A DNA stretch of 39,268 bases from Acidobacteriota bacterium (GTDB lineage: Bacteria > Acidobacteriota > Vicinamibacteria > Vicinamibacterales > UBA2999). Numbering within the stretch: the first letter of the stretch is position 1; the number at the start of each line of letters is the position of its first letter. Below, one piece after another: positions 1-39,268 of this stretch. Under the pieces are notes generated by a model, which searched no databases, was not told the origin of the DNA, and saw only the letters and a program-made list of their open reading frames with translations. The position numbers and the translations under genes were made by a program. The stretch covers positions 1 through 39,268 of the forward strand of contig JALHON010000008.1 of assembly GCA_022842985.1 (NCBI GenBank). Reading direction: 5' to 3'.

Positions 1-383
1 CCGGCGGCCAGCGCCGGTGCCGCGAGGATGAGCGGGCCGGCCAGTGCGGCGGCCGCCGTCGGTCCCGCGACGAGGAATCCGACGTGCGTGAACGCGAACG
101 CCAGGACACCGAGTGGGGTGTGGAAGTCCACGTGCGGGACGTGGCCGTGCATCAGGTGCCACGCCCCTTCCAGGTTGTAGAGCAGGTCCCAGGTCATCTC
201 CCGCGAGTACAGACCGCCGGGCGCCACGAGCAACAGCGCGGCGCCGAGCGCGGGCAGGCAGGCCCAGGCCACGACACGGAGGGGAGAGGCGGTGTCGATC
301 AGCAGGTGCGGGGTCAGTGCGCGGGCGGGGCTCTTCACCGCGGGGCCGGGCGCGACTCCCGGCGCCGCAGGCCGGTCGGACAT
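1..383 (-). CDS. Multi-pass membrane protein, N-terminal part, cut by the window edge
   Basis: An open frame runs on the minus strand from ATG at 383 to the window edge without a stop, giving 127 residues. After a Pro/Ala-rich cytosolic start comes a hydrophobic segment at about residues 37-55. A loop follows with WDLLYNLEGAWHLMHGHVPH and DFHTPLG, then Ala/Gly/Leu-rich membrane segments. A first transmembrane helix followed by a loop with a G-x-x-P-x-x-DF-x-x-P pattern is typical of GT-C fold integral-membrane glycosyltransferases (ArnT/PMT-like and related proteins of unknown function). The family is therefore inferred, not proven, because the rest of the protein lies outside. An extended -10 (TGCTATAGT) lies directly upstream, so the transcript may be nearly leaderless. 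It points away from the exopolysaccharide locus and may be its left neighbour or a further member. Confidence 0.7.
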   Translation of the reverse strand, partial: MSDRPAAPGVAPGPAVKSPARALTPHLLIDTASPLRVVAWACLPALGAALLLVAPGGLYSREMTWDLLYNLEGAWHLMHGHVPHVDFHTPLGVLAFAFTHVGFLVAGPTAAAALAGPLILAAPALAA

Positions 384-391
384 CGCCGAGC

Positions 392-397
392 ACTATA
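392..397 (-). promoter_or_regulatory. Extended -10 promoter element for the membrane protein at 383
   Basis: The minus strand reads TGCTATAGTG, a TG-n-TATAGT extended -10, ending 8 nt before the ATG at 383. A start site about 7 nt downstream would give a leader of only 1-3 nt. No convincing -35 hexamer is visible at 17 nt spacing, as expected for an extended -10 promoter. The assignment rests on sequence pattern only. Confidence 0.4.
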
Positions 398-531
398 GCA
401 GCGGCCGGGTGACGCGATCCCGACAATCCGGGAAGGAATTACACGGCGCGCGGGCACAGATGAGGTTGGCTCGCAGCGTGCGGCGTGCGAACAAGTCCCA
501 TGTTTTCGAGGGCTTCGGCGTTCGTGCGGTG

Positions 532-573
532 CTGGTCCGGATTTCGCAGCGCGAGGGCCGAATACCGGACCAG
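532..573 (+). repeat. Inverted repeat, 9-bp perfect arms
   Basis: CTGGTCCGG (532-540) is exactly complementary to CCGGACCAG (565-573). The 24-nt intervening sequence contains its own small hairpin (TCGC-agc-GCGA). No T-run follows, so it is not a classical terminator. It could be a leader RNA element for the gene at 777 or a protein binding site. Confidence 0.55.
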
Positions 574-646
574 GCGACCCATGTGCCCGGTTTCCTCCAG
601 AGAAAAGGTTCCGCGTGCCCATCGACGGTTTCGTCATCCGGACCCG

Positions 647-710
647 CCGATCTGCACTCCGCGTCACGGCCCCTCGACGCCCGTGGCGTCGGGTGCCTGG
701 AGAAAATCGG
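647..710 (+). promoter_or_regulatory. Nested stem structure in the leader of the Fn3 protein gene
   Basis: Three helices nest inside one another. CCGAT (647-651) pairs with ATCGG (706-710), CTCC (657-660) with GGAG (699-702), and CGACGCC (675-681) with GGCGTCG (685-691) around a 3-nt loop. The element ends about 66 nt before the start codon at 777. I do not recognise it as a known riboswitch class. It may be a structured RNA leader, but GC-rich DNA gives chance pairings and the outer helices are short. Confidence 0.4.
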
Positions 711-776
711 TGTATTTCGAAGGAAGGCCGCGTCGAAGGTCACAGGTATGACTGTTGCAGGGCGGGTTTCGTGATC

Positions 777-1451
777 ATGACACCTGCGATGGTCTCTCGC
801 GCGAGACGCCTGGCCCGCCCCGTGGTCCTGGTGTTGTGTCTCTTGTCAGGCGTGGCGGGCGAGGCGGGAGCCGGCGCTCTCGCCGTCTCCTGGACCGACT
901 ACGCGGTCGACGAAGACGGCTTCCTGGTCGAGCGGCGCCTCGCCGCGGGCGGAGTGTTCGAACAGGTGGCGGTGCAGGCAGCCAACGCGCAGGCGTTCTT
1001 CGACCGCGGCGTGGCGGCGGGTGGGACGTACTGCTACCGCGTGCGGTCGTTCAATGCCCTTGGCACCTCGCCCTACAGCGACGAAGGGTGCGGCACGGCG
1101 GTGGCCACCGAATCGCCGGTCGTGGTCACGCTCGACCGCACCGTCTATCGCCAGTCCGACTCGATGATCGCCACCGTGCAATCGCTCGGCGACTTCGCCG
1201 CGGCCGTGGACGTCTACGTGATCGTGCAGGTGCCGGGCGGCACGTTGTCACTGCAGCTCGACGGCCGTCTCGTGCCCGGCCTCGTGCCGCTCGTGCGGAA
1301 CATCGTGCCACCCACGATGGCGGCGCCCTTCACGTTCCCGCTGGCGACCGCGCCGCCAGGCACCTATACCTGGATGGCGGGCGTGACCGCGCCTGGCACG
1401 CTCACGACGGTGGCGCCGCTCTCGACCACGACGTTCACCGTCACGCCCTGA
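777..1451 (+). CDS. Secreted fibronectin type III domain protein
   Basis: The 224-residue protein begins with an N-terminal signal peptide (Arg-rich start, then PVVLVLCLLSGVAGEAGAGA). A single Fn3-type module follows at about residues 38-105, seen as SWTDYAVDEDGFLVERR and later TYCYRVRSFNALG, where YCYRVRSFN is a typical Fn3 F/G strand. The C-terminal half is a second beta-rich domain ending in STTTFTVTP. There is no sortase, PEP-CTERM or membrane anchor at the end. The start was set at ATG 777, with ATG 789 an alternative; the frame upstream has no coding character. No catalytic residues are visible, so an extracellular binding or adhesion role in the polysaccharide matrix is inferred. It ends 8 bp from the convergent glycosyltransferase gene. 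Confidence 0.8.
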   Translation: MTPAMVSRARRLARPVVLVLCLLSGVAGEAGAGALAVSWTDYAVDEDGFLVERRLAAGGVFEQVAVQAANAQAFFDRGVAAGGTYCYRVRSFNALGTSPYSDEGCGTAVATESPVVVTLDRTVYRQSDSMIATVQSLGDFAAAVDVYVIVQVPGGTLSLQLDGRLVPGLVPLVRNIVPPTMAAPFTFPLATAPPGTYTWMAGVTAPGTLTTVAPLSTTTFTVTP

Positions 1452-1459
1452 CGGGCCGC

Positions 1460-2584
1460 TCAGGCCGAGGCCACGGTGTCGGCGTCCCACCACGCGCGAC
1501 GATCGCCCGCGCCGCCGCGCATCGCGTCGTCGATGGCCGCCGCGGCGTTGGCGCAGAACTGCTCCAGCGTGTGATACCGATCGACACGCGCCCGGGCGCG
1601 CGCGCCGATCGCCTGCGCCTTGTCCGGGTCGTTCCACAGATCGAGCATGGCCGTGCGCAGGGCCACCGGGTCGCCCGGCGGCACGAGGATACCGGTGACG
1701 CCGTGTTCGATGACGTCGACCTGCCCAGCAGTCGCGCTGCAGATGACGGCTTTGCCCATGGCCATCGCTTCGAGAATGACCGTGACGCCGTTGTCGGACA
1801 GTGACGGCAGGAGCGGCACGACCACGAAGCGCGAACGTGCGTAGAGCGCGCGCAGTTCCGGGAGGGTCTGCCGGGCGATGGTGAGATGGGGATTCGGCGT
1901 GCGCTGGAGTGAGCCGACGTGGACGCGGCGATCCTTCACCAGGCGCAGGCGGCCGGGTACGCGCACGATGTCCGCGGCGACGTGGCAGCGAAGGTCCGTG
2001 TGCTCGAGCGCCGCGAAGAGCGTGGGGTAGTCGCGCATTTCCGCGCCGACCGCGCAGATGAGATCGGCGGCGCCCGGCACGGGCCGGTAGAACTGCGCGT
2101 CGACGAAGTAGCGCACCATGTAGAGCCGCGCGGGGTCGACATGCCCCCGCTCCACGGCCAGCCGGCCCTGCACGGACGAGAACGCCAGCGCCGCGCGCAG
2201 ATGCCGCCCGAGCACCCGCATCGGCCAGTCGATGTTCGGCTTGGCGAACTGCGTGAAGATGGCGATGTGCGGTTTGCCTGGCCCGGCGAGTTGCTGCAGC
2301 ATGAGCAGGCTGAGCGTCAGGCGTTCGCTCCACGTCACGATGACGTCGTACTCGTCCTGTCGCCGGTAGACTTCCTGCGCAAGGCGAAACCACTCCGGCA
2401 GCGGCGAGTGGCCGGCATCGGGCAGGGTGTGCTGGTCCCACACGACCGAGAACATGTCCTCGAACAGATGCCCGCGCGGCTCGTTGTCGCCGTTGAGGTC
2501 ACGCGCCGTGGCAGTCGTCGAGTCAGGGCGCAGCAGCGCCAGTGCCGTTCGCAAGATGCTCCTACCGCGGCGCGGCGGCGCCAC
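1460..2584 (-). CDS. Glycosyltransferase family 4 (group 1)
   Basis: The protein has 374 residues with a two-lobed GT-B layout. The C-terminal half carries the donor-binding region: PLLPSLSDNGVTVILEAMAM followed by GKAVICSATAGQVDVIEHGV and an ILVPPGDPVALRTAM segment. This is the usual GT4 nucleotide-sugar pocket, with Asp rather than Glu at the first position of the EX7E motif. It is likely cytosolic and would add one sugar to the lipid-linked repeat unit; donor and linkage cannot be told from sequence. The start is a GTG at 2584 without an obvious Shine-Dalgarno sequence, so the true start may be a little downstream. It is transcribed alone, divergently from the beta-helix gene at 2720 across 135 bp. 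Confidence 0.88.
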   Translation of the reverse strand: MAPPRRGRSILRTALALLRPDSTTATARDLNGDNEPRGHLFEDMFSVVWDQHTLPDAGHSPLPEWFRLAQEVYRRQDEYDVIVTWSERLTLSLLMLQQLAGPGKPHIAIFTQFAKPNIDWPMRVLGRHLRAALAFSSVQGRLAVERGHVDPARLYMVRYFVDAQFYRPVPGAADLICAVGAEMRDYPTLFAALEHTDLRCHVAADIVRVPGRLRLVKDRRVHVGSLQRTPNPHLTIARQTLPELRALYARSRFVVVPLLPSLSDNGVTVILEAMAMGKAVICSATAGQVDVIEHGVTGILVPPGDPVALRTAMLDLWNDPDKAQAIGARARARVDRYHTLEQFCANAAAAIDDAMRGGAGDRRAWWDADTVASA

Positions 2585-2680
2585 CGGGGCGAGTGTTTCG
2601 GAACACCGAGCGGGGGTATCGGTGAGCCAGCCCGTCGACTGATTCTAACAACTCCACGACGAGCTGCACAGCGTCAGAAC

Positions 2681-2715
2681 TGCGGAAATCCGCATGATAT
2701 TCTGCACAGTATCAT
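2681..2715. promoter_or_regulatory. Tandem dyad-symmetric operator candidate
   Basis: Two adjacent palindromes lie between the divergent genes starting at 2584 and 2720. The first is TGCGGA-AA-TCCGCA (2681-2694). The second is ATGATA-N10-TATCAT (2694-2715), which shares base 2694 with the first. CTGCACAG occurs twice (2664-2671 and 2702-2709), the second copy inside the spacer of the larger palindrome. Perfect 6-bp arms with short spacers are typical of dimeric repressor sites. The position just upstream of the secreted beta-helix gene suggests control of that gene. The regulator is unknown. Confidence 0.4.
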
Positions 2716-2719
2716 TCCC

Positions 2720-4585
2720 ATGGCACGCGCGCCGTTCGCCGTCCTGATCGTGAGCGCACTGGCCGGTCTCGGCGCGATGGCGGCATGCGGGGCCGAGGTC
2801 GGCCCCGCGGTGGCCGCCCAGGCGCCGCCGGCGCGCCGTTTCGACACCTCACCGGACGCGCCGCTCATTCCCGGCCCCACACGGACGACCTGGGCGCCGG
2901 GGCTCCAGGCGCCGATTCCGCCCCGCGCGACCACGTGCGCCACGGTGGAGGCCTCGAGTTTCGGCGACGGCGCGCGCGAGGCGTCAGCCGCGATCCAGGA
3001 GGCCATCGACCGCTGCCGGCCCGGCGAGACGGTGCAGCTGTCCGCCGGTCGCTTCCTCCTGAATCAGTTCGTCACCCTCAACAAGGGCATCACCCTGCGC
3101 GGGGCCGGTCCGTCCGCCACGCGCCTCGTGAAGACCAACGGCGCGCGCGCGGGCACCTACCTCGTCGACGATGCGTCGCCCATCATCATCGTCGGGCCGG
3201 CGCGGTGGCCGAAGCCCGACCCGGGCACGTCGGTCGATCTCGCGACGGATGCCGTCGCCGGCGCGCTGTCGGTCACGGTGAAGGATGGCGATGCGTTCGC
3301 CGCGGGCCAGTTCGTGCTGCTCGACCAGGACGACTTCAATGCCGGCGCGTGGCTGCCACTGCCGCGGCGGCTCGCCAGCGACGCGCCGGCGCGCATCTGG
3401 GCCTCCGATCTCGTCGTCTTCAATCGCCACGATCCCGCCGAGGCGAGCGACGGCACGTTCCCGGACTCGCTCAGCTGGTTCTCGCGTGGCAACCGGCCGG
3501 TGAACGAGATCAAGGAAATCGCGCAGGTGCGTGGCAACGTCGTCACGTTCACGACGCCGGTGCACATCGGCTACACGGTGGCCAAGGCCGCGCAGTTGAC
3601 GCGCTACTACGCCGACAACGTGCACGTGCGCGAGGCCGGTGTCGAAGACCTGGGCGTCTCGGGCGGCGGCAACGGCAACATCCGGTTCGAGGCGGCGGCG
3701 TACTCCTGGATGAAGAACGTCGACGACACGTTCTGGTCGGGGGAAGGTGTGGCCATCAGCCACTCGTTCCGCGTCGAAGTCCGCGACTCCGCCATCCACC
3801 ACTCGGCGTTCTCCGAGCCCGGCGGCGCGGGTTACGCCATCAGCCTGGCCAGCGGGTCGTCCGAGATCCTCATCGAGAACAACGCCGTCCACGATGCCAA
3901 CAAGGTGATGGTGGTGCGGTCGTGTGGCGCCGGCTCGGTCATCGGTTACAACTACATGGACAACGGCGTCATCACGTCGCTGCCCGACTGGGTCGAAACC
4001 GGGCTGAACGGCAGCCACATGGCCGGCAGCCATCACATCCTCTTCGAGGGCAACCAGGCCTTCAACTACGACTCCGACAACACACACGGCAGCGCCATCG
4101 CCATGACCGTGTTCCGCAACCACCTGGTCGGCCGGCGCGAGGGATATCCCGGCACCGTCAACCAGCGCGCGGCCGGCCTCATGTTCGGCTCCTGGTGGCA
4201 TGTGTTCATCGGCAACGTCCTCGGCGAAGACGGCCGGACGGACGGCTGGCAATACGAAGATCCGGGGGACGGCTCGACCACGTCGCGCAGCGACGCGTGG
4301 CAGGGCGGCTCGGTCATCTGGCGGCTCGGTTACGACCCCGGACATTGGGATCAGGTTGCCGATCCGCGGGTGCTCGAGACCGTCCTGCGTGACGGCAATT
4401 TCGACTACGTCACGAAGACGGTGCGCTGGGATCGCGTTGCGCGTCCGTTGCCGGCGTCGCTGTATCTCAAGGAGAAACCGGCGTTCTTCGGCGCCGAGCC
4501 GTGGCCCTGGGTCGATGCGACCGGCGCGCGGAAGCTCGGGACATTGCCGGCCCGCCGCCGCGCGGCCCCGCCCCCGATGCCGTAG
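2720..4585 (+). CDS. Secreted right-handed beta-helix (pectate-lyase-like) protein, copy A
   Basis: The 621-residue protein has a signal peptide ending near AMAACG; Cys23 could be a lipidation site, although Met at -3 makes a poor lipobox. The N-terminal part shows the start of a Pectate_lyase_3-type beta-helix, with AIQEAIDRCRPGETVQLSAG and FLLNQFVTLNKGITLRGAGP. Repeating coils follow (IRFEAAAYSWMKNVDD, ILIENNAVHDANKVMVVRS, HHILFEGNQAFNYDSDNTHG). This fold is used by polysaccharide lyases and some GH28/GH55-like hydrolases. No catalytic triad can be assigned safely. It is closely related over its full length to the protein encoded at 17385-19208. Sitting within an exopolysaccharide locus, it may cut or modify the polymer outside the cell. 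ATG 2720 was chosen because it starts the signal peptide. Confidence 0.87.
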   Translation: MARAPFAVLIVSALAGLGAMAACGAEVGPAVAAQAPPARRFDTSPDAPLIPGPTRTTWAPGLQAPIPPRATTCATVEASSFGDGAREASAAIQEAIDRCRPGETVQLSAGRFLLNQFVTLNKGITLRGAGPSATRLVKTNGARAGTYLVDDASPIIIVGPARWPKPDPGTSVDLATDAVAGALSVTVKDGDAFAAGQFVLLDQDDFNAGAWLPLPRRLASDAPARIWASDLVVFNRHDPAEASDGTFPDSLSWFSRGNRPVNEIKEIAQVRGNVVTFTTPVHIGYTVAKAAQLTRYYADNVHVREAGVEDLGVSGGGNGNIRFEAAAYSWMKNVDDTFWSGEGVAISHSFRVEVRDSAIHHSAFSEPGGAGYAISLASGSSEILIENNAVHDANKVMVVRSCGAGSVIGYNYMDNGVITSLPDWVETGLNGSHMAGSHHILFEGNQAFNYDSDNTHGSAIAMTVFRNHLVGRREGYPGTVNQRAAGLMFGSWWHVFIGNVLGEDGRTDGWQYEDPGDGSTTSRSDAWQGGSVIWRLGYDPGHWDQVADPRVLETVLRDGNFDYVTKTVRWDRVARPLPASLYLKEKPAFFGAEPWPWVDATGARKLGTLPARRRAAPPPMP

Positions 4586-4604
4586 CGTGGCCGGAACGCC
4601 GGGC

Positions 4605-5579
4605 TCAGGCGAACTCTTCCTGTTCGCCGTAGCGCGTCGCGCGGTGGCGCAGCCGGCGCAGCAGCAACCGGCCTTCATACGTCAGGCGGCGCCGCGTCAC
4701 GACGACACGGGCTGTGAGGCGGCCGCCGAACGACTGCAGGAAGCGCAGCCTGGACGTCGACGAGACGCCGTCGAAGTCGAAGCGCAGTCCGCGCGCCATG
4801 GCGTCGGTCATGCCCAGCCAGACGAGCAGGTCCACGGCGCCGAGGGCCGCCCGGTTCGCATCGCGTGTCGACAGGAAGTAGTAGTAGTCGGTCGCGTCCC
4901 AGACGAACAGGGCCGCCGCGTGCGGACAGTCGTGTGCGTCGAGCACCGCCAGCGCGTGTCCCTGTCCCTGCGCGAGGGCCGCTGCCGCCAGGCGTTCCAC
5001 CCGCGCCGCGTCGGCCGCGGAGATGAGGTCGCCCAGATTGCGGCGGTACTGCGCGGCAAACGTCGCCGCGTCGAGTGTCCGCGGGTTGAGGACATCCTGC
5101 GCCCGTCGCACGAGGTTGCGGGTCTTGTGGTTCAACTGCTCCCACATCACGGGTTCGGCGGTGCCGGCCTCGATGCGGAACGTGTGCTGCAGGCGCGCTT
5201 CGAAGCCGAGGGATTGCCAGGCCAGCACGTTCACGTCGTCCGGGGGCAGGACGAACTCGTGCACCGATGCTTCCGGCAGGGCACGGATGAGTGCCGACTC
5301 GATCTGGTAACGGGTGCGGCCCGCGGTTTCGTATTTGCCGGCTCCGGCATCGACGACTGGAAACGCCAGCCGCGTGAGCGGTGGGGCGCCGCACCAGGCG
5401 AAGCCGTCGCGCTCGAACAGACCGTAGGGCAGCGTGCCGACGATGCGTCCTTCCCGGGTTTCAGTGACCTGGCTCCAGCCCTGCGGGCAGGCGGCATCGA
5501 GCCACCACGGCTGCTGGAAGACGGCCCTCGGCGTTACCTCCGTAGGCGGACGGGGCGTCATGGCGTGCGCGTCAGCCAT
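4605..5579 (-). CDS. FemAB/GNAT-like acyltransferase of polysaccharide locus
   Basis: The 324-residue protein resembles the acetyltransferase-6 (FemAB/BioF2-like GNAT) group: a split N-terminal half, then LNHKTRNLVRRAQ, a mid-domain VLDAHDCPHAAALFVWDATD with DYYYFLSTRDANR, and the C-terminal signature GLRFDFDGVSSTSRLRFLQ plus SFGG. Family members transfer aminoacyl or acyl groups and often sit in exopolysaccharide or exosortase-associated loci, so decoration of the polymer or its precursor is a reasonable inference. ATG 5579 has AGGGA about 10 nt upstream. ATG 5561 forms an ATGA overlap with the flippase stop and is an alternative start. Either way translation is probably coupled to the flippase gene. 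It is the last gene of the 9136-4605 block and ends 19 bp from the convergent beta-helix gene. Confidence 0.8.
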   Translation of the reverse strand: MADAHAMTPRPPTEVTPRAVFQQPWWLDAACPQGWSQVTETREGRIVGTLPYGLFERDGFAWCGAPPLTRLAFPVVDAGAGKYETAGRTRYQIESALIRALPEASVHEFVLPPDDVNVLAWQSLGFEARLQHTFRIEAGTAEPVMWEQLNHKTRNLVRRAQDVLNPRTLDAATFAAQYRRNLGDLISAADAARVERLAAAALAQGQGHALAVLDAHDCPHAAALFVWDATDYYYFLSTRDANRAALGAVDLLVWLGMTDAMARGLRFDFDGVSSTSRLRFLQSFGGRLTARVVVTRRRLTYEGRLLLRRLRHRATRYGEQEEFA

Positions 5580-7084
5580 GGTCGAACGATCCCTGCCAGC
5601 CAGGGAGGCGCCAGCATCAGGAGTTCCGGGTCGAGTTCGCGGAGCAGCCGCAGTACCGCGAAATAGGTGACGGCCATGGCCGGCACGGCCAGCAGCGGCA
5701 GGCCATAGAGCAGATAGCCGAGCGTTCCGGCCGCGGCGGCGGCCGCGAGGCAGCGCCACACCGTGCGGCCAAGGGCCGGCGTCAGCACGCCGCGCGGGAG
5801 GATGAACAGGCCGAGCGTCACCATCGCCACTTCAGCGGTCCCGACCGCCAGGCTCACACCGAGACTGCCGTTGCCATACACGCGCTGGGTCCACGGAATG
5901 AGTATCGGATCGAGGACGACGCTGACCACCAGGCAGAGGGTCTGGGCCGCGCACCAGTACCACTGCCGGCCCGCGGCGGCAATCGCCGGTCCCAGGATGA
6001 TGCTGGCGTAGACGAGCAGGATGAACAGCGACAGCACGCTCAGGCTCGTGCCGGCAGGCGCGAATCCCTCGTTGCCGTAGATCCAGCCGACCGCCCAGGG
6101 CGCAAAGAGGGCCGTGCCGGCGCCCGCCAGCACGCCGAGAATCACCACCGTGCGCAACCCCAGACGCACCAGGTCGTCGTAGGTCGCGCGGTCGCTGACC
6201 CACAGGCGCGCCAGCGTGGGGTAGAGCGCGAAGTTCAGCGTGAGCGCCGGAAAGATCAGCACGCCGGAGATGCGGCTGGCCGCACTGTGCCAGCCGAGGG
6301 CTTCCGGGGGCGCCAGCCGCTCGAGAAACGTCGCATCCACGTAGGGCTGCAGCCGCAGCACCATATCCAGGATCAGGAAGCTGAAGCCGCCGCGCAGCAG
6401 GTCGCGGGCCGTGACCGCGTCGGGGCGCCACGGCCCGAGCCGCAGGCGCGTGACCATGCCGATCTGCACGGCCAGCGTGATGGCGGCGGCCACGACCTGC
6501 GCCAGGAGCACTTCACGCAGTCCGGCGCCGTTCATCAGCACGGCGATGACGAGCACGGCTTCGGTCAGGTTGCCGAACACCGCCGATCCGGCCTGCCAGT
6601 GCACCTTCTCGAAGCCGCGCACCACCGCCAGGCAGAGGGCGCCCACGCCCTGCAGCGCCAGCTTCATGCTGACCATCGCCAGCGCCAGCCGCACCGCGTC
6701 GTCGTACCCCATCCACTGACCGAACCAGGGAATCACGGCCAGGACGGCGGCGGCCATGCCGACCCGCAGCAGCATCCCGGTGGCAAAGACGCGGGCGCCG
6801 GCCGACCGATCGCGCGCGACCGCCGCCGCCACCTGCGCGTGGCCGCCCCACTCGACGAACAGATACCAGACACCGAGCGCCGCGGTGGCGAAGTAGATGG
6901 CGCCGAACGGGCCGGCGCCAAGGTTGCGGGCGATGAGCGCCTGCACGGCCATCGAGACCGGCGTCGTCACGAGCTGCGACGCCACCAGCGCCAGCATCCC
7001 GCGGCCGACGATGTGGCCGGCCGGCGGTGGCGGGGCGTCGGGGGTGCCGACTGCGGGCGCGTCGCTCGAGGCGCTCACAGGCAT
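5558..7084 (-). CDS. Wzx-type polysaccharide flippase (MOP superfamily)
   Basis: The 508-residue protein is strongly hydrophobic, with about 12-14 membrane segments. The first segment, around GRGMLALVASQLVTTPVSMA, leads into ALIARNLGAGPFGAIYFATA, the typical N-terminal signature of oligosaccharide flippases of the PST/Wzx type. Charged loops, for example around PDAVTARDLLRGGFSF, separate the two six-helix halves. It would flip undecaprenyl-diphosphate-linked repeat units from the cytoplasmic to the periplasmic leaflet. It lies 22 bp downstream of the small membrane protein gene and overlaps the FemAB-like gene. Family assignment is firm; substrate is unknown. Confidence 0.9.
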   Translation of the reverse strand: MPVSASSDAPAVGTPDAPPPPAGHIVGRGMLALVASQLVTTPVSMAVQALIARNLGAGPFGAIYFATAALGVWYLFVEWGGHAQVAAAVARDRSAGARVFATGMLLRVGMAAAVLAVIPWFGQWMGYDDAVRLALAMVSMKLALQGVGALCLAVVRGFEKVHWQAGSAVFGNLTEAVLVIAVLMNGAGLREVLLAQVVAAAITLAVQIGMVTRLRLGPWRPDAVTARDLLRGGFSFLILDMVLRLQPYVDATFLERLAPPEALGWHSAASRISGVLIFPALTLNFALYPTLARLWVSDRATYDDLVRLGLRTVVILGVLAGAGTALFAPWAVGWIYGNEGFAPAGTSLSVLSLFILLVYASIILGPAIAAAGRQWYWCAAQTLCLVVSVVLDPILIPWTQRVYGNGSLGVSLAVGTAEVAMVTLGLFILPRGVLTPALGRTVWRCLAAAAAAGTLGYLLYGLPLLAVPAMAVTYFAVLRLLRELDPELLMLAPPWLAGIVRPWLTRTP

Positions 7085-7106
7085 CCCACGGTGGCCGGCC
7101 CGAACG

Positions 7107-7277
7107 TCAGGAGAGGATGGGGTACAGGAAACGCAGGGCGAGCATGTAGAACAGATTGAAGCCGACGAACAGCAGCAGGGCCTTCTTCAGCGCCCGGCGC
7201 GGGTGCGGCTCGCGTGCCGCGACGAAGGGGATGGTCAGCAGCGCCAGCAGCAGCGACCGCAGGACCAGGTTCCGCAT
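7107..7277 (-). CDS. Small two-helix membrane protein between export and flippase genes
   Basis: The 56-residue protein begins 2 bp after the stop of the export lipoprotein gene. It has two hydrophobic stretches (VLRSLLLALLTIPFVAA and ALLLFVGFNLFYMLALRFLY) joined by a short basic hinge, REPHPRRALKK, which predicts a hairpin with the loop on the cytoplasmic side. I do not recognise a family. Its position in the tight export-flippase gene order and its clean transmembrane pattern argue that it is real. A role as an accessory subunit of the export or flippase machinery is inference from context alone. Confidence 0.7.
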   Translation of the reverse strand: MRNLVLRSLLLALLTIPFVAAREPHPRRALKKALLLFVGFNLFYMLALRFLYPILS

Positions 7278-7279
7278 AC

Positions 7280-7915
7280 CTATTCGACGACGACGACATC
7301 GCCCGTGCGGAGCCGGAATTGGCCGGCGACACCCAGCCCCGCGGTGATCGCGTCCCACGTCATGCGGATACGCAGCGGGACCTCGTCGTCCGTTCGCAGC
7401 ACGAAGATCCGATCCTTCTTGGCGAAGTCCTTGAGACCGCCGGCCGCGGCCAGGGCCTGCGCCACGCCGGCCCCGGGCGAGAGGCTGTGCAGACCGGGGG
7501 TGCCCACCTGGCCGAGCACCGAGACGCTGAGCGGCCGCGCGTCGTCCACGGCCACGAGCACACGCGGCGTGACGATGAAGGGCTTGAGCCGGGATTCGAG
7601 ATCGCGGGCCAGAGCGACGGGCGTGACGCCGGCGGCGGGCACGTCGTTCAGGAACGGCAGCGAGACCATGCCGTCGCTGCGCACGCGCACGACCGCCGAC
7701 ATCTTCTCCTGCTCCCACACCTGCACGTTGAGCGTATCGCCGAAGCCGATGACGTACTCGCCGTCGGTGACCGGCGGTGGCGACCAGTCGTCAGCCCAGA
7801 CGAACGGGGCCTTCGGGGCGCTGGCGCACGCGATGAGCAGGACGTGCGACGACAGCATGATGGCGGCCGGCCAGAACGCCGCTCCGGTGATCAGTCGTCG
7901 GGCCTGGGTCAGCAT
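7280..7915 (-). CDS. Wza-type polysaccharide export lipoprotein
   Basis: The 211-residue protein has a lipoprotein signal, with the lipobox LLIAC placing the acylated Cys at position 30. The polysaccharide-export domain follows (YVIGFGDTLNVQVWEQEKMS with RVRSDGMVSLPFL), the conserved core of Wza/KpsD-like proteins. One SLBB-type domain comes next (LSVSVLGQVGTPGLHSLSPG and ALAAAGGLKDFAKKDRIFVL). It is shorter than E. coli Wza and lacks the C-terminal amphipathic helix that spans the outer membrane in Wza, so another protein, perhaps the barrel encoded at 25978-27387, may complete the channel. AAGGAG directly abuts the ATG, an unusually short spacing, and a TATACT box lies just upstream. Confidence 0.9.
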   Translation of the reverse strand: MLTQARRLITGAAFWPAAIMLSSHVLLIACASAPKAPFVWADDWSPPPVTDGEYVIGFGDTLNVQVWEQEKMSAVVRVRSDGMVSLPFLNDVPAAGVTPVALARDLESRLKPFIVTPRVLVAVDDARPLSVSVLGQVGTPGLHSLSPGAGVAQALAAAGGLKDFAKKDRIFVLRTDDEVPLRIRMTWDAITAGLGVAGQFRLRTGDVVVVE

Positions 7916-7922
7916 CTCCTTG

Positions 7923-7928
7923 AGTATA
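7923..7928 (-). promoter_or_regulatory. Candidate -10 box before the export lipoprotein
   Basis: The minus strand reads GCTATACT-CAAGGAG-ATG. TATACT matches the -10 consensus at five of six positions and would place the transcript start close to the ATG at 7915, so the AAGGAG would hardly be in the mRNA. No good -35 is seen. It may be an internal promoter after the glycosyltransferase gene, or chance. Confidence 0.3.
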
Positions 7929-7945
7929 GCGTCCGACGGGGGGCC

Positions 7946-9136
7946 TCAGGCAGGTCTGGCCGCGACGAGACGCGCGTAGAGCGCGTCGAGCGTGGCGACC
8001 ACACTTTCCCAGCGATACCGCTCCAGCATCAGGTTGCGGCCGTTGCGCGCCAGTGTGCGGGCCAGCGTCTCATTGCCCATCACTTCCAGTACGGCGTCGG
8101 CGAACGCGTCGGCGCCGTCGGCGATGAGCAGGTGCTCCCGGTCACGCACCTCGATGCCTTCGCAGCCGACGGCCGTCGACACCATGGGCTTGCCCATCGA
8201 CAGTCCCTCGAGCACCTTGAGGCGCGTGCCGCTGCCCATGCGCAGCGGCACGGCGAAGACCGCGCTCCGGTGCACGTAGGGACGCACGTCCTCGACGCCG
8301 CCCGTGACGACGACGTGCGGCGAGGCCAGCCGCGTGACTTCCGGCGGCGCTTCACCGCCGACGATGTAGAACGTCGTCGCCGGCCGCGCCCGCAGGATGC
8401 GCGGCAGGACATCCCGCACGAAGAAGATCGCGCCATCGACGTTCGGCCGGTACTTCATCAGCCCTGTCAGCACGATCATGTTGGGATCGACCGTCGCGTC
8501 CGCCGGCGCGAAGTAGGTCGTGTCGACGGCATTCGGCACGACGACGGTCGGCGTCTCCGGCATCATCGCGCTCACGAATGCGGCCTCGCGGGCCGACGTC
8601 ATCGCGCAGCCGTCGGCGGCCTTCCACGCGGCGATTTCCTCGCGGCGGAACTTCCGGTATTCGAGCCAGTTGAAGACCCGGCGTGGCAGGGAGCCCTCGG
8701 CCTGGAACACGCGGTAGTACAACTCGTACTCGATGTTGTGCTCGTCGAGCACGAGCGGCGGCCGCGGATCGAAGCGGAAACAGGCCATCTGACTCGTGCT
8801 GACGTGAATGACGTCGAACCGTATCTCGCGGCAGAGGGCATCGAGCGCCTCCTGCATCCTGGTGGAGTACATCAGGCGGCGCTGGAACGACGATGGCGAG
8901 GGAATCGACGCCACCTGGGCCAGCCGTTTTCCGAGCGGGAGCTCCGGTCGCGGCACGGTATGCACCGTGCAGAGTTTCCCCAGGACGCGCCGCTGTTCGT
9001 CGTCGTCGCCGTCGGTGTAGGTCAGCAGCGTGATGTCGTGCCGCCGGGCCAGGTCTTCGAGGATGTGGTACACGCGTTTGGCGAATCCCCAGTTGACGGG
9101 ATAGGGGAACCATGGCGAGAGGAGCAGAATCTTCAT
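7946..9136 (-). CDS. Glycosyltransferase family 4, first gene of the export block
   Basis: The 396-residue GT-B protein starts MKILLLSPWFPYPVNWGFAK, a typical first beta strand plus glycine-rich loop of group 1 transferases. The acceptor lobe includes FDVIHVSTSQMACF and LVLDEHNIEYELYYR. The donor lobe contains VVTGGVEDVRPYVHRSAVF, PLRMGSGTRLKVLEGLSMG and KPMVSTAVGCEGIEV, the usual nucleotide-sugar site. The pattern is close to the glycosyltransferases found in exosortase-associated loci. ATG 9136 precedes the first strand and was chosen for that reason; the in-frame sequence upstream is Pro/Ala-rich and non-coding in character. It starts the minus-strand block and is divergent from the chain-length gene at 9525. 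Confidence 0.9.
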   Translation of the reverse strand: MKILLLSPWFPYPVNWGFAKRVYHILEDLARRHDITLLTYTDGDDDEQRRVLGKLCTVHTVPRPELPLGKRLAQVASIPSPSSFQRRLMYSTRMQEALDALCREIRFDVIHVSTSQMACFRFDPRPPLVLDEHNIEYELYYRVFQAEGSLPRRVFNWLEYRKFRREEIAAWKAADGCAMTSAREAAFVSAMMPETPTVVVPNAVDTTYFAPADATVDPNMIVLTGLMKYRPNVDGAIFFVRDVLPRILRARPATTFYIVGGEAPPEVTRLASPHVVVTGGVEDVRPYVHRSAVFAVPLRMGSGTRLKVLEGLSMGKPMVSTAVGCEGIEVRDREHLLIADGADAFADAVLEVMGNETLARTLARNGRNLMLERYRWESVVATLDALYARLVAARPA

Positions 9137-9524
9137 GGAATTGATCGGCTGATGCCGCTGGCCCGGCGGGGGCTCCGGGGGCGCTGCCGGTGGGCCGGCG
9201 CCGGCGGCTCGGGCCGGCCGCCGCATCCGCACCACAGCCCATCCACGATAGCAAAGGTTCCGCGCGCATTCGCGGGAAGTCAGGCCCGTGCGGGATTTTC
9301 TGGAGCCTGCGCGCTGCGGCGCATGACATGCCAGCGTGGCCGATTTTCGTACCTTTTTTCGGGGATTTCACAAACTCCGCGTCGAACGCCGCCGCGGCTG
9401 CAGTAAAATCAGAGGTGTTCCGGCTCGTCGATAACGGTCACTGTGATCGCCCCCGCCGCCGGCCCGGAACCGCCCGCCGGTCTCGGCAGGCGTACCCGCA
9501 TGTCGGCAGCCGCCAGTCATCTTC
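9137..9524. other. Divergent promoter region of 388 bp between the two main blocks
   Basis: I see no gene here. The half nearer 9136 is very GC-rich and can fold (CGGCGGC 9202-9208 with GCCGCCG 9217-9223; the palindrome GCCGGCGCCGGC at 9194-9205), which would lie in the leader of the glycosyltransferase mRNA. The middle (about 9290-9415) holds the only AT-rich tracts of the neighbourhood, including ATTTTC and TTTTTTC runs and GTAAAAT, and is the likely promoter zone for both blocks. TCACTGTGA (9438-9446) is a short perfect palindrome. No single promoter can be fixed. Confidence 0.55.
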
Positions 9525-11057
9525 ATGGAACGCGCGCACACAGACACCCCTGGTTCGCCGGGCAGGACGGATGACCGAGTCCGGGCGCTGCGCTCGGACA
9601 CCGGGGCTCCTGGCCCAGCCGCCTCGCCGGCGCCGTTCGTGATCGAAGCCCCGCTCATCGACGTGACGCTCCTCGCTGACTACGGGTGGTTCGTCGCCCG
9701 TGCCCTGCGACGGCACGTCCGCGGCGCGGTCGCCATCTTCGCGCTGACCATGGGCATGCTCGCGGTGGCGCTCAGCGTGTGGCCCCGCACGTATCAGATC
9801 GATGGCCGCCTGCTCGTGCAGAGCAGCAGCCTGGTCTCGTCCCTGGTCAACCCCGAGCGCGGAGCGGGCCGCGAGAACCGCGGGCCGACGCTGGCGGCTC
9901 AGGAGATCGTCAAGAGTCGCGACAACCTGCTCGCGATCATGAAGGCCACGAACCTCATGGAGGAGTGGGCGCGCACCCGCACGCCACTCTTCCGCCTGAA
10001 GGATCAGGTGACGGCGATGCTGCGCGGCGCGCCCACCGACGAAGAGCGCCTCGATGCCATGGCGGGTCTGCTCGAAGATCGGCTGCAGGTCGGCGCCAAC
10101 GACGAAGGCACGGTCGGCTTCGTGCTGAAGTGGCCCGACCCCGTCATGGGGCGCCAGCTGGTCGATAGCGCCATGCAGTCGTTCCTCGAGCATCGGCGCG
10201 TCACGGAGGCGGCGGCGATCGCCGACTCCATTGCCATCCTCGACCAGTCGGCCGATGCGATCGAGTCGGAGATCAAGGCCACCCTCGAACAACTGCCACC
10301 GCCGCCGGGGGCGCCGCGTCGCATCGTGCCGCGCGCGCCGGCGAGCAGTGGTCCGTCGGCCGAGGTGACCGTGCGCCTGGCGCGGCTGCGTTCCGCGCTC
10401 GAAGAACGCCAGCAGGAGGCCGCCCGGCTCGAAGGCGTGCATACCCAGCAGGTGGCCGAGGCGCAAGCCCGGTTGTCGGCGGCGCTCACGATCTACACGG
10501 AAGGTCATCCCACGGTCCAGGCGCTCAAGCAGACCGTGGCCCGGCTGTCCGCCGAGCCGGCGGAACTGGTGGCGGCACGGCGCGAAGCGAGTGCGCTCGA
10601 GACCCAGTACGACGAACTCAGCACGCGCGTCGGCGCCCTCACGGCGCGCGCCGAGCAGGACCGCCTGATGTCCCAGATCGAAGCGGCCACGCCGGCCGCG
10701 TCGATGGAACTGATGCGGCCCTCGACCGGCGAGGCCGACCCGACCGGACTACGGCTCAAGAATCAGATGGCCGAGCTCGCCATGGTGCAGGCCCGTGGGA
10801 GCGCCGCGCGGGCCGAACTCGCGTCCGCGCAGGCCGGCTTCAAGTATCAGTACTCCGTCGTCCGCCCGCCGCAGCTGCCGCGTGCCCCCATCGCACCGAA
10901 CGTCGTCGCGATTGCCGGCGCCGGCACGGTGGCCAGCCTGTTGCTGGCGCTGGCGTTCGCCATCGCGGCGGATCTGATGACTGGCCGGGCGCTCGAAGCG
11001 TGGCAGGTCGAGCGCCAGGTGCGTGCCCCGATCGCCGTACGGGTCTCGACGCTGTGA
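9525..11057 (+). CDS. Wzz-type polysaccharide chain-length determinant without kinase domain
   Basis: The 510-residue protein has the polysaccharide co-polymerase layout. Transmembrane helix 1 (about residues 67-87, AIFALTMGMLAVALSVWP) is followed directly by TYQIDGRLLVQSSS, the usual Wzz-domain strand. A long periplasmic region follows, predicted to be coiled coil (for example RLARLRSALEERQQEAARLE and TIYTEGHPTVQALKQTVARL). A Pro-rich PPQLPRAPIAPN leads to transmembrane helix 2 (about 455-480) and a short cytosolic tail. It ends without a Walker motif or Tyr cluster, so any kinase would be separate; the small protein at 12631 is the obvious candidate. It would set polymer length together with the polymerase, whose start codon overlaps its stop (GTGA). 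Confidence 0.87.
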   Translation: MERAHTDTPGSPGRTDDRVRALRSDTGAPGPAASPAPFVIEAPLIDVTLLADYGWFVARALRRHVRGAVAIFALTMGMLAVALSVWPRTYQIDGRLLVQSSSLVSSLVNPERGAGRENRGPTLAAQEIVKSRDNLLAIMKATNLMEEWARTRTPLFRLKDQVTAMLRGAPTDEERLDAMAGLLEDRLQVGANDEGTVGFVLKWPDPVMGRQLVDSAMQSFLEHRRVTEAAAIADSIAILDQSADAIESEIKATLEQLPPPPGAPRRIVPRAPASSGPSAEVTVRLARLRSALEERQQEAARLEGVHTQQVAEAQARLSAALTIYTEGHPTVQALKQTVARLSAEPAELVAARREASALETQYDELSTRVGALTARAEQDRLMSQIEAATPAASMELMRPSTGEADPTGLRLKNQMAELAMVQARGSAARAELASAQAGFKYQYSVVRPPQLPRAPIAPNVVAIAGAGTVASLLLALAFAIAADLMTGRALEAWQVERQVRAPIAVRVSTL

Positions 11058-12634
11058 GCACGGCGGCCACACTGCCCGGCGGGATGCGGTTCACCGCGGC
11101 TCCCTTCGTGCTGGCCGCGATGATGGCGCTGACCACCGTGGTCACGCTGATTGTCAGCAACGGCGACCCCGTTGCGGCGGTCGCGCCTCTCGGGCTCGCC
11201 GCCCTGCTCTGGGGCGTGTGTGTGGCGCCGTTGCGAACGTCGCTCGGTGTCGCCATGCTGCTCGGGCTGGCCGCCGACCGCCCGGGTGACACCGACGGGT
11301 TGTGGTCGTCGCCGCTCGCGCCGCTCGGCGGTGTGCTGTTCCACAATCTCAACCACGTCGTGAGCGTCGATGCGCTGAAGTTCAGCGGGGTCTTCGCTCT
11401 CGTCGGTCTGTTGCTGGCCGTGCGGGTGTATCGCTGCCTCGTCGGGCGCGCCGCCGACACGCCAGGCAGCCTGCCGCTGGCGGCACCGATGCGCTGGGCC
11501 CTCGGGCTGGCCGCGCTCGCGCTGTTCGCGCTCGCCGCGTTCGGCGTGGCGCGCGGCGGTGATCTGCAGGCCGCCAAGATGCAGACGCAGGGGTATCTGC
11601 AGCTGCTCGCTGTCGCCTACCTCTTCGGCGTCAGCCTGCGCGGCACGGTCGACTACCGCTGGCTCGGGCGGGTCATCGTCATCGGCGCGGCCATCAAGGC
11701 GGCGATGGCGCTGTGGGTGCGGGCCACGCTGCCAGCCCAGTTCCCCGACCGTTGGGGCGTGATGCGCGACCTCGAGTACGCGACCAACCATGGCGACTCC
11801 CTCGTCTTCGCCTGTGCGGTCGCGGTGCTGCTCGGGCCGCTGTTCCATCAACCGACCCGACGGCAACTGTGGGCGTTCGCGCTCATCGTGCCGTTCATCA
11901 TCGCCGGCCTCATCGCCAACGATCGGCGCATCGCCTGGGTGCAGCTCGGCCTCGTGGTCGCCGCCTTCTTCCTGATGAATCCCGCCGCGGCGCTGTCGCG
12001 GCGCACGGCGCGGGCCCTGGTGCTCGTCTCGCCGCTGCTCGTGGCCTACGTGCTCGTCGGCTGGTCGTCGTCGGCCCGTATCTTCGGGCCGGTCAGTTTC
12101 GTCCGCAACATCGTGCAGCCCGAACGCAGCGACGGATCGCTCGACCGGTCGACCCTGTTCCGGGACATCGAGAACTTCAATCTGGTGCAGACGTTCCGCC
12201 CGAATCCCGTCCTCGGCACCGGGTTCGGGCATCCGTTCGTCCAGGCCGTCGAGGGCGATTCGCTCGCCGACTTCGTCGACTACGAGTTCCTGCCGCACAA
12301 CTCGATGCTGGGCGTCTTCGCCTTCACCGGTGCCGCCGGGTTCACGGCGCTCTTCTCCACCCTGGTCGTCGGCATGCTGCTCGCCGCCCGTGCCGCGGCC
12401 CGCGCGGCCACCGCGGATGCGGCGATTGCCGCCGTGGCCGTCATCGGCTGCCTCGCCTCGTACATCGTGCATCTGTGGGCAGACATCGGCTTCACCGAGG
12501 CGCCCACGATCTTTCTCGTGGGCCTGGCGCTGGCGATTGCTGGCCAGCTGGCCGTCTCGACCGGCGAATGGCGCCAGACGGCGCCACCGGCCGTCAAGTC
12601 GTTGACAGTTTTCGGCTCCGGAGGGGCGGCGTGA
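11054..12634 (+). CDS. Wzy/O-antigen ligase family polymerase
   Basis: The protein has 526 residues with about a dozen membrane segments. The Wzy_C-type signature lies between residues about 365 and 440: a periplasmic loop with FRDIENFNLVQTFRPNPVLG, TGFGHPF, then LPHNSMLGVFAFTGAAGF. The RNPVLGxGxG...HN pattern is the hallmark of O-antigen ligases and Wzy-like polymerases. In this gene set a role in joining repeat units at the periplasmic face is the best fit. The start is GTG 11054, overlapping the chain-length gene stop as GTGA. The end overlaps the next gene in the same way, so all three are probably translationally coupled. Confidence 0.87.
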   Translation: MSTAATLPGGMRFTAAPFVLAAMMALTTVVTLIVSNGDPVAAVAPLGLAALLWGVCVAPLRTSLGVAMLLGLAADRPGDTDGLWSSPLAPLGGVLFHNLNHVVSVDALKFSGVFALVGLLLAVRVYRCLVGRAADTPGSLPLAAPMRWALGLAALALFALAAFGVARGGDLQAAKMQTQGYLQLLAVAYLFGVSLRGTVDYRWLGRVIVIGAAIKAAMALWVRATLPAQFPDRWGVMRDLEYATNHGDSLVFACAVAVLLGPLFHQPTRRQLWAFALIVPFIIAGLIANDRRIAWVQLGLVVAAFFLMNPAAALSRRTARALVLVSPLLVAYVLVGWSSSARIFGPVSFVRNIVQPERSDGSLDRSTLFRDIENFNLVQTFRPNPVLGTGFGHPFVQAVEGDSLADFVDYEFLPHNSMLGVFAFTGAAGFTALFSTLVVGMLLAARAAARAATADAAIAAVAVIGCLASYIVHLWADIGFTEAPTIFLVGLALAIAGQLAVSTGEWRQTAPPAVKSLTVFGSGGAA

Positions 12635-13095
12635 GTAGTGCGACGCGGGCGGGAGAGGTCACGCGAGACGTCGTGAACCCCCATTCGCCCGAGGAATTCG
12701 AGTGGCAGCGTCTCTGGTTCTCACTGAGGGCCCACACGTGGCGATCGCTGGCGGTGGTTGGCATTGGTAGTGCATCCAACGCCACTGGCGCGGCAAACAA
12801 GCTGATTCAGGTCGCCGCACGGGATGAAAAGACACCCGTAGGGATGATTTCTACCCTGGGAATGTCTTTTCAGGACACGACTTCGGTGGTGACGAGACTT
12901 CGTGACGATGGCGCGGGTCTCACCCTCGTCGTGTGTGACTCGCCGGCGGTGAATCCGGCGGCGATTCCTGTGGTGCATGCCGTGTCAGGAGTGGTGATCG
13001 TCGTGAAACTTGGAGAAGCCAGACTCGACGCGGTTGCGCGCGCCGTAGAGCTTGCGGGCCGCGACAGGGTCCTCGCGACCGTCACGGTCGGGTAG
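12631..13095 (+). CDS. Small degenerate tyrosine-kinase-like (CpsD/BY-kinase) P-loop protein
   Basis: The 154-residue protein looks like a shrunken bacterial tyrosine kinase domain. SPEEFEWQRLWFSLR matches the segment before the P-loop in CpsD/Wzc proteins. SLAVVGIGSASNATGAANKL occupies the place of the Walker A loop and the following helix, but the GK[ST] core is replaced by SNAT, so the ATP-binding lysine is missing. LTLVVCDSPAVNPA matches the Walker B strand with its Asp, and VVIVVKLGEARLDAVARAVE the following helix. There is no Walker A' DxD motif and no C-terminal Tyr cluster. It is therefore probably not an active kinase and may act as a structural partner of the chain-length protein. 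The middle of the gene is visibly less GC-rich than its neighbours. The GTG start overlaps the polymerase stop. Confidence 0.75.
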   Translation: MSSATRAGEVTRDVVNPHSPEEFEWQRLWFSLRAHTWRSLAVVGIGSASNATGAANKLIQVAARDEKTPVGMISTLGMSFQDTTSVVTRLRDDGAGLTLVVCDSPAVNPAAIPVVHAVSGVVIVVKLGEARLDAVARAVELAGRDRVLATVTVG

Positions 13096-13105
13096 CGGGG
13101 CGAAC

Positions 13106-14167
13106 ATGCTGACCAACCGCTCCCTCGCATCGACGCCCGGAATCATCCTCGCCGGCACCTTCCCCTGGGCGAACTCGCCCTTCGAGCGCCTCGCACCGCG
13201 CCCGCTCGTGCCTGTGGCGCACCGCCCGCTCATCGGCTTCGCCCTGTCCTGGCTCGAGGATGCCGGGATCTCGCGCGTCGTCGTCTGTGGCAACCGGCAC
13301 AGCCGTGGCCTCGAACATCAGCTGGCCGGCGCCCTGTCGGGCCCGCTGGACCTGTCGTACTGCGAAGACGTGATGCCCCGCGGGGCGGCTGGCTGCGTGC
13401 GTGACGCGGCGGCCACCTGCGATGGCGACACGTTCGTCGTGGCTGACGCCTCGGCGATTCCCAGCGTCGACCTGTCCGAGCTGCTCGAAACGCACCGGGT
13501 GTCCGGCGCGGCGGCGACGATGGCCGTGTATCGCGAACCGCGCGGCGTGGGACAGTCGCCCTTGCAGGTGCCGGCCGGCATCTACGTGCTCGAGCGCCGC
13601 GTGATCGACTCGATCGCCGCCCACGGGTTCGTCGACATCAAGGAACATCTGGTGCCACGGCTGGGCCGGGCCGGCGAACGCGTGGCGACATTCGCCGTGG
13701 GCTCCGCCGTGCCGCGCGTGCTCAACGCCGGAACGTATCTGGCCGTGAACGACGTCGTGACCCAGAACACGACCGCCTCGCGCCTCGTGCCCGCCGGCTA
13801 CGAACTGCGTGGCGAAGCCCTCGTGCACCGTGATGCCATGGTCGAGGCGGATGTGACGCTCGTCGGCCCGGTCATCGTGGCGGCGGGCGCGCGGGTCGAG
13901 AGCCGCGCCGTGCTCGTCGGCCCGACGTCGGTGGGCTGCGACGCGGTCGTCGAAGCCGGGGCGCTCGTCTCGCGTTCGGCCGTGTGGCGGCGGTCGCACA
14001 TCGGCGCCGATGCGGTCGTGGACCGTTCGATCATCGGCGACGACGGCCTGGTCGCCCGCGATCGCCATGTCTACAAGGGCGTGGTCACCGGCGACGTCCG
14101 CCGCAGCTCGACCACAGTACCGGCCACCTTCGTGGTCGAGAGACAATCCCCCCGGTCGGCGGCGTGA
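13106..14167 (+). CDS. Nucleotidyltransferase-like protein with hexapeptide beta-helix, degenerate active site
   Basis: The 353-residue protein has an N-terminal part in the NDP-sugar pyrophosphorylase mould: GIILAGTFPWANSPFERL, then RPLVPVAHRPLIGFALSWLE and DAGISRVVV, and later FVVADAS where active enzymes have a metal-binding Asp. The GxGTRL loop and the Lys of PKP are not intact (the latter reads PRP), so catalysis is doubtful. The C-terminal third (residues about 245-325) is a left-handed beta-helix of hexapeptide-like repeats (LVGPVIVAAGARVESRAVLV, VGPTSVGCDAVVEAGALV). It could bind a nucleotide sugar or serve as a scaffold. ATG 13106 follows the preceding stop by 10 bp with a GCGGGG Shine-Dalgarno-like stretch. 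It closely resembles the N-terminal module of the next protein. Confidence 0.78.
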   Translation: MLTNRSLASTPGIILAGTFPWANSPFERLAPRPLVPVAHRPLIGFALSWLEDAGISRVVVCGNRHSRGLEHQLAGALSGPLDLSYCEDVMPRGAAGCVRDAAATCDGDTFVVADASAIPSVDLSELLETHRVSGAAATMAVYREPRGVGQSPLQVPAGIYVLERRVIDSIAAHGFVDIKEHLVPRLGRAGERVATFAVGSAVPRVLNAGTYLAVNDVVTQNTTASRLVPAGYELRGEALVHRDAMVEADVTLVGPVIVAAGARVESRAVLVGPTSVGCDAVVEAGALVSRSAVWRRSHIGADAVVDRSIIGDDGLVARDRHVYKGVVTGDVRRSSTTVPATFVVERQSPRSAA

Positions 14168-14373
14168 CCTTCCGCGCACACCGTCCGGCGCTCTGTTTCC
14201 GCCTGCGCGCGGCCGTTCTCCACGCGGAGGCGGTGTTCGGCCCTCGAGACGGAGGCCGTTCCAGGACGACGTGACCCGCTTTCCAGGAACGATTTCGACC
14301 ACCGGACTGCTGCGCTTGGTTGCCCCCCTCGGCTGCCCGGTCTGATTCACGTAAGGCAGAATCGGACGCGACG
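14168..14373 (+). other. 206-bp gap before the phosphoglycosyltransferase fusion
   Basis: This is the only sizeable gap inside the 9525-17371 block. CGTTCC (14257-14262) and GGAACG (14286-14291) form a weak inverted repeat, and TTCCAGGA occurs twice. No open frame with protein character fills it. It may hold a second promoter, so that the fusion and acyltransferase genes could be expressed separately. Confidence 0.4.
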
Positions 14374-16176
14374 ATGAAGGTCTGGCCAGTAGTAATTGAC
14401 TCGACGCCGGCGTACGCGCTCGGCGGCCCCGGCGACTCCTCGTTGCTGTCGGCCCCGCTCGGCCGCGAGTTGCTCGTCTCGGCCCTCTGCCGGGAGCTGC
14501 TGCAGGTCTCCGGAGACGTGCCGACCATCGTCGCCCCGCCCGATGCGGCGCCCGGGTACCGGGACCGCATCTCGGCGCTGGCCCCGGGCCACGTCACGGT
14601 CGTCGGGTCGGCCCGGGAACTGGCTCACGTGCTGGTGCCGGCCGAAACCTCCGACCTGCTGCTGTTCATCGATCCCCGCTGCCTGCCCGCGCGCGGCTGG
14701 AATCTGATCGACCTGGTGGCGCAGGCGCTCGAGACGCCCGGCATGGCCCACCATCTCGTGGCCTACGCCGCGGACGTGGGCGGCACGCTCGAATACGTCA
14801 ACGTCGACGACGAAGGCCTGGTCCGCAGCGTCCATCGCTACTTCCGGCCCGTCACCTGGCCCTTCATCGTCGGCGTGGCGGCGTGCCTCGTGCCGGTCTC
14901 GAGCGGCGTGCTCCCGCTGTCGGCGCTGCCGGCGTCCCTCTTCGACCTCCGCGAGCACTTCGTCTCGCGCGGCGTGCCGAGTCACGATGTCGCCATTGCT
15001 GCCGGCGCCTTCGACCTCAACAGCGAAGACGGCATGCTGGCCGCCATGGAACGGTCCGTGCTCGATGCCGTGGCCGCCGATGGTGCGTCCACCGTGTTCG
15101 TCGGCAGCGGCCACATCGTCGATCCGAGCGCGCGCCTGCTCGGGCCGATCGTGGTGCTCGAGGGCGCGCGGATCGAGGCCCGTGCGACGGTGATCGGCCC
15201 GACGGTGATCGGCCCGGGGGCGAGTGTGGCCGCTGACGCCCTCATCGCCCACGTCAGCGTGGGGGCTGACGCCGTCGTGCCCGCCGGGCGGAGCCTGCGT
15301 GACCGCGTCTGGTGCGCCTCGAGCGGCGCCAGCATCGATGCGGCCGCGGCGGCCGCGGCGGAGCGTCGTCCGGCCTCCTTCAGCGGCCGGCTGGCCAGGC
15401 ATGGCGCCGACGCCGTCGAACATGCGCCGTCGGCCGCCCCGCAGGTTGCCGCGTCCCGGTGGTATCCCGCCGTGAAGCGGGCCTTCGACGCGACGACGGC
15501 GGCCGTCGCCCTCGTCGCGCTCGCGCCGCTGCTCGTCCTCACGTCGGTGCTCGTGTGGCTCGATTCCCGCGGGCCCGTGTTCTTCCGCCACACCCGCGAA
15601 GGTGTGGGCGGACGGCCGTTCGGCTGCTTCAAGTTCCGCACGATGCTGCACGGCGCCAACGACATGCAGCGGGAGCTCAAGAGCAAGGACAAGCTCGACG
15701 GCCCGCACTTCAAGATGGAACGCGACCCGCGAGTCACCCGCGTCGGCCGCTGGCTGCGGCTGACCAATCTCGACGAGCTGCCGCAGCTCGTCAACGTGCT
15801 CGTGGGCGACATGAGTCTCGTCGGCCCGCGGCCGTCGCCGTTCCGCGAGAATCAGATCTGCGTTCCCTGGCGGGAAGGCCGGCTCTCGGTGCGGCCCGGC
15901 ATCACCGGGATGTGGCAGATCTGCCGGCACGATCGTGATGCCGGCGACTTCCACCAGTGGATCGAATACGACCTGCTCTACGTGCAGCACATGGGGGCGA
16001 TGCTCGACTTCAAGGTGATGGCCGCGACGGTGCTCACCCTGGGCGGCAAGTATCCGGTGCCGGTCTCCTGGCTGGTGCGCCCTGGCACGCCCGGGCCGGT
16101 CGTCGCGCCGACGCCGTCCGAGCCCGCGCAACGCGTACTGTCGCGCGCCGAGACGCCCGTCCGCTCGGTGCGGTGA
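14374..16176 (+). CDS. WcaJ-type phosphoglycosyltransferase fused to a nucleotidyltransferase/hexapeptide-like module
   Basis: The 600-residue protein has two parts. Residues about 1-240 look like a degenerate nucleotidyltransferase (SAPLGRELLVSALCRELL, DLLLFIDPRCLP) and 245-325 form hexapeptide coils (LLGPIVVLEGARIEARATVI, GPTVIGPGASVAADALIA). From about 363 comes a small monotopic phosphoglycosyltransferase (PF02397 type): one membrane helix (ATTAAVALVALAPLLVLTSV), KFRTM at about 419, the catalytic Asp-Glu in LTNLDELPQLVNVLVGDMSL near 465, VGPRPSPF, and RPGITGMWQI. It would move a sugar-1-phosphate from a nucleotide sugar to undecaprenyl phosphate and so start repeat synthesis. WcaJ itself has a multi-helix/CoA-binding-like N-terminus; this extension is different. 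ATG 14374 is chosen; an in-frame TTG at 14320 is less likely. Confidence 0.88.
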   Translation: MKVWPVVIDSTPAYALGGPGDSSLLSAPLGRELLVSALCRELLQVSGDVPTIVAPPDAAPGYRDRISALAPGHVTVVGSARELAHVLVPAETSDLLLFIDPRCLPARGWNLIDLVAQALETPGMAHHLVAYAADVGGTLEYVNVDDEGLVRSVHRYFRPVTWPFIVGVAACLVPVSSGVLPLSALPASLFDLREHFVSRGVPSHDVAIAAGAFDLNSEDGMLAAMERSVLDAVAADGASTVFVGSGHIVDPSARLLGPIVVLEGARIEARATVIGPTVIGPGASVAADALIAHVSVGADAVVPAGRSLRDRVWCASSGASIDAAAAAAAERRPASFSGRLARHGADAVEHAPSAAPQVAASRWYPAVKRAFDATTAAVALVALAPLLVLTSVLVWLDSRGPVFFRHTREGVGGRPFGCFKFRTMLHGANDMQRELKSKDKLDGPHFKMERDPRVTRVGRWLRLTNLDELPQLVNVLVGDMSLVGPRPSPFRENQICVPWREGRLSVRPGITGMWQICRHDRDAGDFHQWIEYDLLYVQHMGAMLDFKVMAATVLTLGGKYPVPVSWLVRPGTPGPVVAPTPSEPAQRVLSRAETPVRSVR

Positions 16177-16192
16177 GGCGGGTCTGGCCGAC

Positions 16193-17371
16193 GTGACGGG
16201 CGCGTCCTCACTCCCGCCGGCCAGGCGCGCCGCGCGCAGCCACATTCCAGAGCTCGACGGCGTGCGCGGGCTCGCCATTGCCGGCGTGATGGCCCTGCAC
16301 TTCGTCAACAACCAGGTCACGCCCACCAACACGCTCGAGCGGGCCGCGGTGACGCTGTCGAACTACGGCCTCTGGGGCGTCGACCTGTTCTTCGTCCTGT
16401 CGGGGTTCCTCATCACCGGCATCCTCGCCGATGCCCGCGGCCGCGACGGCTACTTCTCCAGCTTCTTCATCCGGCGCGCGCTGCGCATCTTTCCGCTCTA
16501 CTACGGCGTGCTCCTGGTGATGACGGTGCTCGTGCCGCCGGCCGTTCTCGGCGCCCTCGACCACGAACTGCTCGACGTGCGCGCGCTCTGGCCCTGGCTC
16601 TGGACCTACCTCACGAACGTCTATCTGGCGCCCGAGACGACCTTCTCCATCCCCTACGTGAGCCACTTCTGGTCGCTCGCCATCGAGGAGCACTTCTACC
16701 TGGTGTGGCCGTTCGTGATCTGGAGCCTGTCCACGTCGCGGGCGATGCAGGTGTCTGCCGGCCTCGGGCTGCTGGCGCTGTCCCTGCGGCTCTACTTCGG
16801 GGTGACCGCCCCGGCGCAGCTCTACGCCGACGTGCTCACACCCTGCCGCGTCGATGCCTTGTGCGCGGGCGCCTGGTTCGCTTTGGCGGCCCGTCAGCAG
16901 GGCGGACTGCCCCGTGACCTGACCCTGCGGATCGCCGGCGTCGCGGCGGCCCTCGTCGTGGCGCTGTCGTTCTGGCACATCGTCAGCCACGCGGCCGAAG
17001 TGGCCGTGCTGGCGCTGCGCACGACGGCGCTGGCGGTGTTCTTCGGCGCCCTCATCCACGCGATGACCCATCACCCCGGCCTCGAGGGTCTGAAGGCCGC
17101 GATGCGCGCCGGCTGGCTCCGGCATCTCGGCCGCTACAGCTACGGGCTGTACGTCTTCCACGGCATCGTCGCCTACGCGATGCATCGGGCCGCCGTTCCG
17201 GCGTGGTTCGCCGGTCTCACCGGCCTGCACACACTCGACGCGCTGCTCATGGTGACGGCCGGCGTCAGCGTCTCGTATGCGCTGGCCCTGGCCAGTTACC
17301 ACGGCTTCGAGCAGCCGTTCCTGACGCTGAAGGACCGCTTCACGCCGTCCGCGTCACCGCCGGCCGTCTGA
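16193..17371 (+). CDS. Acyltransferase 3 family membrane protein
   Basis: The 392-residue integral membrane protein begins its first helix with ELDGVRGLAIAGVMALHFVN, the family signature with a conserved His. GVDLFFVLSGFLITGIL and FIRRALRIFPLYY follow, and later SHFWSLAIEEHFYLVWPFVI, all standard blocks of acyltransferase-3 (OafA/NodX-like) enzymes. About ten membrane helices are expected, and no SGNH domain is attached. It would O-acylate (commonly O-acetylate) sugars of the polymer or its lipid-linked unit. The GTG start at 16193 lies 16 bp behind the fusion protein stop, so the two are co-transcribed. It ends 13 bp from the convergent beta-helix gene. Confidence 0.9.
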   Translation: MTGASSLPPARRAARSHIPELDGVRGLAIAGVMALHFVNNQVTPTNTLERAAVTLSNYGLWGVDLFFVLSGFLITGILADARGRDGYFSSFFIRRALRIFPLYYGVLLVMTVLVPPAVLGALDHELLDVRALWPWLWTYLTNVYLAPETTFSIPYVSHFWSLAIEEHFYLVWPFVIWSLSTSRAMQVSAGLGLLALSLRLYFGVTAPAQLYADVLTPCRVDALCAGAWFALAARQQGGLPRDLTLRIAGVAAALVVALSFWHIVSHAAEVAVLALRTTALAVFFGALIHAMTHHPGLEGLKAAMRAGWLRHLGRYSYGLYVFHGIVAYAMHRAAVPAWFAGLTGLHTLDALLMVTAGVSVSYALALASYHGFEQPFLTLKDRFTPSASPPAV

Positions 17372-17384
17372 GCGCGCGGCGTCC

Positions 17385-19208
17385 CTACGGCGTGCGGACG
17401 TTGGCGGGCGCCACGGGCGGACCGACGGGCCGCAGTGTGGCGGCGCGCAGCAGCGCCGGCAAGTCGGAGACCTTCTGGTCGCCGAGCGGCTCCACCCATG
17501 GCCAGCGGAGCTCGCCGAAGAAGGCGGGCTTCTCCGTCAGATAGAGGGAGGCCGGCAGCGTCTGTGGCGTCCCCTCCCACTGCACGCGTTCCGTGAGGAA
17601 ATCGAAGTTGCCCTCTCGCACCACGGTGGCGCGGACCTTGGGGTCGGGAGCCTGATCCCACTGGCCCGGGTCGTAGCCCAGCTTCCAGACGGTCGGCGCC
17701 GAACCCCATCGGCTCGTGGTGTGGCCGAGGCTGCCATCGCCCGGGTCTTCGTAGATCCAGCCCGCCATGCGTCCCGCGGCCCCGAGCACGTTGCCGATGA
17801 ACGTGTGCCACCAGGCGCCCACCATCAGTCCGGCACCGCGTGCGTTCACCATGCCCGTGAGCGAGCGGCGCTGGCCCACGAGGTGATTGCGGAACACCGT
17901 CATCGCGATCGCGTTGCCGTGCGTGTTGTCGGCGTCGTAGTTGAACGACGCGTTCCCCTCGAAGAGCACGTGGTGACTGCCCACCATGTGGCTGGCGTTC
18001 AGGCCCACTTCCACCCAGTCGGGCTGGGTGATGATGTAGCCGTTGTCCATGTAGTTGTAGCCCACCACGGACCCGGCGCCGCTCGACCGCACGACCAGCA
18101 CCTTGTTGACGTTCAGCACCGTGTTGTTCTCGATGAGGGTTTCCGACGACCCCCAGGCCATGCTGAGGGCATAGCCGCCGCCGCCGGGCAGCGGCCAGGC
18201 GCCATCACGCAGCGCCGAGTCGCGCACTTCCACCCGGAAGGAGTGGTTGATGCTGATGCCCTCGCCGACCCACAGCGCGTTGTCGACGTTCTTCACCCAG
18301 GAATACGCGGCAGCTTCGAACCGGATCGCGCCTTCACCGCCGCCGCTGAGACTGAGGTCTTCGATGCCCGCGTTCCGCACGTGCGTGTGTTCGGGCATGT
18401 AGCGCGTGACCTGCGCCTGCTTGTCGCGCGTGTAGGTGATGTGGACCGGCGTCGAGAAGGTCAACACGTTGCCGGAGACGGCGACGATCTCCTTGATCTC
18501 GTTGAGGGGCCGGCCGCTGCGGCTGAACCACGTGAGCGACGCCGGAAACGGATCGTCGCCCCACGGCCGCGGCGGATTGTGGCGCTGGAACACGATGCGG
18601 TCGGAGGCCCAGATCGATGCCGGCGCCGACGCGAGGCGCGGCGGCAGCGGCTGCCACGACGCCGTGTTGAAGTCGTCTTCGTCGAGGAGGACGAACTGCC
18701 CGGGAGCGAAGCCCGCGGCGCTGGTCACGCTGATCGACGTGGAGCCCTGGACGGCGTCGGCCGTGAGCGCCACCGAACTGGCGGGGTCGTGCTTCGGCCA
18801 GCGCGCCGGGCCGACGATGATGAGGGGCTGGTTGTCGAGGGCGGCCGCGACGAAGCGGCGAGCCCCGTTGCTCTTGACGAGGCGGGTGGCGTCGGGACCG
18901 GCGCCGCGCAGCGTGATGTCCTTGTTGAGCAGCACGTAGTTGTTCACCAGGAACGTGCCGGCAGAGAAGGCGACGGTCTGTCCGGACGGACACGCGGCAA
19001 TCGCCGCCTGAATGGCCCCGCTGGCGTCGACCGCGCCGTTGCCGAGGGCAGCCGCCTGCAGTGTTGCGCAGACGACGGGCCGGGCGGGAATGCCGCCCCG
19101 CACGCCCGGTGCCCAGGAGGTGCGGCCGACGCCGGGCACGATGCTGTTATCGACCTGTGCCGACACGACCGACGCGGAGATGAGAACCAGGAACAGGACT
19201 TTCAGCAC
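17385..19208 (-). CDS. Secreted right-handed beta-helix (pectate-lyase-like) protein, copy B
   Basis: The 607-residue protein is clearly homologous to copy A at 2720-4585. Shared blocks include TLRGAGP(D/S)ATRLVKSNGAR, NEIKEI, SFRVEVRDSA, VGYNYMDNG, FEGN, and a closing LTEKPAFFGELRWPWV. An uncleavable-looking lipobox is absent; instead a normal signal peptide (VLKVLFLVLISASVVSAQ) is cleaved after SAQ or near it. GTG 19208 with GAGG 6 nt upstream was chosen; the longer frame upstream is Arg-rich and unlikely. The beta-helix fold points to polysaccharide binding or cleavage, but no catalytic set can be assigned. It is divergent from the GH9 gene across 140 bp, and the two may be co-regulated. 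Confidence 0.87.
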   Translation of the reverse strand: MLKVLFLVLISASVVSAQVDNSIVPGVGRTSWAPGVRGGIPARPVVCATLQAAALGNGAVDASGAIQAAIAACPSGQTVAFSAGTFLVNNYVLLNKDITLRGAGPDATRLVKSNGARRFVAAALDNQPLIIVGPARWPKHDPASSVALTADAVQGSTSISVTSAAGFAPGQFVLLDEDDFNTASWQPLPPRLASAPASIWASDRIVFQRHNPPRPWGDDPFPASLTWFSRSGRPLNEIKEIVAVSGNVLTFSTPVHITYTRDKQAQVTRYMPEHTHVRNAGIEDLSLSGGGEGAIRFEAAAYSWVKNVDNALWVGEGISINHSFRVEVRDSALRDGAWPLPGGGGYALSMAWGSSETLIENNTVLNVNKVLVVRSSGAGSVVGYNYMDNGYIITQPDWVEVGLNASHMVGSHHVLFEGNASFNYDADNTHGNAIAMTVFRNHLVGQRRSLTGMVNARGAGLMVGAWWHTFIGNVLGAAGRMAGWIYEDPGDGSLGHTTSRWGSAPTVWKLGYDPGQWDQAPDPKVRATVVREGNFDFLTERVQWEGTPQTLPASLYLTEKPAFFGELRWPWVEPLGDQKVSDLPALLRAATLRPVGPPVAPANVRTP

Positions 19209-19310
19209 ATCAGCCTCGCAGAGTCGTACAATCGGATCGCGTCGCCCACTGCAATATCTGCGCCCTCGGCCGCGCGCGGCGATTCGGCCACATCCAGGAA
19301 CCGCGACTCC

Positions 19311-19352
19311 ATGGGACATACGAGTCGGGTGCGCAACACGACAATATCGTGA
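19311..19352 (+). other. Possible 13-codon leader frame overlapping the GH9 start
   Basis: ATG 19311 opens a 13-codon frame (MGHTSRVRNTTIS) whose TGA (19350-19352) overlaps the GTG start of the GH9 gene as GTGA. AGGA lies about 10 nt before the ATG. The GH9 start itself has no Shine-Dalgarno sequence, so translational coupling through this leader is possible. A frame this short can also arise by chance. Confidence 0.3.
19337..19351. promoter_or_regulatory. Palindrome over the GH9 start codon
   Basis: CACGA (19337-19341) and TCGTG (19347-19351) flank CAATA. The right arm contains the GTG start codon of the GH9 gene. It may be an operator, or in the mRNA a small hairpin that hides the start. 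Arms are only 5 bp. Confidence 0.3.
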
Positions 19353-21196
19353 CGGTGCCGGTGACGCGGAAACCGGGGGCCGGGCGATGGATCGCCGCGC
19401 TGGCCGTGCTGGTGGCGGCAGGCGGGTTCATGGCCGCCGGCGGCGCGCGCCTCGTTCGCGGCGTTGCCGTAGACCTGGCGTCCGCAGGCGTGCGGGCCCT
19501 GCGCGCGCGCGATGTGTCACGAGCGGTCCTGCCGCCGCGACTGATGATGAGTCAGGTCGGGTTCGCGCCCGGCGACGCCAAGCACTTCACGGCCACGACG
19601 AAAGTTACGCGGTTCGTTGTGATTCGCGACATTGGTGGAGACGTCGTGTGGGAGGGCCCTGGCGCGTCGCCGACGGGCGATCCGGCAGACCCTGCCGCGC
19701 CGTCCCGCTGGGGTGGCGACTTCTCGCCGCTCGCCGTGCCAGGACGGTACAAGGTCCGCACCGACACCGGACTCGAGAGCGCGCCGTTCACCATCGCGGC
19801 CGACGTCTTCGACGAGCCCCGGCGGCTCGTCCAGCGGGTCTTCTACTATCAGCGCGCCTTCACCGCCATCGCGCCCGCCCATGCCGAAGGACCGTGGGTC
19901 CATGCGACCGACGCGGCGCGCGCGCCGCCAGGCGTCCGCGGCGGCTGGCACGATGCCGGCGACTACTCGCTCTACAACATGACCACGGTGTCGTCGCTCT
20001 ACTGGCTGCTCGAAGCGCACCGCGACTTCGCGCCTGGTGATGACGCGGCGAACCTGCCGGAATCCGGGAACGGCGTGCCCGACCTGCTCGACGAAGCGCG
20101 GCACGGGCTCGAGTGGCTGCTGAGCGTGCAGACGGCCGACGGCGGTGTCCGCAACAGCACCTGTCTGACCACGTACGGCGCCTACGGCGCCAATCCTCCG
20201 GAGGCCGGCTCCGCCTACGTCCACGGCGAGGTGGGCACGCTGGCCACGGCACGTGCCGTCGGCATCTTCGGCGCGGCCGCTCCGATCTACCGCCTGGTGG
20301 ACGCGGCGTTCGCCGACCGGCTCGTCGCCGCCGCCCTGCGAGGCTGGCAGTTCCTCGAAGGCCGGCCCGACGAACACTCCGACGGACCCACGTGTGGCGC
20401 CTACCGCCAGGATGGCGACGTCCGCGCCGGCCGCGCCACGCGCATGTTCGCGGCCGCGGGTCTGCTCGTCGCCACCGGGGACACCCGCTTCGACCGCGCG
20501 TTCGCCGCGTCGTTCGTGGAGATCGACGAGGAGCCGAGTCCGTATCGCTTCAGCGCGTATGCGGCCCTGCTGTATCGGCGTGCGGCGGCAGCCGATCCGG
20601 CGCGGGTGGCGGCCATCGACGCGCGCCTCGCCACGGTGGCGCGGGAGATCGTGACGGCAGCCGGCCGTCATCCCTACGGATGGACCGGGCGCTACGTCTG
20701 GGGATCCCTGGCCATCGGATTCGAACGGGCCGGCCTGCTCATCGCGGTCTGCCTGACGCAGGCCCCGGCGGTGCCCACGGCGTGTCGCGTCGCGCGGTCG
20801 AGTCTCGACTACGCGTTCGGCCACAATTCGCTCGGCTTCGCCTACGTGTCCGGCCTGCCCGGGGTCACGACGGGGCGACGCCACGCCTTCCATCACTGGC
20901 TCGCGACCCTCGATGCCACGCCCTTCCTGTTCCCGGGGGCTGTCGCCGGCGGTCCGAACGCGCGCCCCGAGCCGGCGGATGGATCACGGCCGCTGGCACG
21001 GCCACGCGCCGTGTGGGGGTACTGGGGCGACCCGGCGATGCCGCGGTCGGCGTCGACGCCGCTCGACGGCCGGTACACCGACAACGACAGCTGGTCGACC
21101 AACGAGGTCGCCATCGCGTGGCAGGCGCCGGCCTTCTACAACCTGGCGTTCGCCGCCTGGGCGGCGCGTCAGGCGCCTCAGCGCGCGGCGAAGTAG
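19349..21196 (+). CDS. Glycoside hydrolase family 9 glycanase
   Basis: The 615-residue protein has an N-terminal hydrophobic segment (ALAVLVAAGGFMAAGGA) that is a signal peptide or anchor. A CelD_N-like immunoglobulin domain follows (LMMSQVGFAPGDAKHFTATT to FTIAADVF), then the GH9 alpha/alpha barrel. The catalytic-base motif GGWHDAGDYSLYN lies near residue 200. The substrate-site block FGHNSLGFAYVSGLPG is followed by an HAFHH motif, and the acid Glu is in DNDSWSTNEVAIAW near 586. GH9 enzymes usually cut beta-1,4-glucans; some act on other beta-linked polymers. Here it may trim the exopolysaccharide or degrade plant glucan. GTG 19349 lacks a clear Shine-Dalgarno sequence, and GTG 19355 or 19361 are alternatives. 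Its 3' end overlaps the convergent epimerase gene by 19 bp. Confidence 0.88.
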   Translation: MTVPVTRKPGAGRWIAALAVLVAAGGFMAAGGARLVRGVAVDLASAGVRALRARDVSRAVLPPRLMMSQVGFAPGDAKHFTATTKVTRFVVIRDIGGDVVWEGPGASPTGDPADPAAPSRWGGDFSPLAVPGRYKVRTDTGLESAPFTIAADVFDEPRRLVQRVFYYQRAFTAIAPAHAEGPWVHATDAARAPPGVRGGWHDAGDYSLYNMTTVSSLYWLLEAHRDFAPGDDAANLPESGNGVPDLLDEARHGLEWLLSVQTADGGVRNSTCLTTYGAYGANPPEAGSAYVHGEVGTLATARAVGIFGAAAPIYRLVDAAFADRLVAAALRGWQFLEGRPDEHSDGPTCGAYRQDGDVRAGRATRMFAAAGLLVATGDTRFDRAFAASFVEIDEEPSPYRFSAYAALLYRRAAAADPARVAAIDARLATVAREIVTAAGRHPYGWTGRYVWGSLAIGFERAGLLIAVCLTQAPAVPTACRVARSSLDYAFGHNSLGFAYVSGLPGVTTGRRHAFHHWLATLDATPFLFPGAVAGGPNARPEPADGSRPLARPRAVWGYWGDPAMPRSASTPLDGRYTDNDSWSTNEVAIAWQAPAFYNLAFAAWAARQAPQRAAK

Positions 21197-22326
21197 TCGT
21201 GGAGGCGGGCGACGATGCGCGGGGCCGCCTGTCCGTCGCCGTACGGATTGGCCGCCGACGCCATCTGATCGTAGGCGGCCGGGTCGCGCAGCAGACGGCT
21301 CACCTCGTCGACGATCGCCTCCGCACGCGCGCCAATCAGGCGGGCCGTGCCGGCCGCGACACCTTCGGGCCGTTCGGTCGTGTCGCGCATGACGAGCACC
21401 GGCTTACCGAGTGACGGCGCTTCTTCCTGCACACCCCCGGAATCGGTCAGCACCAGCCGGCAGTGCGAGAGCAGAGCCACGAACTGGCGGTAGTTCTGCG
21501 GCTCGATGAGATGCACGTTGGGCAGGGCCCCGAGCCGCTGGTGCACCGGGCCCTGCACGTTCGGGTTGAGGTGCACCGGGTAGACGAACCGATGGTCGGG
21601 GAAGGCCGTGGCCAGGCGGGCGAGACCGGCGCAGATCTCGTCGAAGCCGGCGCCGAAGTTCTCGCGCCGGTGGCCGGTCACGAGCACGTACGGCACCGTG
21701 GCCCAGTCGGCCGCGATGAGCGCGCCGAGCTCGCGATGGATGGCGTCGCGGATGTCGGGACGGCGCTGCTGCGCCGTCTCGATGAACAGTGCGTCGATGA
21801 CCGTGTTGCCGGTGACGTCGATGGCGGCGTCGGGCACGCCCTCGCGCCGCAGCGCGTCGGCGGCCGCGGCGGTGGGCGCAAAGTGCATCGAGACGAGTGG
21901 CGTGGCCAGGCGGCGATTCGCCTCTTCCGGGAACGGCGACCAGATGTCGCCGGTGCGCAGGCCGGCCTCGACATGCCCGATGGGGATGCGCCGGTAGAAG
22001 CAGGCCAGGGCCGCGACGAGCACCGTGGTCGTGTCGCCCTGCACGAGCGCGACGTCCGGGCGTGCCCGCTCCAGCCACTCGTCGATGGCCGTCATGAGCC
22101 GGGCGGTCAGGCCGGCCAGCGTCTGGTTCGGCTGCATCACGTCGAAACGGGCGTCGACGTCGATCCCGAACTGGTCGGTCACCTGGCGCAGCATCTCCCG
22201 GTGCTGGCCCGTGGCGACCACCGAACACACGAAGCCGGCGTCCCGCCGCAGCGCGGCCACGACGGGCGCGAGCTTGATGGCTTCCGGGCGTGTGCCCATG
22301 AAGACCGCCACGTGGCGTTTCGTCAC
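21178..22326 (-). CDS. wecB: UDP-N-acetylglucosamine 2-epimerase (non-hydrolysing)
   Basis: The 382-residue protein carries the whole family pattern: VAVFMGTRPEAIKLAPVVAA at the N-terminus, VQGDTTTVLVAALACF, HVEAGLRTGDIWSPFPEEAN RR, VTGHRRENFG, and near the end TDSGGVQEEAPSLGKPVLVM with RDTTERPEGV. It interconverts UDP-GlcNAc and UDP-ManNAc in the cytosol. No UDP-ManNAc dehydrogenase (WecC) is seen in the window, so UDP-ManNAc itself is the likely sugar donor. GTG 22326 overlaps the upstream TagA/WecG-type stop as GTGA, which fits direct supply of that enzyme. It is the last gene of the 27387-21178 block. Confidence 0.93.
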   Translation of the reverse strand: MTKRHVAVFMGTRPEAIKLAPVVAALRRDAGFVCSVVATGQHREMLRQVTDQFGIDVDARFDVMQPNQTLAGLTARLMTAIDEWLERARPDVALVQGDTTTVLVAALACFYRRIPIGHVEAGLRTGDIWSPFPEEANRRLATPLVSMHFAPTAAAADALRREGVPDAAIDVTGNTVIDALFIETAQQRRPDIRDAIHRELGALIAADWATVPYVLVTGHRRENFGAGFDEICAGLARLATAFPDHRFVYPVHLNPNVQGPVHQRLGALPNVHLIEPQNYRQFVALLSHCRLVLTDSGGVQEEAPSLGKPVLVMRDTTERPEGVAAGTARLIGARAEAIVDEVSRLLRDPAAYDQMASAANPYGDGQAAPRIVARLHDYFAAR

Positions 22327-23075
22327 GATTTCCTCCGCGCGAGCTCGCGCAGGACCAGCAGGACGAACTCGGTGTTCGTCGTCAGATACCGCTTCCACAG
22401 CTTCCGCGGCTCCATCACGAGACGCCAGGCCCACTCGAGTCCGAGCCGCTGCACCATCAGTGGCGCGCGCGACACGACGCCGGCGATGACGTCGAAACTG
22501 CCGCCGACGCCGATGACGACCGGCACCTGCAGGGCCGCGCGATGGCGTTCGCAGAACACGTCCTTGAACGGCGTCGGCATGCCGACGAACAGGAAATGCG
22601 GCGCCGCGCCGCGAATGTCATCGACGATCGCGGCGTGATCGGCCGCCGTGAAGTAGCCGTCGCGCGCGCCGGCCACCGTCAGTCGCGGATACCGTTCGCG
22701 GCAGCGCTCGACCACAGTGGCCACCACGTCGGGACGGGCGCCGAGCAGGTAGACCCGCAGGCCCTCGGCATCCCCGGCTTCGAGCAGGCGCGTCATCAGG
22801 TCGATGCCGGCCACGCGCTCGGTGACCGGCCGCCCGAGCAACTTGAGGGCCCACACGACCGACATGCCGTCGGGCACGGCCAGATCGGCGGCCTGGCACG
22901 CCTGACGGAGCTCGTCGTCGCGGCGCATCATGCACAGGTGCGAGGCATTGGCGGTCACGACGATGTGGGTCGTGCGCGGCGCGCGGCACCAGGCCAGGCA
23001 GCGGGCCACGACGCCGTCCATGCCGGCGCGCTCGAACGCGAGGCCGAGCAGTTCCGAGCGCTCAGCGCCGGCCAC
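22323..23075 (-). CDS. WecG/TagA/CpsF family glycosyltransferase (GT26)
   Basis: The 250-residue protein matches the family throughout: VVTANASHLCMMRRDDELRQ, then AVPDGMSVVWALKLLG and RVAGIDLM in the donor site, VYLLGARPDVVATVVERC, FLFVGMPTPFKDVF, and the C-terminal GVGGSFDVIAGVVSRAP with LEWAWRLVMEPRKLWKRYL. Members add ManNAc (TagA) or ManNAcA (WecG) to lipid-linked GlcNAc. Because the neighbouring gene makes UDP-ManNAc and no dehydrogenase is present, a TagA-like ManNAc transfer is the better guess. The C-terminal helices would dock on the membrane. It starts with GTG inside the GT2 gene (14-bp overlap). Confidence 0.9.
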   Translation of the reverse strand: MAGAERSELLGLAFERAGMDGVVARCLAWCRAPRTTHIVVTANASHLCMMRRDDELRQACQAADLAVPDGMSVVWALKLLGRPVTERVAGIDLMTRLLEAGDAEGLRVYLLGARPDVVATVVERCRERYPRLTVAGARDGYFTAADHAAIVDDIRGAAPHFLFVGMPTPFKDVFCERHRAALQVPVVIGVGGSFDVIAGVVSRAPLMVQRLGLEWAWRLVMEPRKLWKRYLTTNTEFVLLVLRELARRKS

Positions 23076-24039
23076 GATCTGATCCTTCGACGGGCCGCGG
23101 GTGTGCCGCCTCCCAGACGGGCCGCTGCTGCTCGTTCAGCCGGGCCGTCGCCGCGGTCTTGCCGCGCAGCAGGCAGGCGTACTGATACCGGCGCAGGAAC
23201 GGGCGGAAGCCAGGTTCGTCGTAGCGGGGCAGGCGCTGCAGGGCGCTGCGGCCATACCCCCACAACATCGCCAGGCTGCCGATGATGGCGGGGTGTTCGG
23301 TGGCGCGAAACACGGCGCTCGCCAGGTAGTAGAGCGGCGCCGTGCCCATGAAGTACTGGCCGAAGCCGGCGCGTGCGCGGCCGGTCCACAGGCCTTTGTG
23401 GCTGGCGCCCTGCGGGCGCAGGTGCAGGAACCGCAGCGCCGGGTCGTTCACACTTTCGGCCAGCCATCCGCGCATCCTCGCGCGGTGGCAGTCGATGCCG
23501 TCCCACATGACCTGCTGCACGAAGCCGCCCAGCTCCGTGAAGCAGGTGCGCCGGTAGAACTTGGTCATGCCGACCGACATCTCGTCGCCGCAGACCTCGG
23601 GCACGAGCGCGCCGGTGCGCGGATGCACGAACCACGGCTTCCCCGACGTCGTCCCCAGGCGTGGTTCGGCCTCCATGCGGGTCACGAGGCCTGCGAAGTA
23701 TCCCGGCGGCAGTTCCAGATCGAGATCCAGCTTGCAGACGTAGTCGAACTCCGCGGGGTCGATGGTGGCATACCCGACGTTGAACGCTTCGATGACGCCG
23801 GCGCCGACCTTGCGATGGCCGCGATTCTGCCGCCGGATCAGGCGCAGATAGGGCAGCCGCGCGGCGTACTCCTCGACGATGGCCGCGGTGTCGTCGCTCG
23901 AGCCGTCGTCGACGATGATCCACAGCGCCGGCGGCAGCGTCTGGGCGGCGACGCTGTCGAGCGTCCGCCTGGCATAGGCGGCCTCATCGCGGCACGGCGT
24001 GATGAGGCAGTAGCGGCGGGAGGGTGTGGGCGTCGTCAC
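23062..24039 (-). CDS. Glycosyltransferase family 2
   Basis: The 325-residue protein has a GT-A catalytic domain: CLITPCRDEAAYARRTLDSV, the nucleotide-binding strand WIIVDDGSSDDTAAIV, and a DxD motif in YVCKLDLDLELPPGYF. The second half contains MSVGMTKFYRRTCFTELGGF followed by WDGIDCHRARMRGW, the usual acceptor-side region with an acidic base candidate. The C-terminus is basic, without transmembrane helices, so it acts in the cytosol or at the inner leaflet. Start GTG 24039 overlaps the asparagine-synthase-like stop as GTGA. The sugar it transfers is unknown. Confidence 0.9.
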   Translation of the reverse strand: MTTPTPSRRYCLITPCRDEAAYARRTLDSVAAQTLPPALWIIVDDGSSDDTAAIVEEYAARLPYLRLIRRQNRGHRKVGAGVIEAFNVGYATIDPAEFDYVCKLDLDLELPPGYFAGLVTRMEAEPRLGTTSGKPWFVHPRTGALVPEVCGDEMSVGMTKFYRRTCFTELGGFVQQVMWDGIDCHRARMRGWLAESVNDPALRFLHLRPQGASHKGLWTGRARAGFGQYFMGTAPLYYLASAVFRATEHPAIIGSLAMLWGYGRSALQRLPRYDEPGFRPFLRRYQYACLLRGKTAATARLNEQQRPVWEAAHPRPVEGSDRGRR

Positions 24040-25976
24040 GCGCGAACCCCGTGGCGCTGACACCAGCGGATGAGCACGTAGAGAATCCAGACACGCGACC
24101 AGTAGAGCCCCGGGGCTCCCGCCTGATAGGCGTCCCACAGCTGCGAGACCACGCGCCCGTCGAGGCCAATCGCCGCGGCGGCAGCCGGGTCGCGCATGGT
24201 GTGGTTCATGGCGTCGCCGAGCGACCGCCGGATCCAGGTGTCGAAGGGCAGGACGAACCCGCGCTTGGGCCGCTCGAACAGGGCCGGGTCGAGGCCCTCG
24301 AGGCCCACCGCCCGCAGCAGCGCCTTGCGGCCGAGTGGTTCGAAGCGCAGCGCGTCGGGCAGGCGGTTGACGGTGTCGACGACGACGTGATCGACGAGGG
24401 GCAGCCGGGTTTCGAGCGACACGGCCATGCTGGCCGCGTCGGTGTCGCGCAGCAGACGTTCGCCGAGGAACAGGCGCTGTTCGAGGGCGGCGATGGCCGC
24501 GACCGGGCTGCGGCCATCGGTTTCGGCCTCGAGCTGGTCGGCGAGTGCGGCCGGCAGGCCATACCGCACGCCGGCATCGACCGGGCCGCCGAGCAGATCC
24601 CGCTGGAAGGACGGCCGGAAGAGTGCGTACGCGAGCTGATAGAGCGCCAGCAGGTCATCGCCAGCACCCGCCATGTCGGGCAGTTTGGCCCAGCGTGTCT
24701 GCGGAGGTATCGCGCCGCCGCCGCCCGCCATGACCCGGCTGGCGAGACGCGCCGCCGCCATGCGCAGCGGCGCCGGGATCGCCGCCGTGCGTCGCGCCCA
24801 CCGCTGCAGGGTCGGCACCGCGCGAAACGTCGGATAACCGCCGAAGAGTTCGTCGCCGCCGCTGCCGAGCAGGGCCACGGTCAGGCCCGCCTCGCGGACC
24901 GCTTTCGAGATGTAGTACGAGTTCAGTCCATCGAACGTCGGCTGATCGATCGTATCGATGGCGGTATCGAGCGCGGCGGCGAACGCCTGTTCCGTCAGGC
25001 GGATCTCGCGGTGTTCGGTGCCGATGGCCGCGGCGACGTCGCGGGCGATGCGGCCCTCGTCGTACTCCGCTTCATCGAAGGCGAGGGTGAACGTGTGCAC
25101 GGGCGCATCGCTGGCGCGCTGGGCGAGCGACGCCACGGCACTCGAGTCGATACCGCCCGACAGGAACACGCCGACCGGGACATCGGAGATGAGGTGCCGC
25201 GCGACGCTGTCGCGCAGCACGTCGCGCAGCTCGTCCGCCGTGGCCGGCGTCTGCCCTCCCGGGCGGGGAATCGACCAGAATCGCGCCCGGTCGGGCGGAT
25301 GCAGGCCGTCGCTCGTCCAGTGCTCGCCGGGGCCGACGGCTTCGATGCCGGCGATGGCCGTCGGCGCGCCGGTGACGAACCCGTTCCAGAGAATCGACGC
25401 CACGGCGCGGCGGTCGAGGCGTGGTGAAGGCAGCAGCCCGGACGCGAGGATGGCCCGGACTTCCGACGCGAACACGAGCGACCAGTCGCCGTCGGGGTCT
25501 GGATTGCGATGCACGTACAGCGGCTTGATGCCCAGCGGATCCCGGGCCAGCAGGAGGCGCCGCGTGTGCTGGTCCCACAGGGCGAAGGCGAACATGCCAC
25601 GCAGCTTGCCGATCGCCGACGGGCCCTCGCGTGCCAGCAGGCGGAGCATCACGGCGGTGTCGCCGCTCGACGTGAAGTGCTCGCCCGCGCGCTCCAGGGA
25701 AGCGCGGAGGTCCCGGAAGTTGTAGATCTCGCCGTTGAAGACGATGGCGCGGGTCGTGCCGCCCTTGACATCCACCATCGGCTGGTCGGCGGCACTCGAC
25801 AGGTCGAGAATGGCCAGCCGGCGATGGCCGAGCAGGCAGCCGATGCCGCCGTCAGGGGGACTGCTCCACACGCCCTGTCCATCCGGACCGCGATGTGCGA
25901 GTGCCGCGTTCATGCGATCGATGATCGCGTGATGAGACGGCTGGAGCCGCCCGATGAGGCCGACGATGCCGCACAT
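24036..25976 (-). CDS. Asparagine-synthase-like amidotransferase of the polysaccharide locus
   Basis: The 646-residue protein has the class II glutamine amidotransferase domain first: MCGIVG with the nucleophile Cys2, ALAHRGPDGQGVW, and IVFNGEIYNFRDLRASLERA. The ATP-pyrophosphatase synthase domain follows, with VGVFLSGGIDSSAVASLAQ near residue 270 and LGSGGDELFGGYPTFR. Length and domain order fit AsnB. Homologues in exosortase-A-type exopolysaccharide loci are thought to amidate a sugar acid or peptide rather than make free asparagine; that is the favoured inference here. ATG 25976 was chosen because Cys2 must follow the initiator Met. It starts 1 bp after the outer-membrane barrel gene. Confidence 0.88.
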   Translation of the reverse strand: MCGIVGLIGRLQPSHHAIIDRMNAALAHRGPDGQGVWSSPPDGGIGCLLGHRRLAILDLSSAADQPMVDVKGGTTRAIVFNGEIYNFRDLRASLERAGEHFTSSGDTAVMLRLLAREGPSAIGKLRGMFAFALWDQHTRRLLLARDPLGIKPLYVHRNPDPDGDWSLVFASEVRAILASGLLPSPRLDRRAVASILWNGFVTGAPTAIAGIEAVGPGEHWTSDGLHPPDRARFWSIPRPGGQTPATADELRDVLRDSVARHLISDVPVGVFLSGGIDSSAVASLAQRASDAPVHTFTLAFDEAEYDEGRIARDVAAAIGTEHREIRLTEQAFAAALDTAIDTIDQPTFDGLNSYYISKAVREAGLTVALLGSGGDELFGGYPTFRAVPTLQRWARRTAAIPAPLRMAAARLASRVMAGGGGAIPPQTRWAKLPDMAGAGDDLLALYQLAYALFRPSFQRDLLGGPVDAGVRYGLPAALADQLEAETDGRSPVAAIAALEQRLFLGERLLRDTDAASMAVSLETRLPLVDHVVVDTVNRLPDALRFEPLGRKALLRAVGLEGLDPALFERPKRGFVLPFDTWIRRSLGDAMNHTMRDPAAAAAIGLDGRVVSQLWDAYQAGAPGLYWSRVWILYVLIRWCQRHGVRA

Positions 25977-25977
25977 A

Positions 25978-27387
25978 TCAGCGCAGAGGCCACCACATGT
26001 TGACGCCAACTCGCAGCGTGTTGCGCTTGACGACCGGCTCGAGGCCGACGGCCAGGCCGAGTACGTCGGTGAAGTCGTAGCGATAGAAGACGTACTGCCC
26101 GGTCAGTGCCCAGCGCGGTGTCAAGGCGACGCGCACGCGCGCGTCGACGGTCGCCGTCGAGAAGTTCTGCACCGCCCCGACGAGTGTGGGTTCGCCGTTC
26201 GAATAGGCGGCTGACAGATGCAGGTCGGTTCGGGCGTTCACGAAGCCGGTCGTGGTGAGGGAGACCGCGTCGATGAAGACGGGCCCGTTCAGGCCCTGGA
26301 CGAACCCGGTGCCTCGTTTGTACGCGCCCACGGCCAGCCACGTGCGGCCCATCTGGTGCGCCAGCGCGGCGTCGCCCACCAGGCGAATCTGGCGCCGCGT
26401 TTCGAACGCGTTGGTGGCGAGTGCGGAGTTGACGAGCGAGGTGCCGCCCTCGAACGTGAGAATCGTGCGTCGTTCCTCCGTGAGCGTCGGATGGAACGCG
26501 ACGCCGAAGTGCAGGTTGTGTTCGGCCGGCTGCTGCGGACGAACGCCGAACTGTTCGGTGCCGATGAAGTTGGCGGCGCGATAGAAGTAGCCGAGCCGCA
26601 GGTCGGCGTTCTCGGTCAGACGGTAGCGATAGTCGCCGCCGGCGTCGATGCTCGTAAAGTCCGTCCCCCGTGGCGTGACGACCGTGAAGTGGCTGCGCGA
26701 GTATGCCGCGCGCGCCGTGGCCAGCGATCGAACCGAGAAGCGGTGTTCGAGATCGACGCGCGAGTTGCTCGTGATCGCGCGGTCGTCGTTCACCGCATAG
26801 GCGGTGTTCGGGATGTCGACGCCGCCAAGCACCGGGGGCAGCACGTCGGCGAACAGGCCGAACAGGAACACCGGTGCGTAGGACAGGCTCTGGTTGATGT
26901 CGAGCGTCGAGGCGCGGCCGAGGCGGACGGTCGTACCGGCGCCACCGTGGAAGTCGTTGGCCGCGAACGCGCCGATATTGGTGTAGTAGCGGGCGCTGCC
27001 GCCTCCGGTGGCTGCGACCTGAAGCCGATTCGTGCGGCGCGTGTAGCGGAGATCGCCGGCCACGTGGGTGTAGAGGCCGCTGATCTGCAGGGCCGTCGTC
27101 GTGTTCGGTCCGGCGAACTCGGCCAGCAGGTTTTCGTCCCATGCGGCGGCGATCGCGCCGTCGAACCGCAGGCCGTTCGTCTGCCGGTCTTCGAGGGCCG
27201 CCCCGCCGAAGAGGGTCGGAAAGCGGCGCCGCGCACCCGTCATCGGGTCGGCCGGATCCGTTTCCTGCACCGGTCGAGGCTCTTCGGGCCGGGTGGTCGC
27301 CGGCGTCTGCGCACCGGCGCTCCACGGAACACTTACGGCCGCCCCGAGGGACAGGAGTGCGGCGCGCGCCAGGCTGGCCAGGGTCAT
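25978..27387 (-). CDS. Outer-membrane beta-barrel protein of the polysaccharide locus
   Basis: The 469-residue protein has a signal peptide (RAALLSLGAAVSVPWSAGAQ). A stretch of alternating polar/hydrophobic strands follows, with short turns and longer loops, for example GDLRYTRRTNRLQVAATGGG, TVRLGRASTLDINQSLSYAP, and NADLRLGYFYRAANFIG. The end, TLRVGVNMWWPLR, has an aromatic residue near the C-terminus in the manner of outer-membrane proteins. It resembles the TIGR03016-like barrels of exosortase-associated exopolysaccharide loci, but I cannot prove the family. A channel or surface-attachment role in polymer export is inferred from its operon position. It begins the 27387-21178 block. Confidence 0.8.
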   Translation of the reverse strand: MTLASLARAALLSLGAAVSVPWSAGAQTPATTRPEEPRPVQETDPADPMTGARRRFPTLFGGAALEDRQTNGLRFDGAIAAAWDENLLAEFAGPNTTTALQISGLYTHVAGDLRYTRRTNRLQVAATGGGSARYYTNIGAFAANDFHGGAGTTVRLGRASTLDINQSLSYAPVFLFGLFADVLPPVLGGVDIPNTAYAVNDDRAITSNSRVDLEHRFSVRSLATARAAYSRSHFTVVTPRGTDFTSIDAGGDYRYRLTENADLRLGYFYRAANFIGTEQFGVRPQQPAEHNLHFGVAFHPTLTEERRTILTFEGGTSLVNSALATNAFETRRQIRLVGDAALAHQMGRTWLAVGAYKRGTGFVQGLNGPVFIDAVSLTTTGFVNARTDLHLSAAYSNGEPTLVGAVQNFSTATVDARVRVALTPRWALTGQYVFYRYDFTDVLGLAVGLEPVVKRNTLRVGVNMWWPLR

Positions 27388-27422
27388 GGAGTCGGTCCGC
27401 CGTTTTGCGGGTCAGGAAGGGG

Positions 27423-27448
27423 GGGTGGAACACTCAATGATACCACCC
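27423..27448 (-). promoter_or_regulatory. Stem with a -10-like box upstream of the barrel gene
   Basis: GGGTGG (27423-27428) and CCACCC (27443-27448) form perfect arms. The 14-nt loop includes TATCAT (minus strand, 27442-27437), a -10-like hexamer about 50 nt before the ATG at 27387. No -35 is seen at normal spacing. GTATCATT also occurs before the beta-helix gene at 2720. The remainder of the 27388-27667 gap shows no gene. Confidence 0.3.
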
Positions 27449-27667
27449 GTGCCTGCGGTCCGCCGGGTCCGTCACGCCGCGAACTGCGCGCCGTTCTGCT
27501 GAAATTCACGGCCAGAACGCGAATCTGTTGCCCCCTCGGGTGTGAGACCATACAGGGCGCCGGGCCGTGGCCACGAACATGGCCGCCGCGGCGCGCGATG
27601 CGCGCTCCCCCGGCGTGTCGTGACACGGATTCGGCCGCGCGTCGCGCCCGGCTGACGGAACTGCCTC

Positions 27668-29395
27668 ATGCGGAGACTCGCTGTGCGGATGTCCACTCGT
27701 CCTTCCCTGTTGGCTGTTGTTGCGGCGTTGTCGCTCGGGCCGTTCATCGCACCGGCGCATGCACAGACGACGTTCAACGCCACGCCGTCGACACTCGGTG
27801 CGATTCCCGACAGTGTCGGGGAGTGCCCGACCGACGGCCCGCCCCGCCTCGTCTCGGTGCCGGTCTCCGGCGCGGTGGGCGGCGTGACCAGTGTGGCCGT
27901 CAGCATGACGATGACGCACTCCTGGATGGGCGAACTCACGGCGACGCTGATTGCGCCAGATGGCACCTCGCACGTGATCTTCGGGCGCACGCGCGCCACC
28001 ACCGTGCCCTACTGGGGCGTCGATTCCGACGTGAACGGCACGTATACCTTCAGCGACGCAGCTGGCGGCGATTGGTGGGCGGCGGCGCAGTCGAGCCCGG
28101 TGCCGCCGGGTGCGTACCGCACGTCGGCCATGGGCGGCTCGCCCAGTGCCACCGGCGCGGCCACGGCGATGAATCCCGTGTTCGCCAACCGCGAACCGAA
28201 CGGCACCTGGCGCGTAAGCTTCACCGATTCCTGCCGCCTCGATGTCGGTGTCGTGAGCGCCCTGAGCCTCTCGCTGACCACGACGGGCGTCATCACGCCG
28301 CCGGTCGCGGCCGTGCCCGATGCCTACTTCGCCGGCTTGTCCACGCCGCTCGTCGTCGCCGGCCCGGGTGTGCTCGCAAACGACGTCAACTCGCCGGGGA
28401 GTGGCGCGCTCAGGGCCACCGTGCAGGCGCTGCCGGCGCACGGCGTCCTGACGCTCAACAGCGACGGCGGATTCCGCTACGTCCCCACGACGGGGTACCT
28501 CGGACCCGATTCGTTCACCTATTTCGCGTCGAATCTGGCCGGTGACACCAACGTCACGACCGTGTCCCTCACCGTCGTACCGGTGCAGCCGCCCACGAAC
28601 TTCCGCGTCGACCGTGTCTCGGGCAATCTGGTGACCCTGCGGTGGGATCCGCCGCCCTATGGACCGGTGCCGACGGGATACGTCGTGGAAGGCGGCGTTG
28701 CGCCTGGCTCGGTCCTGGGGGCGGTGCCGACCGGGCCGGCGCCCGCGCTGACGTTCACCGCACCGAGCGGGTCGTTCTACGTGCGCGTCAAGGCGCTCGA
28801 TGGTCCAATGACGAGCGGCGTGTCGAACGAAGCGCGCCTGCACGTCAACGTGCCGGTCGTGCCGTCGGCGCCGACCAATCTGACCGGGCTCGTGAACGAC
28901 AGTGCGCTGACGTTGTCGTGGAAGCTCGGCTACGGTGGCGGCCAACCCACGGACGTGCTGCTCGACGTCACGGGCAGTCTCGTGGCGTCGGTGTCCGTCG
29001 GCCCGACCGAGTCGTTCACCTTCACGCCCGTGCCCGATGGCACCTACACGTTCGCCGTCCGGGCTCGCAATGCCGGCGGGACTGGCCCGGCCTCGGCGCC
29101 CGTGACGCTGACCTTCCCGGGCGCCTGCAGTGGCGTGCCCGAACCGCCGAGCAACTTCCTGTTCTACGGCGTGGGGAACACCGTCTCGCTGCTGTGGGAT
29201 CCTCCCGCCACCGGGCCGGCCGCCTCGGCCTACGTGCTGAACGTGACCGGTGCCTTCGTGGGGGCCGTGCCCGTGGGGGCCAGTCGCAGTCTCAGCGCCG
29301 GCGTGGGCGCGGGCACGTACAACGTGAGCGTCAGTGCGCTCAATGCCTGCGGCTCGAGTGCGCCGACGGCGGTGCACTCGGTGCGCGTGCCGTAG
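27668..29395 (+). CDS. Secreted protein with P-domain-like, cadherin-like and three Fn3 modules
   Basis: The 575-residue protein has a signal peptide (LLAVVAALSLGPFIAPAHAQ). Residues about 40-205 look like a proprotein-convertase P domain: VAVSMTMTHSWMGELTATLI, APDGTSHVIFGRTR, and NGTWRVSFTDSCRLDVGVV, but no subtilisin domain is attached. Residues about 215-300 form a cadherin-like repeat (GVLANDVNSPGSG, GGFRYVPTTGYLGPDSFTYF). Three Fn3-like repeats then follow at about 305-395, 397-482 and 489-575. The C-terminus ends VHSVRVP with no anchor. Function is unknown; an extracellular adhesive or matrix protein is inferred. ATG 27668 is used; ATG 27689 also precedes the signal peptide. It sits divergent to the barrel gene at the right edge of the locus. 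Confidence 0.83.
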   Translation: MRRLAVRMSTRPSLLAVVAALSLGPFIAPAHAQTTFNATPSTLGAIPDSVGECPTDGPPRLVSVPVSGAVGGVTSVAVSMTMTHSWMGELTATLIAPDGTSHVIFGRTRATTVPYWGVDSDVNGTYTFSDAAGGDWWAAAQSSPVPPGAYRTSAMGGSPSATGAATAMNPVFANREPNGTWRVSFTDSCRLDVGVVSALSLSLTTTGVITPPVAAVPDAYFAGLSTPLVVAGPGVLANDVNSPGSGALRATVQALPAHGVLTLNSDGGFRYVPTTGYLGPDSFTYFASNLAGDTNVTTVSLTVVPVQPPTNFRVDRVSGNLVTLRWDPPPYGPVPTGYVVEGGVAPGSVLGAVPTGPAPALTFTAPSGSFYVRVKALDGPMTSGVSNEARLHVNVPVVPSAPTNLTGLVNDSALTLSWKLGYGGGQPTDVLLDVTGSLVASVSVGPTESFTFTPVPDGTYTFAVRARNAGGTGPASAPVTLTFPGACSGVPEPPSNFLFYGVGNTVSLLWDPPATGPAASAYVLNVTGAFVGAVPVGASRSLSAGVGAGTYNVSVSALNACGSSAPTAVHSVRVP

Positions 29396-29418
29396 CCGGC
29401 GCTCCTCCAACTGGCGAC

Positions 29419-29447
29419 GCCGGTCCGGTGCTGCAGACTGGACCGGC
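29419..29447 (+). terminator. Hairpin terminator after the P-domain/Fn3 gene
   Basis: GCCGGTCC (29419-29426) pairs exactly with GGACCGGC (29440-29447) across a 13-nt loop, 23 nt after the stop at 29395. A pyrimidine-rich stretch (ATCACCTCTCTCG) follows rather than a pure T-run, so termination may be weak. Confidence 0.45.
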
Positions 29448-29508
29448 ATCACCTCTCTCGTCTGGGTAGTGCAGGCTCAACGTCGCCTACGACGCGCCGT
29501 CCTCCCGT

Positions 29509-29778
29509 ATGCTTCCGTCCCCCGGCGCCATGCAGCTCTCGAGTGTGCGTTCTCTCGTCGCGCCCGCCGCCCGGACGCTCACGACGGCGGCTGTCGTGCT
29601 GATGGCCGGGTGGAACGCGTACATCTGCCTTCGGCTGCGGCCGGATCTGCCGACGACCCTCATCAACCTGTCGTTCTGGTTCGTGCCGATCCTGCTGCTG
29701 GCCGCGCTCACGGGCCAGGCGTGGCGCAGCGTCGCGCTCGGCACCGCCGCCACATTCGCCCTGCAGCGACTCCACTGA
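29509..29778 (+). CDS. Small membrane protein with two predicted helices
   Basis: The 89-residue protein has two hydrophobic segments: TTAAVVLMAGWNAYICLRL (about residues 25-43) and INLSFWFVPILLLAALTGQA (about 52-71), joined by a short loop with RPDLPTT. I recognise no family. ATG 29509 is the first start; ATG 29530 would remove seven residues. It follows a terminator-like hairpin and ends 43 bp from a convergent gene, so it is likely transcribed on its own. The clean membrane pattern is the main argument that it is real. Confidence 0.5.
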   Translation: MLPSPGAMQLSSVRSLVAPAARTLTTAAVVLMAGWNAYICLRLRPDLPTTLINLSFWFVPILLLAALTGQAWRSVALGTAATFALQRLH

Positions 29779-29782
29779 GCAG

Positions 29783-29800
29783 CGCCGGTCGCTACCGGTG
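29783..29800. terminator. Bidirectional hairpin between convergent genes
   Basis: CGCCGGT (29783-29789) pairs with ACCGGTG (29794-29800) with one G-U pair and a 4-nt loop. It lies between the stop codons of the genes ending at 29778 and 29821. No T-run is present on either side. Confidence 0.35.
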
Positions 29801-29820
29801 CGTCCCGCCCTGGCGCCGGC

Positions 29821-31278
29821 TCACGGACGCAGCCGCACGACTACACCCTGCGGATGCTCCCCGCCAGTGCCTGGCGGCATATCCGACACCACGGCGTACA
29901 CGGTGCCGCCTTCGGTCACGAGATCCGTCAACTGCCCTGCGAGGCCTGGCACGAGCGACTCGACGTCCGCCGCTGCGTCCAGTCGCACGGTGCGCGGCCA
30001 TCGACCGGTGGTCCCGAGCAGGGCGGTCACCTGTGCGAGGCGCAACGCCCCACGGGCGTCGACGGTCTCGACGTGCAGCAGCAGTGGCGTCGTGCCCGCA
30101 CGCTCCGCCCGGAACCGCACAGGCCACGGCGTCGCACTCGTGCCAGCGGCCGTGTCATCGCCCAGCACGCGGAGCGTCACGTCCGACGGCCCGTCGGCGA
30201 CGAACCCGAGCAGGTCGCCCGTGGCGGGGTGCCAGGTGAATCCCAGCGGATGGGCCTCGATTCCCGTAAGTGGGCCCTGCGCGGGTGTGGTCCCGTCAGC
30301 CTGCAGGCGCACGATCGCCGGCACGGGGCGGCTGGCGGCGGGCTGACCGTCGAACACGAATCCCGATGGCAGCGCGGCGTACAGGAGGGCATCGGGTCCG
30401 AACGCCAGGCGCGGACCACGGCTGTCGTCTCGCGCCGTCGCAGCGTCAGCCTGAACGCCGGTATTGGGATCGGCCGTGACCGCGGCGTCGAAGATCCTGG
30501 CCGGCTCGCCGAGTCGAGCGCCTACCTCCCGCAGCCGCACGATCCGCAGCCGCACCTCACCGGTCTCCGTGTCGTAGAGGTCCGACACGAACACATGGCG
30601 GGTCACCGCAAAGTCCGGATGCACGGCGATCGCCAGGGCACCGCGCGCCGCGGGGGTGACGAGCCCGCCGAGATCGAGCGCCTCGGTCGCCTGCCGCTGG
30701 CCGTCGGGATCGAGCAGCCGGACGCGCCCGCCCCGCTCGGCCACGAGCAGGCGGCCGTCGGGTAATGCTGCCAGCTGCGCGGGCAGGCGGACGCCGCGTG
30801 CCACGATCTCGGCCGCGCCGCTCGCTGTCGTGGGGGCCGTTCCGATCGACACCACGCCATCACCACCCGCGTCTGACAGCATCGAGACGCTGCGCGCCGC
30901 GCGCGCTGAGATCTTCTGCAGGGTGAGTGTCGCCGAGCGCAGGCCCTCGATGCCCGAGGTCGTGTCGACGGCGGCGAGTTCCAGCGTGTGCACGCCGTCA
31001 CTCATCGGCGGCAGCGGTGCTGAGCACGCGGACTCGGTTCCTGCGAGGACACACGAGACCGACCCCAGCGTGGCGCCGGCGCCATCGATGTAGACGCGGA
31101 AGGACAGCGGGGCGCCAGTGTCGCCCTGTTCCCATGCCAGGCGCTCCCGTCCGGTGACCTGAGTGGCTCCCGGCACCGGCGCTGGCGCCGGTGCCGCGGG
31201 CGGCGGTGCGGGCGAGTTGCCACCGCAGGCGCTCGTGACCAGCGCCGCCAGCAGAGTAACGGCCACACGCAGTCTCAT
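29821..31278 (-). CDS. Sorbosone/glucose-dehydrogenase-like beta-propeller lipoprotein
   Basis: The 485-residue protein has a lipoprotein-like signal (LLAALVTSAC, Cys18), then a Pro/Ala linker (PAPPPAAPAPAPVP). A short beta domain leads into a six-bladed propeller of the GSDH type: GVRLPAQLAALPDGRLLVAE, GGRVRLLDPDGQ, GALAIAVHPDFAVTRHVFVS, FGPDALLYAALPSG, and a GFTWHPATGDLLGFVAD block. Family members oxidise sugars with PQQ, but the propeller may only bind ligand; residues for PQQ cannot be confirmed by eye. ATG 31278 has AGGGG 8 nt upstream and is preferred over the GTG at 31281. It is monocistronic and convergent to the small membrane protein gene. Confidence 0.8.
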   Translation of the reverse strand: MRLRVAVTLLAALVTSACGGNSPAPPPAAPAPAPVPGATQVTGRERLAWEQGDTGAPLSFRVYIDGAGATLGSVSCVLAGTESACSAPLPPMSDGVHTLELAAVDTTSGIEGLRSATLTLQKISARAARSVSMLSDAGGDGVVSIGTAPTTASGAAEIVARGVRLPAQLAALPDGRLLVAERGGRVRLLDPDGQRQATEALDLGGLVTPAARGALAIAVHPDFAVTRHVFVSDLYDTETGEVRLRIVRLREVGARLGEPARIFDAAVTADPNTGVQADAATARDDSRGPRLAFGPDALLYAALPSGFVFDGQPAASRPVPAIVRLQADGTTPAQGPLTGIEAHPLGFTWHPATGDLLGFVADGPSDVTLRVLGDDTAAGTSATPWPVRFRAERAGTTPLLLHVETVDARGALRLAQVTALLGTTGRWPRTVRLDAAADVESLVPGLAGQLTDLVTEGGTVYAVVSDMPPGTGGEHPQGVVVRLRP

Positions 31279-31308
31279 CACCAGCGCCCCTACGCCCTAT
31301 CCTAACAC

Positions 31309-31331
31309 CCGGGATTCGCATGGATTCCCGG
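31309..31331 (-). promoter_or_regulatory. Inverted repeat next to a -10-like box upstream of the propeller gene
   Basis: CCGGGATTC (31309-31317) and GATTCCCGG (31323-31331) form 9-nt arms with one mismatch. Just downstream on the minus strand lies TAGGATA, a -10-like sequence about 20-26 nt before ATG 31278. The repeat would overlay the -35 area, suiting an operator. Evidence is pattern only. Confidence 0.35.
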
Positions 31332-31493
31332 CCAATGATGCGTCCAGTTGAGCTGGTGCGTGCACCGGTTGGCCGCGCGTCGCAAGGCTGAGATGGCCGC
31401 GTCCCGGCCCGCAACGCCATCAAGGAGGGCAAGGCGAGCGCGCTCATCCGCACGTCGCTCGCCGCGAAGTAGAGGCGCCGGCGCCGTGACCGG

Positions 31494-34400
31494 CTAGAAC
31501 AGCAGCTTCACCCCGAGCTGGATCTGCCGCGGGTCGAAGGTGCTGCGGATCGTGCCGAAGCCCGGGCTCGAGATGTTTGCGTCGGGCGCGCCGAAGTTCG
31601 TGCGGTTCAGCGCATTGAAGGCCTCGGCCCGCAGCTGCAGCCGCGTGTTGCCGGGCAGGTCGAAGTTCTTGAACAGCCCGAGGTCGAGCTGATGGAACGC
31701 ATACCCGCGCGCGGCATTGCGCGGGGCGTTGCCGAACGGCTGGCTGACGTCGGTGGGCGCCGAGACGGTGGCGCGGTTCAGGTAGTTGTTCGGGCCGCGC
31801 TCGGCTTCCGGCGTGAGCGGATCGCCCGAAAGATTCGGGCGGTAGGCCGGACGTCCGAACACCGCGAGGCCCGGAATGACCGTGAAGGCGCCGCCGTTGT
31901 TGTAGACGAGGTTGATGGTGCGTCCGCTCACCGCGTTGTTGATGGCCGTCACCTGCCAGCCGCCGAGGAACGCCTCGCCCACGCCGCCCATGTTCGACAG
32001 GAAGCGGCGGCCCTTGCCGAACGGCAGGTCCCACACGAGGCTCGTCACGTTCACGAACGGCAGATCGTTGGCGGAGCGTCCCTTATCGGCGTTGGGGTTG
32101 TAGATGCTCTGCACCGACGGCCCATCCCCCGCCGGCGAATCGAGCGGCTGCGAGGCGTTGTCGAGGCTGCGCGACCAGGTGAACGAGTTGAGCAGGTAGA
32201 GTCCGCCGGTGGCGCGCTTCTCGATCTTGACCTGCAGGGCGCGATATTCGGACACGCCGAGCGGGAACGCCGTGGAGATCGAGGCGAAGCCCGGAATGGG
32301 CCGGCGGTCCTGCAGCGGCACGTTCTCGCCCGGCCGGTTCGGCCTGGCCTCGTTCTGGTCGTTGATGATGAGCAGGTTCTTCGCCGTGTTGCCGATATAG
32401 CCCACGTCCACGAGGAACCCGCGGCCGATCTCGCGCTGGGCCGACACGTACCAGCTCTGCACCATGCCGGCGGGTGAATCCGGCGCCACCGCCTGGATCG
32501 TGGTCCGCAGCGGGTCGAAATTCGCAGCGTCCGTGAAGCCTGCGGGGTAGCCCTGCTGTGTGTTGCGGAATCCCGGGCCCGGTGTCTGTTCGACCAGGCC
32601 CAGGATGAAGAACGGGGCGTTCAGTGACAGGTAGCTCGTGCCGGTGCGGTTGAAGTGCACGTAGCTCACGCCGTAGCCGCCGCGCACGACCGTCTTGTCG
32701 TTCACGCTGTAGGCGGCGCCAATCCGCGGGCCGAAGTTGTTGCGGTCGGGCTTGACGAGCGCGCGGTCTTCGATCGATCCCGCGCTCGCGAACTTCAGCG
32801 TCTGCGTGACCGGGTCGAAGTTACTCAGGCGGTTGTCGCGTTCGTAGATGGGCGTCGCGTATTCGTAGCGCAGGCCGAGATTGACCGTGAGCTTCGACGT
32901 GGCCCGGATGTCGTCCTGCACATAGCCGAACCACATCCGCTGGCGCGTGTGCGCCACGTCGGCGTTCACCAGTGAATACGAGTTGCGGGCGCCCATCAGG
33001 AAATCCGCGATGCTGTACACGCTGAGCGGCGCGGTGCCGCCGGCCGGGCGGCTGAAGGCCGCCGTGTAGACGTCGCGGCCCAGGATGGGATTCACGTCGA
33101 GGTGATCGACGTTGAGGGCCTGGTGCTCGAGGCCCACCTTCACCGCATGGCGCCCCATGATGCGCGTCACGTTCACCTTCGGATTCCAGAGCGTCGGATA
33201 CTGGTACTGCGGATTGGTCGCCTGGCGCCCCAGTGCCGAGAGTCCGCCGTTGAACACCTGGACGGGCAGGCCCCCCGTGAGACTCCTGTCCGTGGGCAGG
33301 CCCTCGAGGCCGTAGAGTTCGAGCGGGCTCGGACCGCCGATGAGCGGCGGCTCCTTGCCAGAACGGGCGCGCGAGAAGCCCATGCGCACTTCCACCATCG
33401 AGTTCGGCGTGGGCGTGTAGGTGACACCACCCGCCACCTGGATGATCGGGATGCGCGTGAAGCCGTTGCCTTCCGACCCCGACGGCCCGGGAATGATGCC
33501 GTTCTGGAAGATGTCGGCCCGGCTCTGGCTGTAGCGCGCGAACCCGCGCAGCGCGCCGCCGAACTGGTGGTCGATCTTGAAATTCGCCTTGTCGCGATCC
33601 GTCGTCGCTTCGTTGAGCGTGGTGAAATTGTTGGCCGCCCCGGCGCTCGTCGTGGCCGGCAGGTCATCGAACACCTTGCGGGCGAACGGGATGATGGCAC
33701 TCGCCGGAATGCGGCCGTCGGCGTAGACCTCGCCCGTGAACGGATTGCGGATCGGCACGCCCAGAATCCCCAGACGCTGATCGGCCGACGGCAGCGTCGC
33801 GAACGCGACGCTGGCCACCTTCTCGCGGAAGCCTTCGTAGTCCACGAAGAAGAAGGTGCGGTTGCGCACGACCGGGCCGCCGAGGGTGGCGCCGAACTGG
33901 TGGCGTTCGAGCGTCGGCTTGCGGCCCAGGGCCGGCTTGAAGAAGCCCACGGCGTTCAGCGCCGTGTCGCGCATGAACTCCCAGCCGGCGCCGTGCAGCT
34001 CGTTCGTGCCGCTCTTGAGCGCGGTGTTGATGGCGGCGCCGCCGGCGCGGCCGAACTCGGCGCTCATGTTGTTGGTGACCACCTTGAATTCGGCCACCGC
34101 GTCGGGCGACACCTGCACCACCTGGTTCGAGAAGCCCTGGTTGCTCGTGCCGTAGTAGTTGTTGTCCACGCCGTCGAGCAGGAAGTTGTTGTAGGTGCTG
34201 CGCAGCCCGTTCACGCTGAACGACCCTTCACGCGCCAGCAGGCCGCCACTGGCGCTGGCGGTCTTCACGACGCCCGTGCTGAGCAGCGCCAGGTCGGAAT
34301 AGGCGCGCCCGTTGAGCGGCAGCTCCACGACCTGCTTCTGGTTGATGAGCTGACCGCGATCGCTCGAGTCGGTCTCGAGCACGCTGGCCGCGCGGCCCTG

Positions 34401-34769
34401 CACTTCCACCGTGGCTTCGACGCTGCCCACTTCGAGCACGAAGTCCACGCGCTGGCGGGCGCCCACGGTCACGGTGAAGCGGCTGACACGGCTGGTCTGG
34501 AAGCCGGCGAGACTCGCCGTGGCTTCGTAGCTGCCGAGTTTGACGTTCAGGAACTGGTAGTTGGCGTCACCGTCAGTGACGGTGGAGGCGACGATGCCGG
34601 TGTCGAGCGAGGTGAGCACCACCGTGGCGCCCGGCACGAGCGATCGGCTCGCGTCGCGGATGGTGCCGAGCACCGATGCCGATTCGAATTGTGCCGTGGC
34701 TGGAGCTGCGCCGGTCAGCAGGAGCACGGCGACGAGTGCGATGGAGCGGAACGCGGTCGATCGAATCAC
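31494..34769 (-). CDS. Oar-like TonB-dependent receptor with carboxypeptidase-regulatory domain
   Basis: The protein has 1091 residues. A signal peptide (SIALVAVLLLTGAAPATAQF) is followed by a carboxypeptidase-regulatory-like domain (VLGTIRDASRSLVPGATVVL, GSYEATASLAGFQ). The plug comes next (ELPLNGRAYSDLALLSTGVV, SFSVNGLRSTYNNFLLDGVD), then a 22-strand-type barrel with many aromatic strands, ending IQLGVKLLF with a C-terminal Phe. No classical TonB box is obvious. Such receptors are numerous in Acidobacteriota and take up large substrates, often carbohydrates; the ligand is unknown. The GTG start at 34769 has GAGG 8 nt upstream inside a leader hairpin. It follows the penicillin-acylase gene after a strong hairpin, so it probably has its own promoter in that gap. 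Confidence 0.92.
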   Translation of the reverse strand: MIRSTAFRSIALVAVLLLTGAAPATAQFESASVLGTIRDASRSLVPGATVVLTSLDTGIVASTVTDGDANYQFLNVKLGSYEATASLAGFQTSRVSRFTVTVGARQRVDFVLEVGSVEATVEVQGRAASVLETDSSDRGQLINQKQVVELPLNGRAYSDLALLSTGVVKTASASGGLLAREGSFSVNGLRSTYNNFLLDGVDNNYYGTSNQGFSNQVVQVSPDAVAEFKVVTNNMSAEFGRAGGAAINTALKSGTNELHGAGWEFMRDTALNAVGFFKPALGRKPTLERHQFGATLGGPVVRNRTFFFVDYEGFREKVASVAFATLPSADQRLGILGVPIRNPFTGEVYADGRIPASAIIPFARKVFDDLPATTSAGAANNFTTLNEATTDRDKANFKIDHQFGGALRGFARYSQSRADIFQNGIIPGPSGSEGNGFTRIPIIQVAGGVTYTPTPNSMVEVRMGFSRARSGKEPPLIGGPSPLELYGLEGLPTDRSLTGGLPVQVFNGGLSALGRQATNPQYQYPTLWNPKVNVTRIMGRHAVKVGLEHQALNVDHLDVNPILGRDVYTAAFSRPAGGTAPLSVYSIADFLMGARNSYSLVNADVAHTRQRMWFGYVQDDIRATSKLTVNLGLRYEYATPIYERDNRLSNFDPVTQTLKFASAGSIEDRALVKPDRNNFGPRIGAAYSVNDKTVVRGGYGVSYVHFNRTGTSYLSLNAPFFILGLVEQTPGPGFRNTQQGYPAGFTDAANFDPLRTTIQAVAPDSPAGMVQSWYVSAQREIGRGFLVDVGYIGNTAKNLLIINDQNEARPNRPGENVPLQDRRPIPGFASISTAFPLGVSEYRALQVKIEKRATGGLYLLNSFTWSRSLDNASQPLDSPAGDGPSVQSIYNPNADKGRSANDLPFVNVTSLVWDLPFGKGRRFLSNMGGVGEAFLGGWQVTAINNAVSGRTINLVYNNGGAFTVIPGLAVFGRPAYRPNLSGDPLTPEAERGPNNYLNRATVSAPTDVSQPFGNAPRNAARGYAFHQLDLGLFKNFDLPGNTRLQLRAEAFNALNRTNFGAPDANISSPGFGTIRSTFDPRQIQLGVKLLF

Positions 34770-34777
34770 GGTACAAG

Positions 34778-34830
34778 CCTCGCGTCCGGCGCGGCGGCAT
34801 CAGATGCTGATGCTCGACGGCGGACGCGAG
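34778..34830 (-). promoter_or_regulatory. Nested leader hairpin covering the receptor ribosome binding site
   Basis: On the minus strand CTCGCGTCCG (34830-34821) pairs perfectly over 10 bp with CGGACGCGAG (34788-34779). The enclosed part contains a second perfect 7-bp hairpin (GCATCAG/CTGATGC, 34813-34797). The closing GAG of the outer stem plus G34778 forms the GAGG Shine-Dalgarno of the receptor gene, whose GTG start is at 34769. If formed, the structure would block initiation. It matches no riboswitch class I know. Confidence 0.5.
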
Positions 34831-34882
34831 ACTGTAGCTGGGCCGGTCGCGGAAACCTGTGACGACGGCGCGACGATCGCTT

Positions 34883-34907
34883 GACGTGCCGGTCGCGCCG
34901 GCACGTC
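34883..34907 (-). terminator. Strong hairpin after the penicillin-acylase gene
   Basis: GACGTGCCGG (34883-34892) and CCGGCACGTC (34898-34907) form a perfect 10-bp stem with a 5-nt loop, starting 7 nt after the acylase stop. No T-run follows on the minus strand, so it may end transcription only partly or protect the 3' end. Confidence 0.5.
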
Positions 34908-34914
34908 GTCCGGT

Positions 34915-37260
34915 CTAGGGCGTGAGCTTCAGCGTGTGTGCGGCCTGTTTGTCCACCGCGCCCCGCGTATAGGGCAGCGGGAAGTACTGGCCGTTGGCCA
35001 GGCGCTCGCGGTTGTTGCCGTAGTAGGGGCTGCCGGGCTGCGCCGACTGTCCGGGCGCGTTCGTGGCCACCGAGTTGTCCACGTTCGAGAGGTCGATGAT
35101 GCGGCGGAAGTTCGCGCCGGTGGCGTTCACGGTGTTGAAGCCGCCGGGACGTTCCACCGTGGGCAGGCTGAACTGCGGGATGAACATGTGCGGCAGTTCG
35201 CTGGCGTTGATGCGGCCGTAGCGCCACGTCGTCCAGTCCGAGCCCCAGTCCTTCGTGAGCCGGGCGATGGCCTCGCGCAGCCCCGTCTCCACGAGCGCTT
35301 TGCGCTTCGCGGGCGCCACGACGCCGGTGTCGAAGGCGCGCCCGGCCTCGGTGCCGGCCCAGCGCACGTAGATGGCGCCGGCCATCGTCTCGGCCGACAT
35401 CACCTTGTCCCACGCGGCAATCGCCGCGCGGGCCTTCTCGACGTCCGCATCGGTGCTCGTCCAGCCCTGGAAGAGCGGCAGGTCGCGAGCGGCGCGCAGC
35501 GAGTAGGCGTCGTGCTGCATGCGCTTGTGGTCGTCCACGCCGAACTTGGCGCCACTGCCGAGCATCTGGTGGATCCGCGCGATGCGGGATTCCTTCACGC
35601 CGATCGACGTGCGGAACAGCACCGGCCGGCCCTTGTAGCCCGGGGGATGCGTGTTGTCGTTCGCGGTGGCGATGTAGCCGCGCTCCGGATTGAACTCGCG
35701 TGGCAGGTCGCTGCGGAAGCCCTTCCACTCGTACTTGCCGGTGCCGGGCACGGGGAGGCGGCCGCTCCAGCCGGTGCGATCCGGCGTGAGCCCGCTCACC
35801 TGCAGCGCGATGTTGCCCTTGGTGTCGCCGCAGAGCAGGTTGTGCGTGGGCACCTTCCACGACATCGCCCGTTCGAAGAAGTCGTCACAGCTCTGCGCCT
35901 GGGCGATCTTCAGGCTGCCCTTGAAGGGCGCCGTGCCCGGCTCCTGGTTGACCGACTTCGCCACGTAGGCGCGGTGATTCGTCGTGTCTTCGTAGAACAC
36001 CGGACCGTGACGCGTGAACTTCATCTCCACGGTGCGTGGCGCCTCGCCCTTCACCTTGATCTCTTCGCGCACGACCTTCATGGGCTCCCAGGCGCCGTTG
36101 AACTTCGTCTGGTTCGCATCGGCGGGATTCGTCTCTTCCACCACCGTGTCCACCATGTCGATGCCGGCGAACGTGAACGCCCAGGCCATCTTGTCGTTGC
36201 TGCCGGCATCCACGCCCACGAAGGGCGGCTCCGACCCGCCGATCACGTTCCAGCCCGGCGACACGAGATGCACGAAGTAGCGCAGCGACGGCATCTCGAT
36301 CGTGCGATGCGGGTCGTTGGCCACGATCGGCACGCCCGTCGTCGAGAGCTTGCCGCTCACGACCCAGTTGTTGCTGCCGTCCATGTCCTGCAGTTCCGGC
36401 GCCACGCGCGCCACCTTGAGCGGCGCCACGAGCTCGCGGTACTGCGGCACGATCTCGAGGCTCGGCAGCACGCCGGGCGCGAACGGATTGCCGTCGCCCT
36501 TGCGCACCACATCGAGAATGTCCGCCGGAATGCTCTTCACGTCGAGGCCCTCGGGCACGGTGAGCTCTTCCCACGGATCCGGCGCCGCCTCGGCGTTGGC
36601 CGCCTTCGCGCCCTTCTTCGCCACTTCGAGCGCCAGCCGCAGCTCTTCGAGCGGCGTGCCGCTGGCGCTGTCGAGGCCGATCTGCGCCCAGCGCAGCGTG
36701 AGTGTCTTCGCGGTCCACGGCTCGGGCGTGAGGCCCGTGAGCTGGAACTCGACGGGCAGGTTGTCCTTGTGCTGCGCCACATAGGCGTTCAGCCCGTTGG
36801 TCCACGCCGTGAAGAGGCGTTCGGCGTCGGGGTGATAACTCTTCCACTCGGTGTCGTCGTGCGGGCCGCGATACATCATCAGCCGCGTGCGCGCGTCGAA
36901 GTCGTAGGCCTTCGGGCCGAACACTTCGGCCAGCCGGCCTTCACGCCAGCGCCGCCACATCTCGAGCTGCCACAGCCGGTCCTGCGCCATGACGTAGCCC
37001 TGCGCGAAGAACATGTCGTCGTCGTTCTCCGCGTAGATGTGCGGGATGCCCGCCTGGTCGCGGATGATCTCGACCGGCGCCTTGAGACCCGGCACCTTCA
37101 GTTCGCCGTCGAGACGCGCGAGCGATCGCGCGGCCAGCGCGTCGAGTGACGCGGGCGGCGCCGCCGGCGGCGGTGCGGCGGGCGAGCAGGCCAGAAGCGT
37201 GGCGGTGAGGCAGAGGGCGGTGATACCCGGGGCGGTCGTACGAAGCATGGCAGTGGTCAT
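34915..37260 (-). CDS. Penicillin-acylase family (Ntn hydrolase) lipoprotein
   Basis: The 781-residue precursor has a lipoprotein signal (TLLAC, Cys25). The alpha-chain region includes VEIIRDQAGIPHIYAENDDD and FAQGYVMAQDRLWQLEMWRR, both family signatures. GSNNWVVSG marks the autocleavage site, with Ser296 the predicted N-terminal nucleophile of the beta chain. WAFTFAGIDMVD and the barrel C-terminus follow. Family members hydrolyse amides such as beta-lactam side chains, acyl-homoserine lactones or N-acyl amino acids; the true substrate is unknown, and a drug-resistance role should not be assumed. It starts 6 bp after the quinoprotein stop and belongs to the same operon. A strong hairpin follows. 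Confidence 0.9.
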   Translation of the reverse strand: MTTAMLRTTAPGITALCLTATLLACSPAAPPPAAPPASLDALAARSLARLDGELKVPGLKAPVEIIRDQAGIPHIYAENDDDMFFAQGYVMAQDRLWQLEMWRRWREGRLAEVFGPKAYDFDARTRLMMYRGPHDDTEWKSYHPDAERLFTAWTNGLNAYVAQHKDNLPVEFQLTGLTPEPWTAKTLTLRWAQIGLDSASGTPLEELRLALEVAKKGAKAANAEAAPDPWEELTVPEGLDVKSIPADILDVVRKGDGNPFAPGVLPSLEIVPQYRELVAPLKVARVAPELQDMDGSNNWVVSGKLSTTGVPIVANDPHRTIEMPSLRYFVHLVSPGWNVIGGSEPPFVGVDAGSNDKMAWAFTFAGIDMVDTVVEETNPADANQTKFNGAWEPMKVVREEIKVKGEAPRTVEMKFTRHGPVFYEDTTNHRAYVAKSVNQEPGTAPFKGSLKIAQAQSCDDFFERAMSWKVPTHNLLCGDTKGNIALQVSGLTPDRTGWSGRLPVPGTGKYEWKGFRSDLPREFNPERGYIATANDNTHPPGYKGRPVLFRTSIGVKESRIARIHQMLGSGAKFGVDDHKRMQHDAYSLRAARDLPLFQGWTSTDADVEKARAAIAAWDKVMSAETMAGAIYVRWAGTEAGRAFDTGVVAPAKRKALVETGLREAIARLTKDWGSDWTTWRYGRINASELPHMFIPQFSLPTVERPGGFNTVNATGANFRRIIDLSNVDNSVATNAPGQSAQPGSPYYGNNRERLANGQYFPLPYTRGAVDKQAAHTLKLTP

Positions 37261-37266
37261 CTCTGG

Positions 37267-38934
37267 TTAATCGCGCAGGCCGAAGGTGAAGAGCGCGTTG
37301 CCGGCAATCACGGTCACGTATTGTCTGCCGTCCACCATGTAGGTGACCGGCCCCATCACGATCTGGCCGCCGAGGCTGGCCCGGAAGAGCAGGGCGCCGG
37401 TGCGGGCGTCGAGGGCCATGAAGTGGCCTTCGCGGCCGCCGGTGAAGAGCAGGTCGCTCGCCGTCGTGAGCATGCCGGCGTCGGTCACGTCGAACTGCCG
37501 CAGCTTCCACTTCACCTGGCCGGTGTCGGGGTCCATCGCCATCACGGCGCCGTTGCCGACCTCATCGGTCCAGTTGTTGATGGGGCCGCGCCGGCCGATG
37601 CCGATCGTGGGCGCGCCGGGTGCGGGCGTGACCACGCTGAAGCCGCCGCCGGTGAAGAGCTGCCCGGGCTTGTATTCCTGCTCTTCGGGCCGGTAGATCG
37701 TGCCGTAGTTCTCCCACGCCGAGAAATAGAAGAGGCCCGTGCGCGGGCTGTAGCCGGGCAGGTACCAGTTGGTGCCGCCCTGATTGCCCGGGTAGGTGGG
37801 CGAGCCGAGCGGCTGCGGCGTCTGCCGCGGCCGGCCCTTGGCGTCGAGTCCGCTCGCCCAGTTCACCTTCACGAACGGCGTGCCCGCGAGGTACTCGCCG
37901 GTCACGCGATCGAGCACATAGAAGTAGCCGTTACGGTTGGCCCAGAGCATCAGCTTGCGCGGCTGGCCCTTCCACACGCGATCGACGAGCACCGGCACCT
38001 GCACGGCGTCGTAGTCGTAGGGATCGTTCGGCGTGAACTGGAAGTACCACTTCAGCGTGCCGGTGTCGGCGTCGAGCGCGATGGCGCAGTCGGCGTAGAG
38101 GTTGTCGCCCGGGCGCTGCTTCGGATTCCAGTCGGGGCCCGGGTTGCCAATGCCCCAGTAGACGAGGTTGAGCGCCGGATCGTACGAACCCGTCACCCAC
38201 GCCGGCGCGCCGCCGGTCTTCCAGTCGTCGCCCTCCCACGTGTCGTGGCCGGGTTCGCCGGGGCCGGGAATCGTGTGGAACTTCCACACTTCCTTGCCGG
38301 TCTTCGCGTCGTAGGCGGCGACGAAGCCGCGGATGCCGTACTCACCGCCGCCCACGCCCACGAGCACCTTGTCCTTGATGACGAGGGGCGCCATCGTGAT
38401 CGAGTAGCCGGTCTTCACATCGCCCACCTCGATGTTCCAGCGGGCCTTGCCGCTCACGCGGTCGATCGCGATGAGGCGGGCGTCGAGCGTGCCCATGAAC
38501 ACGAGATCGCCGAGGATGGCGACGCCGCGGTTGTTGGCGCCGCAGCAGACCCTGGCGTCCGGCGACGGCGTGTGGCGATAGAGCCAGTAGAGCGATCCGG
38601 TCTTCGCATCCACGGCCATGACGTCGTTGGGACGCTGCGTGAGGTACATCACGCCGTCGACCACGATCGGGTTCGACTGCCAGGCGCCGAACACCTGGTT
38701 CTGCACGACCCACTTCGATTCGAGACGCGCGACGTTGGCGGGCGTGATCTGGTCGAGCGTGCTGTACCGCTGGCTCGTGTACGTGCCGCCGTAGGTGAGC
38801 CAGTTGTGCGGCTCGGATGCCGCGCGCAGCAGACGGTCGCTCGTGACCTGCGCGTCGAGGGCATAGGAGCCGGCCACGAGCGCCGCCAGCAGCAGCGCGA
38901 CGCCGGCGCGGGAACGACGAGAGACGCGGCTCAT
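37267..38934 (-). CDS. PQQ-dependent quinoprotein dehydrogenase
   Basis: The 555-residue periplasmic protein has a signal peptide (VALLLAALVAGSYALDAQV) and an eight-bladed quinoprotein propeller. WLTYGGTYTSQRYSTLDQIT is the family opening, Cys130-Cys131 in RVCCGANNRG would be the vicinal disulfide over PQQ, and Asp307/Asp309 in PNDPYDYDAVQ are the catalytic-base candidates. Repeats such as VMAVDAKTGSLYWLYRH mark the W-motifs. It would oxidise an alcohol or other hydroxyl compound and pass electrons to a cytochrome c; no heme motif is fused. Its ATG overlaps the stop of the cytochrome gene as ATGA, which strongly suggests that the two form one redox system. Substrate is unknown. Confidence 0.9.
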   Translation of the reverse strand: MSRVSRRSRAGVALLLAALVAGSYALDAQVTSDRLLRAASEPHNWLTYGGTYTSQRYSTLDQITPANVARLESKWVVQNQVFGAWQSNPIVVDGVMYLTQRPNDVMAVDAKTGSLYWLYRHTPSPDARVCCGANNRGVAILGDLVFMGTLDARLIAIDRVSGKARWNIEVGDVKTGYSITMAPLVIKDKVLVGVGGGEYGIRGFVAAYDAKTGKEVWKFHTIPGPGEPGHDTWEGDDWKTGGAPAWVTGSYDPALNLVYWGIGNPGPDWNPKQRPGDNLYADCAIALDADTGTLKWYFQFTPNDPYDYDAVQVPVLVDRVWKGQPRKLMLWANRNGYFYVLDRVTGEYLAGTPFVKVNWASGLDAKGRPRQTPQPLGSPTYPGNQGGTNWYLPGYSPRTGLFYFSAWENYGTIYRPEEQEYKPGQLFTGGGFSVVTPAPGAPTIGIGRRGPINNWTDEVGNGAVMAMDPDTGQVKWKLRQFDVTDAGMLTTASDLLFTGGREGHFMALDARTGALLFRASLGGQIVMGPVTYMVDGRQYVTVIAGNALFTFGLRD

Positions 38935-39268
38935 TGCACACCTCGCAGCGACAGGAGATAGGCGACAAGGTCGGCGACCTCGTCGGTGGACAACACGTTC
39001 GCCACCGACGGCATCGGCGACGTCTTGCCGGCGTCCATGGACTTGATGTCGGTCTTGATGACGGTGACGAGCTCGCCGCCCTCGCTCACGAGCTGCACCG
39101 AGAACGTGTCTTCGTTGGTGCGCCGTCCGCGCACCGTCTTTCCGGCTGTAGTCACGATGGTGACCGGGCGGTTGATGGGCAGCATGGCGCGTGTCGGGTC
39201 GAGCAGCGAGCGCTGCAGCGCCGCTGGCGTGCGCAGGGCGCCGATGTCGCTCAGGTCGGGCGCCGCGA
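38931..39268 (-). CDS. c-type cytochrome, C-terminal part, cut by the window edge
   Basis: The frame enters from the right edge and ends at 38931, giving about 112 residues. APDLSDIGALRTPAALQRSL with LDPTRAM, then VTTAGKTVRGRRTNEDTFSV, SPMPSV with the likely axial Met, and VADLVAYLLSLRG are typical of the C-terminal heme domain found in quinoprotein-associated cytochromes. The CxxCH motif must lie further upstream, outside the window. It would accept electrons from the dehydrogenase encoded next, whose start overlaps its stop (ATGA). Confidence 0.8.
   Translation of the reverse strand, partial: AAPDLSDIGALRTPAALQRSLLDPTRAMLPINRPVTIVTTAGKTVRGRRTNEDTFSVQLVSEGGELVTVIKTDIKSMDAGKTSPMPSVANVLSTDEVADLVAYLLSLRGVQ

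Follow-up and report, generated by a model that had tools for sequence, protein, structure and literature searches.

Two adjacent genes of an Acidobacteriota genome probably encode a two-part, catalytically dead nucleotidyltransferase (NTase)–left-handed-helix (LbH) accessory unit that gates or scaffolds the phosphoglycosyltransferase (PGT) of exopolysaccharide initiation, as judged from residue alignment, structure models and gene order. One gene encodes a free pseudo-NTase-LbH protein; the next joins a second, more diverged module of this kind to the PGT itself (Table 1). Both genes lie in the window (the whole stretch of 39,268 nucleotides that was analysed), which belongs to a 4.97-Mb draft genome; the closest relative with the locus is an Acidobacteriota MAG of the same genus (G001, record JAGNJW010000011), and their class is probably Vicinamibacteria. 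Because genes for EpsV-like and Wzy_EPS-like proteins adjoin in the window, the locus most probably belongs to an exopolysaccharide operon of the Wzx/Wzy type. No exosortase was found in the window with a profile built from the exosortases of pseudo-NTase loci.

Table 1. Features of the window (E, E-value; Z, structure-match score)
Feature	Position	Strand	Evidence	Remark
EpsV-like polysaccharide co-polymerase	9525..11057	+	NF041864, E 2.2e-61, below that model's cut-off	context
Wzy_EPS-like polymerase	11000..12634	+	NF041870, E 9e-104, below that model's cut-off	context
Small uncharacterised protein, 154 aa, directly upstream of the free module	12631..13095	+		conserved in G001
Free pseudo-nucleotidyltransferase-LbH protein, 'DIKE' module, 353 aa	13106..14167	+	Pfam, AlphaFold, residue alignment	
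Altered catalytic loop of the free protein, LAGTFPWANSPFERLAPRPLVPV	13148..13216	+	alignment with intact GMPP-type enzymes of the same and related genomes	canonical: LAGGxGTRLxPLTxxxPKPxxPV
Signature DIKEHLVPRL of the free protein	13634..13663	+		DIKE served as scan pattern
Pseudo-nucleotidyltransferase-LbH-phosphoglycosyltransferase fusion, 600 aa	14374..16176	+		
Fused degenerate NTase-LbH module, residues 1-312	14374..15309	+	hhalign to free modules; structure match, Z 21, to GMPPA/GMPPB complex	
Predicted monotopic PGT domain, residues about 366-556	15469..16041	+	PF02397	membrane helix, KFRTM, dyad D467-E468, GPRP

Fold of the free and fused modules

The free protein (353 codons at 13106-14164, with a stop codon that extends to 14167) matches PF00483 (NTP_transferase) at E 2.9e-8, above the gathering score, and also matches hexapeptide/LbH models in Pfam. 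Its AlphaFold model has a pLDDT of 84, and the best Foldseek matches are 8x7s, VTC1-KJC2, GMPPA/GMPPB and eIF2B. The fusion is 600 codons long (14374-16173, its stop codon ending at 16176), and its start is backed by an alignment of nine homologues. Pfam identifies PF02397 (Bac_transf) at residues 368-555 (E 2.9e-58), preceded by weak hexapeptide repeats; no NTase model in Pfam matched the N-terminal ~230 residues. NCBIfam models of large PGTs match the fusion from residue 341 onward only, and they did not detect the large-PGT N-terminal region in it.

Profile comparison of the whole free and fused modules gave a probability of 98.4% (hhalign). As hexapeptide repeats can inflate such a whole-module score, the NTase halves were compared alone: the fused half matched the free half with a probability of 95.9 and canonical enzymes with 29.8; two unrelated controls gave 0.4 and 0.2. 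Superposed by VIA-align, the model of the fused module matches GMPPA/GMPPB, VTC1, AGPase and eIF2B over ~280-302 residues, mostly with Z of 17-21. These models assign both modules to the GMPP/eIF2B-type NTase-LbH fold. The original prediction of an NTase/LbH part joined to a PF02397 enzyme at 14374 is borne out by Pfam and the structure match, with the coordinates as it gave them, and the similarity that it proposed for the preceding stand-alone protein is upheld by the PF00483 and hhalign results; unrelated folds were not seen, since both modules match the same structures. AlphaFold modelled the whole fusion weakly (pLDDT 65; about 80 for the module, poor for the PGT part), and the module can therefore not be placed relative to the active site.

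The PGT part of the fusion is a predicted monotopic phosphoglycosyltransferase with intact catalytic residues. Across the PGTs of type I loci, where the PGT carries a DIKE module on the same chain, and of type II loci such as that of the window, the DE catalytic dyad and the GPRP motif are each present in 43 of 43 sequences, and KFRxM is kept with one F-to-Y exception. In a planctomycete locus (L118:9146-10795) the PGT has DK rather than the DE dyad and may be inactive, judging from this replacement; the other genes of the operon are retained. We also noted a GPRPSPFREN-type signature (15817-15855 in the window, residues about 482-494 of the fusion), the E and N of which occur in 34/34 type II PGTs; it is missing from most other PGTs sampled, and may mark a common donor sugar.

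Catalytic residues of the two modules

The alignment comprised 92 family rows, of which 40 were free modules, 37 fused, 11 type I and 4 exosortase-fused, with intact GMPP/RmlA-type enzymes of the same phylum as controls. Three of the free rows and three of the fused ones repeat a gene that is already in the alignment, and two type I rows seem to be repeats. The roles of the aligned residues are well established in the canonical enzymes RmlA, GlmU and GMPP. The metal-binding Asp of the NGD motif is present in all five canonical controls and in none of the 92 family rows. The PK lysine, found in every control and in 11/11 type I modules, is gone from all free (0/40) and fused (0/37) modules, with Arg at this position in 37 of the 40 free ones. 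The Arg of the GTR motif is mostly lost across the family; the GxGTR signature loop reads LAGTFPWANS in the free protein of the window and is missing from its fused module, and in 35/40 free rows a Trp stands where the Thr would be. The Asp of WxDIG is Arg in 34/40 free modules; it is kept in 28/37 fused modules.

What remains differs between the two modules. The EKP hairpin, a sugar contact, is deleted in every free row (40/40), whereas both glycines of the glycine loop (P-R-G-x-A/G-G) persist in all free (40/40) and all exosortase-fused (4/4) rows, in the form PRGAAG in the window. The fused modules have lost both N-terminal loops and kept the hairpin region, albeit with Arg in place of Lys (37/37). 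By alignment, then, free and fused modules are degenerate in complementary fashion. Since both lack the metal Asp, a reconstituted NTase activity is not expected. Several elements of the original prediction need to be qualified here. Its claim that both proteins had lost recognisable catalytic loops is right as to the catalytic residues, of which the alignment found no intact set, but too broad in that the free protein keeps the glycine loop. Its duplicated module does look like the outcome of a duplication, though not of one module present twice, given the opposite fates of loop and hairpin. Its suggestion that the module feeds the transferase, in the sense of donor synthesis, finds no support, as the catalytic Arg, Asp and (in type II) Lys are all gone.

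Pairing of the two genes across genomes

A full-length fusion occurs in 8 of the 193 surveyed genomes of the window's class, in four families and at nine loci; a ninth genome (G175) carries a relative truncated by the contig end (L044). The free module gave eight matches at 488-548 bits in seven of these eight fusion genomes, the next best match in the class scoring 164 bits; in the eighth, the contig breaks off within the free gene, the tail of which is visible. Within this class no genome was found to have the free module unless it also has the fusion.

A second scan, for the DIKE motif that free and type I modules share, covered GTDB-species genomes and returned 42 loci (33 in Planctomycetota, 6 in Acidobacteriota and 3 unassigned); the number is a lower bound, and the choice of motif biases it. 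Every free, exosortase-fused and type I module collected has an unchanged DIKE, as the scan itself demanded. At all 28 scan loci with both genes on the contig, the free gene is upstream of the fusion on the same strand; the other type II scan loci, L127 excepted, run out within 2.7 kb on the downstream side. Adding the window and four Acidobacteriota loci outside the scan to the 28 gives 33 distinct paired loci in two phyla, Acidobacteriota and Planctomycetota. A gene for a co-polymerase/BY-kinase separates free module and fusion at most planctomycete loci, where a heparinase II/III gene often lies upstream; the window's class has no BY-kinase between the two genes. At one locus (L072:7883-8722, genome G109) the intervening gene is dioxygenase-like, as identified by eye. 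Distances among free and among fused modules correlate with r 0.89 over the 33 loci, a value that is confounded by shared ancestry; it fits co-inheritance but cannot tell coevolution apart from common descent. The survey that the original prediction called for thus bears out a functional link of the modules to the initiating PGT, through strict co-occurrence, conserved order and the fusion of a free-type module to a PGT elsewhere.

Other architectures, selection and history

In the type I loci, found in KSB1 and some Acidobacteriota, no second module was seen; the DIKE module shares one chain with the PGT there, a Rosetta-stone link of free-type module and PGT. Fusions of this kind, like conserved gene order, indicate functional linkage, as distinct from contact. 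At four planctomycete loci (L117:6001-7998, L122:5908-7854, L124:85-1929 and L128:791-2455) a pseudo-NTase (DIKE) module is instead fused to a full exosortase domain, recognized in two of them by PF09721 (E 1e-56 and 5e-57) and in the other two by a profile built from these. All four carry exosortase motifs (EACNGLR/EACSGLR, NTLR/NTIR/NTFR and HDxGG), and in each a BY-kinase and a PGT fusion come after the exosortase fusion. At L127, a gene for a DIKE-type module (1909-2901) overlaps a separate exosortase gene (2898-3776) that precedes a BY-kinase; this arrangement is an unfused version of the DIKE–exosortase fusion.

The PGTs of types I and II form one clade (99/94), apart from 28 other PGTs. 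In the module tree the canonical enzymes stand beside type I; the other modules (free, exosortase-fused and fused) branch farther away. The simplest history that these trees suggest is that an ancestral type I-like fusion lost catalysis and was then duplicated; one copy would have become free or joined an exosortase, and the PGT-bound copy would have diverged further. Between the two copies in genome G058, dN/dS is 0.29 for the free module, 0.22 for the fused module and 0.23 for the PGT portion; the corresponding values between the window and G001 are 0.22, 0.36 and 0.33. Both modules are under purifying selection and are retained rather than decaying. With dN/dS of about 0.2-0.36 in both modules and the same gene order in two phyla, chance is excluded.

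Possible functions of the paired modules

We hypothesize that one pseudo-NTase would be covalently part of the PGT and the other a separate subunit, and that the two modules most likely bind each other by their LbH/NTase surfaces where the PGT sits in the membrane. So associated, they would gate or scaffold the first committed step of exopolysaccharide synthesis, in the way that GMPPA acts on GMPPB, KONJAC on VTC1, or eIF2B gamma/epsilon in their complex; the glycine loop retained by the free module could bind a nucleotide sugar. Such an accessory unit might work in either of two ways. It is possible, though we hold this tentatively, that the free module, on binding a nucleotide sugar or nucleotide, turns the PGT on or off allosterically according to donor supply. 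The glycines of its loop are kept in every free and exosortase-fused row, and GMPPA, itself inactive, binds GDP-mannose without catalysis and feedback-inhibits GMPPB (PMC11228364); on the other hand, the sugar-contacting hairpin is deleted from every free module and an Arg mostly replaces the Asp of WxDIG. The modules may alternatively be ligand-free adaptors that join the PGT to a BY-kinase/co-polymerase and, in some Planctomycetota, to an exosortase, a mechanism that we also put forward with some doubt. It would account for the BY-kinase gene that usually lies between free module and fusion in Planctomycetota and for the free-type module being fused to an exosortase at four loci and adjoining one at a fifth, and it has a precedent in the LbH domains that mediate the inter-subunit contacts of GMPPA/GMPPB (PMC9168903). 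Yet the pocket-type motifs PRGxAG and DIKE are conserved beyond the needs of a bare scaffold, and the window's class does without the intervening BY-kinase. More speculative, and in our estimate rather unlikely, is a general role of the DIKE pseudo-NTase as a mobile sensor/adaptor that couples nucleotide-sugar supply to the PGT-catalysed start of exopolysaccharide and, in certain lineages, also to sorting by the exosortase; the diverged module on the PGT would be its docking partner.

Two explanations dispense with an accessory unit altogether. Were the module still to make an NDP-sugar and channel it to the PGT, the overall NTase-LbH fold, the attached donor-using enzyme and the PK lysine kept in type I modules would find a ready explanation; with the metal Asp absent from all 92 rows, the GTR Arg mostly lost, the lysine lost from all type II modules and a separate intact GMPP-type gene in the window's genome (G000:C16), we consider this very improbable, and an active NTase is rejected on its residues. 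That the modules are decaying NTase copies left near a PGT by chance would agree with the lost catalytic residues, but it is contradicted by conservation of the pair across two phyla, by purifying selection of about the strength seen for the PGT and by invariant non-catalytic motifs; neutral decay is rejected on selection, and we give this explanation next to no credence. A dead accessory unit of the initiating PGT is the reading that we retain.

Relation to known systems and significance

The gamma and epsilon subunits of eIF2B are NTase-LbH proteins without NTase catalysis, and in our alignment eIF2B epsilon likewise has an Arg where the PK lysine would be; eIF2B differs from the window pair in being a translation factor complex with no PGT. 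KJC1 is a GMPPA-like paralogue that regulates VTC1, and KJC1 or KJC2 raises VTC1 activity (PMC9168903). GMPPA/GMPPB and KONJAC/VTC1, which are among the strongest fold matches here, share with the proposed unit an NTase-LbH paralogue (inactive in the case of GMPPA) that regulates a partner. The window pair resembles GMPPA/GMPPB in that an inactive NTase-LbH paralogue co-occurs with a partner in fixed gene order; it departs from both systems in that the catalytic partner is a PGT, not a pyrophosphorylase, and both NTase modules are predicted to be dead.

Fused monotopic PGTs are known as the Bi-PGT class (O'Toole et al. 2021, as described in PMC10942596). Like these, the window fusion has a domain at the end of a monotopic PGT core; it differs from the class as that source describes it in that the fused domain is a degenerate NTase-LbH that lacks the NTase catalytic residues, though it may have some other activity, and in the free paralogue present in every complete type II locus. 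Initiating PGTs are also under post-translational control, by EpsW on EpsZ and by CapB1 on CapM, and such control of these polysaccharide pathways has been called incompletely understood (PMC12802240). The proposed unit would likewise exert post-translational control on an initiating PGT, but the regulators in those pairs are a receiver domain (response regulator) or a tyrosine kinase rather than an NTase-like module. XrtA/PEP-CTERM EPS loci and the four planctomycete loci alike tie an exosortase to the same operon type; in the latter it is fused behind the pseudo-NTase, and the window has none. Our literature search, which did not take in the 2021 PNAS survey of PGT fusions, found nothing relevant on PGT–NTase or exosortase–NTase fusions and no report of the pseudo-NTase–exosortase architecture. 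With fused monotopic PGTs already known, and dead NTase regulators known in eukaryotes, their combination would appear to be a new variant.

When bacteria commit undecaprenyl phosphate and a nucleotide sugar to polysaccharide is an open question, and a conserved pair of apparently dead NTases on the initiating enzyme is a defined, testable candidate for such control. If correct, it would be a bacterial counterpart, with a different client enzyme, of the NTase-LbH proteins turned regulator in GMPPA, KONJAC and eIF2B. The exosortase fusions provide a protein-level link of exosortase to polysaccharide initiation; to our knowledge, the two had previously been linked mainly by genome context.

The gene upstream of the free module

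A family search gave no credible match for the 154-residue protein encoded upstream of the free module. It bears a weak, non-significant resemblance to the C-terminal half of BY-kinases; its identity as a degenerate BY-kinase was tested and is unconfirmed (hhalign probability 4.5). A stretch resembling this protein is joined to an EpsU-like glycosyltransferase at another locus (L073:3676-5736, minus strand).
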